Shown here: positions 1 to 42,948 of the stretch, piece after piece
Layout of the letters: each line of letters starts with the position of its first letter
How positions within the stretch are numbered: position 1 is the first letter of the stretch
Virus record (IMG/VR): IMGVR_UViG_3300035034_001858
Location: 1-42,948 of that record
Strand: one strand, 5' to 3'
DNA: 42,948 bases
DNA from: a virus
Notes under the pieces: generated by a model
The model's database searches: none
Seen by the model: the letters and a program-made list of their open reading frames with translations, nothing else
What the model was told of the DNA's origin: nothing
Translations under genes and position numbers: made by a program

Positions 1-390
1 CATCGTGGGAGTACCGATCACAGTGTTGATTGCTATGGACTACTTGGACGAGTGGCGGACTCGTGTGAAGCGCTCCAGCCTCTCCCGCCTCTCAATTATT
101 CGGCGGAGTTCACTGGAAACTTTTTCGCGAACAATTTCTTCCAGATATTTGAGTCCAGAGGACGGAATTTTCGGGAAGAGGGGAGTGTCGTAGCGCTCAA
201 GCAACGTGGCTCTCCGTGCCACCTCGGAATCCTGACGCTGAAACACGGCGTCTGGCACATGGTTCATACAAAAATTGAACGGCTTCTTCACGGCAAGGTC
301 ATGGAGGAGCCGATTGGAAAACCGTTCTTCTACGAACGAAACATTCTGGATGTCGCTGATTTCAAGCTGGCTCCACAAGAGGAATCCTAA
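1..390 (+). CDS. NlpC/P60-family tail peptidase, 5'-truncated
   Basis: The reading frame is open to the left edge, so the gene starts before the window; 129 residues are visible. The first residues contain an NlpC/P60 catalytic cysteine motif (VDCYGLL, about residues 10-16 of the visible part). About 60 residues later there is HLGILTLKHG, which fits the family's catalytic histidine strand. Phage members are tail-tip assembly proteins with a peptidoglycan cysteine peptidase domain, usually encoded just before the large central tail-tip protein, as here. The stop TAA directly abuts the GTG start of the next gene. A GTG at 52 could be mistaken for the start, but it would cut off the catalytic Cys. 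Family assignment is good; the function in this phage is inferred. Confidence 0.8.
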   Translation, partial: HRGSTDHSVDCYGLLGRVADSCEALQPLPPLNYSAEFTGNFFANNFFQIFESRGRNFREEGSVVALKQRGSPCHLGILTLKHGVWHMVHTKIERLLHGKVMEEPIGKPFFYERNILDVADFKLAPQEES

Positions 391-3300
391 GTGTCGTTTC
401 TTATCCCCCTCGCCATCTCTACTGCGGCGAATTTCCTGATCGGGCAGTCCCAGACTACCAAGACAGAAGGAACGCGGCTGGCTATCGACAATCAGACGAC
501 CAGCCGGTACGGCGAAGTCATCCCTCGTGTGTACGGATCAGGCCGGGTCCCCGCGAAGATCGTCGTGTCCTCCGGCGTGCGTGAAATCAAGTCAACCAGA
601 AACTATCGACCATCCAAAAAGAGCGGGAGTGTGGAGGAGACGACGTATTCCTATGTTGTTTCTCTGGCTGCAGTTGTCTCCCACCCGAAGGAGAAGATGC
701 TCCGTATCTGGGTGAACAACAAGCTTGCCTATGACGTGACGCGCAATAACAGTTCGGGATATGTGGGCGGCGAAGACGGCGTGTCCTTTGAAGAGGAAGG
801 ACGTCTGGGCGCACCGATCCGATTCTATGATGGCAGCGCAGACCAGCTTCCTGATCCGAAGATCGAACAGATTGTCGAAGGCATCACAGGCGTCGAAGGA
901 TCATGTCCTGCTTTCCGGGGCGTGGCGATGGTCGTCTTCGACGAGCTGGATGTCACCCTGTTCGGCGGACGCATCCCGAAGATCGAGGTCGAAGTGTCGG
1001 ATGGCGACGCCGAAATCGCTTCCTATGTGACGTTCGACCACGATGGCGAGAACGTCGCCGAGACCGAGACCGAACTGTTCCAGGGCGTGAGCAAGAAGCG
1101 CCGCGAGATCATCAAGGTAGCGAATGTTGGCTCCACTCCATACGTGATGCGGATCAACTATACGACACAGGAAACGTTCAATCGGACTCCTCTGCAGGAC
1201 TTCGACTTCACAACTCCGTCCCGGACTCCTGACAACTTCACTCCGATCACATGCGACGATGACTATATCCTTGGCTCCCTCGACACAGGAGGGGGACTGG
1301 CGATGAGTCTTGTGGACATCGATACTGGCGTAGAGGTCGCCCGGACGACAGGAATCGACACACCTTTCAGGGCCGAGCCGTTTACCGTGGAAGTGTCAGG
1401 ACAAGCCACAGAGCGGTACTGGATTGTCGTGGATACCGACACGGACATCTACATCCTTCATCGCAGGCCGGAGGACTGGGCGTCAAACCCAATCGCCGAT
1501 ACCAGAGCGCGCCAGCAGCAGTATACCCATATCGCAATCGGACCGATGGTCGAGAGCAAGCGGTATATCTATCTGCTCTCGGAAGATGATGACCAGTCAG
1601 TCATGAGAATTCATGAGTGCCCGATCAGCTCGTCTGGCACGATTGACGCTCACATCCAGGTACAGGATATCGAAGACGTTACTCCGGCTCCGGAAGAGGT
1701 CATCTATTCGGAGTCAGACAAGTGCCTTGTCTACTGGTTCGAAGATGAGGGCGTCCCTCATATGCGCCGGTTCACACCACAAGTGCTTGTCGATGAGACG
1801 TCACATGATAATTTCGTGGAAACAGAACCGCCTTCCGAGAAGCAGCAGGCCATCTACGACAAGTATTATGCAGGCGGCAAGCCGTACTCGACGGTGAGCA
1901 ACCACGACAAGGGATGGTCGTTCCACTTCAATGCCGCAATGCCGACCGGCATGCGCTATGGCACGATCAAGAGCGGCGAAGTCCAGTGGATCAGTGATCA
2001 GATTCTGTGGACGGTTCGCATCTATGACGGGAAGGTCACGCTGACTGATCTGGACCTGATCGACGAAGACCTCGAACATGAAGACGATTCCGATCAATTC
2101 TACGATTCCCGATATGGCGTCCTCGTCACCACGACACCCAATCTCGGATTGACGTCCATCTTCACAGGCCGTCTCGACCGGTCGGCGATCTCTCTGGATC
2201 AGCTGATCCTGCAGCTCTGTCTTGAGACAGGATTGACAGAAGACCAGATCGACGTGACGGAACTCGAAGAAGATGTCGTGTACGGATACATCTCCTCGAC
2301 CGAGACAACTCCCAAAACCATCATCGAAAATCTGATGACGGCCTACAACTTCATCGGGCGGGAGATCGACGGGAAGCTGGTATTCTCGAAGAAGAACAGT
2401 GACCCGGTCCGGACTGTCACTGAAGACGACCTGATCAATGTCAGCGACGATTCCGAGAAGGGCATCCAGAGGTTCACGAGAACCCGGAAGTCGGAACGGG
2501 ACCTGCCCATGAAGGTGGAGCTTACCTATTACGATCTGGATCGCAACTTCCTGGAAGGCAACCAGTCGTCGAAGCGCCCTGTCTTCCCGGTCCCGGCGAT
2601 CTATTCGCGAAGCTCGCAGAACCACAACTGGCCCATGGTCATGATCGCGGACGACGCGAAGAAGCAATGTGACCGACTGCTGTACACTCAGTCTGCAGAG
2701 CGTGAGCAGAAGAAGTTCGCCTTCATGCCGAAGCATATGGACCTCGATCCCGGCGACGTCATCAATGTTCAGATGAACGACGGCACCGTCTATCTCGAAC
2801 GTATTGAATCGTTTGACATCGGACATGCCTTCAACTCCGAACTGGAGACGGTGGCCGTCTATCCTCCTACATTCGTCTCCAACTCAAAAGGAGCGGTGGG
2901 AGATGGCGTGCCTACGCAGACGCTTGCAGAGGCAATTGATAGCTACCTGTTCATGATGGACATCCCATTGCTCGCCGTGGTCGATGAGCCAGTCGGGTCT
3001 ACCTATATTCCAGTCTATGTGGGAGTAGGGGCCGACCGGGACAGCTGGAGTTACGCTCAGGTGCAACGCTCCGTGGACAAAGGAGAGTCCTACTCGTCGT
3101 GGCTGCTCCAGAATGTGGACATCCCATGGGGACGAATGGAAACCGAACTCCCGTCACCACCGCATGGCCCATTTGTGGTCGATGATGAGAACGTCATCCG
3201 GGTGAAGTTCCGGACATCAGATGTGACTTTGACCACGATTACCGATACCGAGTTCTTCGCTGGCACGTCAAACATCATTCTCGTCGATGACGAGCTTATC

Positions 3301-3930
3301 CAGTTCCGTGATGCGACGCTGATTTCTGATTATGAGTGGGAAGTCTCCTATCTACGCAGAGGCTTCCGTGGCACGGAGTGGGCGATCAACACCCACAACA
3401 TCCGCCCGACTGTCATCGTCCTCGACCAGGCTGCAGTGGAATCCATGCCTATCGACTATTCGGACGTCGGGACGGCGATCTCGTACAGGGCTGTCTCCAA
3501 AGATCAATATCAGGATCAGGCGACAGAGGAAGTCTTCACGATGGAAGGGAATGCCATCCGCCCGTGGGCTCCTTCTGATCTGAGCGCAGAGCTGGACGGA
3601 TCGGATATCGATGTCTCATGGCTCCGGAGAGAGCGCCTGTACACAGAAGACTGGTTGGTGAGTACCACGGGAACTGAAATCCCTGATAGTGAGCCGACAG
3701 AGGAATACAATGTGTACGTCCTCTCGGAAGCCCATACCGGCTCGGATGCACCTACATCATACATCCGGAAGACGACCGTTACCTCGGAGAGCTGGACGTA
3801 CTCGGCAGCGGATCAGTCAACAGACGGGTTCGATCCAAATACAGACACACTCCATCTCGCGATCTGCAAGGTGTCCTCCCGGATCGGGGACGGATTCCCA
3901 GCGGTCATGAATGTCGATTTAACGGCCTAG
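391..3930 (+). CDS. Tail-tip / host-specificity protein (phage-tail_3-like)
   Basis: A 1179-aa protein that starts with GTG right after the previous stop, with AGAGGA seven bases upstream. The N-terminus (small-residue-rich helix, then a VIPRVYGSGRVP stretch at about residues 40-55) and the long beta-rich body resemble the large central tail proteins of alphaproteobacterial siphophages and gene transfer agents, which form the tail tip and contact the receptor. A region with YLRRGFRGTEWA near residue 1000 and a fibronectin-III-like C-terminal part (about 1060-1179) fit this class. There are no membrane segments. Its place between the NlpC/P60 peptidase and the tail fibre matches the usual order. 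The assignment rests on size, order and sequence character. Confidence 0.75.
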   Translation: MSFLIPLAISTAANFLIGQSQTTKTEGTRLAIDNQTTSRYGEVIPRVYGSGRVPAKIVVSSGVREIKSTRNYRPSKKSGSVEETTYSYVVSLAAVVSHPKEKMLRIWVNNKLAYDVTRNNSSGYVGGEDGVSFEEEGRLGAPIRFYDGSADQLPDPKIEQIVEGITGVEGSCPAFRGVAMVVFDELDVTLFGGRIPKIEVEVSDGDAEIASYVTFDHDGENVAETETELFQGVSKKRREIIKVANVGSTPYVMRINYTTQETFNRTPLQDFDFTTPSRTPDNFTPITCDDDYILGSLDTGGGLAMSLVDIDTGVEVARTTGIDTPFRAEPFTVEVSGQATERYWIVVDTDTDIYILHRRPEDWASNPIADTRARQQQYTHIAIGPMVESKRYIYLLSEDDDQSVMRIHECPISSSGTIDAHIQVQDIEDVTPAPEEVIYSESDKCLVYWFEDEGVPHMRRFTPQVLVDETSHDNFVETEPPSEKQQAIYDKYYAGGKPYSTVSNHDKGWSFHFNAAMPTGMRYGTIKSGEVQWISDQILWTVRIYDGKVTLTDLDLIDEDLEHEDDSDQFYDSRYGVLVTTTPNLGLTSIFTGRLDRSAISLDQLILQLCLETGLTEDQIDVTELEEDVVYGYISSTETTPKTIIENLMTAYNFIGREIDGKLVFSKKNSDPVRTVTEDDLINVSDDSEKGIQRFTRTRKSERDLPMKVELTYYDLDRNFLEGNQSSKRPVFPVPAIYSRSSQNHNWPMVMIADDAKKQCDRLLYTQSAEREQKKFAFMPKHMDLDPGDVINVQMNDGTVYLERIESFDIGHAFNSELETVAVYPPTFVSNSKGAVGDGVPTQTLAEAIDSYLFMMDIPLLAVVDEPVGSTYIPVYVGVGADRDSWSYAQVQRSVDKGESYSSWLLQNVDIPWGRMETELPSPPHGPFVVDDENVIRVKFRTSDVTLTTITDTEFFAGTSNIILVDDELIQFRDATLISDYEWEVSYLRRGFRGTEWAINTHNIRPTVIVLDQAAVESMPIDYSDVGTAISYRAVSKDQYQDQATEEVFTMEGNAIRPWAPSDLSAELDGSDIDVSWLRRERLYTEDWLVSTTGTEIPDSEPTEEYNVYVLSEAHTGSDAPTSYIRKTTVTSESWTYSAADQSTDGFDPNTDTLHLAICKVSSRIGDGFPAVMNVDLTA

Positions 3931-3943
3931 ATGTGCGTTTCAG

Positions 3944-3973
3944 TTGACATTTTGCCTATTTTGATGTAAGAAT
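3944..3973 (+). promoter_or_regulatory. Possible sigma70-like promoter before tail fibre gene
   Basis: The 67-bp gap before the tail fibre gene has a perfect -35 box TTGACA at 3944-3949. About 17-18 bases downstream lies TAAGAAT (3967-3973), preceded by TG at 3965-3966, a weak extended -10. The gap is AT-richer than its surroundings. Only the -35 is convincing. Confidence 0.35.
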
Positions 3974-3997
3974 AACCAAACTCGCAGGTTCCCTTAA

Positions 3998-5824
3998 ATG
4001 GCTCAGACTCCCATCCTTGCGATCCCCCAGATCGCCGAAGGACAATCTTCCGCTTATCTCGTAGCAAATGCTGGTATCACTGCCCTCGAAGAGGCAGAGA
4101 ACCGTCAGCTGGCTGTCGATATGTCTGGCGGAGACGTCACATTGACGGAGACCCAGTTTCTCCGCAACGTCCTTTTCCGCTGTTCCGGACAGGTGGATGA
4201 TGATAACCTCACCATCCCCGACGAGATCACTGTGGACGGCTCGCCCGTCACGCCTCAGAGAAAATTCCTAGTACGGAATGACTCCGACACATACTCCGTC
4301 ACCGTGACAGACGGGACCCTCACTTTTGAAATCCCTACCGAGTCTACTGCACTTCTGATCTATGATGGCACGAACCTTGACGGGATCGTTGCTGCCGACG
4401 ACGCCAGCGCTCTGACCGCTTTGACGGACACGCCTGCCAATTACACAGGATCAGGTGGTTTCTTTATTCGCGTAAAGGACGACGAATCCGGCGTCGAGTT
4501 CGTCACAATCAAGGCTCAGGAGCTGGGCGTAGATGTCACGGACAGCGCGAACTATACGACACTGAACTTCGATGACACCGTATTTGGAGCCTCCGCATCC
4601 GGAGGCGTCCTGACGATTGATTTCGATCCCGCCCAGATCAGCGTAACCGATCTTGCAGACATGCCTGCTGCGCCAGGCGCTTCCGAGGACGGGATGGCCC
4701 TGATCTGGGACAATGATGCAGACGCCTTCGTCTTCGGTGAGGCAGGCGGTGGAGGCGGTTCAGGCGTCTACTCGCTTACCGAGAACGCTCAGACTGGCAC
4801 GACTTACACGCCCGTACTGACAGACGCCGACAACAAGTATGTCTCTCTCGACAATGCGGGAGCTGTCACGGTTACGATCCCGGCGAACGCAACCACGGCG
4901 TTCGATGTCGGGGACGTCATCAACTTGGTCCAGATCGGCGCTGGTCAGGTGACCGTCGCTGCAGCTGGGGGTGTGACGATCAACTACCCAGCCAACAGAG
5001 ACGGAAAAACACGAGGACAGAACTCGTGGGTCCAGCTCGTGAAGCAGGCCACAGATGAGTGGTACGCCTCCGGCGATCTGGCCTATACCGGCTCCGCTTT
5101 GGCGGACGCAGCAGACGTTGCTTACGACAATACAGATAGTGGTCTGACAGCTTCAGATGTCCAGGCTGCTATTGACGAACTGGCGGAGTCTGGCGGAGGC
5201 GGAGGTGGTGGATACTTCGGCCCGATGTCGGGAGCAACTACAGCCGTCTTCTCGACAGCTGTGGCGAACGGAACGGCGTCTGGTTCTGCTTCCGATGACT
5301 CAGACAGGGGTCTCGTCATGTCGGTGGACACCGGCAGCGATGACAACTGGTATATGCGCCTTAAATCAACAACCACTCCGGGCTCCGGGACTGACACGCA
5401 CATTGCTCGGTTCATTGTGGATTTCGCAGCAGAAAACACAAGCGCGAAGTACCCGGCTGCCGGATTCATTCTGCGTAATTCGACCAATGGTCGGGCCGTG
5501 TTCTTCGGAGTTGAAAGGCCGAGCGCTCAAGCCCAATCGTTCGGTGCGAGTACCTGGACAAACGCTTCATATGGGTCGGCGGTAGGAACAGCAGACATTC
5601 TGTATATGGACGACTTCTGGCTGAAGGTAGAAATCGACGACACGGGAGATGTCAGGCTCTACCGTTCACGTGCAGGGACGCTTTGGACATTGGTAGCAAG
5701 TACGACCATAGCCGCATTCCTTGAGGCCTCCACCGGGGCATTCGACCAGATCGGGTTCGGCACGAAATATCAAAGCGGAGCGACCGGCGCGGTCATTCCC
5801 GTCTATGAATTCGAGAATGCCTAA
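3998..5824 (+). CDS. Tail fibre / receptor-contact structural protein
   Basis: A modular 608-aa protein. Residues 1-245 are beta-rich and contain a LTDTPANYTGSGGFFIRVKDD stretch of a kind common in phage fibres. A Gly-rich linker at about 248-254 leads to a second module (about 255-370), followed by ADVAYDNTDSGL...VQAAIDEL (about 370-393), a short repeat unit found in many tail fibres. A second poly-Gly linker (about 397-403) leads to a C-terminal domain of about 200 residues that may be a lectin-like, receptor-binding beta sandwich. No transmembrane segment or chaperone domain is seen. The ribosome binding site is weak (GCAGG). Fibre identity follows from composition and position before the lysis genes; the receptor is unknown. 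Confidence 0.65.
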   Translation: MAQTPILAIPQIAEGQSSAYLVANAGITALEEAENRQLAVDMSGGDVTLTETQFLRNVLFRCSGQVDDDNLTIPDEITVDGSPVTPQRKFLVRNDSDTYSVTVTDGTLTFEIPTESTALLIYDGTNLDGIVAADDASALTALTDTPANYTGSGGFFIRVKDDESGVEFVTIKAQELGVDVTDSANYTTLNFDDTVFGASASGGVLTIDFDPAQISVTDLADMPAAPGASEDGMALIWDNDADAFVFGEAGGGGGSGVYSLTENAQTGTTYTPVLTDADNKYVSLDNAGAVTVTIPANATTAFDVGDVINLVQIGAGQVTVAAAGGVTINYPANRDGKTRGQNSWVQLVKQATDEWYASGDLAYTGSALADAADVAYDNTDSGLTASDVQAAIDELAESGGGGGGGYFGPMSGATTAVFSTAVANGTASGSASDDSDRGLVMSVDTGSDDNWYMRLKSTTTPGSGTDTHIARFIVDFAAENTSAKYPAAGFILRNSTNGRAVFFGVERPSAQAQSFGASTWTNASYGSAVGTADILYMDDFWLKVEIDDTGDVRLYRSRAGTLWTLVASTTIAAFLEASTGAFDQIGFGTKYQSGATGAVIPVYEFENA

Positions 5825-5867
5825 TCCCCAGAACTAGAGCAGGCCTCGACGTGCCTTGCAGAGGAAC

Positions 5868-6701
5868 ATGAAAGGAAACGAATACGGAATCTTGTATCAT
5901 CGGCTGACAGGACCCAACGTGGTCAAGGACGACACATCGAATGGCGGCGGTTCGTGCACGCCTCGATTCATCGTCATGCATTACACGGCAGGACACAGCG
6001 CCGAGGACGCCATCCGGACGTTCAAGACCCCTTCAGCCAAGGTCAGTGCCCACCTCGTCATCGGTCGGGATGGCATCGTCACGAACATGAAGGCCTTCAA
6101 TGTTAAGACGTGGCACGCCGGTCCTTCCAGATATGCCGGGTATTCCGGCCTGAACGGATTCTCCATTGGCATAGAGATCGTCAATCTCGGCTTTCTCCGG
6201 AAGGTCGGGGCAGGCAAGTACGAGACATGGGCCGGGACCGTCGTGAATCTGTCTGACAGTGAGGTCATGCTGTGCCGCTATCCAAAGGCAGGGTCCGGCG
6301 ACCTGTACTGGCAGAAATACACGGACGCTCAGCTGGAAGCCCTCGATCAGATCGTTCCTCTACTTGTGTCGAAGTACCCTATTCAGGACATCGTCGGTCA
6401 TGAGGACATCGACACACGCGGGTGGAAGGTCGATCCCGGCCCGGCATTCCCGATGATGCGCTACAAGCAATTCCTCGACGACCGCAGCGCCGACACGCAG
6501 GACCAGTCAGAGACGAGAGGGGAGGTCACGGCCAGATCACTCAATGTCCGGACGGGTCCCTCGATCCACTCATGGATAGCCGGGGGTCGGAGGTCGGGAG
6601 ACAAGGTGACAATCGTCTCTCAAAACAGGGAGTGGTACGAAATCATCCTCTCCAAGGATACAACGGGATGGGTTCACTCGGACTTCGTCCGTAAACTGTA
6701 G
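5868..6701 (+). CDS. Endolysin: N-acetylmuramoyl-L-alanine amidase with SH3b domain
   Basis: A 277-aa Amidase_2-type zinc amidase that would cleave the MurNAc-L-Ala bond of peptidoglycan at lysis. The zinc histidine motif VMHYTAG (His38), GIEIVN (Glu103) and GHEDID...KVDPGPAF (about 175-195) match the catalytic site of the T7 lysozyme/AmpD fold. After a linker, residues 220-277 form an SH3b cell-wall-binding domain (SLNVRTGPS ... GWVHSDFVRKL). There is no signal peptide, so export would need a holin. The ATG at 5868 is preceded by AGAGGAAC; the same close spacing occurs at other starts here (for example 28500). An in-frame TTG at 5856 is possible but has no better site. It is followed directly by the spanin genes. 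Confidence 0.9.
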   Translation: MKGNEYGILYHRLTGPNVVKDDTSNGGGSCTPRFIVMHYTAGHSAEDAIRTFKTPSAKVSAHLVIGRDGIVTNMKAFNVKTWHAGPSRYAGYSGLNGFSIGIEIVNLGFLRKVGAGKYETWAGTVVNLSDSEVMLCRYPKAGSGDLYWQKYTDAQLEALDQIVPLLVSKYPIQDIVGHEDIDTRGWKVDPGPAFPMMRYKQFLDDRSADTQDQSETRGEVTARSLNVRTGPSIHSWIAGGRRSGDKVTIVSQNREWYEIILSKDTTGWVHSDFVRKL

Positions 6702-6710
6702 GAGAAGAAC

Positions 6711-7130
6711 ATGTGGGCATTCCTCATCAAATGGGGCCTGAAAGGTTTCAGTCTCGTCAAAGATAGCAGGACGATTCAGGTCGCCCTGATGATCGGCGTC
6801 ATGTTCTTCATCGACTGGCGGATGGATACCAAAGACCAGAAGCTGGACGAGCTTAAGGCTCAGATGGCCTCCGTCCAGGCCGAGCTGGCTTTGACGAAGA
6901 AAGAGATCGAAAACCGGGAAGTTACGACCCGTATCATCGAACGACACCACTATAGCGAAGGACAGACAACGAAAGACGCTGCAGAGATTGTCGATTACAT
7001 CAAGTCTGTCCCAGAGGATCAGAATGAAACCATCCCGGATATTGATCGCGACACTAATGCTCGCATTAACTGCCTGCTCTGGCCTGACTCCTGTGGAGAA
7101 GACGCGAGTCCTCCGTCCAACGATCCCTGA
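6711..7130 (+). CDS. Inner-membrane spanin (Rz-like)
   Basis: A 139-aa protein with an N-terminal hydrophobic segment (about residues 22-36, VALMIGVMFFIDW) and then a long charged, heptad-like helix (about 40-80). This is the N-in, periplasmic coiled-coil shape of phage i-spanins that help disrupt the outer membrane. It starts nine bases after the endolysin with GGAGAAGA upstream. A lipoprotein gene is embedded in its 3' part in another frame, the classical Rz/Rz1 arrangement. The alternative, a holin, is less likely because there is only one membrane segment and a long soluble tail. No separate holin was recognised next to it. Confidence 0.7.
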   Translation: MWAFLIKWGLKGFSLVKDSRTIQVALMIGVMFFIDWRMDTKDQKLDELKAQMASVQAELALTKKEIENREVTTRIIERHHYSEGQTTKDAAEIVDYIKSVPEDQNETIPDIDRDTNARINCLLWPDSCGEDASPPSNDP

Positions 7131-7323
7131 GACTCTTCTGGAGTGTCCTGATCCCGTGACTCAGGCCCCGACCGGGGAGGAGGCCAGTGACAAGGACGAG
7201 AATACGTTCAAGGTCGCTCTGGCGGAAGCCTTCAAGGTCTGCAAGGACCGGAACAAGACCATCGGCGAAATCCTTCATGAGTTCGACAAGGCGTTCAAAG
7301 AAGAGCTGGACAAAAAGGACTAA
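7024..7323 (+). CDS. Outer-membrane lipoprotein spanin (Rz1-like), embedded
   Basis: A 99-aa protein in a different frame from the i-spanin gene. It starts inside that gene and runs past its end. The ATG at 7024 has AGAGG seven bases upstream. The N-terminus is a lipoprotein signal: basic MKPSR, a hydrophobic core and the lipobox LALTAC with Cys at about residue 18. The mature part is Pro-rich at first and then helical and charged. As an o-spanin it would be anchored in the outer membrane and bind the i-spanin across the periplasm. It is somewhat longer than lambda Rz1. An upstream ATG in the same frame (6988) would hide the signal peptide and is less likely. Confidence 0.75.
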   Translation: MKPSRILIATLMLALTACSGLTPVEKTRVLRPTIPETLLECPDPVTQAPTGEEASDKDENTFKVALAEAFKVCKDRNKTIGEILHEFDKAFKEELDKKD

Positions 7324-7381
7324 CTAAGTGTACCTCTTCCTGCCGCTAACATGGGTTAACAGGGCAGAAAAGGAAGAGCTG

Positions 7382-7687
7382 ATGGCGAAGAAGGGGAAGC
7401 GGGTCGTAGAGATCACGCCACAATACAGACAGGTTCTCATGGACCTGGCGGGACCGATTGATCCCGTTCCACCCACGCTTTCCGAGCGGCTGGATTTCAT
7501 GGAAGTGGATCAGGTCGAATACTTCACGGAAACACGGCAGGCACTGGCAACGTCGCTGGCGAGAAAGCAGAAAGACGGTTCCATCGATCCGGACAAACAG
7601 TTCCAGATGACCAATATCGATGTGGCTGTCAAAACCGACACGATCAATACTGTCGAAACCGTTACTCGCGTCGAACGAATTGCGTAA
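7382..7687 (+). CDS. Hypothetical protein after the lysis cassette
   Basis: A 101-aa protein starting MAKKGKRVVEIT, preceded by GGAAG six bases upstream. An in-frame GTG at 7328 would add 18 residues but has no good ribosome binding site. No family was recognised. It is soluble, with a basic N-terminus and a C-terminus rich in Thr/Val (about 75-101). It is the last gene before the terminator at 7722-7750, so it probably belongs to the tail/lysis transcript. Confidence 0.55.
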   Translation: MAKKGKRVVEITPQYRQVLMDLAGPIDPVPPTLSERLDFMEVDQVEYFTETRQALATSLARKQKDGSIDPDKQFQMTNIDVAVKTDTINTVETVTRVERIA

Positions 7688-7691
7688 GTAG

Positions 7692-7706
7692 GGTTAAACG
7701 AACATT
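7692..7706 (+). repeat. GGTYAAACGAACATT element, copy 1
   Basis: GGTTAAACGAACATT just after a gene end and before the terminator. It differs at one of 15 positions from the sequence at 33425-33439. The core TGTTCGTTT/AAACGAACA also occurs at 41371-41379. It could be an operator or part of a phage promoter. Confidence 0.5.
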
Positions 7707-7721
7707 TCTGGTAATTTTTTG

Positions 7722-7750
7722 AAGGGTTGGCCTTGCGCCAGCCCTTTTTC
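7722..7750 (+). terminator. Rho-independent terminator after the lysis operon
   Basis: A ten-base-pair stem (AAGGGTTGGC at 7722-7731 with GCCAGCCCTT at 7737-7746, one G-T pair), a five-base loop and a T tract (7745-7749). It separates the tail/lysis genes from the accessory operon. The sequence just downstream (TATGTATTGTACT, 7751-7763) is AT-rich and could carry a -10 box for a new transcript beginning before 7793, but no clear -35 was found. Confidence 0.85.
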
Positions 7751-7792
7751 TATGTATTGTACTCCTAACATTGAATGTCAGGAGAAACGAAC

Positions 7793-8116
7793 ATGCAGCT
7801 CACAGGGCACATCTTTGACAAGATGACCACACCTATCAGGGACATCATTCCCGATAATGATGTGCGTGAGTTCCTGCCTGTCGCTTATCTCACCGACAGT
7901 TTGAAACACGCCTCCATCGTCCTGAAGGAAAGTGGAGCCCGTCTGACCTCGGCGACGTCCGGGACACTGAGGGACGGTCGGAAGTTCGTCATCGTTCTCG
8001 ACACAAAACATCAAGTCAGCATTCAAGGACGTCGGTTTTCCGAAGTTCGGATCATCCGTATGACGCGAAGCATCGACACGATTGTCATCCGGGAAGCCGA
8101 GGAGAGAGTCGTATGA
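7793..8116 (+). CDS. Hypothetical protein
   Basis: A 107-aa protein, MQLTGHIFDK.... I chose the ATG at 7793 because AGGAGA lies eight bases upstream; the in-frame ATG at 7775 has no ribosome binding site. It is a soluble, mixed alpha/beta sequence rich in Ser, Thr and Arg. No recognisable domain. First gene after the terminator at 7722-7750, and it overlaps the next gene by ATGA, so the two are probably translated together. Confidence 0.6.
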   Translation: MQLTGHIFDKMTTPIRDIIPDNDVREFLPVAYLTDSLKHASIVLKESGARLTSATSGTLRDGRKFVIVLDTKHQVSIQGRRFSEVRIIRMTRSIDTIVIREAEERVV

Positions 8117-8427
8117 CAACCACCACAACTGAAGCCAATCCAGTCTCGTCGGACTATTTCATCGGAACGGCGGTCATCCTTGTCCTCGCAATCATTATTG
8201 GTGGCGTCGCATTCATGACTTCTCACGGAAGAACCTACGAGGACTACAAGGAGAGGGGAGAGACGCAAGGTGCTGCCTGCGCCGCCTCTGTAAAGACGTT
8301 CGAAGACGTCCTCTCCTGCGCCGACACTTGCTCAATCGATGATGGCTCCCGGATGGATCACTCCGTCTGGACGAAAGCCTGTCAGACAGGATTCATGAAG
8401 GAGATTTCGCACCGTGAGCCTCAGTAA
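8113..8427 (+). CDS. Small single-pass membrane protein
   Basis: A 104-aa protein with one strong hydrophobic segment (about residues 16-36, FIGTAVILVLAIIIGGVAF) after a short Thr-rich N-terminus. The segment is followed by a soluble tail with four cysteines (AACAAS, SCADTCS, TKACQ) that could form disulphides if periplasmic. It starts on the ATGA overlap with the upstream gene. Function unknown. It lies one operon after the lysis genes, so a holin or superinfection role cannot be excluded, but nothing specific supports it. Confidence 0.6.
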   Translation: MTTTTTEANPVSSDYFIGTAVILVLAIIIGGVAFMTSHGRTYEDYKERGETQGAACAASVKTFEDVLSCADTCSIDDGSRMDHSVWTKACQTGFMKEISHREPQ

Positions 8428-8620
8428 GAAAATCGATATTACAAGCACTTTTGTCCGACCGATCTGCGTGGACGACCTCCATTATATCGAGGTCAAGCGA
8501 GGAATCTTCGGTGCATGGAAAGTGCTCAAGGCGTTCCCGTATCGCACTGCCGAGGGAGCGGAGCATTTTGCCAAGGAATACACACGCAGCAAGGGCGTAT
8601 TGCTCCCTGCACGGACCTAA
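8414..8620 (+). CDS. Small hypothetical protein
   Basis: A 68-aa protein starting with GTG and overlapping the end of the previous gene by 14 bases. AGGAGA lies nine bases upstream of the GTG. It is mildly basic, with an aromatic centre (YIEVKRGIFGAWKVLKAFPYR), and has no recognised motif. The tight packing and good ribosome site support it as real. Confidence 0.5.
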   Translation: MSLSKKIDITSTFVRPICVDDLHYIEVKRGIFGAWKVLKAFPYRTAEGAEHFAKEYTRSKGVLLPART

Positions 8621-8631
8621 AGGAGTCACCT

Positions 8632-9021
8632 ATGACATTCATCACCCAGAAGTGGATCAAGAGAGACGACCTCCGCGCAAACCCTGATTACATCTACATC
8701 TTCGGGGACAACGAGCAGCGCATAGGTTTTGGCGGACAAGCCAAGGAAATGCGGGGCGAGCGGAACGCATTCGGCATTCCTACGCTCGTCGCTCCGGGCG
8801 AGTTCTGGTCTGACGACTATTTCGAAGACAACAAGGCTGTCATCGATGAGAGCTTCGCCGATCTGTATGAATGCATCCTGACGAGGCAGCCCTCAATCAA
8901 GGGCATCATCTTCCCTGAAGACGGGATCGGAACCGGCCTCGCCAGACTGGAAGATCGGGCACCTCGCACCTACGCTCACCTGCAGGATCGTGTGAAGGCG
9001 CTCCGGGTGGCGATGGCATGA
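8632..9021 (+). CDS. Conserved-looking phage protein with GGQAKEMRGE motif
   Basis: A 129-aa protein whose ATG at 8632 has AAGGAG seven bases upstream; the frame is open further upstream but that part overlaps the previous gene. The centre carries IYIFGDNEQRIGFGGQAKEMRGE followed by NAFGIPT (about residues 22-55), a Gly-rich, charged signature that looks like a ligand-binding site and superficially recalls macrodomain loops. I recognise this type as a recurring phage hypothetical protein but cannot name a verified function. It overlaps by ATGA with the HAD phosphatase gene, which suggests coupled expression with the RNA-repair-like genes. Confidence 0.6.
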   Translation: MTFITQKWIKRDDLRANPDYIYIFGDNEQRIGFGGQAKEMRGERNAFGIPTLVAPGEFWSDDYFEDNKAVIDESFADLYECILTRQPSIKGIIFPEDGIGTGLARLEDRAPRTYAHLQDRVKALRVAMA

Positions 9022-9506
9022 TTGTCTTCGACCTGGACGGCACTCTTCGGGATGCATCACATCGCATCCATCTGATCTCGAACGGATCGCGCGATTGGGA
9101 TGCCTTCTACCGTGCCTGCAAGGACGATGCTCCAATCTGGCATCAGATCAACAATCTGAAGCACTTCGTCGAGATGGGCGAGAACGTCATGATTTGGTCG
9201 GGATGCTCAGACATTGCGCGTCTCACGACCATCGACCAGCTCAACGCATGGGGCATCGTGATCGGCAATGATCCGATCTCGCGAGCCTCCGAAGAGCCGG
9301 GCGACACGATTGTTGATTCCCTGTGGATGCGATCCCACGGCGACTACACGCCGGACGATAAACTGAAGCTCGAATGGTACGAGCATTACAGCGTGTACGG
9401 AACCCACGATCCGATCACCATGGCATTCGATGACCGCGACCGCATGGTCAGGATGTGGCGTAGCCAAGGCGTCAAGTGCGTCCAGGTCGCAGAAGGAGAT
9501 TTCTGA
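9018..9506 (+). CDS. HAD phosphatase resembling polynucleotide kinase 3'-phosphatase
   Basis: A 162-aa HAD-superfamily hydrolase. Motif I is FDLDGT (nucleophile Asp5, acid/base Asp7), motif II probably Ser61 (MIWSGCSD), motif III Lys near 115-117, and motif IV FDDRD (Asp138/139). The C-terminal run DDRDRMVRMWRSQGVKC is very like the phosphatase domain of T4 Pnkp (PseT), which removes 3'-phosphate or 2',3'-cyclic phosphate from nucleic acid ends. No P-loop kinase domain is attached. It lies upstream of an RtcB ligase in the same orientation, so RNA end healing is a reasonable inference; a nucleotide phosphatase is the alternative. Its start overlaps the upstream gene by ATGA. Confidence 0.8.
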   Translation: MIVFDLDGTLRDASHRIHLISNGSRDWDAFYRACKDDAPIWHQINNLKHFVEMGENVMIWSGCSDIARLTTIDQLNAWGIVIGNDPISRASEEPGDTIVDSLWMRSHGDYTPDDKLKLEWYEHYSVYGTHDPITMAFDDRDRMVRMWRSQGVKCVQVAEGDF

Positions 9507-9715
9507 TGCGCAAGCTCATAGCATTCCTATGCTCCGTCGCCGGGCATCTTGCGGCGATCATGATCGCAGCCGGATTGACGGCCTGCGTTTCCTCTCCGCG
9601 TGCTGCCGAGATCGACTACATGAATGCCCCAATCGAACTCTGTAAAGGAGTGAAGTTACAGCAGGGGACGGGCTTCTGCGCCAAGTTCTCTGCCAACCAA
9701 ATCCGCGAGGCCTGA
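9506..9715 (+). CDS. Small predicted lipoprotein
   Basis: A 69-aa protein with a lipoprotein signal peptide: MRK, a hydrophobic core (about residues 4-32) and the lipobox AGLTAC ending at about Cys33. The mature part is only about 36 residues and has two cysteines (LCKGV, FCAKF). The ATG overlaps the previous stop by one base and AAGGAG lies upstream. Function unknown; small phage lipoproteins can act in superinfection exclusion or lysis, but no evidence points to either. Confidence 0.6.
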   Translation: MRKLIAFLCSVAGHLAAIMIAAGLTACVSSPRAAEIDYMNAPIELCKGVKLQQGTGFCAKFSANQIREA

Positions 9716-9724
9716 TAGAACGAT

Positions 9725-10996
9725 ATGTTCACAGAACTATACCAATACTTCATGCAGGAGTTGCAGACGAACGACTTCATGTCGGCAGCCCTTCTTGCAG
9801 GGCCTGCATCCTTCGTCCTCTACGCCGCGCGCAGTCTTCCGATGAAGCTGTGGAACCAGATCAGGCGTGTCCTGACTCTGGAAGTGCGTTTCAATTCCGA
9901 CATGCCGGACTACTACCTGGTCCAGCGAATCGTCGCCTCGAAGATCGTCAGCAAGAACTTCAGCAGACGGTTTGTCTACCAGACATATGGTACGGCACAT
10001 GACGATGACGGTTCGGATAGACGGGTGCATGAAGGACTGACCACAGGCTACGGGATCACACTCGGATGGTTCGAGGGCACTCTCGTATTCGTGAATCGCT
10101 CAGAAAGTGACTCGGCACAGACCGCAGAGTTCAAGGAGACGCTGACTCTCACATTCTGGACACCGCGCCGGTCTCGTTTGAAATCCTTCGCTGAATTCAT
10201 CGCCAAACAATGCGACCGCAGCAAGGCCAGTGACAAGATCACCCTCCGTACCAATGTCGGCGACTATTGGAGGTCCGGTATCGAGATGCCGAAGCGCTCA
10301 ATCTCCACGGTCTTCACGGAAGGGGATATCGGAGAGAAAATCATCTCCTCCGTCCGCAAGTTCGAGGCAGACAAGGAGGACTACCGGCTGCGTGGCCTGC
10401 CGTACCATCTCGGTATCCTGTTGTCCGGCATTCCGGGAACAGGGAAATCCTCCCTGATCCATGCCATCGCTTCTGAACTCGGTCGTTCGATTATGTATCT
10501 GAACCTTGGCGGGATCGAAGACGATAAGGAATTGACGTCCCTGCTGTCTGATCGACGCAACTGGGAGAAATCCCTCCTTGTGATTGAGGATGCAGACGCC
10601 GCGTCAGTCGCCACATGGTCGCGTGAAGGGGAAGCAGGCGACAGTAGCAAGAAGATGACCTTGTCGGCGCTCCTGAACGTTCTGGACGGCCTCCTGACCC
10701 CTGACGGTCTCGTGGTCATCGCCACAACCAATTATCCGGATCGACTCGACCCGGCGCTTATCCGTCCAGGACGGTTTGATCTCCAGTTCGACGTGGGACC
10801 GCTCTCCTATGACACCTTCCAGAACATGGCAGACCTGTTCGGTCAGGAGCTGGATGATGACATCGAAGATATGTTCGTTCCAACGACCGGCGTGTTCTTG
10901 CGCAAATGCCTCATCGACAATGATCTCGACGCCTTGAGAGCACATCTCAAAGAGGAGCGAGAAGCTGGAATCTCGTTGGTTAAGGAGGTCGGATGA
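9725..10996 (+). CDS. BCS1-like AAA+ ATPase
   Basis: A 423-aa protein. A hydrophobic stretch near residues 18-36 may anchor it in the membrane. Residues about 40-220 form a beta-rich N-domain, and the AAA+ module follows: Walker A GIPGTGKSS (235-243, Lys241), Walker B LLVIEDAD (284-291, Glu288), sensor-like ATTNYPDRLDPALIRPGRFD with the arginine finger region, and a short lid. The layout (N-terminal membrane segment, BCS1-type N-domain, AAA core) is that of mitochondrial Bcs1 and its bacterial relatives, which use ATP to move or unfold folded substrates. Its phage role is unknown. It sits among RNA-processing enzymes and next to a small lipoprotein. Confidence 0.8.
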   Translation: MFTELYQYFMQELQTNDFMSAALLAGPASFVLYAARSLPMKLWNQIRRVLTLEVRFNSDMPDYYLVQRIVASKIVSKNFSRRFVYQTYGTAHDDDGSDRRVHEGLTTGYGITLGWFEGTLVFVNRSESDSAQTAEFKETLTLTFWTPRRSRLKSFAEFIAKQCDRSKASDKITLRTNVGDYWRSGIEMPKRSISTVFTEGDIGEKIISSVRKFEADKEDYRLRGLPYHLGILLSGIPGTGKSSLIHAIASELGRSIMYLNLGGIEDDKELTSLLSDRRNWEKSLLVIEDADAASVATWSREGEAGDSSKKMTLSALLNVLDGLLTPDGLVVIATTNYPDRLDPALIRPGRFDLQFDVGPLSYDTFQNMADLFGQELDDDIEDMFVPTTGVFLRKCLIDNDLDALRAHLKEEREAGISLVKEVG

Positions 10997-11311
10997 ATGT
11001 GTCGTCGAACCTCTCTGAAGCAGAAGATCAAGAAGAACGTGAAGGTCTGTCCGGACACTGGTTGCTGGAACTGGCAGGGCGGCACTTCTGGGGACGGAAG
11101 AGGCGGCGGGTACGGAAGAATGCGCGTGGACGGAGCAACTATGGCAGTCCACCGTGTCATGTACATCATCGAGAACGGCCCTGTGCCGAACCAGAAGCAG
11201 ATCGACCATGTGTGCTCCAACAGAGCGTGCTGCAATCCGGATCACCTGGAAATGGTGACCCACAAACAAAACCAGAAGCGCCGGGACAAGCGAAGGAGAC
11301 AGAAGACATGA
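10997..11311 (+). CDS. HNH endonuclease
   Basis: A 104-aa protein with a phage-type HNH domain: CWNWQGG near the start, AVHRVMYIIENGPVP, then the metal-binding core IDHVCSNRACCNPDHLEMV (about residues 69-87). The C-terminus is a basic tail, probably for DNA contact. Free-standing HNH enzymes of this type are usually homing endonucleases inserted between phage genes. The ATG at 10997 has AAGGAGG eight bases upstream and follows directly on the stop of the ATPase gene. An ATG at 10993 opens a different frame, which runs on into the next gene and would not encode the HNH. Confidence 0.85.
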   Translation: MCRRTSLKQKIKKNVKVCPDTGCWNWQGGTSGDGRGGGYGRMRVDGATMAVHRVMYIIENGPVPNQKQIDHVCSNRACCNPDHLEMVTHKQNQKRRDKRRRQKT

Positions 11312-11646
11312 ATATCGAACCAGGAAAGTCGTATGCTCTGCGCAATGGCGAAAAGGTTGTTGTTATCGATCTCAACGGCGGGATCACTTTCCCCGTCCGA
11401 GGGGTCGCTACAAACTCGAACGGAGACTTGGAATTTGAACAGTGGACCTCTGAGGGAAGGTACACACATAATGACAGGTCCGAATTCGACATCGTGGCGG
11501 AGTGGAGCGATATATCTCCAGTATACGTGCATTTCTTCAAAGAGGGTCCGGTAAAGATCACTTCGTATCCGGCGAATTCCGTGTCTGGCATGGAACCTGT
11601 GTCACGCATCAAAGTCGCCCCACAGATCGGGCGGTTCGACGACTGA
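11308..11646 (+). CDS. Hypothetical protein
   Basis: A 112-aa protein, MNIEPGKSYALRNGEKVV.... The ATG overlaps the HNH stop (ATGA) and has GAAGGAGA about eight bases upstream. The sequence is beta-rich and resembles a small barrel (KSYALRNGEKVVVIDLNGG ... YTHNDRSEFDIVAEW). No function recognised. The frame is open upstream through the HNH gene; that part is treated as non-coding overlap. Confidence 0.6.
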   Translation: MNIEPGKSYALRNGEKVVVIDLNGGITFPVRGVATNSNGDLEFEQWTSEGRYTHNDRSEFDIVAEWSDISPVYVHFFKEGPVKITSYPANSVSGMEPVSRIKVAPQIGRFDD

Positions 11647-11648
11647 TC

Positions 11649-11984
11649 ATGTGCCGCGTCGTCTCCGAACCTGAATTCCGGAAGGAACTCGACGAACTCC
11701 TCGATACGTTCGAGGGCGTCGAATTCGGTTCCGTGATGGGTCCGGGCCGATCTGGCGCGGTCGCGGCTGTCTATGCCTCGCACAAGCTGGGTATCCCCTT
11801 CGTTCCCTATGGAGGAAACCCTCCAAAGCACAGAGGCCCGCTTCTGATCATCGACACCGCTCAACAAAGCGGGAGAACACTTCGCAAGGCCGAGCGCAAA
11901 TACGCCGACGCCGATCCGGTCGCAAAGGCCGTCTTCAACGAGCCCCCACGGGTCAAGTTCTGGTACGAATCCCATGAGCAATAA
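11649..11984 (+). CDS. Phosphoribosyltransferase-like protein
   Basis: A 111-aa protein with a compact type I PRTase pattern: an early loop MGPGRSGAVAAVYASHKLGIPFVPYG (about residues 29-55), then the PRPP-loop-like LLIIDTAQQSGRTLRKAE (about 67-84), where hydrophobic strand, acidic residue and SGRT correspond to the usual DDxxxTGxT signature. The second acidic residue of the signature is replaced, so activity is uncertain. It is half the size of normal PRTases. It overlaps the start of the exoribonuclease-like gene. Possible roles are nucleotide salvage or nucleic-acid end modification; neither is shown. Confidence 0.6.
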   Translation: MCRVVSEPEFRKELDELLDTFEGVEFGSVMGPGRSGAVAAVYASHKLGIPFVPYGGNPPKHRGPLLIIDTAQQSGRTLRKAERKYADADPVAKAVFNEPPRVKFWYESHEQ

Positions 11985-12570
11985 GTCACTCTTCCAACAC
12001 TTCACCATGGACTGGGAGTCCGATGGACCGGTGCCGGGCCTGTACAATGCCATCTCCTTCTCCATTGTTAGTCTGGAGCACATAGAGTTGGGCCAAGTTC
12101 TGCCGAAATCCCCTCTCGCGGACGACGCCCCTTCTATGTCTCTGACATGGTTCTATTCAGGCATCCGTCCAGAGCTGGATTCGCCTGGAAGGCCAAAAGC
12201 CCGATACATCAGCGGCGTATCATACGAACGCCAACTGACCTTTCCGAACAAAGACTCTGTCTTCTTGAAGTTGGACGGGTGGTTGAAATTTCGACTCCAA
12301 GGAGCGCGTCCGATCTTCTGGTCGGACAACCCGGCATATGACTGGCCGTGGTTCAATTACCACATGACCAAGCTGTACGATGGGAAGCACCCATACGGAT
12401 GGTCCTGTCGCCGGATCGGGGACTACTGGGCAGGGCTTCAGAAGAACCCACGCGACACAGGCGGCTGGAGGAATTTCTCCAAGACGAAGCATGACCATAA
12501 TCCACTCCATGACGCTGTCGGCATGGCGGAGGGGCTTCACCATATTCTGACGAAAGGAACGAGACCATGA
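11974..12570 (+). CDS. 3'-5' exoribonuclease-like (Rv2179c/DnaQ fold)
   Basis: A 198-aa protein with DEDDh exonuclease motifs: Exo I TMDWESDGPVPG (Asp13 and Glu15), Exo II SDNPAYDWPWFNY (about residues 117-129) and Exo III HNPLHDAVGMAEG (about 175-187, His and Asp). Length and spacing fit the Rv2179c-like 3'-5' exoribonuclease family seen in many phages, which trims RNA 3' overhangs. DNA as substrate is the alternative. Its start overlaps the PRTase-like gene and its stop overlaps the next start (ATGA), so it is part of the operon that ends in RtcB. Confidence 0.75.
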   Translation: MSNKSLFQHFTMDWESDGPVPGLYNAISFSIVSLEHIELGQVLPKSPLADDAPSMSLTWFYSGIRPELDSPGRPKARYISGVSYERQLTFPNKDSVFLKLDGWLKFRLQGARPIFWSDNPAYDWPWFNYHMTKLYDGKHPYGWSCRRIGDYWAGLQKNPRDTGGWRNFSKTKHDHNPLHDAVGMAEGLHHILTKGTRP

Positions 12571-12944
12571 CCCAGCAAGCAACAAAACAGCGGTACGTCT
12601 ACCCGAAGGACATCAAGCCGGGCGGAATCCTGTCCTTCAGCGACGCCGATCTGATGCGTACAGCCATCGAGAGAGCGTCGGAATTGATACTCGATCATGG
12701 AGACGCGCCTGCCTTCGCGCTCTTCTGTGGAACGGTCGTGTGCGAGAATGATTACACGGTGGAGTTCGTCCAGACGTGTACACACGACTTTCCGAAAGCA
12801 GTTGAAGGCGAGTTTGACGTCAAGTTCGATCTCGGTGTGTTCGGCCTGTCCTGCACAATCATCAAGCTGGGCGGATGGGACCACTTCCTGGAAAAGCTGA
12901 AAGAGGCCGTAGACACGGGCAACCCTCTGATGCGGGCGATATAG
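12567..12944 (+). CDS. Hypothetical protein
   Basis: A 125-aa soluble protein translated from an ATGA overlap with the exonuclease gene. It has a helical N-terminal half (LMRTAIERASELILDHGD) and a beta-rich middle with CGTVVCEND. No known domain was recognised. Its position inside the RNA-processing operon is the only hint of a role. Confidence 0.6.
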   Translation: MTQQATKQRYVYPKDIKPGGILSFSDADLMRTAIERASELILDHGDAPAFALFCGTVVCENDYTVEFVQTCTHDFPKAVEGEFDVKFDLGVFGLSCTIIKLGGWDHFLEKLKEAVDTGNPLMRAI

Positions 12945-12953
12945 GAGGCTGGT

Positions 12954-13235
12954 ATGGAATTAGAGATACATTTCTACAAGGAACATCCAGATGATCCTTA
13001 TTATCTCCTGCCAACGACCGAGGACGATTCGGATGCGTCTGTTTACGAATTCGAGTACACCGCAGGAGGTAATTCCAGGAGCGCTTGGCGGACGAAGACA
13101 GCTGTTCACAAGAATGAACGCGGCCAGTGGAACGTAGCGCCTTCCGCACTTCGTTCGATGGCAGATTACATGTTCCGGCAGGGACGTGAACACCAGGCGA
13201 AGCTTTTCCAGCAGGCCGTCAACTACAAGGCATAA
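12954..13235 (+). CDS. Hypothetical protein
   Basis: A 93-aa protein, ATG at 12954 with TAGGAGG upstream. It is rich in acidic and aromatic residues in the first half and ends in a helix (MFRQGREHQAKLFQQAV). No domain recognised. It ends two bases before the rtcB start. Confidence 0.55.
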   Translation: MELEIHFYKEHPDDPYYLLPTTEDDSDASVYEFEYTAGGNSRSAWRTKTAVHKNERGQWNVAPSALRSMADYMFRQGREHQAKLFQQAVNYKA

Positions 13236-13237
13236 TC

Positions 13238-14476
13238 ATGACCCGATACAACTACATCCCGACCGAGCGCAAAGCCATCAAGGCCTTCACTGGCGACATG
13301 CCGATTGAGCCACAGGCGATGGAGCAGCTTCGCAACATCGCGTCGATGCCCTTCATTCACAAGCACGTCGCGGTCATGCCAGACGTCCACCTTGGCAAAG
13401 GCGCGACGGTCGGCTCCGTGATCGCCACCAAGGGCGTGATCGTCCCGGCAGCGGTCGGCGTCGATCTCGGTTGCGGCATGATGGCCGTACAGACGAATCT
13501 CAATGCTGACATCCTGCCTGACAATCTGTTCTCGATCCGATCTGACATCGAGGCTGCCGTCCCGCATGGACGCACGAACAATGGCAATGTGAAGACCGAC
13601 AAGGGAGCCTGGAATACATATCTCAGCATGCCCGCAGGGCACCGTGGACGTTCCATGGGACTTGCGGAGCGGTACTTCGGCATCATCGAGAAACACCCGA
13701 AGATCGAACATCAGGCGATCCACCAGCACATGGGCACGCTTGGCGGCGGCAATCACTTCGTCGAACTCTGTCTTGATGAAGACGACATGCTGTGGGTGAT
13801 GCTGCACTCAGGATCGCGTGGTCCGGGTAACAAGATCGGTTCCTACTTCATCGAGAAGGCGAAGGAGGAGATGCGCCGGTATCACGTGGACAAGTTCCTT
13901 CCGGATCAGGACCTCTCCTATCTCGTCGAGAAAACAGAAATCTTCGATGACTATGTCGAGGCCTTGTCATGGGCACAGGACTTCGCTGCGGAGAACCGGA
14001 GGGCGATGATGGATGCGACGCTGCAGGCGCTGCAGGATCACAATGACATTCCTCCATTCCGGATCACGGGCATGGCGGTGAACTGTCACCACAATTATGC
14101 GCAGAAAGAGAACCATTACGGCGAGAATATCTGGATCACCCGCAAGGGTGCCGTCCGGGCTCGCAAAGGTGATCTGGGGATCATTCCCGGTTCCATGGGC
14201 GCGAAGTCCTTCATCGTCGAAGGACTGGGAAATCAGGATTCATTCTGTTCGTGCTCGCACGGAGCAGGGCGGGTCATGAGCCGGACTGAAGCGAAACGAC
14301 GCATCAGCCTGGAAGAGCATGTCAAGGCCACAGAAGGTATCGAGTGCCGCAAGGATGCAGACGTCATCGACGAAAGCCCTGCGGCCTACAAGGATATCGA
14401 CGCGGTCATGGCGGCGCAGGATGAACTGGTCAAGATCAGATACACCCTGCGTCAGATCGTCAACATCAAAGGGTAG
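13238..14476 (+). CDS. rtcB: RtcB RNA ligase
   Basis: A 412-aa RtcB-family protein, essentially full length. It has VAVMPDVHLGKG (about residues 44-55), the metal site AVGVDLGCGM (Asp76, Cys79), GGGNHFVEL (about 170), LHSGSRGPG, and the guanylylation site CSHGAGRVMSRTEAKR with nucleophile His341. RtcB uses GTP and Mn2+ to join a 3'-phosphate or 2',3'-cyclic phosphate RNA end to a 5'-OH end. In phages it can repair tRNAs cut by host anticodon nucleases. No archease gene is next to it. The start follows two bases after the previous stop. The HAD phosphatase and exoribonuclease-like genes upstream make an RNA repair operon likely. Confidence 0.95.
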   Translation: MTRYNYIPTERKAIKAFTGDMPIEPQAMEQLRNIASMPFIHKHVAVMPDVHLGKGATVGSVIATKGVIVPAAVGVDLGCGMMAVQTNLNADILPDNLFSIRSDIEAAVPHGRTNNGNVKTDKGAWNTYLSMPAGHRGRSMGLAERYFGIIEKHPKIEHQAIHQHMGTLGGGNHFVELCLDEDDMLWVMLHSGSRGPGNKIGSYFIEKAKEEMRRYHVDKFLPDQDLSYLVEKTEIFDDYVEALSWAQDFAAENRRAMMDATLQALQDHNDIPPFRITGMAVNCHHNYAQKENHYGENIWITRKGAVRARKGDLGIIPGSMGAKSFIVEGLGNQDSFCSCSHGAGRVMSRTEAKRRISLEEHVKATEGIECRKDADVIDESPAAYKDIDAVMAAQDELVKIRYTLRQIVNIKG

Positions 14477-14500
14477 TCTACCTGAAAAGAGGAAATAACC

Positions 14501-15013
14501 ATGCCATCAGCACCTGAATACCTTCGTGAGATGTTCGGCAGCGACAAGGAAGCGTACGACCTGCTAACCTCGCGCGGATATCGTCAGACCCGTCAGTACG
14601 AATGGGTCAAGCCGACAATCGACCACAAGCCCCTCGAAAAGGAAATCGCTGCGATCTCGTATCTTATACTGGAGTGGGACGAAGGCGGTCTTATCGATCC
14701 GGAGGACGGCCCACAAAGTCCGACAGTTGTCCTGTCCGCCATCAAGTCGGAACTGGAATACCAAGGCGCGGTGTGGGGCAAAACAGGCTCCAGCGAGCGA
14801 CCAGGCGAAGGCGAGCGCACTCTCGACGAGTACATCCTGTACATCTATGGATACGCACACGATCTGATGATGCTCGGAGCGAAGACCTCCGATCCGGTCG
14901 AGAAGCTGAACTTCGTTCGCAAGGTGACGACCCTCGGCTTCCGGACCATGCTGGAGCACGGAGCACCGTTCCGGGATTCCTCGGTCGCGCCGACATCTGG
15001 CGAGGCTCAGTGA
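14501..15013 (+). CDS. Hypothetical helical protein
   Basis: A 170-aa mostly helical protein. The centre (AIKSELEYQGAVWGK, then EYILYIYGYAHDLMML, then KLNFVRKVTTLGFRTMLEHGAPFR, about residues 85-157) resembles small phage all-alpha proteins with an E-x-x-x-Q-x-x-x-W-G pattern. I suspect a relation to those but cannot confirm it. AGAGGA lies upstream of the ATG. It is the last plus-strand gene before the convergent leftward block, and a terminator (15058-15084) follows shortly after. Confidence 0.6.
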   Translation: MPSAPEYLREMFGSDKEAYDLLTSRGYRQTRQYEWVKPTIDHKPLEKEIAAISYLILEWDEGGLIDPEDGPQSPTVVLSAIKSELEYQGAVWGKTGSSERPGEGERTLDEYILYIYGYAHDLMMLGAKTSDPVEKLNFVRKVTTLGFRTMLEHGAPFRDSSVAPTSGEAQ

Positions 15014-15036
15014 GCTAGCTTACGCGCGGTAGCGTA

Positions 15037-15366
15037 TCAATCTTCAGGATCGACGAGAAGGCTGGCATCGTCCAGCCTTTTCTTGTACCGGCGATGCGAT
15101 CGAACGGAGGCGGTATGCTTCTCCCGGTCGTAGTAGATTTTGCTTCCACCACGCTCTTCCCGGCGCTTCTTGTTCTCTTCGAGCTTCTTCGGATCGAGGA
15201 TGAACTGGATCGTTCGCCTGGAAACGCCATACTGCCGTGCCAGAGCCCGCTGAGAGAGTTTGTCAGGGTTTGCCTTGATACGGGCACGTTCCTCCTCTGT
15301 GAGGCGTGAGGTACGCTTCAGGTCGGAAGGGATCGTCTTCCCGGAGGTCTCATGCTTGTAGGGCAT
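15037..15366 (-). CDS. Small helix-turn-helix DNA-binding protein
   Basis: A 109-aa basic protein. Residues about 37-56 (SQRALARQYGVSRRTIQFIL) form a clear helix-turn-helix of the homeodomain-like/resolvase type, followed by a very basic, Arg/Lys-rich tail (about 58-98). It is probably a transcription regulator. It is the last gene of the leftward block. Its ATG overlaps the stop of the upstream gene (TGATG), so it is expressed with that block; its target is unknown. Confidence 0.7.
   Translation of the reverse strand: MPYKHETSGKTIPSDLKRTSRLTEEERARIKANPDKLSQRALARQYGVSRRTIQFILDPKKLEENKKRREERGGSKIYYDREKHTASVRSHRRYKKRLDDASLLVDPED
15058..15084 (+). terminator. Rho-independent terminator of the plus-strand accessory operon
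   Basis: A perfect eight-base-pair stem AAGGCTGG (15058-15065) / CCAGCCTT (15072-15079), six-base loop, then TTCTT. It lies inside the 3' end of the convergent minus-strand gene 15037-15366. In minus orientation the run after the stem is poor in T, so it mainly serves the plus strand. Confidence 0.75.
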
Positions 15367-15911
15367 CAGTACACCAATAGCGCCAGAGCGTTCGAATGCA
15401 AGATAGTACGAAGGTCTTCATCCAGGATCGACCTGTTGAACGGTTGAACGATGTAGTGAGTTCCATTCTTCGTCTGATACCGGTGAAACGGAATGTCCTC
15501 TCTAATAAGGAATCCGTGGACGCGAATCACTTGCTCTATATCATCGCAGTCAAAAAGCCATGTCTTCAGGCTTTGGCTTGTCTCAGCCATCAGACACGAT
15601 GACCAGCGAGCATTTATCTTCCGATAGAAGGCTTCAGTATCCTGATCATAATCAGCCGAGAGCTGGCGTTCCTTGAAAAGGCGTATCGCTTTCTGCATGT
15701 CTCTCTGGCCAGCCGTCCCGTAAATACGTTCACCAGGCTGGAGCACTTCTTCAACCAGCTCCGATAACTTGCGGTTCCACTCTTCAACCCCGTGCGTCAC
15801 ACGTGTGATTGTCCGTTGATTGGTCACGCCGTCCTTGTACCTGCCTTTGAGGAGGAGGACCCGCGTCCCGGATGACATATCGAATCCGGAGTGGTTGATG
15901 ATCGTGGGCAT
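15366..15911 (-). CDS. Hypothetical protein
   Basis: A 181-aa protein of a type that recurs in phages but whose function I cannot name. Notable parts are LLLKGRYKDGVTNQRT (about 20-35), ERIYGTAGQRDMQKAIRLFKERQL, and a C-terminal half with WLFDCDDIEQV and YQTKNGTHYIVQPFN, where acidic residues followed by a K-N-G-x-H strand give a faint resemblance to archaeo-eukaryotic primase-like or nucleotidyltransferase folds. That comparison is speculative. It is translationally coupled to the HTH gene downstream. Confidence 0.6.
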   Translation of the reverse strand: MPTIINHSGFDMSSGTRVLLLKGRYKDGVTNQRTITRVTHGVEEWNRKLSELVEEVLQPGERIYGTAGQRDMQKAIRLFKERQLSADYDQDTEAFYRKINARWSSCLMAETSQSLKTWLFDCDDIEQVIRVHGFLIREDIPFHRYQTKNGTHYIVQPFNRSILDEDLRTILHSNALALLVY

Positions 15912-15916
15912 GTCTC

Positions 15917-16228
15917 TTATTCCTTCTCAGGGTATTCGTATTCCGGGTACGACAGGGAGCCTCCCAGATGACGCACCGCGATGTCTTCGAACGTCACGTA
16001 GATCGGAGACCCATCGTCAGATGTCCAATATTTCCAGATGCTACAGCAGTGGAGGCACCCTATCATTGCCTCTCTGAGGGTAGGACCGGAGTGCCCGTGA
16101 CTCCCAGCTCCTACAAAGTACCGGTCAAACCGTGTGCTGCCGTTGGTAGCGTTCTGTTCTCGGAAATCCCAGGCGATATATCCCGCGTCGGAAAGTTCCT
16201 TCAGAGCCGCCTTCTCGGTATCAGACAA
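15917..16228 (-). CDS. Hypothetical protein
   Basis: A 103-aa protein, MSDTEKAALKELSDAG.... It contains a GCLHCCSIWKYW stretch whose three cysteines could bind metal. The C-terminus is acidic and Pro/Tyr-rich. It overlaps the end of the upstream gene by eight bases. No family recognised. Confidence 0.55.
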   Translation of the reverse strand: MSDTEKAALKELSDAGYIAWDFREQNATNGSTRFDRYFVGAGSHGHSGPTLREAMIGCLHCCSIWKYWTSDDGSPIYVTFEDIAVRHLGGSLSYPEYEYPEKE

Positions 16229-16637
16229 TGTTCAATCCTTTTGATTCAATCTGGGAGATTTCGGCTCCGAGGCTGGTAGATGCATCTTTGGCTCTTTTCC
16301 AGATCAAGTCCAGGATAGCTGTAGCGTCGTCTCCTTCGCCATTCATACCCCGATCTGCGAGCATCATGATCTGGGCAAGGGCAGATTCAACGTCTTCCAT
16401 CAGCAAGCGACGGTCGCGGTAATTGCCAATAGCATCGACAGCAAGGTCTCCCATCTTTCGTTGGATGGTCATGGCCGTCTTCTCGTCGTAACCACAAGCC
16501 AGACCCTTTCCGGTCAGGTGCCCCCATCCACGGACATCAAATAGGTGTGTCGGGCCGTATTTCGGAAGCATCACGAAGATCATCCCACACTCGTGAGACC
16601 ATTTCGCGCCACGCAGGGATTCGAAAAACTCATCCAT
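16221..16637 (-). CDS. Hypothetical protein
   Basis: A 138-aa protein starting MDEFFESLRG. I chose the ATG at 16637 because GGAG lies eight bases upstream; a start further up (16664) would overlap the small membrane gene more. The C-terminal two-thirds is helical. No family recognised. Confidence 0.6.
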   Translation of the reverse strand: MDEFFESLRGAKWSHECGMIFVMLPKYGPTHLFDVRGWGHLTGKGLACGYDEKTAMTIQRKMGDLAVDAIGNYRDRRLLMEDVESALAQIMMLADRGMNGEGDDATAILDLIWKRAKDASTSLGAEISQIESKGLNIV

Positions 16638-16809
16638 AGTATTTACTCCACATAATGACTGCACCGAGGGCCAGGACGAACATGGGAACGATTGTCACCA
16701 TGCATGCGACCATGAAGCCGGGGAGGGTGATCGAGTCGGTCGTCCAGTCGTCTTCGTCTGGCACGTACACAATACGAAAGTATCGGTCGTCTTCTTTATT
16801 GGCGCTCAT
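16630..16809 (-). CDS. 59-aa single-pass membrane protein
   Basis: A short gene with ATG at 16809 preceded by GAGAGGTAGG. The product begins with a charged, acidic stretch (MSANKEDDRYF, DEDDW), then has one hydrophobic segment (about residues 32-54, FMVACMVTIVPMFVLALGAVIMW), and ends in SKYYG. Its TGA lies eight bases inside the next gene. Fit to the gene spacing (three bases after the stop of the upstream gene) and a good ribosome binding site support it. Function unknown. Confidence 0.6.
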   Translation of the reverse strand: MSANKEDDRYFRIVYVPDEDDWTTDSITLPGFMVACMVTIVPMFVLALGAVIMWSKYYG

Positions 16810-16812
16810 GTC

Positions 16813-17109
16813 CTACCTCTCGATCCTGCATCGCATCCAGTGGTTCTTCAGTTTGTTCCAGGCTTCGCGACTCAGTTGGATCGTATCGGTCCATGTATTC
16901 TCGTCCGACATGAAGTCCGCCCAATAGTCCCCCGTCTCTCCGATGGGTCCGATTGGACCACTCACACGGGCGCGCGACAATACGGTCTGCACAGCAGGAC
17001 GTCCACGGACAAACATGACGACCTCGCAGACGACCAGCTTGTCTTTCACAAGCTTGCAGAGGCGGAGCCCTTTGGCTTCGGCAGGGATGGTATCGAGATC
17101 AAAGCTCAT
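16813..17109 (-). CDS. Hypothetical protein
   Basis: A 98-aa protein starting MSFDLDTIPAEAKGL. The ATG at 17109 has GGAGG seven bases upstream and overlaps the previous stop (ATGA). Contains KLVVCEVVMFVRGRPAV and a Gly-Pro rich turn (SGPIGPIGETG). The frame extends upstream to 17244 but only through the neighbouring gene. No family recognised. Confidence 0.55.
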   Translation of the reverse strand: MSFDLDTIPAEAKGLRLCKLVKDKLVVCEVVMFVRGRPAVQTVLSRARVSGPIGPIGETGDYWADFMSDENTWTDTIQLSREAWNKLKNHWMRCRIER

Positions 17110-17399
17110 TTCACATCCTCCGATCTGTTTATCTTGTAGATAGTGGCCCACACGTACACACGGCTGTCGATACGGATAGACTTCTTTACACTGAATTTCC
17201 AGACCGGACGCAGCCACGCCCATCTCCAGGTCTGGGTGTTCCAACGACAGAAGTAGTGCTCGTTGGACAAGTCACTCGCCAGCCGGACAGGGAGCCATGC
17301 GAACACCTTGCGTGTCCGCCGTCTTTCCCATTGCCTGTCTTCCCGACGCGAGTGTCGATTTCTCCACCACGTGCCGAACTTATCGAATGAGAAAATCAT
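17106..17399 (-). CDS. Trp/Arg-rich small hypothetical protein
   Basis: A 97-aa basic protein unusually rich in Trp and Arg (FGTWWRNRHSRREDRQWERRR; WNTQTWRWAWLRPVWKF). GGAGG precedes the ATG. Such composition can reflect nucleic-acid or membrane-surface binding. It overlaps both neighbours slightly, as expected for genes in this block. No family recognised. Confidence 0.5.
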   Translation of the reverse strand: MIFSFDKFGTWWRNRHSRREDRQWERRRTRKVFAWLPVRLASDLSNEHYFCRWNTQTWRWAWLRPVWKFSVKKSIRIDSRVYVWATIYKINRSEDVK

Positions 17400-17694
17400 G
17401 CCTTGCCTCCAAGTCTATAGAGATGGGCTTCTGACAATGCGAGCATCTGTGAAGGACGTAATCTGCATAGTCATCCATGATGAGATGGGCGTGCCTCCCG
17501 AATTTACACAGGATCGTCTGGATCATTCGCTTCCACACCGGAGGGCGTGTACAATAGTCGCCTACGCTGACAGGGGAGTGGCCGCTACCCATGTTGTGAT
17601 CGTCCATATAGCTCCCGCACATACAGACGTCGAACTCCTCGCGCGGAGGAATCCCAGTCAGCCAGAACTTGAACCTGTTTACAGCGCCAGCCAT
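17380..17694 (-). CDS. Cys-rich hypothetical protein, possible zinc site
   Basis: A 104-aa protein starting MAGAVNRFKFW, with the ATG one base after the stop of the upstream gene, which suggests translational coupling; its own ribosome site is weak. It has CMCGSYMDDHNMGSGH near residue 25 and RCSHCQ near residue 90, together with other Cys and His residues that could bind zinc. An in-frame TTG at 17703 would add three residues. Function unknown. Confidence 0.5.
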   Translation of the reverse strand: MAGAVNRFKFWLTGIPPREEFDVCMCGSYMDDHNMGSGHSPVSVGDYCTRPPVWKRMIQTILCKFGRHAHLIMDDYADYVLHRCSHCQKPISIDLEARHDFLIR

Positions 17695-17695
17695 A

Positions 17696-18058
17696 CTATC
17701 CAACCTGTTCGAGATCGGATTGATGCATACTCATTGCGCGCACAAACCACTCCTTGCGGGCGGTTTCCATGGACTCGATTTCATCCTTCGTCATCAAGGC
17801 CAGTTTGAGCAGAGACTTTCTGAACATGGTGTCGATGTCTTCGCTCTCTGTCGGGAGGGGAGGCATCGGGTGTCCTCTCACGGCACCTGTGTGCTTGAAG
17901 TCGCGGATCAAGTAGGGCCAGAGAGAGCAGCCATCACAAGGAGCTGTGGAGCGCCTGGACGGGCAGCGGTCGCAGTCCGTCAGGCCCCAGTGTTCCGCCC
18001 TGAAGTGATTCTTGATGTGATCACGAATTTCGTCGTTGGTCGGAGGAAGAGCGGTCAT
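17696..18058 (-). CDS. Cys-rich hypothetical protein
   Basis: A 120-aa protein. Residues 25-45 carry CDRCPSRRSTAPCDGCSLWPY, four cysteines in two CxxC-like pairs that look like a zinc or iron-sulphur site. The second half is helical and acidic, with KLALMTKDEIESME. The start overlaps the stop of the upstream gene. No family recognised. Confidence 0.55.
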   Translation of the reverse strand: MTALPPTNDEIRDHIKNHFRAEHWGLTDCDRCPSRRSTAPCDGCSLWPYLIRDFKHTGAVRGHPMPPLPTESEDIDTMFRKSLLKLALMTKDEIESMETARKEWFVRAMSMHQSDLEQVG

Positions 18059-18438
18059 CAGAATCCCCTGTATCGATTGAGCAGCTTGCGGGTTTGTTCG
18101 CGTTCCCGGAGGGTCGGATTGGAGTTGATGATCTCCTGCCGTTCCAGCTCCTTGCGGTTCTGTTCGGCTTCCTTCGCGAGGCGGCGTTCGAGCTGTCTGC
18201 GACGCTGTCGAGACAGTTTCGATGGGTCAGCTTCCTCACGTTTACGTTGCTCTTCGGCTTCGGCCTCCTTTTTGGCCTTCTCTTCGGCAGCCTGTTTCGT
18301 GGCTCTGCGGCGAGCGTAGAATCCATCGTCATCCGGATCGCCACCATACGCGACAATCATCCGATCTTCTTTGCTGAGACCCGCCACTGCGATTGACGCA
18401 GCGAGGAGAGACGCACTTACGGTCATATTGCTACGCAT
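18058..18438 (-). CDS. Coiled-coil, highly charged protein
   Basis: A 126-aa protein with a short hydrophobic N-terminus (about 5-20, VSASLLAASIAVAGL) that may be a signal or membrane anchor. It is followed by a long Lys/Glu/Arg-rich helix (about 45-110, for example KAKKEAEAEEQRKREEA and RRRQLERRLAKEAEQ) that should form a coiled coil. Low-complexity composition makes family assignment unsafe. Unknown function. Confidence 0.5.
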   Translation of the reverse strand: MRSNMTVSASLLAASIAVAGLSKEDRMIVAYGGDPDDDGFYARRRATKQAAEEKAKKEAEAEEQRKREEADPSKLSRQRRRQLERRLAKEAEQNRKELERQEIINSNPTLREREQTRKLLNRYRGF

Positions 18439-18639
18439 CTACTGACTCCAGTTCAGGTAATCACGGAGCGATGTCTCGTCGCATCCGAACGATTGAGGGA
18501 GTTCGAAGAATTCTTGTTCGCCATACGCAGGCGAAAGACCTTCTGATTCCCGCTTCCGGTTCTCGGCCTGCATTCCCATGGATGTAACCATCATGGAGGC
18601 GATCCGACCGAGCATGGCGACACCGCTTGAATCTATCAC
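18439..18639 (-). CDS. Small hypothetical protein overlapping the ligase stop
   Basis: A 66-aa protein that probably starts at GTG 18639. GGAGG inside the end of the ligase gene lies seven bases upstream, and the start overlaps the ligase TGA. It has a Met-rich hydrophobic N-terminal helix (VAMLGRIASMMVTSMGM) and an acidic, aromatic C-terminus (EFFELPQSFG ... DYLNWSQ). No family recognised. Confidence 0.45.
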   Translation of the reverse strand: MIDSSGVAMLGRIASMMVTSMGMQAENRKRESEGLSPAYGEQEFFELPQSFGCDETSLRDYLNWSQ

Positions 18640-19772
18640 CACCGAGCCTCCGCATGGAGCGCCTTGGCGACGGGGAAGCGCGGTATGTTTGCTTCGGTCC
18701 GGCCTTGAAAACGAACGGTCGCCTGCCGGTTGATGTAGTGGTGCTTGTTCTTGAGGATCGCCACACACTCTTCATCTGACGCGGCGATGGTCGGGAAGAA
18801 AGTCTCTTTGCCATCTTCCGTCTGACAGACGATCTTCTCTGCCTTTCCGCGCGTCACACCTTCAAGAATGTCCTTGATCGCGAACTCCTTGTCCTCGAAC
18901 CGCTTCATCTTCAGAAGGCACCGAGGACGCTTTCCGGACTGATAGGCGTCGTTCGTGCGGACCATGAGGCCTTCGTAGCCATCGCTGACCGCCTTATCAT
19001 GCACAGCCCACAGATCAGCGTCTGTGTAGCCCATGATGCAGGCCGTGCTCACGCGTTTGACGTCTGGGAGGGAGTAGTCGGACAGGATGACCTTCAGACG
19101 CGTCCACCGGTCGCTGAACTGCATGCGGGATTCGTCATCCTCGAAGAAGCAGTCATAAGTATGGAACTGCAGGAGCTTGGCTTCCTGCAGGACTTCCGGC
19201 GTCAGGTTCTTCGTCTTGCGGACCTTCTTCAGGAGCTGCTGGAATTTGTGGCGAAGGCTGTGATTGTACAGTTCGCCGTCAATGATCAGGTCAGGGTACT
19301 CCTCGAAGACAGGTTCGAGTTGCATCCAGATGTGGGGAACGGACAGGATTTCTTCGCCGGTACGGGAGAACAGGCCGCGCTTAGAAGCGAGACACCGGAT
19401 ACCGTCCAGTTTCGGCTGGAGGAACCCACGCTGTTCGGGGCCAAACTTTTTCGGAGAATAGGTCTGGGCGAGCATTGGCTCGAAGAAGGTGGCTCCAGAC
19501 TGCGCGATGTCTGTGTGGTAGCCTTCCTTCACTTTCTTGCGCCATGCAGCCTCGGCTTCCTTGAAGGCCTGCTCTTCAGCTGTCGTCGCATTCTTCTTGC
19601 CGATATTTTTCGGCTTGCAATACACCCAGTCAGAGGCCGATGCCTCCCCGTCGATGATGCCGTGCACCGTGCGGTATGCTCCATTTACCGGGTCCACTTC
19701 GTAATCCCAGAAACGGGCCTTGCCTGTGGAATCGTACTTGAAGAGCGTGTTGAACTCGATGGGGTCTGACAT
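18636..19772 (-). CDS. ATP-dependent DNA ligase
   Basis: A 378-aa ligase. Residues 1-60 contain KYDSTGKARFWDYEV, which looks like a WGR-type module. The nucleotidyltransferase core has motif I KLDGIRCLA (catalytic Lys about 140), a motif with FSRTGEEI, IIDGELYN (motif III/IIIa) and GLMVRTND (motif IV), then an OB-fold ending with RGKAEKIVCQTEDG and TVRFQGRTE. It joins 3'-OH and 5'-phosphate ends of nicked DNA through a lysine-AMP intermediate. The ATG at 19772 has AAAGGAGG five bases upstream; an open frame further up is not needed. It is the first long gene of the leftward block. Confidence 0.9.
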   Translation of the reverse strand: MSDPIEFNTLFKYDSTGKARFWDYEVDPVNGAYRTVHGIIDGEASASDWVYCKPKNIGKKNATTAEEQAFKEAEAAWRKKVKEGYHTDIAQSGATFFEPMLAQTYSPKKFGPEQRGFLQPKLDGIRCLASKRGLFSRTGEEILSVPHIWMQLEPVFEEYPDLIIDGELYNHSLRHKFQQLLKKVRKTKNLTPEVLQEAKLLQFHTYDCFFEDDESRMQFSDRWTRLKVILSDYSLPDVKRVSTACIMGYTDADLWAVHDKAVSDGYEGLMVRTNDAYQSGKRPRCLLKMKRFEDKEFAIKDILEGVTRGKAEKIVCQTEDGKETFFPTIAASDEECVAILKNKHHYINRQATVRFQGRTEANIPRFPVAKALHAEARW

Positions 19773-19789
19773 TGTTCCTCCTTTCATTG

Positions 19790-19843
19790 TCACCAGATGA
19801 TGATGAGAACCAGGATAATGAACAGTATTTCTATGCCGCGCAT
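19790..19843 (-). CDS. 17-aa hydrophobic leader or mini membrane peptide
   Basis: A tiny ORF, ATG to TGA, reading MRGIEILFIILVLIIIW: almost entirely one hydrophobic helix. AAGGA lies about nine bases before the ATG. It sits between the putative promoter (19885-19913) and the ligase, 17 bases before the ligase ATG. It could be a real transmembrane micropeptide or a leader ORF. Too short to classify by sequence. Confidence 0.4.
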   Translation of the reverse strand: MRGIEILFIILVLIIIW

Positions 19844-19884
19844 GTTTGCTATTCCTTTCCAACAGGTCTCGTCGTGTTAGGAAA

Positions 19885-19913
19885 TACATACAGAGTGGAT
19901 TTCACTGAGTCAA
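19885..19913 (-). promoter_or_regulatory. Putative sigma70 promoter of the leftward ligase block
   Basis: On the minus strand, TTGACT (plus 19908-19913) is followed after exactly 17 bases by TATGTA (plus 19885-19890). It lies in an AT-rich gap ahead of the first gene of the leftward block, the place a promoter is expected. Confidence 0.5.
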
Positions 19914-19951
19914 CGAGAAAAGAAAAATAATCAAAAAGCGTATTTGATGGG

Positions 19952-19981
19952 TTGACCTCACATGACATGTTGGGTTATGAC
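19952..19981 (+). promoter_or_regulatory. Putative sigma70 promoter ahead of integrase leader
   Basis: TTGACC at 19952-19957 and TATGAC at 19976-19981 with an 18-base spacer (or TTATGA at 17). It points toward the integrase and lies back to back with the minus-strand promoter at 19885-19913. Confidence 0.4.
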
Positions 19982-19987
19982 GTCTTT

Positions 19988-20078
19988 ATCGAACGCGGCA
20001 GCACCTCCCATCCCCTACTGCGCGCGGACGACCTGCGGGCGCGTCGTTTCCTCCCTGACTTGGACGCGCCCGCTTTTT
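19988..20078 (+). ncRNA. Predicted short leader RNA upstream of int
   Basis: Between the putative promoter (19952-19981) and a strong terminator (20035-20078) there is no convincing gene. The expected product is an RNA of about 90 nt, Cys/Gly-codon-like GC-rich in its second half. It may be a free small RNA or an attenuated leader of the integrase message. This is inference from promoter and terminator only. Confidence 0.3.
20035..20078 (+). terminator. Rho-independent terminator just before int
   Basis: A perfect 11-base-pair stem GCGGGCGCGTC (20035-20045) / GACGCGCCCGC (20063-20073), 17-base loop and TTTTT (20074-20078). It ends 16 bases before the integrase ATG and points into the gene. 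Confidence 0.8.
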
Positions 20079-20094
20079 CGTGCATAACGAAAAA

Positions 20095-21264
20095 ATGTCC
20101 CACAAACTCGATCCTTACAACTCCGTCTCGATCCAGGCGATAACCCATCCTCGGTACAAATGGCGGGTTTTGTACTACGATCCGGAAAAGCCGGACGGAG
20201 GAAAGAGGAAGAAATACTTCTCCTCACGGTCGGAGTGTTACGGCTGGGTCGAGGGCGACTATGCTGAAATGCTGGAGAGAGGATATAACCCCTCAACTGC
20301 CGCCACGTTCAGGGATGCTCTCGCATTTTATCAGGAGATTGGAGAGGCATCCGGGATATCTGGGCGAGGTCCGATGACTAAAGGGACTCTTGACAGGATC
20401 AAAGTCCACGAAAGGAACTATCTCCAAGACTGGCGACATTATGACGAGCCTATCGACGACACTCCGGAGGAGGCGTGTTTCGAATTCATGCGCCAGATCG
20501 GGAAGCAGAGAAAATACTCGGCCTCGAAAGCCGCACAAACCCTGAAGGCGGCAACAGCTTTCGCCAAGCAGGAGCGAAGGTGCAAGACCGACCCGTTTCA
20601 CGTAACCCGCACTCCTCCCCTGAGATCGGAAGAGGAGGACAAGGCGAAAACGAATATCGAGATACCGACTTCCCAACAACTGAAGGACATTCTGGCGCTC
20701 ATCAAGAAAAAAGCGAACAGCGGGAGGGCGGACGCGAAGAAGCAATGGAGCAGCATCTATTGCATGACAATTCTGGCTGCGTCATGCGGGCTCCGATCCG
20801 GTGAGTTTATTTGTCTGAGAAGAGAGAATATCGACCTGGAAGGCGGTCGGGTCCACGTGGTCGAGGCCTTGGAGTCTGGTTCTGTATCCAAAGTGAAGAA
20901 GCCGAAAACGAAGGCCGGTATCCGGTCGATTCCGATGTCGAAAGAGCTGATAGAAGTCCTCAAAGAGTATTTCGAAGCTTACGATATTCCTGCGACAGGA
21001 CGAGTTTTCACATCAAGAACCGGTACGATGTATCGGAGAAACAACCTCCAGAAGAGGCTCCGTTCTCTGAGAGAAGAGATTGACATACCGGATATCGGTT
21101 TTCACGGATTCCGTCACTACTATGCGTCGATCCTGATCAAGAAGAAGGTGGATGCAAAGGCACTAACCTATCTTCTCGGACACGAGGACTATGCATTCAC
21201 AGTTAGTGTGTACGGGCACCTCATGGAGGACAGTATTTCTCCGGACCTAGCCGTCACTTTGTAG
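20095..21264 (+). CDS. int: Tyrosine recombinase (phage integrase)
   Basis: A 389-aa integrase. The N-terminal arm-binding part (about 1-75) is basic and contains YKWRVLYYDPEK; the core-binding domain follows (about 80-190). The catalytic domain has Arg234 (GLRSGE), a KAGIRSIP strand with the beta-hairpin Lys, His337 and Arg340 (HGFRH), His363 (GHED) and nucleophile Tyr373 (SVYGH). It would recombine the attP at about 21673-21719 with a host tRNA gene. No ribosome binding site is visible at either ATG 20095 or the in-frame GTG 20080, and a terminator lies directly upstream, so expression may be low or leader-controlled. It overlaps the convergent excisionase-like gene by 11 bases. Confidence 0.92.
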   Translation: MSHKLDPYNSVSIQAITHPRYKWRVLYYDPEKPDGGKRKKYFSSRSECYGWVEGDYAEMLERGYNPSTAATFRDALAFYQEIGEASGISGRGPMTKGTLDRIKVHERNYLQDWRHYDEPIDDTPEEACFEFMRQIGKQRKYSASKAAQTLKAATAFAKQERRCKTDPFHVTRTPPLRSEEEDKAKTNIEIPTSQQLKDILALIKKKANSGRADAKKQWSSIYCMTILAASCGLRSGEFICLRRENIDLEGGRVHVVEALESGSVSKVKKPKTKAGIRSIPMSKELIEVLKEYFEAYDIPATGRVFTSRTGTMYRRNNLQKRLRSLREEIDIPDIGFHGFRHYYASILIKKKVDAKALTYLLGHEDYAFTVSVYGHLMEDSISPDLAVTL

Positions 21265-21466
21265 CTGCCATTCTGCGGATAAAGGTGTCCACGGTACTCT
21301 GACTGGTCCGCCTCCTTTTCTTGAAGACCTTGTTTGAGAGCATGCCACTCTCCCACAAGTGCCTCACATATCGTTCGCTCACATCGACCATCCCCCACTC
21401 ATGGAAGCGGGCGACGACGCCGTCTAAATCCAATACCGGATCGATTTCCTTATTCGCCTTCTGCAT
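21254..21466 (-). CDS. xis: Excisionase-like winged HTH protein
   Basis: A 70-aa basic protein. The segment DGVVARFHEWGMVDVSERYVRHLWESG followed by KVFKKRRRTSQSTVDTFIRRM resembles small MerR-like/excisionase winged helices (recognition helix about residues 27-38, wing with KKRRR). It lies between the integrase and the attP site, convergent with int, the usual place for a recombination directionality factor. TGGAAA is the only upstream ribosome-site candidate; in-frame starts at 21490 and 21514 exist. The excisionase role is inferred from position and fold. Confidence 0.6.
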   Translation of the reverse strand: MQKANKEIDPVLDLDGVVARFHEWGMVDVSERYVRHLWESGMLSNKVFKKRRRTSQSTVDTFIRRMAATK

Positions 21467-21531
21467 GAATTTCCAATGACAGGAAAACATGACAATGTAA
21501 AGCCGAGGCAGCACAAAAACGACCTCTCTGA

Positions 21532-21576
21532 GGTCTACCTGTAGACCACCAACCGGTGTAGACCGGGTTGTAGACG
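21532..21576 (+). repeat. TGTAGACC arm-type repeats, left of attP core
   Basis: TGTAGACC at 21540-21547 and 21557-21564, TGTAGACG at 21569-21576, and an inverted copy GGTCTACC at 21532-21539. The spacing is irregular, as in integrase arm-site clusters. With the right-hand pair they bracket the tRNA-like core. Confidence 0.65.
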
Positions 21577-21672
21577 GCTCGTGTTGGGTTGAAATGTCAT
21601 CCAGGACAGAAGAATGTTAGGAAGACCTAACTCCCAAAACTCTCTAGTTCGTTGTTTTTATTGGGATTTTGT

Positions 21673-21719
21673 TGGCGCACCCAGTAGGATTCGAACCTAC
21701 GGCCTCTGCCTTCGGAGGG
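21673..21719 (-). other. attP: attP core: 3' half of a tRNA-Arg(CCG)-like gene
   Basis: Read on the minus strand, the segment runs from CTCCGAA (anticodon loop with anticodon CCG) through GGCAG, a variable region, a perfect T arm (GTAGG TTCGAAT CCTAC) and the 3' acceptor strand to TGCGCCA. No D arm or 5' acceptor strand is present, so this is not a functional tRNA gene. Such 3' fragments are how phages restore a host tRNA after integrating into it. Boundaries are approximate. The surrounding stretch 21467-21900 holds no other gene that I can support. Confidence 0.8.
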
Positions 21720-21801
21720 GCGGTTCCGAAAAAGTCTAAAGCCCCTTAAATCATTGAAAAATAAGGAAAATATGTCTCTAGAAATTGTTACAGCTCTGTA
21801 A

Positions 21802-21820
21802 TGTAGACCATTTGTAGACC
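21802..21820 (+). repeat. TGTAGACC arm-type repeats, right of attP core
   Basis: Two direct copies of TGTAGACC at 21802-21809 and 21813-21820, 11 bases apart and in the same orientation as the left cluster. They lie about 85 bp from the attP core. Confidence 0.65.
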
Positions 21821-21844
21821 TATGGTTTTTCCTTACATTCTCCT

Positions 21845-21877
21845 AAAAAGCGAAGGCCGATCTCTCGACCGGCCTTC
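21845..21877 (-). terminator. Rho-independent terminator after the repressor gene
   Basis: Stem GAAGGCCG/CGGCCTTC (plus 21852-21859 and 21870-21877) with a ten-base loop. On the minus strand the stem is followed by GCTTTTT. It lies 24 bp after the repressor stop and separates the repressor from the attP/xis region. Confidence 0.75.
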
Positions 21878-21900
21878 CTTGTTCTGTGTTTGATCCCGGT

Positions 21901-22578
21901 TCAGCTGCCGACCCAGCGGACCACCTTTCCGAGGATGTGCGTCTCGTCCAGGAACAGTGTGTCGTCGATCATGAGATCGCTGTTCTTGACCGTGACCCGG
22001 CTCCGGCCATCCTTTGGAGCCACCTTGCGCATGATCGCCACAGCAGGTTCGCCTTCTGAGAACGCATACAAGTACGGCTCAGGGGCCATTGACGGTTCGT
22101 CCATGGTTGGATCGAAGAAAACCCAATCGATACTCCCGATAGAGCACTGGCCTTGCTGGTGGTTCAAGGCCATGAGGTCGTTCAAATCCGATGCGACATC
22201 TTGAAAATACTCAGGAACAATATTGGCTATACCAACGGTAGATAGTTCCCCATTATCGTCAAAGATGACTTTAGTGACAGGCTGGAGTCTGGAAGACTGG
22301 CTGTCGTCCCCTCCGAGTCCTGAGAACAACCAGATGGGGTCCACGCCCGTGATCTGGGCGATGGCGTAAATCTGGTCGATATTTGGTTGGGTTTCATTGC
22401 GCTCCCAGACACCAATAGTGATCCGAGACGTCTTGGTTTCCTTCTGACGACTCAGGGCCTCAGACAAGTCCTCTTGAGTGAGGTTCTTCTCCTTCCGGGC
22501 ATCTCGTATTCGATCACCCAGTTTCGCTATTGCGTCTGCGTAAACGGATTTATTGCGCCGTTCCGTATCCGCTACCAT
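21901..22578 (-). CDS. CI-like repressor (HTH + S24 peptidase-like)
   Basis: A 225-aa protein. Residues about 20-85 are an HTH_3 domain (LGDRIRDARKEKNLTQEDLSEAL ... GVWERNETQP). After a linker, residues about 140-225 form an S24/LexA-like domain with EPSMAPE (candidate nucleophile Ser163) and RVTVKNSD (candidate Lys198), ending in LGKVVRWVG. Such repressors maintain lysogeny and are inactivated through RecA-stimulated self-cleavage. The residue pair before Ser-Met-x-Pro is unusual (normally Gly-Asp/Asn), and I see no clear Ala-Gly cleavage site, so inducibility is uncertain. AAAGGA precedes the ATG. A promoter candidate lies about 100 bp upstream. Confidence 0.85.
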   Translation of the reverse strand: MVADTERRNKSVYADAIAKLGDRIRDARKEKNLTQEDLSEALSRQKETKTSRITIGVWERNETQPNIDQIYAIAQITGVDPIWLFSGLGGDDSQSSRLQPVTKVIFDDNGELSTVGIANIVPEYFQDVASDLNDLMALNHQQGQCSIGSIDWVFFDPTMDEPSMAPEPYLYAFSEGEPAVAIMRKVAPKDGRSRVTVKNSDLMIDDTLFLDETHILGKVVRWVGS

Positions 22579-22674
22579 GAAATTCCTTTCTGTAGGTCAC
22601 TTGGCGAAAACCATGCTGCCACTCCTTGGCCAACACAAGTCTCCTTATGCTTTCATGTCCTGACTTATGTTTAC

Positions 22675-22703
22675 TTTATATATCAAAAGGGGAATTCATG
22701 CAA
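22675..22703 (-). promoter_or_regulatory. Putative repressor promoter
   Basis: On the minus strand TTGCAT (plus 22698-22703), 17-base spacer, TATAAA (plus 22675-22680). The region is AT-rich. It lies between the end of nrdB and the repressor start and would leave a leader of about 90 bases. Two CTTATG half-repeats (22644-22649, 22664-22669) in that leader could be operator half-sites. Only the -10 is strong. Confidence 0.4.
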
Positions 22704-22714
22704 GCGAAATCTAT

Positions 22715-23938
22715 CTATTGGAGAATTGCCAAGAACTCAGACGCCCCTCCGATAAGTTCTCCTTGCTCCCCTGTGTCGGTTAGAAAGTGGATACGCGGCC
22801 AAGTGAGTGTTTGTTCCGGCGATCTTTCGTATTCTCCAAAATCCCTCACGGAGAAGGGGACCTTGTGAGAAACAGCAAGAGATTTCGCATAGGCACACCA
22901 TGGGCAATCCGGCTTCGTATAGATCACAACAGGATGGCGAGTAGCAGAGTTTTCGTCAGAGTCAAATTCTTCGAAAGCTGTAGCCCAATCTACAGGAATG
23001 CCCTTGCCATACTCCGTCGAACGCTGCTCGAAGAAGTTGGCATGCGTAGGCGCGGACATGATCCAGTCCAGCCAATCGAACGGATTTTCCTTGATCTCGT
23101 AATTCGGCTTGAGTCCGAGTTGCATGAGACGGCAGTCCGCGATGTACCTGACATAGGTTTTGACGTCTTCCGGAGTCATCCCCTCGATACCTCCGACGCC
23201 GAATGCGAGGTCAATGAAAGCGTCTTCCAGTTCGACCATATCGCGGCAGGCCTGGTAGATCATGCCTTTGAACTTGTCGGTCCACAGGTGAGGGTTTTCC
23301 TCGATTACCGTGCGGAACAAGCGGATCATTGATTCGACGTGCAGGTTTTCGTCCCGGATTGACCACTCAACAATGGTGGCCATACCTTTCATTTTTCCAA
23401 GGCGCTGGAAGTTCATCAGGATCGCAAATGTCGAGAAGAGCTGCAGTCCTTCCCCGAACGCCGAGAAGATCGCCAGATCAAGCGCAGCAGACCGTTCCTT
23501 CGACATACCACGGGTATGTTCCTTGAACATGTACTCGTGCTTGTCTGCCATCTCCTTGTAGTCCCGGAAGGCAACATATTCCTCCTCCGGCAGACCTAGC
23601 GTGTCGATCAGCTGCGAATAGGAGTGCATATGGTTGGCTTCGGCGGCTGCGAAAGCGCACAGCATCATGCGGAGTTCCGGTTTCTGGAACATCGGCATGT
23701 ACTTCGTCACATAGCCTTCCGAGATGTCCGTGTCGGCCTGAGTGAAGAACCGGAAGAGTTGTGTCAGGAGCGTGCGTTCGGCGTCTGTCAGGCGTCCGTT
23801 CCAATCCTTGACGTCTTCGGCAAGGGGGACTTCAGACGGCAGCCAGTGCATGTTCTGCTGAAGGTCGTAGGCGTCGAAGGCCCATTGATAGTCGAATGGT
23901 TTGTAGTTGGGTCGGCTTTCAAAAATCGGTGATGTCAT
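22715..23938 (-). CDS. nrdB: Class I ribonucleotide reductase small subunit fused to glutaredoxin
   Basis: A 407-aa fusion. Residues 1-320 are the R2 ferritin-like domain with iron ligands Glu100 and His103, the radical Tyr107 (EANHMHSY) and Glu197/His200 (DENLH). Residues about 334-407 are a glutaredoxin domain with CPWC at 345-348 (VVIYTKPDCPWCAYAK). It generates the tyrosyl radical used by NrdA to make dNDPs. The fused glutaredoxin probably re-reduces NrdA through its C-terminal cysteines. The ATG overlaps the nrdA stop (TAATG), so the two are translated together. The fused domain replaces the usual free NrdB tail that docks on NrdA. Confidence 0.95.
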   Translation of the reverse strand: MTSPIFESRPNYKPFDYQWAFDAYDLQQNMHWLPSEVPLAEDVKDWNGRLTDAERTLLTQLFRFFTQADTDISEGYVTKYMPMFQKPELRMMLCAFAAAEANHMHSYSQLIDTLGLPEEEYVAFRDYKEMADKHEYMFKEHTRGMSKERSAALDLAIFSAFGEGLQLFSTFAILMNFQRLGKMKGMATIVEWSIRDENLHVESMIRLFRTVIEENPHLWTDKFKGMIYQACRDMVELEDAFIDLAFGVGGIEGMTPEDVKTYVRYIADCRLMQLGLKPNYEIKENPFDWLDWIMSAPTHANFFEQRSTEYGKGIPVDWATAFEEFDSDENSATRHPVVIYTKPDCPWCAYAKSLAVSHKVPFSVRDFGEYERSPEQTLTWPRIHFLTDTGEQGELIGGASEFLAILQ

Positions 23939-25698
23939 TATCCTTCACACGCCAGACATTCGTCGGCATTTGCTTTGATGTTGAACTCGTCGCGAGTACC
24001 TTTAACGGAAACAGCCTTCACGCGGCTCTCGGTCTCCGTGCGGAAATAGTAGAGAGATTTGAGCCCCAGCTCCCACGCCATGAAATGCGCGGTGTGCATC
24101 TCTCTGGCAGTGACTTCTCGCGGGAAGAACAGGTTGATGCTCTGGGCCTGTGCGATGAACTGCTGGCGCTCGGCTGCCAGACGGACAACCCACTCCATGC
24201 TGATCTCGTTCGCGCACTTGAAGACGGCCTTGTCGATAGGCGTCAGGAAGTCGAGGTGCTGGATCGACCCTTCATGTGCGATGATCGACAACCACACTTC
24301 CTGAGTGTTCTTGCCAAGCTCTTCCAGGCGCTCTTCCAGAACAGGATTTCGGACTTGGAACGATCCGGACAGGGTCTTGTGGAGGTAGGCGTTCGCGGCG
24401 CGAGGTTCCACAGAAGGGGAGGTGTTCCCGCAGATGATGCCTGACGTCGCATTGGGGGCGATGGCCGTCGTATGGGCGAAGCGTTCGCCCGTGCCTTCCA
24501 TGAATTCAGGTTCACCACGTTCCTCTGCCAGTCGCTTGGACGCCGCAGACATGCCTTCGTAGATGTGGGAGAAGATGCGAGCGTTCTCGTAAGAGGCTGC
24601 CTCGCTCTCGAAAGGGATACCAAGGCGCTGAAAGCGGGCGTGCAGGCCCATGCATCCGAGGCCGATGGATCGCTCACTACGGGCAGACCGACGCGCATTC
24701 TCCATCTCGTCTGGAGCATTGTCGATGAAATGCTGCAGGACGTTGTCAAGGAAGAGGGCGAGATCAAACAGGAAGGTCGGGTGATCCTTCCACTCGTCAA
24801 ACTTCTCGGCGTTGACGGACGACAGACAACACACGGCGGTGTAGTTCGGCGCGGTAGGGAGGGTGATCTCCGAGCACAGATTCGACTGGTTGATCCGGAG
24901 ACCACGATCCTTCAGGGACTGAGGAAGGGCACGGTTCGACGTATCGATGAAGTGGAGGTACGGTTCGCCTGTCAGCTTCCGGGTGTTCAGAATCTTCTGC
25001 CACAGACCACGAGCACTCACCGTCTTGATGATTTGCTTGGACTTCGGATCGATCAGGTCCCACGGTTCATCGTCCCGAACGGCTTCCATGAAGGCGTCGG
25101 TGATATTCAGGCCGTGGTGAAGGTTGAGTGCCTTCCTGTTGACGTCGCCGCCGCTCGCCTTGCGGAAGCTGATGAACTCTTCGACTTCCGGGTGGGAGAT
25201 GTCCTGGTAGGCTGCGTATGATCCGCGACGTGTCTTTCCTTGATTGAAGGCAAGCATCTCGCTGTCCACAACCTTGATGAAAGGGATGGACCCTCCTGAT
25301 GCCGAGCCACGGGACGTCTCGATGCCAGCGGAGCGAAGAGCGCCCCAGTATCCACCGATACCTCCACCATTCGACGCCAGCCAGCCATTCTCCGTGTAGT
25401 GATCAAGGATCGACTGACGGGAATCGTCTACATAATTCAGATAGCAGGAGATGGGGAGGCCGCGTTTCGTTCCTCCATTGGCGATGACCGGGGAAGAGAA
25501 GCCCATCCAGAGCTTCGACGCATAATCATACATGCGCTGAGCGTGTTCTTCATCCTCTGCGAAGGCGGTTGCTGCTCGGAGGAAGGCATCCTGGGCGTCC
25601 TCTTCGCCCTCTACCAGATATCGTTCGTTGACTGTCGTGTGTGAAAAATCGGATAGGAGATCGTTCCGCGAGCGATCTACCTCGACGTTAAAGCGCAT
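23938..25698 (-). CDS. nrdA: Class I ribonucleotide reductase large subunit
   Basis: A 586-aa NrdA with active-site Cys85 (PISCYLN), the radical triad Asn273, Cys275, Glu277 (NLCSEI), Cys290/291, the radical-transfer tyrosines (LYYFRTE) and a C-terminal CLACEG pair for re-reduction. It reduces ribonucleotides to deoxyribonucleotides. It is shorter than typical NrdA (about 750 aa) and no N-terminal ATP-cone is seen, which suggests it lacks dATP feedback inhibition. The ATG at 25698 has GGAGAGG upstream; an in-frame start at 25785 would include a hairpin region and is less likely. It forms an operon with nrdB-glutaredoxin. Confidence 0.93.
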   Translation of the reverse strand: MRFNVEVDRSRNDLLSDFSHTTVNERYLVEGEEDAQDAFLRAATAFAEDEEHAQRMYDYASKLWMGFSSPVIANGGTKRGLPISCYLNYVDDSRQSILDHYTENGWLASNGGGIGGYWGALRSAGIETSRGSASGGSIPFIKVVDSEMLAFNQGKTRRGSYAAYQDISHPEVEEFISFRKASGGDVNRKALNLHHGLNITDAFMEAVRDDEPWDLIDPKSKQIIKTVSARGLWQKILNTRKLTGEPYLHFIDTSNRALPQSLKDRGLRINQSNLCSEITLPTAPNYTAVCCLSSVNAEKFDEWKDHPTFLFDLALFLDNVLQHFIDNAPDEMENARRSARSERSIGLGCMGLHARFQRLGIPFESEAASYENARIFSHIYEGMSAASKRLAEERGEPEFMEGTGERFAHTTAIAPNATSGIICGNTSPSVEPRAANAYLHKTLSGSFQVRNPVLEERLEELGKNTQEVWLSIIAHEGSIQHLDFLTPIDKAVFKCANEISMEWVVRLAAERQQFIAQAQSINLFFPREVTAREMHTAHFMAWELGLKSLYYFRTETESRVKAVSVKGTRDEFNIKANADECLACEG

Positions 25699-25813
25699 AA
25701 AGGCCTCTCCTCGCCTGCCTTGCGGTGGCGAAGTTATGTTATGGATTGTGGGAAAGTGATAGGGTTTGACCCTACCACATTTCAACTATTCGATCAAGAA
25801 ATCCGAACGGGAT

Positions 25814-26215
25814 TCAAGTCAGACCGGCTTCTGCGATAATCGCACTGACGGAGACGGGAATCCGGTCCATGAAATAGCCAGTTGACTTCTCTTTGACCCG
25901 GTCACCGAGCTTCATCATCGCTCGCTCAAGGACCGTGAGCTGGCTCGGATCGATCTGGTCCATGGGGACCTCGTCCGGATCGAAGTCGTCTGGAAGCTCA
26001 TCGTCCGGGAACGGATCGTAGAGATCAGACTTCTTTCTCTTCACCTTCTTCGGGGACGTTCTGCCGACCTTCTTCAGATTGATGCCGTGACGGGCAAGTT
26101 CCTTCTGCATGAAGTACCGGTTCACGCCGAAGAACTCGATCATCTTCTCGCGGGTCATTCCCTGCTCTATGCAGGACTCAATCTCTTCTTTCGATATAGG
26201 TGCGTATTTCGCCAT
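25814..26215 (-). CDS. Hypothetical HTH-like acidic protein
   Basis: A 133-aa protein. The N-terminal 45 residues (EEIESCIEQGMTREKMIEFFGVNRYFMQKEL) look like a helix-turn-helix; then comes a basic patch (RTSPKKVKRKK), a very acidic stretch (DPFPDDELPDDFDPDE) and a helical C-terminus. Probably DNA-binding, perhaps a regulator. It lies three bases after the thyX stop, in the nucleotide-metabolism operon. Confidence 0.55.
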   Translation of the reverse strand: MAKYAPISKEEIESCIEQGMTREKMIEFFGVNRYFMQKELARHGINLKKVGRTSPKKVKRKKSDLYDPFPDDELPDDFDPDEVPMDQIDPSQLTVLERAMMKLGDRVKEKSTGYFMDRIPVSVSAIIAEAGLT

Positions 26216-26218
26216 GGA

Positions 26219-27232
26219 TTATGCACGGGCCTCGCCTTTCATGATGCTGTCTTCCCAGAAGGCGCGATGTTGTGCCCACCCTGTGAAGTTGCGCTGCTTT
26301 TTCCGGATGTCCTCCTCGCAGGACATGTACTCGCCGCTGATCGGGTTGATCCAGGCGTAGGGAGCTGAGGTTGGTGTGGCTTGATGCTCAAGAGGCGAAG
26401 CGTGTAGTGGACGTCCTCCAGCGAGCTGTTCGAACAGGTTCAGGTCTTTCTCGACCGTCGATGTTTTGCCGTCGAATGTCTTGTAGCTCACGCGAGCACA
26501 CCGCGCTGCTGACACTTTCAGACAAATCTTCCGGACGTCGATCACAGAGGCTGCTTCCCCTGTAATGGTTCGATGCCACGTAGCCGCCTCGATGCAGGTG
26601 TCGAGATTGATGTAAGGCATGTGCCATTCGCTCCGTTCCACCCGGTTCGGTGTGGATTCGTTCATCGCCTTTCGTATCGCCTGTGCCAGCGCCTTGATCT
26701 CCGGCTGGGCGTCCGGGTGATCTCGCAGCTCGAAAAAATTGTCCCAATCGGTCGCCGTCACGAGGACATTGATGTGTGCGAACGGTTCAAGAAGGCGGTT
26801 GACGATCTGCTTGTGGTAGCCAGCCTCATGGAAGCTCATGGCGGCGTCGATGGCGGCATCTCTGGCTTTGAGCCACTGTTCCTCGCAAGAGAATGTGACC
26901 GTGTCTTCGGGCATGAAGTAGCCGCCACTTTGGACAATCTCCACCGTAGGGTAACTTTCCTTCGACGCCTGCATGCCTTTCTGGTTCTTGCCCCAGTGGA
27001 TCGGCATCGCGGTGTCTTCCTTGATGAACTCGATCATCCGTTCAACAGGGATGGCACGGGACGAGGAGGCGTTCCGGGAAAAGACCCGATGCGTCATCAG
27101 CTCGGCGTGGATGAAGCGCGGATACTTCAGAGCCACTGTGGTGATCCTGTGATCGCGCTTGCAGGAGTCGGACTCCTTGTAATCGTAGGACCGGGCAACG
27201 CTGTCCGCTATGACTTTGGCCTCAATCGTCAT
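26219..27232 (-). CDS. thyX: Flavin-dependent thymidylate synthase
   Basis: A 337-aa ThyX. The signature THRVFSRNASSSRAIP (residues 47-62) matches the RHRxxSxNxxSxR motif, with Thr in place of the first Arg. Further matches are the AHINVLVTATDWDNFF region and PYINLDTCIEAATW. It uses FAD, methylene-tetrahydrofolate and NADPH to make dTMP from dUMP. It is longer than bacterial ThyX (about 220-250 aa) but similar to large phage versions. It works with RNR, the dNMP kinase and the MazG-like protein encoded around it to supply dNTPs. It overlaps the next gene by TAATG. Confidence 0.95.
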   Translation of the reverse strand: MTIEAKVIADSVARSYDYKESDSCKRDHRITTVALKYPRFIHAELMTHRVFSRNASSSRAIPVERMIEFIKEDTAMPIHWGKNQKGMQASKESYPTVEIVQSGGYFMPEDTVTFSCEEQWLKARDAAIDAAMSFHEAGYHKQIVNRLLEPFAHINVLVTATDWDNFFELRDHPDAQPEIKALAQAIRKAMNESTPNRVERSEWHMPYINLDTCIEAATWHRTITGEAASVIDVRKICLKVSAARCARVSYKTFDGKTSTVEKDLNLFEQLAGGRPLHASPLEHQATPTSAPYAWINPISGEYMSCEEDIRKKQRNFTGWAQHRAFWEDSIMKGEARA

Positions 27233-27429
27233 TATTCGATCTCCGATACGACAATCGACGTGATACGGACCCGCTCAAGGAATATTTTCTTCTCCGTTCC
27301 GATAGGAGATAGGCCGCTGATCTTGATGACGGAGCCATACTTGACTTTCGGACTGCCGTAGAACCGGTGTTGTTCATTGATCCCGATACCGATAATATCG
27401 ACGATATGGATGTTTTTAACGGAGGCCAT
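27232..27429 (-). CDS. Small hypothetical protein
   Basis: A 65-aa beta-rich protein (MASVKNIHIVDIIGIGI...), packed between the MazG-like and thyX genes and overlapping both. Alternating hydrophobic residues suggest a small barrel. No family recognised; gene spacing supports it as real. Confidence 0.5.
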   Translation of the reverse strand: MASVKNIHIVDIIGIGINEQHRFYGSPKVKYGSVIKISGLSPIGTEKKIFLERVRITSIVVSEIE

Positions 27430-27712
27430 TCAGGTCACCTTCTCTGTTACGTTTCAAAATCTTGCGCGCCTTGTCGATGACACGCTCTTGAAGACGGTCT
27501 CGGTCGATTAGCCCGTCTACGGAATTGAGTTCAATGAAGACATGGATCGCAGCGAGTGCGTCTGCGCATTCGTCTTCAATGTCTCGCATGAGTTCTGCAT
27601 CAGGCCGGTGCGGCGTCGTGTATGCCGCCTTCATCAAGGCCTGGGCGAGTTCGGATGTCTCCTCGATCACTTTCGGACCGGCGAGAAGGGGAGGGAGATT
27701 CGTCTTTGACAT
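27416..27712 (-). CDS. MazG-like nucleotide pyrophosphohydrolase
   Basis: A 98-aa all-helical protein with the MazG-type metal motif: EETSELAQAL (about 17-26) and DECADALAAI (about 46-55), that is EExxE then ExxD. These enzymes hydrolyse NTPs or dNTPs to monophosphates. The short single-domain form is common in phages and may clean the nucleotide pool. It overlaps the dNMP kinase start by one base. Substrate unknown. Confidence 0.75.
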   Translation of the reverse strand: MSKTNLPPLLAGPKVIEETSELAQALMKAAYTTPHRPDAELMRDIEDECADALAAIHVFIELNSVDGLIDRDRLQERVIDKARKILKRNREGDLNGLR

Positions 27713-28500
27713 TATCCGTACACCTTCTCCATCTGAAGCCAGTCGAAGTATTCAGACAGGACCCTTGCGCGCAGAGCTTCGATGGACTTGTCATTCTCGA
27801 TCTCTGCATCGACCTTGAAGTCTCGGACACTCTGCTCACTGACATGAGTCAGATCAGGCTTCAGGTTCGCTCGGTCTACGCGGAGGAACAGGCCTTTCTT
27901 CTGTCGGACATAGGCCTCTTCATTCGGGAACCGAACATCGGTGACGACCGCCTTGTCGAGTGTATCGATCCTGCGATCCGTCAGGATGACCCAGATTTCC
28001 GGGTCGATCACGTCGCGACCCCACTCGGTTCCGAGTTGCTGCATGACGTGGCGAGGCGTCAGCCAGTCACCTTTCTCTCCGAGTGACTTCGCCCAATCCT
28101 TCAACGACTTGAAGACGAAATTGTAGCTGTGACCGAGAAGGGCAGGTTCGCCCCAGTGACGATACATCTCGCTCTTCACGCGCTCGGCGTATTTCTTCGG
28201 GTGGCCCTGGAACATGATCAGGAAATCGATCATGGCCTCGATGGAACTATCGCTGCCGAGGAGTTCCGGGCGCAGGAGATAATTAGGTTTCTCCTTTGTA
28301 TTCCCATCGATAGCGCTGATTGCGTTTGTGTCGTACTCGTCCTGATAGGCAAAGAATGCGAACAGCATGCCTTTTAGTGCGCCAGCGAAGGACACTTTCG
28401 TGAAGCCTTCTTCTTCGATCAGTACGGCAGCGCCGGTATCCTTTCCCGATCCCTTGTAACCACAGAAGGCCACAAGATTTGCGTGCGGTTTGTATTGCAT
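27712..28500 (-). CDS. Deoxynucleoside monophosphate kinase
   Basis: A 262-aa P-loop kinase. Walker A is GYKGSGKDT (14-22). Further features are KVSFAGALKGML, the LTPRHVMQQLGTEWGRD stretch (about 150-166) and VVTDVRFPNE (about 188-197), all typical of T4 gp1-type dNMP kinases, which phosphorylate dTMP, dGMP and modified dCMP. AAAGGAAC lies directly before the ATG. It belongs to the dNTP supply operon. Confidence 0.85.
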   Translation of the reverse strand: MQYKPHANLVAFCGYKGSGKDTGAAVLIEEEGFTKVSFAGALKGMLFAFFAYQDEYDTNAISAIDGNTKEKPNYLLRPELLGSDSSIEAMIDFLIMFQGHPKKYAERVKSEMYRHWGEPALLGHSYNFVFKSLKDWAKSLGEKGDWLTPRHVMQQLGTEWGRDVIDPEIWVILTDRRIDTLDKAVVTDVRFPNEEAYVRQKKGLFLRVDRANLKPDLTHVSEQSVRDFKVDAEIENDKSIEALRARVLSEYFDWLQMEKVYG

Positions 28501-28513
28501 GTTCCTTTCCTAC

Positions 28514-29818
28514 TCAGGTGACGATATGGAGCTTCTTCTCCGCCCGTGTCAGGGCGGTGTAGAGCCAGCGGTTGCGTTCCTCCTGGAACACGGATGATTC
28601 ATCGTGAACAACGACTTCTTCCCACTGAGAACCTTGTGATTTGTGGCACGTGATCGCGTGAGCGAAGTCGATGTGTTCGGACTCCCGGAGGGCTCGATAG
28701 AGATCGTGTTTCCCGCAGGAATATTTCCCCTTTCCGAGGTAATGGTATTCGAAGAGGGCCTGCACGCAGGTCACATTCCGAGCCTGACCATCCACCATGA
28801 TGGAGACCATGAAGTCAGGATGTCCGTCATGCATTTCCGGGTGGTCTGTCGCGCTCAGGACTTCGAGCCCATTGATGTGGTTCGGATACTTGCGAGAGTT
28901 CCGGCAGATCATCAGAGGTTCGCCCTCATAGGGGCCTTGCATGTCGTCGCAGCCCATGAGGCGGCGCAACTTGCGTGTGATCGCATAGCGCTTGGCGTTC
29001 GTGCCGCAGATGATCGTCACGTCACGCTGGATGTCATATGTGATGTCATCATCACGTCGGCGGATCACGCGGACATCATCACCGTACTGACCAAGTTTTA
29101 TGGGTCTGCCATGGCGGGCATCATGGGCGAGCTGGATGATCGGATTGTCGGCAGCCTGCCGGTGTATCTCTTCGAGGAAGAAGTCGCAATTGTCCTCGCG
29201 GAACCACTGATCGCCTTCGACAGGCGGGAGCTGTCCTGGGTCTCCGGTGGCGTAGACCGGGATTCCATACGACATGATGTCGGCAGCCATTTCCTCGTTG
29301 ATCATGGACGCTTCGTCCACGACCAGAAGCTTGGCTTTCTCCATCCGCTCGCTGTCCGGGCGAAGGGAGAAATAAGGCTTGTCGCCTTTCTCGATCTGAC
29401 GGTCGAAGTCCCGCTCAAGGACACTGATTCGACGGGAGAGCTGGGTGACCTTTGGTTCGTCACCGTTGAAGGCTGCTGCCTCACGCTGACGCGTGGCGAT
29501 CTCGATGTCTTCCTTCAACCGGTCGAGGGCGGATGCATTCGGTGTGTAGATGCATGAGTGGTTTGTCGAGGCCCGCAGGGGCAGGCCTTGATCCTTGAAC
29601 TTGTCCGTCATGACCTTAGCCGCCTTGCCGGTCGGAGCCATGGCAAGGACTTCATCATGCTTCAGCCCGATGTCGTCGAGAATGAAGGGAAGGACTGTGG
29701 ACTTGCCTGTACCTGCCAGACCGCCTCCGCGATAGGAAAGCTTCGCGTGGGATTCGTTGCGGAACCAGTTCGTGACGTCTGTGACGAATTCGCCTTGTTT
29801 CTGGGATAGCTGGATCAT
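28514..29818 (-). CDS. Dda/RecD2-like SF1 DNA helicase
   Basis: A 434-aa SF1B helicase. Walker A GLAGTGKST (33-41), motif Ia with MAPTGKAA, motif II LLVVDEASMI (about 160-170), motif III ATGDPGQLPPVEG, and a C-terminal UvrD-like part with ITCHKSQGSQWEEV (motif V) and WLYTALTRAEKKL (motif VI). Size and order match T4 Dda, a 5'-3' helicase acting in replication start and recombination. The ATG at 29818 lies one base after the upstream stop. An in-frame start at 29896 would overlap the upstream gene. Confidence 0.9.
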   Translation of the reverse strand: MIQLSQKQGEFVTDVTNWFRNESHAKLSYRGGGLAGTGKSTVLPFILDDIGLKHDEVLAMAPTGKAAKVMTDKFKDQGLPLRASTNHSCIYTPNASALDRLKEDIEIATRQREAAAFNGDEPKVTQLSRRISVLERDFDRQIEKGDKPYFSLRPDSERMEKAKLLVVDEASMINEEMAADIMSYGIPVYATGDPGQLPPVEGDQWFREDNCDFFLEEIHRQAADNPIIQLAHDARHGRPIKLGQYGDDVRVIRRRDDDITYDIQRDVTIICGTNAKRYAITRKLRRLMGCDDMQGPYEGEPLMICRNSRKYPNHINGLEVLSATDHPEMHDGHPDFMVSIMVDGQARNVTCVQALFEYHYLGKGKYSCGKHDLYRALRESEHIDFAHAITCHKSQGSQWEEVVVHDESSVFQEERNRWLYTALTRAEKKLHIVT

Positions 29819-29819
29819 G

Positions 29820-30617
29820 TCAGGCGATCCGGAGAACTGTAACAGCTTCGAAGGCCGTGTGTTCGAAATCGGGATCATCCTGCATGTCCCATACAATGGA
29901 ACTGAGTCCCATGATGTGTTTCACGTCTTCGGAAGTGAACGACGTCCGGACATCACTTCGGTACAGGTTGAAGCGCATGTACTCGGAGAGTTCGAGTGAG
30001 CCAGCTCCTTGGTAGGACTGGACAACAATCCCGACACCGAAGTTGTTTTCATACGGAAGGGCGGGGTCTCCGATGTCTGTGAGCATGACAGCATCACCGG
30101 GCTTCGGGACGGAGCCGGAGAACACGTCTCCGATGCCGCCGATCACGGAGAACAGACGTCTCTTGTCATCGTCCCATCCGCCGATCCAGTGCTGAGCGTC
30201 GTCTACGTAGACGTTCCCGACCAGTCTGGCGGAGAAGACAACGCTGGGGGTCTTCTCCTCCGGTTCAATGTCAGAAGGAAGGTCCATGAGCTGGGTCAGT
30301 AGGGAGTGGATGGCGAAGAACGCCTTGACCGGTCCAACGCTTTCGTCTTCCAGGATCGAGTAGATCGTATCGACGATCTGAGTGTTTCGTTCAATGGTGA
30401 ACTGGGGCAAATCCTTCAGCATCTGGACAAGCTGGGCTGCGTCAGGCTCGGTAATCCCCTTGTCCTTGAAGTCATTCAGGGTTTCGACATGCGCCCAATT
30501 ATGCATCTCTTCAGCTGTGTCGAACTGAGGAGGGAGTTCCGGTTTCTGGGATGGTACTTCAGACTTGTCGGAATCGAACGGGATGTTCAATTGTCTGTAC
30601 AAGGATTCCCGATCCAT
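29820..30617 (-). CDS. Hypothetical protein
   Basis: A 265-aa protein starting MDRESLYRQLNIPF, AGGAGA seven bases upstream of the ATG. The N-terminal half is helical and acidic; the C-terminal half is beta-rich (VVFSARLVGNVYVDDAQHWIGGWDDDKRRLFSVIGG). No family recognised. It sits between the helicase and the possible ssDNA-binding protein, so a replication-accessory role is possible. Confidence 0.6.
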   Translation of the reverse strand: MDRESLYRQLNIPFDSDKSEVPSQKPELPPQFDTAEEMHNWAHVETLNDFKDKGITEPDAAQLVQMLKDLPQFTIERNTQIVDTIYSILEDESVGPVKAFFAIHSLLTQLMDLPSDIEPEEKTPSVVFSARLVGNVYVDDAQHWIGGWDDDKRRLFSVIGGIGDVFSGSVPKPGDAVMLTDIGDPALPYENNFGVGIVVQSYQGAGSLELSEYMRFNLYRSDVRTSFTSEDVKHIMGLSSIVWDMQDDPDFEHTAFEAVTVLRIA

Positions 30618-30639
30618 GGTGAAATTCTCCTGCCTCTGG

Positions 30640-30681
30640 AAAAATAGGGGAGGGACCTGCGAGGCCGGGTGGCCCCTCCCC
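30640..30681 (-). terminator. Rho-independent terminator after 30709-31533 gene
   Basis: On the minus strand GGGGAGGGGCC pairs with GGTCCCTCCCC (plus 30671-30681 and 30647-30657; one G-T), followed by TATTTTT. A second perfect hairpin (CGTCTAGG/CCTAGACG, 30689-30708) lies between it and the stop codon. Confidence 0.75.
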
Positions 30682-30708
30682 ATCATCACGTCTAGGAGGG
30701 CCTAGACG

Positions 30709-31533
30709 CTAGACGTTGCGACGACGACGACGCGGTGGAGCTTCGTCTTTCGGGCCATCGTCTGCCTTCTTCGCTGATGCCTTGCGGCGGGACGGAGCAG
30801 GCTTGTCTTGAGGCTTGGAAGCACGAGCAGAACGTGCCGACGCCTTGGTCGGGATGGCTGCTTCTTCTTCCTCTTCTTCCTGTTCGACTTCCTGTTCGAT
30901 TTCTTCCTCTTCTTCGTAGTCGGAAGGATCGTCACCGTGGCCGGTGCCAGCGAATTCTTCAGGGGTTTCCCATGCGATGATCTCGAAGGTCGGGGCATAC
31001 TTCTTGCCCTTCGACTTCTTGTTCTCGAATTCAGCTGCGCCGAGTTCGACGACTGGGAGCTTGCCGATATTCTTCGCTGCGCCTGCACCGATTTGACCAA
31101 GCAGACGACGGAAGGAAATGTCGCCGGAACGGCTGTTCAGGTTCAGGGTAATTTCTTCGCCGGTCTCCGTGACGATCTTGAATCCGCATGTCGGACCCCA
31201 GCCGTCTTCCTTGTCGTATGGACCATGGTCCGGCAGGTCTTTTTCCAGAGGCGGTTTGCCTTCCAGAACCTTGACTGTGATCCGGTCTTCTACCTTTCCG
31301 CCGATCCAGCAGAGATAGCCAGAGAACGCCGACGTGTAGTCAACCTGAACCTGATCGCCGTGCTCCAGCATGTTGTCTTCCTGGCCGTAGGTGTAGTCAC
31401 CTGTGTTGCCATTGAACTTGCCGAAGTTTCCGCCTTCATTGACGTCTGCGGCCATAGAGCCGAAAACGCTTGCGACGTTGTCGAGGTCAAGGTGGGCGAG
31501 CGCGCCGCCCGATTGTGTTACGAGTTCACCCAT
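30709..31533 (-). CDS. Possible single-stranded DNA-binding protein
   Basis: A 274-aa protein starting MGELVTQSGGALAHL. Residues about 1-200 are beta-rich and contain VQVDYTSAFSGYLCWIGGKV and SRSGDISFRRLLGQIG. The C-terminal 75 residues are low-complexity: a Glu-rich run (about 208-226), then an Ala/Lys/Arg-rich tail ending RRRRRNV. Its gene position between replication nuclease and helicase genes and its own strong terminator suggest an abundant DNA-binding protein, perhaps an ssDNA-binding protein, but no OB-fold signature was confirmed. A basic rather than acidic C-tip is unlike E. coli SSB. Confidence 0.45.
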   Translation of the reverse strand: MGELVTQSGGALAHLDLDNVASVFGSMAADVNEGGNFGKFNGNTGDYTYGQEDNMLEHGDQVQVDYTSAFSGYLCWIGGKVEDRITVKVLEGKPPLEKDLPDHGPYDKEDGWGPTCGFKIVTETGEEITLNLNSRSGDISFRRLLGQIGAGAAKNIGKLPVVELGAAEFENKKSKGKKYAPTFEIIAWETPEEFAGTGHGDDPSDYEEEEEIEQEVEQEEEEEEAAIPTKASARSARASKPQDKPAPSRRKASAKKADDGPKDEAPPRRRRRNV

Positions 31534-31634
31534 TTCATCGGTGCCTCCAAGTTTTTTCCAAATTCTTCGGCTTTCGCCACGACTCCCAGCCAATCCGGGA
31601 TACCGCTGGGCCGTAGCCCAATCGCTGCGGAGAC

Positions 31635-32717
31635 CTATTTCGGCTCCGTTACAGTGATCTTCGAATACCCTCGTCCTTCGGTCATATAATCCTCCGGGTT
31701 CAGACCAGCTTCTGCGAGCAGGTCCTTCGAGAGCGTCTTCTTCCCGGATATCCAGGAGTAAGAAATTTTGATGTCGGGATCGATCAGCTTCTTGGTCTCG
31801 AACTCTTCCATTCGATGTTTGAGCTTTTCCATCGCTTCCTTGTGAGCTTTCTCCGCCGCTTTCTTCTCTGCAGACAGAGCGCGTTCCTCGGCAGCCAGCT
31901 CCTTGAGGGCTTCACGTTGATCCGGGGCCAGATTATCGGAATTGTCATCTTTCGGAGCGCGTCCGGCAGAGCCTTTGTAGCAGGTCTCCTGAAACGGGCA
32001 GTACCGGCAGTCGCCTGTGATCCGTCCTTCCGGCAGGATTTCCAGCGGATCATCACATTCGAACACAGTGACGGCCCGCTTCTGGGCTTCCCTGTACATT
32101 GCCGGGTCCCACTTGATGACGAACATCTCGTTCTGGTCCAGCCAACTTGCGTCGGTGTAGATGATGACCGCGTAGTTCGGTTTGAAGTCTGTTTCGCTCC
32201 GGACGAGGCCCATCTGGACCTGGGTCTGTCCGTGGTGGATCGCCTTCTCCTCGCTGAGATTGACGCGAGGGTCGATGGACTTGGCTTCAGTAAGGATGGA
32301 GCCTTGGCCTTCCGGGCAGTTCGGGTCCTGACCGATGTCAGGGATTCCGGCCCATGCGAGACAATCGCGAGGGAGACCAGCGACGAAGCCGTCCGGTGTG
32401 GTGGACAATTGATCCTTGATCAGAGTGGTCTGATGCTTCCCGGCACCGTACAGCTTCGCGGTTGGAAAGAACTTCTTGATGCCGTGACGCATGACTGGGA
32501 CAAACCAGTTGTCTTCGAGCAGGTTGCCGCGCTCCATGGCACCATAGGATTCGACATAGTCTTCATCCTTCGGCGTGTCGTTCTTGGAATACCACGCCTT
32601 GCGGAGACAGCCGAAAGCTTCGGACGATCCAAGGGATTCAGACCGCTTGTGTCCCCACACCTTCTGGTTGGCGTCTACATATGACGCCGCGAATTCGTTG
32701 AAATTGAAGTCCGCCAT
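31635..32717 (-). CDS. Cas4/RecB-like PD-(D/E)XK nuclease
   Basis: A 360-aa protein. N-terminal Cys37 (FGCLRKAWY) and the C-terminal cluster CRYCPFQETC give the four cysteines of a Cas4/AddB-type iron-sulphur nuclease. The core has TTPDGFVAGL and LTEAKSID, the Asp and ExK of PD-(D/E)XK. The C-terminal third has a coiled coil (AAEERALSAEKKAAEKAHKEAMEKLKHR). Such phage enzymes degrade or process DNA ends in recombination. The ATG overlaps the DnaQ-like stop (TGATG). Substrate polarity is not predictable from sequence. Confidence 0.8.
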   Translation of the reverse strand: MADFNFNEFAASYVDANQKVWGHKRSESLGSSEAFGCLRKAWYSKNDTPKDEDYVESYGAMERGNLLEDNWFVPVMRHGIKKFFPTAKLYGAGKHQTTLIKDQLSTTPDGFVAGLPRDCLAWAGIPDIGQDPNCPEGQGSILTEAKSIDPRVNLSEEKAIHHGQTQVQMGLVRSETDFKPNYAVIIYTDASWLDQNEMFVIKWDPAMYREAQKRAVTVFECDDPLEILPEGRITGDCRYCPFQETCYKGSAGRAPKDDNSDNLAPDQREALKELAAEERALSAEKKAAEKAHKEAMEKLKHRMEEFETKKLIDPDIKISYSWISGKKTLSKDLLAEAGLNPEDYMTEGRGYSKITVTEPK

Positions 32718-33364
32718 CAAGCACCTGTCGCTGCTTTCTTCGCAGCGTGAGCTTCGTCGGCCCGTCTGTTCATTTCGCAGAAGATTCGCCACAGAGCCTC
32801 GGTGTCATTGTAGGCAAGGTGAGCGTCTTCGAACTCGTATCCGAGAAGCTGCTTGTGCAGATTTCCGAGATTGGTTCCACGTGAGGAAGTGTTGGCGATC
32901 TTCGGATCGGCCTTTGCTGCCTTCAGCGTGCAGTACAGGTTCGAATCCGAAAGAGGGTCCGCAAACTGCAGGCCTTTCTTCTTTCCCAGATCAGCGTATT
33001 CCTGAATGCGGGCGCACGCGATCTGGATGATCTTGAGGTCGAACGAGATGTTGTGGGCGACGATGATATCAGCCGCGTCAGCCATATCGAGAAATGTCTC
33101 GATCAGGGCAGGCATGTAGACGCCGTATTTGTAGGCATCGTTGGTCGTGATGCCATGAATGTCTGTCGCCTTCTCAGGGATGGTCCATGAGTAGCCATCC
33201 ATCTCAGGGATGATCATGGAATCCATACGCCCATAGATGCGTCCTGTGACAGGGTCTCCGAGGATCGCCGCCAGCTGCACCAGGTTAGGTTGCTTTGGGT
33301 CGAGATTCGGCTTCTGGTAGTTCGCCAATCCGGTCGTTTCTGTGTCGAAGACAAGTGCAAGCAT
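32717..33364 (-). CDS. DnaQ-like 3'-5' exonuclease
   Basis: A 215-aa DEDDh exonuclease: Exo I VFDTETTGL (Asp7, Glu9), Exo II VAHNISFDLKI (about 100-111), Exo III HLAYNDTEAL (about 183-192). It fits a proofreading or processing exonuclease of the DnaQ/PolC-epsilon type. The DNA polymerase gene upstream has its own exonuclease domain, so this one may act separately. An in-frame TAA sits three codons before the ATG, which fixes the start. Confidence 0.85.
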   Translation of the reverse strand: MLALVFDTETTGLANYQKPNLDPKQPNLVQLAAILGDPVTGRIYGRMDSMIIPEMDGYSWTIPEKATDIHGITTNDAYKYGVYMPALIETFLDMADAADIIVAHNISFDLKIIQIACARIQEYADLGKKKGLQFADPLSDSNLYCTLKAAKADPKIANTSSRGTNLGNLHKQLLGYEFEDAHLAYNDTEALWRIFCEMNRRADEAHAAKKAATGA

Positions 33365-33424
33365 GTCGGGTTAATCAATCCTCAAAATGTTCGGTAAAAG
33401 CAACAAACCTTAATTGGAGAGAAA

Positions 33425-33447
33425 GGTCAAACGAACATTGGCAGAAA
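33425..33447 (+). repeat. GGTYAAACGAACATT and TTGGCAGAAA elements, copy 2
   Basis: GGTCAAACGAACATT (33425-33439) overlaps TTGGCAGAAA (33438-33447) in the 108-bp gap upstream of the exonuclease-nuclease genes. The first part matches 7692-7706 at 14 of 15 positions; the second is identical to 41351-41360. Candidate promoter or operator. Confidence 0.5.
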
Positions 33448-33472
33448 TAACGACATTGACTAAACGTGTCCC

Positions 33473-35680
33473 TTAGTGGGTCCATGCCCACGTCGGACCG
33501 TCCTTGGCTTCGGCAGGAGTCGGGACGCTGAAACCGAAATATTCGCCTGCTGCGAGGGCGGCTTCAGTCATGCATTCCTTGACCAGATCGGTGTGTTCCT
33601 TGCGGACCGCATACTGGACCTCATCGTGAATCCAGAGCATCGGCACGTAGTCGCCATCCCACCCTTCGACGAGGCCTTCCTCTTCCAGCATGTCGTCGAT
33701 GAACAGGTTCCAGACCTTGGCGACGAGTGCGCCGTTGGACTGAAGCTGCGTGTTCAGAGCGGAGTGCTGGGAGCGGACATAGAGCTTGCGTCCATCCAGA
33801 CCCCACAGGTAGCCTTTCTGGCGGGCCTGCTTCTGGATTTTCTTGATGGCCTTCGACAGAGCGGGGAGTCGGGTCATCAGTTTACGGCGGGCTTCTGCAC
33901 CGAGATAACGCTGCTTGTCCTTGGTTGCGGTCGGATCGATGATCGATCCCAGCTTCTCGTCGCCAGCGCCGTAGATCAGGGCGTAGATCAAGGTCTTGGC
34001 CTTGTCTCGGCTGTCCAATCCTGCGGCGTGTTGGTGGACCGTGTGAATATCGTCTTCCAGGAGGAGGCGGATATACTCCCCATCATCGAACTCTGCGAGC
34101 AGCTGTCCGAGCATGCGCAGTTCGATACCGGACAAGTCAGAGCCGACCGTCGTCCAGTCATCCGGATTGGCGACGACCTGCTTTGTCAGGAAGCTCGTCC
34201 CGAACAGATCACGGCATTCCCATCCATGGTCGCCCATGCGTCCTTTCAGGATCGCCGTGCTGCCATGTACTGAGACGACGTCAGGGTGTTCTGGCGTGAT
34301 CAGGGCTGTCTTGTCGTGGACACCGAGGACACCTTCCTCGTCTTCGTAGTAGACCCGGCCTGTCACCTTGATGACGCCGTCCTCGATCTTCTTCGCCTTG
34401 ACCTTCGGGACCTGGGCCAGATTCGGGTTGGAGTGAGATGCGCGCCCTGTCTGGGTGCCACCCACATTGACCCGCCCATGAATGAGGCCGGTCTCCATAT
34501 TGACTTTCTTGAGCCAGCCATTCTGACCGTCCGCCACCTGTCCGAGGCGCTTCTTGTAATAGAAGGTTTCGGCGAGTGTTTCGCAGATCGGGATTGTGTC
34601 GCTCAGACCTCGGAGGACGTCATCATTGACCTTCGGATTTCCCTTGTCCGTGACCTCTTCGGGATTGTGCTCCCAGTCATAGATGGTCTGAAGTCGGTCG
34701 ATGATCTGCGGACGGGAATTCGGATTGAACTCCTTAAGCTCCATAGGACAGTAGGGACAGTTGGCGTCTCTGTCCGCCTTTGCCGGGTCCTTGTACTTCA
34801 GGGTCTTCTTCGGAACGACGACTTCGCCCCACCATTTCCGGCTGTCATCTTCGCCGTACTCTGCGCGAGGTTTGTTCTTCCGGTTGTCCAGAACATACTT
34901 CTTCTTTGGCTTGAACCAGATTCCGAAGTGTTCGACGGCTTCCTCGGACAGTTTTGCGTGTTCCTCACGGAGCGTGGATTCCAACTCCATGAGTCCGGGG
35001 ATGTTGACAGGCACGCCATACTCTTCCTGACGGACCATCTTGTCGTGGATGCGGTGTTCCAGGCGCTGGGCGACTTCCTCCCACTCCTGATCGATCAGAT
35101 GCCTGTACAGGGCTTCTGTGGCATCAAGGTCGCCGACACAGTAGTCGTCCATCTCCTGATTCCACTCGCCCCAGACGAAGTCGGAAATCTCGTCAGGATC
35201 GAGAATCCCCTGATCCTTGGCTTTCTGTTCCCTTATCTTGGCGTAGTCGCCCTTGAAGACACCCAGACGGATGCCCCATGCCTCAAGTCCGTGGGTGCCA
35301 ATAAGCTCTCCACGGAATATCTTGTGATCAGGAAGCCCGGACTTGAACTTGCAGCGCTTCCAACGGGAATAGTCCCGCTCTTTCTCGTCAGCAAACACCA
35401 TGCGGGACATGACGAGCGTATCGTAATGCCGACCGACCGGGTTGAAGTCGTACAGCATTTCCAGGACAGGTACGTCGAAGTCCAGACCATTGTGCGCGAC
35501 GAGGATTTCTGCCTCTTCGAGCATGGCCACACCATCTTCAATGGTGTTCTCTTCATCATTCTGTCGGAAACGGTACGTCTTACCGCGTTCCATGTCCCGG
35601 ATGTGGAGACAATGGACGCGAGTAAGCTTGTCCTTCAGGCCATCGGTCTCGATGTCCCATATAGCGGTCTTGATCGGCAT
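33473..35680 (-). CDS. DNA polymerase, family A (T7-like)
   Basis: A 735-aa replicative polymerase. 3'-5' exonuclease domain: AIWDIETDGL (Asp9, Glu11), LVAHNGLDFDVP and the YCVGDLDATEAL stretch. Polymerase motif A VGSDLSGIELRML, motif B (O-helix) DSRDKAKTLIYALIYG with Tyr at the site equivalent to E. coli Phe762 (as in T7), motif C WIHDEVQ. No 5' nuclease domain. A helical insert with CPYC near residue 310 may bind zinc. Length and motif order match T7 gp5. It sits in an operon with exonuclease, nuclease and helicase genes. Confidence 0.95.
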   Translation of the reverse strand: MPIKTAIWDIETDGLKDKLTRVHCLHIRDMERGKTYRFRQNDEENTIEDGVAMLEEAEILVAHNGLDFDVPVLEMLYDFNPVGRHYDTLVMSRMVFADEKERDYSRWKRCKFKSGLPDHKIFRGELIGTHGLEAWGIRLGVFKGDYAKIREQKAKDQGILDPDEISDFVWGEWNQEMDDYCVGDLDATEALYRHLIDQEWEEVAQRLEHRIHDKMVRQEEYGVPVNIPGLMELESTLREEHAKLSEEAVEHFGIWFKPKKKYVLDNRKNKPRAEYGEDDSRKWWGEVVVPKKTLKYKDPAKADRDANCPYCPMELKEFNPNSRPQIIDRLQTIYDWEHNPEEVTDKGNPKVNDDVLRGLSDTIPICETLAETFYYKKRLGQVADGQNGWLKKVNMETGLIHGRVNVGGTQTGRASHSNPNLAQVPKVKAKKIEDGVIKVTGRVYYEDEEGVLGVHDKTALITPEHPDVVSVHGSTAILKGRMGDHGWECRDLFGTSFLTKQVVANPDDWTTVGSDLSGIELRMLGQLLAEFDDGEYIRLLLEDDIHTVHQHAAGLDSRDKAKTLIYALIYGAGDEKLGSIIDPTATKDKQRYLGAEARRKLMTRLPALSKAIKKIQKQARQKGYLWGLDGRKLYVRSQHSALNTQLQSNGALVAKVWNLFIDDMLEEEGLVEGWDGDYVPMLWIHDEVQYAVRKEHTDLVKECMTEAALAAGEYFGFSVPTPAEAKDGPTWAWTH

Positions 35681-35687
35681 GCCGGGG

Positions 35688-35939
35688 TCAGTCTCCGGCT
35701 TGTCCTTCTTCCACAGGCCACAGATCGGCCTTGGCTCCAGTTAGGAAGAGGGGCGCATGCGTGGTTCCGACCACACAGAGATACACCTTGCCGGTCCGGT
35801 TGATCTCTTCCAGCTCTTCCTTGGAGGGCTCCCAGCAAGAGACGATACAATCATCTCCGACGTGTACAGGGAGGTTCTGAACGCCAAGCTCCTCGCCGCT
35901 GAGGATGGCGTCTTGTTCTTCAAATTCGGTCGGGGTCAT
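35688..35939 (-). CDS. Hypothetical protein upstream of DNA polymerase
   Basis: An 83-aa acidic protein starting MTPTEFEEQDAIL, then VGDDCIVSCWEPSKEELEEINRTGKVYLCVVGTTHAPL. The start overlaps the end of the upstream gene, with AAAGGA next to the ATG. No function recognised. Confidence 0.55.
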   Translation of the reverse strand: MTPTEFEEQDAILSGEELGVQNLPVHVGDDCIVSCWEPSKEELEEINRTGKVYLCVVGTTHAPLFLTGAKADLWPVEEGQAGD

Positions 35940-36456
35940 TTCCTTTCTCTTCTTGCGCAGCCTCTTCAGCAACGTCTTCCGCCGTGACTGGCGGCTGTCT
36001 CTTTGCAAAGGCAGCGTCTCGCTCCCCTTCCTTCCATGGCCGTGCCATGATGTTCTGATCTGACAGGTAGGGGATCAGCTCGTTCAATAGGGCAGACGTC
36101 AGTGCAGGAAGGAAGTCTGCTCCCAGAGAAGCATTCTTCATGACCGTCCAGCTGATGGTCTGTTCGAAGGTGACGTACCGGACTTCCGGACTACCCAGCT
36201 TCAGGACAGGACATTCCACCACGACCAGCGACATGTCAAATTCCGGAACCGGTATGGCATAAAAATCGATGTCGAACTTAGGTCCGTCGTCCACGGTACA
36301 GATGAAGACGCCTCGGATCGGGTCGAACTTGTATCCGAAGACACGTCTGGCTCCGTCGATGAACTCGAACTCTGAGGGCGTGTCACCCTCGAAGCTCATA
36401 TACTGCTTGTGCTTCGGTCCGCCGATGCATTGGTATCTGGTTGTCTTGGATGCCAT
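35920..36456 (-). CDS. Hypothetical protein
   Basis: A 178-aa protein starting MASKTTRYQCIGGPKHKQYMSF, with GGAG upstream. The first half is beta-rich (FEFIDGARRVFGYKFDPIRGVFIC); the C-terminus is acidic (TAEDVAEEAAQEEKGND). No family recognised. It starts one base after the upstream gene ends. Confidence 0.6.
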   Translation of the reverse strand: MASKTTRYQCIGGPKHKQYMSFEGDTPSEFEFIDGARRVFGYKFDPIRGVFICTVDDGPKFDIDFYAIPVPEFDMSLVVVECPVLKLGSPEVRYVTFEQTISWTVMKNASLGADFLPALTSALLNELIPYLSDQNIMARPWKEGERDAAFAKRQPPVTAEDVAEEAAQEEKGNDPDRI

Positions 36457-36457
36457 C

Positions 36458-36775
36458 TTATGCTCCATCTTTGAGATATCGTGTGATCTGGATCGCCCCG
36501 TCATCGAACTTCTTCCGCATTCCGTTCGTGTGGAACAAACCTGGGACGGAGGATCGTTGGCAAAGGGCCGGGCCATAGTCGAACCTCCATGACAGGTCGT
36601 CCGACTTGATCACCGTTACGACAATTCCATTCTCCAGTTGGACGCTCGTTGTCCATGAGCGCCGCCTTGCTTCGGGGATATGAGTGACAAGCGCATCAAC
36701 GACAATCCGACTGTAATGCCGGGCTCTGTCCAAGGACGCTTTCACCGTGTCCGGAAGGCCTTCGAACTCCTTCAT
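36458..36775 (-). CDS. Hypothetical protein
   Basis: A 105-aa protein starting MKEFEGLPDTVKASL with GGAGG eight bases upstream. Helical N-terminus, beta-rich middle (QLENGIVVTVIKSDDLSWRF). The ATG overlaps the stop of the large metallophosphoesterase gene. No family recognised. Confidence 0.6.
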   Translation of the reverse strand: MKEFEGLPDTVKASLDRARHYSRIVVDALVTHIPEARRRSWTTSVQLENGIVVTVIKSDDLSWRFDYGPALCQRSSVPGLFHTNGMRKKFDDGAIQITRYLKDGA

Positions 36776-38427
36776 CCGACTGCCCTCCAATCAGGTCCGT
36801 CTCGTGTGACGAGGGTCCGGCGTCCATTGTCATAGGAGATGATCTCGGTCTGGGACCAACCGGATGCACCCTTGTTATAGCCTTGATCCAGTAGGCCTTC
36901 GAGGCCCGACGCATAGACCCCATCGCGGATGTAGGGACTGTGGACGTGTCCGATATTGAGCTTCGGCCCCATGCGGGCGAAGGCGGTCGGGGATGGGCGT
37001 CCGCCGTTTGCCCCAATGTGTCCGTGCATCGCACATTGGATGCCGGTAGTGTGATCTCCAAGGATCATGAAGCTGTCGTCTTCCCGAAGGAATGTGCAGT
37101 CGAGACGACCTGGCTGAGGACACAGATGCTGCATCGCCCATTCGAAGATCGAGAAGTCGTGATCTTCCCGGTTCAGTGCCTGATAGACTTCGTACTGGCT
37201 CTGCAGGAAGAACAGGGCGTTGACCGGGTCATTCCGGTAATCGTTCGTGCGCAGCCATTTGAGGTAGGCCAGATCGTGATTTGATTCGACGATCACGCTT
37301 TCGGTATCCATCCGCGTCGTCTTGAAGAGGAAGGTCGCGGCCTTTCGAAGTGCGTCCTCCACACTGTCGCTTCCTTGCGCGAACATTCTGAACCGGAAGT
37401 GCGGGTCATTGATGTTGTGGTGATTGCGCGGGGAGAAGTCGGACGTGTCGTGGAAGAACTGGAATTGAGGCCGGAGAACGTCCAGCATGGACCCGGATTT
37501 CTGGCTCACTTTCCAGTTCCGCATATCGGTCTCTTTGCCGTGTTCATCGAACTCAGGGACGATCCCCCAGCATGTCTCGTATGAGACCGGGTCCATCTTC
37601 TCGATGTGAATATCGCCCCAGTTCACGGCATGGACACGGTGGCCATCAGTGACGACTCCGTCTGTCACCTTCTTTGTCAGGTCCTGGAAGTTCCCCTGAC
37701 CGTCTGCGAGCAGGTGCCGGGTGAAGCATTTTCCGTTCGCGTCGATCTCGACAAGGAGTGCGCCGATGACGTGATGGAACTGGGCTTTGAGACCGGCTTT
37801 CTTCGCGACATAGTTCGGAGGCGTCACACAACCTGTCGTCATGATCTGCTTGGCACGTTGGTGCTTCGGCGTAGGCACGCTTTCGAGCGCAATCTTCGGA
37901 TGCGGAATGATCCCGTCCATGTGCCGGGTGTAGGTGTCGAGGCCTGACAGCGGGCGGACGGCGGTCGGCAGGATGTTCATTTCCCCGCAGAAGGCGATCC
38001 GATTGTCGATCTCCATTCGAGCCTGCATCAGGTAGGAGGCGATCTTCGGATCGTATATACCGGCTTCCTTGGAGTGGTCTTCGAACAGGCCCTTCTGGTA
38101 GGTGAACCCTGCGATGTGGATCGAGGCGTTCTCGGACTTTCCGTAGGCTTCGAGATTCTTCAGGAAGTTCTGGCTCCGGGAATCCAGAAACGTGTTGTCC
38201 TGGGCGGAGCTGAAGATGAACCGCTGCACGCCTTTCTTCGGACGGGGCTCCACGAGCGGGGCACGGATTGCCCGCTCTTTGCGGATCGCTTCCTGCGCCT
38301 GCCAGACCCGGTATTGGAGCGTTGATCGCGGTACGCCGAGTTTGCGGGCAGCGGCTCTCTGTCCACCTGCCTGTTTGACGTAATTCAGAAGTTCGGTGTC
38401 GGAATAATTTCCAAGCTTGTCATTCAC
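36772..38427 (-). CDS. HTH-metallophosphoesterase fusion
   Basis: A 551-aa protein. Residues about 9-45 (SDTELLNYVKQAGGQRAAARKLGVPRSTLQYRV) form a Fis-like helix-turn-helix. The rest carries calcineurin-type phosphoesterase motifs: WGDIHIEK (about 270), ESNHD (about 380), an upstream FHDT region, and GHVHSP (about 500). It resembles large phage proteins related to T5 A1 that combine DNA binding and a metallophosphatase core, so a nuclease or phosphatase acting on DNA is plausible. It starts with GTG, with AGGAAAGGAAA upstream. It overlaps the methyltransferase stop. Confidence 0.7.
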   Translation of the reverse strand: MNDKLGNYSDTELLNYVKQAGGQRAAARKLGVPRSTLQYRVWQAQEAIRKERAIRAPLVEPRPKKGVQRFIFSSAQDNTFLDSRSQNFLKNLEAYGKSENASIHIAGFTYQKGLFEDHSKEAGIYDPKIASYLMQARMEIDNRIAFCGEMNILPTAVRPLSGLDTYTRHMDGIIPHPKIALESVPTPKHQRAKQIMTTGCVTPPNYVAKKAGLKAQFHHVIGALLVEIDANGKCFTRHLLADGQGNFQDLTKKVTDGVVTDGHRVHAVNWGDIHIEKMDPVSYETCWGIVPEFDEHGKETDMRNWKVSQKSGSMLDVLRPQFQFFHDTSDFSPRNHHNINDPHFRFRMFAQGSDSVEDALRKAATFLFKTTRMDTESVIVESNHDLAYLKWLRTNDYRNDPVNALFFLQSQYEVYQALNREDHDFSIFEWAMQHLCPQPGRLDCTFLREDDSFMILGDHTTGIQCAMHGHIGANGGRPSPTAFARMGPKLNIGHVHSPYIRDGVYASGLEGLLDQGYNKGASGWSQTEIISYDNGRRTLVTRDGPDWRAVG

Positions 38428-39607
38428 TTTCCTTTCCTCGGTGTGTTTTGTTAGGCATAGGTTCGCTTTTGATAGAGAACCTAGATTCCAAGAACTTCAG
38501 ATAGTCTGGCTGAGATTCCATTATAATAGAATCGAACCCCTCCAGAGAGGCCGCCTCGGCTGTTGTTCCGGACCCTGCGAATGGGTCAAGGACGGTTCCT
38601 CCGGGGGGAGTGATGTGACGGATAAGATACCGGATCAGGGAAACAGGTTTTACGGTTGGGTGTTTAGAACCACACCGGTCGGTTTTGTTCGCTTTCTTGT
38701 TGTATATAACAGGATCGGCCTGAGGGAATCTGTGGAAGAACCTGGCTGCGCTTCCTTCGTCGTCTCGGGGAGGGGATGAAGGTTTTGGGCCTGCATCGGA
38801 ATAACAATTTACTGCCGTTTTCGGCTTGTCGGATGTCTTTGCGATCTGTCCTTTGCTCTCTGGGAAGAGTGAGATGACTTCTTCGCAGTCTTCCAACAAC
38901 AGATTCGACGGATAGCGTCCGTTGGGGTCACCACCTCTTGGTCCCGGAATCGTTGAAAAGTTCGTTGATCCATTATCGGTGTAGCGGCGCTGAGAAGATG
39001 GCTCGTCTGTCCTCTCTTTACCTTCATTGGGAGGAACCCGACAATCATCAATATTGAATGCCCCAACACCGTGCTTAATGAGGTTGGCTGTTCCAGTCTT
39101 CTCGCTGAAGGGACGTTGTCCGAGATAGATGGGCTCAAGGGCAGGTTTTTGTGTCTGTGTTCCGTAGGCCCATCCTTCCCAGTCATCCAGCTTTGGTTTG
39201 TGTCCTTTAGGAAATCCGCTGCCATACACCCATCCGTGCATAGGATGCATGATGAACCCTGCTTGCTCCATTGCGCATGCCTGCCAGTGTCCTGTTCTTG
39301 ATCCAGAAAATGCGAAAACAAATCCACCTGGGAGGAGAATATCGTGGACAAGCTTCCAGAATTCCGGGTCCCTTTCGATTTCCGTTCCGTCCCAATGCTC
39401 TCCCATGAACCCCCCAGACAATCGGCTGAACGATCCGTCATTTCCTTCTGTTTTTGCTGCGGCTGAATTCTTCTTTCCAAATCTCTTCTGTATACTAACA
39501 AGACCGTATGGCGGGTCAGTAACTACAGAGTGAACCTTTACTCCTTGAGAGATGAGGGTTTTAAGAGAGTCTCGACAGTCTCCGGCCAGTAGGCGTACTT
39601 TTGTCAT
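38420..39607 (-). CDS. DNA methyltransferase, N6-adenine/N4-cytosine type
   Basis: A 395-aa class beta methyltransferase: catalytic motif IV DPPYG (31-35) near the N-terminus and SAM-binding motif I DPFAGSGTT at the C-terminal end (about 345). The long middle (about 120-300) is the target-recognition region. DPPY favours adenine-N6 but does not prove it. No restriction endonuclease lies nearby, so it is probably an orphan enzyme that protects phage DNA. The gene looks AT-richer than its neighbours, which suggests separate acquisition. Weak ribosome site. Confidence 0.85.
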   Translation of the reverse strand: MTKVRLLAGDCRDSLKTLISQGVKVHSVVTDPPYGLVSIQKRFGKKNSAAAKTEGNDGSFSRLSGGFMGEHWDGTEIERDPEFWKLVHDILLPGGFVFAFSGSRTGHWQACAMEQAGFIMHPMHGWVYGSGFPKGHKPKLDDWEGWAYGTQTQKPALEPIYLGQRPFSEKTGTANLIKHGVGAFNIDDCRVPPNEGKERTDEPSSQRRYTDNGSTNFSTIPGPRGGDPNGRYPSNLLLEDCEEVISLFPESKGQIAKTSDKPKTAVNCYSDAGPKPSSPPRDDEGSAARFFHRFPQADPVIYNKKANKTDRCGSKHPTVKPVSLIRYLIRHITPPGGTVLDPFAGSGTTAEAASLEGFDSIIMESQPDYLKFLESRFSIKSEPMPNKTHRGKESE

Positions 39608-39610
39608 TTC

Positions 39611-39793
39611 TTAGTACCCCTGACGGGCGATCTCCATGTTCGCCTGGTCGAGGAGGTCTTCGACGACCGCTGTATCGTAAAGATCAGCAGGTTCCCCGCG
39701 AGATTCGTTGCGTTCTGTGCGGACAAGGTGCTCGTCTAGGGCATCTCGGATTGCGGCGAGTTCGCCGATGGTTCGTACTTCAAATTCAGGCAC
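39611..39793 (-). CDS. Small helical protein between two methyltransferases
   Basis: A 60-aa acidic helical protein, GTG start with GGAG eight bases upstream. It overlaps the upstream methyltransferase gene by eight bases and ends three bases before the next start. LAAIRDALDEHLVRTERNE and VVEDLLDQANMEIA suggest two helices. No family recognised. Confidence 0.5.
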   Translation of the reverse strand: MPEFEVRTIGELAAIRDALDEHLVRTERNESRGEPADLYDTAVVEDLLDQANMEIARQGY

Positions 39794-40646
39794 GTTCTGT
39801 CTCCATGTAAGCTTGAATGAATTCTCTTGCGACGGGCTCTACGATGCCGTTTCCGTAACAGCGCACTCGCAGAAAATGCTCGGCAGGCCCATAAGCCAGC
39901 GGGCTAATTCCGGGTTTAATAGGACGGAGCTTTTTGTCTTCGCACTCGACCCATTCGGCTCCTTTCCAGAATCCGTTGACTTCTTCTGGAAGTGTGAGAA
40001 CCGGCAGTTCTCGACCGGAAGGTCCATAACTGCGGCAATCCTCGGAAGTTGGTCGATCCGCTTCCGTCCGTCTGCGGCGTACAGCGCCATCCCAGGCGTG
40101 TCCTTCCAGTCGCGGGCTGACGGTGTCACGTACCCCGCTTTCGGCCTTGTCGGCGACGAAGTAGAGTCTTTGGCGGATGTGCGGAGCGCCGAAGCCCGCA
40201 GCGCAGAGATCGAAAGCCCCGAAGGCGTATCCCTCTTCTTCCATGTCAGATTGTACAAGGTCGAGCCAAGGAAGTCCGTCCGGCGACGCAACTTGCTCTC
40301 CAAAGACGACATCAGGCTCGTGCTCCGTGATGAGGCGGAACCATACCGGCCATAGGTGTCGTTCGTCTTCGAAGCCTTTCTTGCGACCGGGGGCCGCGAA
40401 AGGTTGACACGGGCAAGAGCCGGTCCAAACCTTACGGTCTTCAGGCCATCCGGCGTTCTTGAGGGCGAAGGCCCACGTCCCGATTCCAGCAAAGAAGTGG
40501 CACTGGCTGTATCCAGTAAGATCATCGGGAGAAACCTCAGTAATGGAGCGGGTGTCTACATCTCCTTCCGGCAGGACACCTCTTCGGATCAGTCGCCGCA
40601 TCCAGTCGGCGGCGTCTTCCTCGATCTCGTTGTAGTAGACCGCCAT
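39786..40646 (-). CDS. DNA (cytosine-5) methyltransferase
   Basis: A 286-aa C5 methyltransferase. An N-terminal extension (residues 1-45) precedes motif I CHFFAGIG; then motif IV GSCPCQPFAAPG with the catalytic Cys of PCQ, GEQVAS in place of ENV at motif VI, APHIRQRLYFVA (motif VIII), and YGNGIVEPVA (motif X). The target recognition region is short. With no cognate nuclease in the window, phage DNA protection or regulation is likely. The ATG at 40646 overlaps the upstream stop (TGATG); an in-frame start further up would overlap the HD gene. Confidence 0.88.
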   Translation of the reverse strand: MAVYYNEIEEDAADWMRRLIRRGVLPEGDVDTRSITEVSPDDLTGYSQCHFFAGIGTWAFALKNAGWPEDRKVWTGSCPCQPFAAPGRKKGFEDERHLWPVWFRLITEHEPDVVFGEQVASPDGLPWLDLVQSDMEEEGYAFGAFDLCAAGFGAPHIRQRLYFVADKAESGVRDTVSPRLEGHAWDGAVRRRRTEADRPTSEDCRSYGPSGRELPVLTLPEEVNGFWKGAEWVECEDKKLRPIKPGISPLAYGPAEHFLRVRCYGNGIVEPVAREFIQAYMETERA

Positions 40647-41287
40647 CAGGCGCTCATTGGAGCCTTTCCGGGCTTTTGCTTGCAGATGCGCTCGAACTCT
40701 TTCACGAACACGTATCGAGCGCGTTTCGGGGACCACGGCTCGAAGTTCGGATCGAGTTCCCGCAGTGTCTGCACGGTCGATATCGGACTGAACCTCGGAT
40801 CGTTGAAATCCGGGTAAAGGTATTTGGAATCCGGCATCAGTTCGTTGCGTTCGAGGTACAGGATTTCGTAATCCGCCGCCTTCACAACCTTCTTACATTC
40901 GTCGGTATAGTGACAGAAATCGGTGTTTTCCAGAACATCGGCGAAATGGAGGAGGACCTGCTTGTCTATCTCCTCGATCACTTGCCGGTACACGCCATCG
41001 GTGCGAGCGTTCAAGTAGGCCTTGAGAGGGGAGGAATGGTCCCCATACACCGCTTCCGGATTGTCGTGGAACAGGCCCCACAAAGCGTACTGAGGATATC
41101 CCATGCGTTCCACAAGGCGAGCCGTATACACTGCATGCTGTGCGACCGAATAGAACTCGTCTGTGTGTCCTGTGAAGCGACAAATCTGGGAGAGGGCGTG
41201 GGCGACGACTTCAATGTTGACCCCGTCAGGGCCGGGTGTTCTGAAGTCGAACCTTCCGCCTTTGTGCAGGCCGATGACTGGTTCCAT
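40646..41287 (-). CDS. HD-domain nucleotidase (YfbR-like)
   Basis: A 213-aa HD-superfamily phosphohydrolase: His31 region (VAHALS), AQHAVYTARL (His51) and LFHDNPEAVYGD (His74-Asp75), a pattern close to YfbR 5'-deoxynucleotidases. These dephosphorylate dNMPs or, in some phages, dATP. The Shine-Dalgarno GAGGA lies inside the 3' arm of a terminator hairpin that ends one base before the ATG. Overlaps the C5 methyltransferase start. Substrate unknown. Confidence 0.78.
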   Translation of the reverse strand: MEPVIGLHKGGRFDFRTPGPDGVNIEVVAHALSQICRFTGHTDEFYSVAQHAVYTARLVERMGYPQYALWGLFHDNPEAVYGDHSSPLKAYLNARTDGVYRQVIEEIDKQVLLHFADVLENTDFCHYTDECKKVVKAADYEILYLERNELMPDSKYLYPDFNDPRFSPISTVQTLRELDPNFEPWSPKRARYVFVKEFERICKQKPGKAPMSA

Positions 41288-41320
41288 GAAAAAGGGTCCT
41301 CATTTGTTGAGAGGACCCTA
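41288..41320 (-). terminator. Terminator hairpin overlapping the HD gene ribosome site
   Basis: Minus strand: nine-base-pair perfect stem AGGGTCCTC/GAGGACCCT (plus 41311-41319 and 41293-41301), nine-base loop, then TTTTT and C directly before the ATG at 41287. The GAGGA of the 3' arm is the only ribosome binding site candidate for the HD gene. Confidence 0.7.
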
Positions 41321-41350
41321 CCAATGAAAGGTTTTCTTTGCAAATCAATG

Positions 41351-41389
41351 TTGGCAGAAACCAACAAACGTGTTCGTTTTGGTCAAACG
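41351..41389 (+). repeat. TTGGCAGAAA and AAACG-N-CGTTT elements, copy 3
   Basis: TTGGCAGAAA (41351-41360, identical to 33438-33447), then AAACG-TGTT-CGTTT (41366-41379) and CGTTT-TGGTC-AAACG (41375-41389), two overlapping inverted repeats. GGTCAAACG also occurs at 33425-33433. It lies in the gap upstream of the HD and methyltransferase genes. Confidence 0.5.
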
Positions 41390-41769
41390 TCCCCGTCCAT
41401 GTCCTTGAATACCCTCGCGGGTTCGTTCACGAAGACAATCCGGTCTGACATCTTCATCAATACCCCGAAGGATACGATGTCCAAGAGGTCTTCCATACCT
41501 ATCGTCGGCTCTATCGAATCTCCTTCGTCGTCGGTTCCGAGTACAAGCCCTTTACCGGCGAGAGGGTTGGGAAATCCTTGAACACCGAAGAAGTACGCGT
41601 CCTCGGACATGAGGCCTTCGTCGTCAATGAAGACGCAGTCCTTTTCCGCATTGATCTCGACGACATCGAACCGGACGCAATCGAGAGATTTGTATATGCT
41701 CCGATAGTCCCCGTCATACTCGACTTCGGTGATTCTCTGTGCCTTCGGGTCTATGAGAAACGCTTTCAT
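41383..41769 (-). CDS. Hypothetical protein (DUF3846-like)
   Basis: A 128-aa protein starting MKAFLIDPKAQRITEVEYDGDY. The N-terminal strand-turn pattern, then VFIDDEGL and FFGVQGFPNPLAGKGLVLGTDDEG, resembles small phage/plasmid proteins of the DUF3846 type. That match is from memory of the motif. AGGTGG upstream of the ATG. It overlaps the upstream gene stop. Followed by the 41288-41320 terminator. Confidence 0.6.
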   Translation of the reverse strand: MKAFLIDPKAQRITEVEYDGDYRSIYKSLDCVRFDVVEINAEKDCVFIDDEGLMSEDAYFFGVQGFPNPLAGKGLVLGTDDEGDSIEPTIGMEDLLDIVSFGVLMKMSDRIVFVNEPARVFKDMDGDV

Positions 41770-41984
41770 TGAGAACCACCTTGCTCGGTCCATCGGGCGA
41801 GATCGTCCGGATGCGCGAATGCTTTTTTGTATCCGTCCGGATGGGAGCGCAGAGCTACGCGGCCTCCCCACGCCCGGAATTCGTCTACGCTGTCTTGATG
41901 GTGCTGATCGAGAATGTCGCACAGATTGAGCCATCTCTGGCCCTTGATCGTGCGATAACATTCTGTCTGATCCTTGAAAGCCAT
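41766..41984 (-). CDS. Small hypothetical protein
   Basis: A 72-aa protein starting MAFKDQTECYRTIKGQ; AAGGAG seven bases upstream of the ATG. Contains LCDILDQHHQDSVDEFRAWGG. No family recognised. It overlaps the next gene by four bases (ATGA). Confidence 0.55.
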   Translation of the reverse strand: MAFKDQTECYRTIKGQRWLNLCDILDQHHQDSVDEFRAWGGRVALRSHPDGYKKAFAHPDDLARWTEQGGSQ

Positions 41985-42041
41985 GTGAACTCCTTTCTCC
42001 TGGTTGCGATACATCCTACCTAAAGAAAGGATTCCACTATG

Positions 42042-42386
42042 TCAACTACTTTCGCAATCCGCCGTCAGGATGTTCTTGTGCATCGACAGGAAAGGGATGC
42101 GGAAGCCGACTGCCGTGACGTCGCAGGCCACGCCTTTGACAAAATCGGCGTTCAGGTCACTCGAATTGAACTTCAGATGCATGATGTCATCCTTGTTCGC
42201 GAACACACCCTGGTCGGTGTAGACTTCGTATGAGCACTGACGATTGTCAGATTTGCCTCGGCAGACTCGCTCGGAATCTCGTGTGATCTGGACAGTCTGT
42301 TCGACGTATCCGATATTTCTCAGGCCATAGGATGCTCCGAGAATAAGACCGGCAAACAACACCGGCAAAAGGAGAACGCGTTTCAT
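42042..42386 (-). CDS. Small exported or membrane-anchored protein
   Basis: A 114-aa protein with an N-terminal hydrophobic helix after MKR (about residues 4-24, VLLLPVLFAGLILGASYGL), acting as signal or anchor, and a beta-rich remainder with three cysteines (VCRGKSDNRQCSYEV, VACDVT), possibly disulphide-bonded. Many phages encode such short anchored proteins in early operons; the role is unknown. The ATG lies five bases after the helicase stop with GAGG upstream. Confidence 0.6.
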   Translation of the reverse strand: MKRVLLLPVLFAGLILGASYGLRNIGYVEQTVQITRDSERVCRGKSDNRQCSYEVYTDQGVFANKDDIMHLKFNSSDLNADFVKGVACDVTAVGFRIPFLSMHKNILTADCESS

Positions 42387-42390
42387 TTGA

Positions 42391-42948
42391 TTATGCCTCA
42401 TCATATTCGAGATGATCATCCAGAGCCGCATCCATTGCGGCCTGTTTCTCGATCAGGGATTGCGACTGCCGGACCTCGATAGAGCCCTCGACAATCAGGT
42501 GATCGATGAGGCAGTGGTTTTCCTGAGAGATACGCCAGATGCGGTTCTCGGCCTGCTTCATCGTGCCAGGACGCCAGTCAAGTTCCCCGAACACCGCGCG
42601 ATTGGCGACGGTCATCGTGAAGCCCTTGGAGGCGGCATGGAGCTGTCCGAACATTGCCAGACACGTGTCGTCTTCCATGAAGCGATCCACTTCAGGCTGG
42701 CGCTTGTTCGCGGGGACTGATCCGTCAATGTACCCACAGCCATCGCCCCACGCCTCCTTCAGGGCCTGTCCGACAGCTGTGTGATAGAAGAACACCACGA
42801 CCTTCTCTCCGGCGTCGGTGATCTGCTTGACGTGTTCAATTATGTACGGGACCTTCGCGATGGCGAGTTCGGACCGAAGCTTGGCAATCTCACTGAAGGC
42901 GACTGCCGCTTCTTCAGGGACGTGGTCCATGATTTCTTCATAGGACCA
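42391..42948 (-). CDS. SNF2-family helicase, C-terminal part
   Basis: The frame is open to the right edge, so only the last 185 residues are seen. They form the second RecA-like domain of an SF2/SNF2 enzyme: VVVFFYHTAVGQALKEA, YIDGSVPANKRQPEVDRFM (motif V region) and QAENRIWRISQENH, a variant of the QxxxRxxRxGQ motif VI. Phage members act in replication or recombination as DNA-dependent ATPases. The start and the first helicase domain are beyond the window. Confidence 0.85.
   Translation of the reverse strand, partial: WSYEEIMDHVPEEAAVAFSEIAKLRSELAIAKVPYIIEHVKQITDAGEKVVVFFYHTAVGQALKEAWGDGCGYIDGSVPANKRQPEVDRFMEDDTCLAMFGQLHAASKGFTMTVANRAVFGELDWRPGTMKQAENRIWRISQENHCLIDHLIVEGSIEVRQSQSLIEKQAAMDAALDDHLEYDEA

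Follow-up and report, generated by a model that had tools for sequence, protein, structure and literature searches.

The window analyzed here, a linear IMG/VR contig of 42,948 bp, carries a tyrosine integrase gene, a small convergent reading frame in the position of an excisionase gene, a 47-bp portion of a tRNA gene with short repeats on either side, and a CI-like repressor gene (Table 1). The integrase and a DNA ligase gene lie to the left of the tRNA portion, with the repressor and ribonucleotide reductase genes to its right. The conserved catalytic residues of the integrase (R239, H342, R345, H368, and Y378) follow the R..HxxR..H..Y pattern. In an AlphaFold2 model (mean pLDDT 77), the N-terminal domain is predicted to adopt the beta-beta-beta-alpha fold of arm-binding domains (strands at residues 16-20, 28-33, and 42-47, helix at 50-68), followed by a core-binding domain and then the catalytic domain, and Foldseek matches this model to the integrases of Tn1549 (E=6e-12) and lambda (E=3e-8). 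The predicted arm-type domain, the catalytic residues, and the two-sided arm repeats support the view that the protein is a lambda-type (heterobivalent) integrase. Lambda Int has the same combination of arm-binding-type fold, core-binding domain, and catalytic domain, and its arm sites likewise flank the core; unlike in the window, however, the lambda core is not a tRNA gene, and the arm words differ. The nearest relatives of the integrase, found in phages, plasmids, and viral contigs, are about 24-37% identical, with none close.

The sequence-only reading had placed the core between xis and the repressor. The repressor half of that statement stands, while the putative excisionase is named for its position, with neither a family match nor a fold match. 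This small basic protein, whose start may be an internal ATG near 21466, shows weak pairwise similarity (E=0.004) to an xis-like protein of the related contig G001, which itself matches HTH_17/excisionase models below the cut-off.

Table 1. Features of the integration region and a supergroup marker gene in the window.
Feature	Coordinates	Strand	Basis or remark
Tyrosine integrase, 394 aa	20080..21264	+	PF00589 E=4e-25
Putative excisionase, small basic protein, 86 aa	21254..21514	-	Position and weak pairwise match; convergent with the integrase gene
Imperfect inverted arm-like copy (GGTCTACC)	21532..21539	-	Differs from the motif at one position; adjoins left copy 1
Putative arm-type site, left copy 1 (TGTAGACC)	21540..21547	+	Motif scan
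Putative arm-type site, left copy 2 (TGTAGACC)	21557..21564	+	Motif scan
Putative arm-type site, left copy 3 (TGTAGACG)	21569..21576	+	Motif scan
Predicted attP core: tRNA-Arg(CCG) from the CCA end back to the anticodon loop	21673..21719	-	Comparison with host tRNAs
Anticodon loop TTCGGAG, predicted 7-bp overlap for strand exchange	21711..21717	.	Exchange point inferred; host identity ends just beyond
Putative arm-type site, right copy 1 (TGTAGACC)	21802..21809	+	Motif scan
Putative arm-type site, right copy 2 (TGTAGACC)	21813..21820	+	11 bp after right copy 1; doublet recurs beside other integrases
CI-like repressor (HTH_3/HTH_19)	21901..22578	-	Domain matches
T5 A1-like DNA transfer protein	36772..38427	-	phrog_1745 E=2e-172; 48% to phiCbK-like phages

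The tRNA core and its probable hosts

Read on the minus strand, the 47-bp block runs from the anticodon loop CTCCGAA (anticodon CCG) through the variable region, T arm, and acceptor strand to the CCA end. ARAGORN identifies host tRNAs with a nearly identical block as tRNA-Arg(CCG), and the coordinates of the block are exactly those of the sequence-only reading, which also noted the T arm and the CCA end. No tRNA 5′ half accompanies the block, zero tRNA genes are called by ARAGORN in the 42.9-kb record alone, and a search against Rfam returned one sub-threshold chance match and nothing else. When the block is joined to a host 5′ half, the hybrid is called as a complete tRNA-Arg(CCG), and the phage copy is thus long enough to rebuild the gene. 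In a comparison with three Rhodobacteraceae genes, identity to the host is lost at 21720, beside the anticodon loop, where an exchange of strands within that loop would put the break. At six other alphaproteobacterial loci, the same tRNA 3′ block is followed by foreign DNA from exactly the base equivalent to 21720, with an integrase-like match within the locus in three of the six (L020, L023, and L060). These loci, broken at the same base, mark other integrated elements at tRNA-Arg(CCG); the shared breakpoint supports the view that this gene is a used integration site at which strands would be exchanged in the anticodon loop.

The sequence-only reading had suggested looking for host tRNA-Arg(CCG) genes identical to the core and for prophages with this integrase at that gene. 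Neither was recovered: no exact 46-bp match to the core occurs in 84,980 species (GTDB), none to the core turned up elsewhere in IMG/VR, and the host genomes searched yielded no related prophage at tRNA-Arg(CCG). A search by DNA polymerase likewise returned no prophage in 394 Rhodobacteraceae or in 385 Alphaproteobacteria, and the one match from a search with the T5 A1 protein (G320) was set aside as distant and non-syntenic. A degenerate core pattern matches 100 loci, nearly all in Alphaproteobacteria and mostly in Rhodobacteraceae or their neighbors. The best matches, at 46/47, are in Litorivita pollutaquae, Rhodobacteraceae GH2-2, and a Thioclava MAG, where the single differing base is in all three cases the discriminator position. 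The insertion site had been expected to help identify the host; with no exact core match and no related prophage at the gene, it narrows the probable host to Rhodobacteraceae-like bacteria, at about the family level.

Arm-type repeats in the window and beside other integrases

The word TGTAGAC[C/G] occurs three times to the left of the core and twice to the right, always in direct orientation. The five direct copies agree with the sequence-only reading, while the inverted copy that it also listed proved imperfect. The nearest arm lies about 96 bp from the core on the left and about 83 bp on the right, in keeping with the ~100 and ~85 bp first given. Arm-type sites are usually laid out in this way, as direct repeats at steps of ~11 bp on both sides of a core. 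In the whole window, the word matches eight times against a shuffle mean of 1.55, with none of 100 shuffles reaching eight, and the number of 7- and 8-mers common to both sides of the core was reached in none of 500 shuffles. The cluster of the arm 7-mer is the densest of the window, and a cluster equal to it arose somewhere in one of 40 simulated windows, so that by itself it is no more than moderately rare; what convinces is that the copies flank the tRNA fragment left and right.

Conservation of the arm word among relatives, which would have been expected from the sequence-only reading, did not hold: the modules of the relatives are not flanked by TGTAGACC and have at best weak candidate arm repeats, and the word recurs instead beside integrases of unrelated phages. 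Since the relatives lacked TGTAGACC, we scanned the 2.9 million viral contigs of IMG/VR for the right-arm doublet TGTAGACCNNNTGTAGACC. The pattern was found in 22 stretches, about as many as expected by chance if the collection holds tens of billions of bases (its estimated size), and these collapse to about 11 independent units once homologous groups are merged by eye. In five units (L252, L256, L258, L268, and L271) the doublet lies outside coding sequence, no more than about 450 bp from a tyrosine integrase, an outcome with a binomial probability of about 1e-4 under an assumed 5% per unit and a grouping that was not blind. The placement of the doublet is not random. Four of these integrases, when aligned to that of the window, are 18-22% identical to it, and among the integrases that adjoin doublets some differ in the Pfam arm domain that they match. 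One of the units, L268, and the stretch L270 come from the two end regions of a single 41-kb contig, with a doublet in each, as would be expected of a prophage.

The strongest case among these loci is L252, in which an array directly after the integrase gene repeats the whole anatomy of the window around another tRNA fragment. To the left of this fragment lie TGTTGACC at 3474 and TGTAGACC at 3486, the tRNA 3′ fragment begins at 3580, and to the right TGTAGACC occurs twice more (3665 and 3676) before an inverted AGTCTACA at 3693. Three similar-looking stretches (L254, L265, and L266) were excluded from the integrase-adjacent count because there the TGTAGACC doublet falls within the coding sequence of the integrase, at or close to the segment for its arm-binding domain, and the contigs look homologous. 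A seemingly marine phage group (L257 at 7380-7450, L251, L255, L259, L260, L262, L263, L269, and L272) has TGTAGACC arrays with 11-bp steps and inverted copies, located immediately behind a primase/helicase gene, with the terminase gene a few genes further on; no integrase was found near these arrays in the stretch read.

We consider it a tentative proposal, at somewhat below even odds, that TGTAGACC at 11-bp steps is an arm word shared by very divergent tyrosine integrases and that, in addition, a branch of the T5-A1/phiCbK supergroup is temperate. If such a shared word exists, arm specificity would have been conserved or repeatedly re-evolved while core specificity changed. The titles and abstracts listed in literature searches, mostly of non-subscription papers, held no report of this word in an attP or of its sharing across divergent integrases. 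The attP layout as such is already known from published sites, and the shared arm word is the part that a specialist might not expect.

Phage relatives and known attachment sites

The A1-like DNA transfer protein and a phiCbK-like DNA polymerase place the phage in the T5-A1/phiCbK-like supergroup, which is usually regarded as lytic. Among the larger proteins checked, we found neither a terminase nor a capsid protein, and the record is therefore probably a phage fragment. Its ribonucleotide reductase is closest to those of pelagiphages and Citromicrobium phage RXM, and the small subunit (22715-23938) has a C-terminal glutaredoxin-like domain. The window also encodes an RtcB RNA ligase (13238-14476) with 63% identity to that of Sphingobium phage Lacusarx, although no tRNA gene is called in the window.

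Including the window, four supergroup members have a tRNA copy beside a tyrosine recombinase. In G007, whose DNA polymerase is 50% identical to that of the window, a repressor is followed by a 3′ fragment of tRNA-Lys(CTT) that stops at the anticodon loop and then by an integrase, with a short xis-like reading frame, judged by eye, seemingly between repressor and core. G001 (IMG/VR 3300020152_000001, 132.7 kb; DNA polymerase 47% identical) carries in a row a repressor, an xis-like gene, a complete tRNA-Arg(CCG), and an integrase. It thereby resembles the window in its related replication genes, its integrase (24% identity over 369 aa), its repressor and xis-like gene, and the tRNA-Arg(CCG) within the module, but it differs in that the tRNA gene is complete and lies between xis and int, and in its other arm-like repeats. 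The closest relative by DNA polymerase (G006, 75%) is a contig that ends just past the ribonucleotide reductase genes, before the att region, and two distant contigs with a tRNA-Leu beside an integrase (G002 and G003) were rejected as relatives.

The fourth case is Lacusarx (KY629563), described as having two recombinases and no switch gene, with a negative lysogeny test and no mention of an attP (PMC5648845). Like the window, it belongs to the T5-A1 supergroup and holds a 47-bp tRNA-Arg(CCG) 3′ fragment, at 86819-86865 (L004:301-347) and ~125 bp from the recombinase LAV_00128; unlike the window, its recombinase is only marginally similar and its flanking repeats are different and statistically weak. 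The Lacusarx core has no match at up to one mismatch in 382 Sphingomonadaceae. Our analysis points to an attP-like site, absent from the original description, in a phage reported as virulent. From G001, G007, and Lacusarx, we conclude that tRNA copies beside integrases recur in the supergroup, with differing targets and differing, mostly weak flanking repeats.

Outside the supergroup, the layout has a close parallel in the attP of mycobacteriophage Pixie (cluster K3), where a 47-bp core is accompanied by five arm sites in direct orientation and a single inverted one (PMC3203893). Here too, a 47-bp tRNA common core adjoins a tyrosine integrase and the inverted copy is on the left; however, the tRNA is tRNA-Lys, the direct sites are split two left and three right, and the phage is otherwise unrelated; the likeness described here is one of layout. 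Another known arrangement, tRNA-dependent lysogeny, combines a short core of ~10 bp, from which the tRNA is not rebuilt, with a phage tRNA of the same isotype (PMC10865867). We rejected it for the window because the 47-bp core rebuilds the tRNA; the 42.9-kb record also has no tRNA gene. The complete tRNA-Arg(CCG) of G001 (L127:8975-9051) is a candidate for tRNA-dependent lysogeny or for an unusual full-length attP.

Proposed integration by arm and core binding, and its alternatives

The core, the arm repeats, and the adjoining lambda-type integrase and repressor all fit the reading of 21532-21820 as the attP of a temperate phage that would integrate at tRNA-Arg(CCG) through arm and core binding, to which we assign a probability of roughly 0.92. 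The sequence shows the identity of the core, its breakpoint, the arm repeats, and the family and predicted fold of the integrase; binding, strand exchange, excision, and life style are inferred, as follows. The N-terminal domain of the integrase would bind the three left and two right TGTAGACC arm sites, while its core-binding and catalytic domains would bind the anticodon-stem sequences of the core. Strands would then be swapped across the 7-bp anticodon loop of the host gene, and since the phage would provide a replacement 3′ half, the host tRNA would be functional at one junction. The small protein encoded upstream of the core probably directs excision. The core-plus-arm layout of the sequence-only reading is supported by the integrase, the repressor, the two-sided repeats, and the L252 parallel, of which the last, together with the doublet beside other integrases, counts as independent evidence. 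Against the attP reading stand the lack of an exact attB and of a prophage, the absence of TGTAGACC from the relatives' modules, and the marine arrays with no integrase detected. An attP here would give a concrete insertion site to a large phage of a supergroup known mostly as lytic and would link that phage to Rhodobacteraceae-like hosts, and a short arm word that recurs beside very different integrases, as the scan suggests, could be of use in finding attP sites where phage genomes lack annotation.

The part of this reading most exposed to an alternative is the role of the repeats. The core could be an attP while the TGTAGACC copies serve as repressor operators or excisionase sites, as the directly adjoining repressor and xis-like genes would allow; the inverted copy adjoins left copy 1 to form a near-palindrome of the kind common in operators, and in the marine group the arrays occur with no integrase found nearby. 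We nonetheless regard this as unlikely, given that the doublet adjoins integrases in otherwise unrelated phages, that in L252 the word flanks a tRNA fragment on either side, and that two-sided direct repeats at ~11-bp steps are the usual layout of arms.

Less probable still is that the 47-bp block is the decayed remnant of a phage-carried tRNA with no role in integration. Related large phages do carry many tRNA genes (about two dozen in Lacusarx), and the integration module of G001 holds a complete tRNA-Arg(CCG), but the block in the window is not decayed, differing from host genes by one change, ends at the anticodon loop, and is accompanied by flanking arm repeats and an integrase. We give the least weight of all to a reading of the block as a prophage junction (attL or attR). 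Such junctions do account for other contigs that share this tRNA block, whereas in the window phage genes lie on both sides with no tRNA 5′ half, a gene content that already contradicts a junction.
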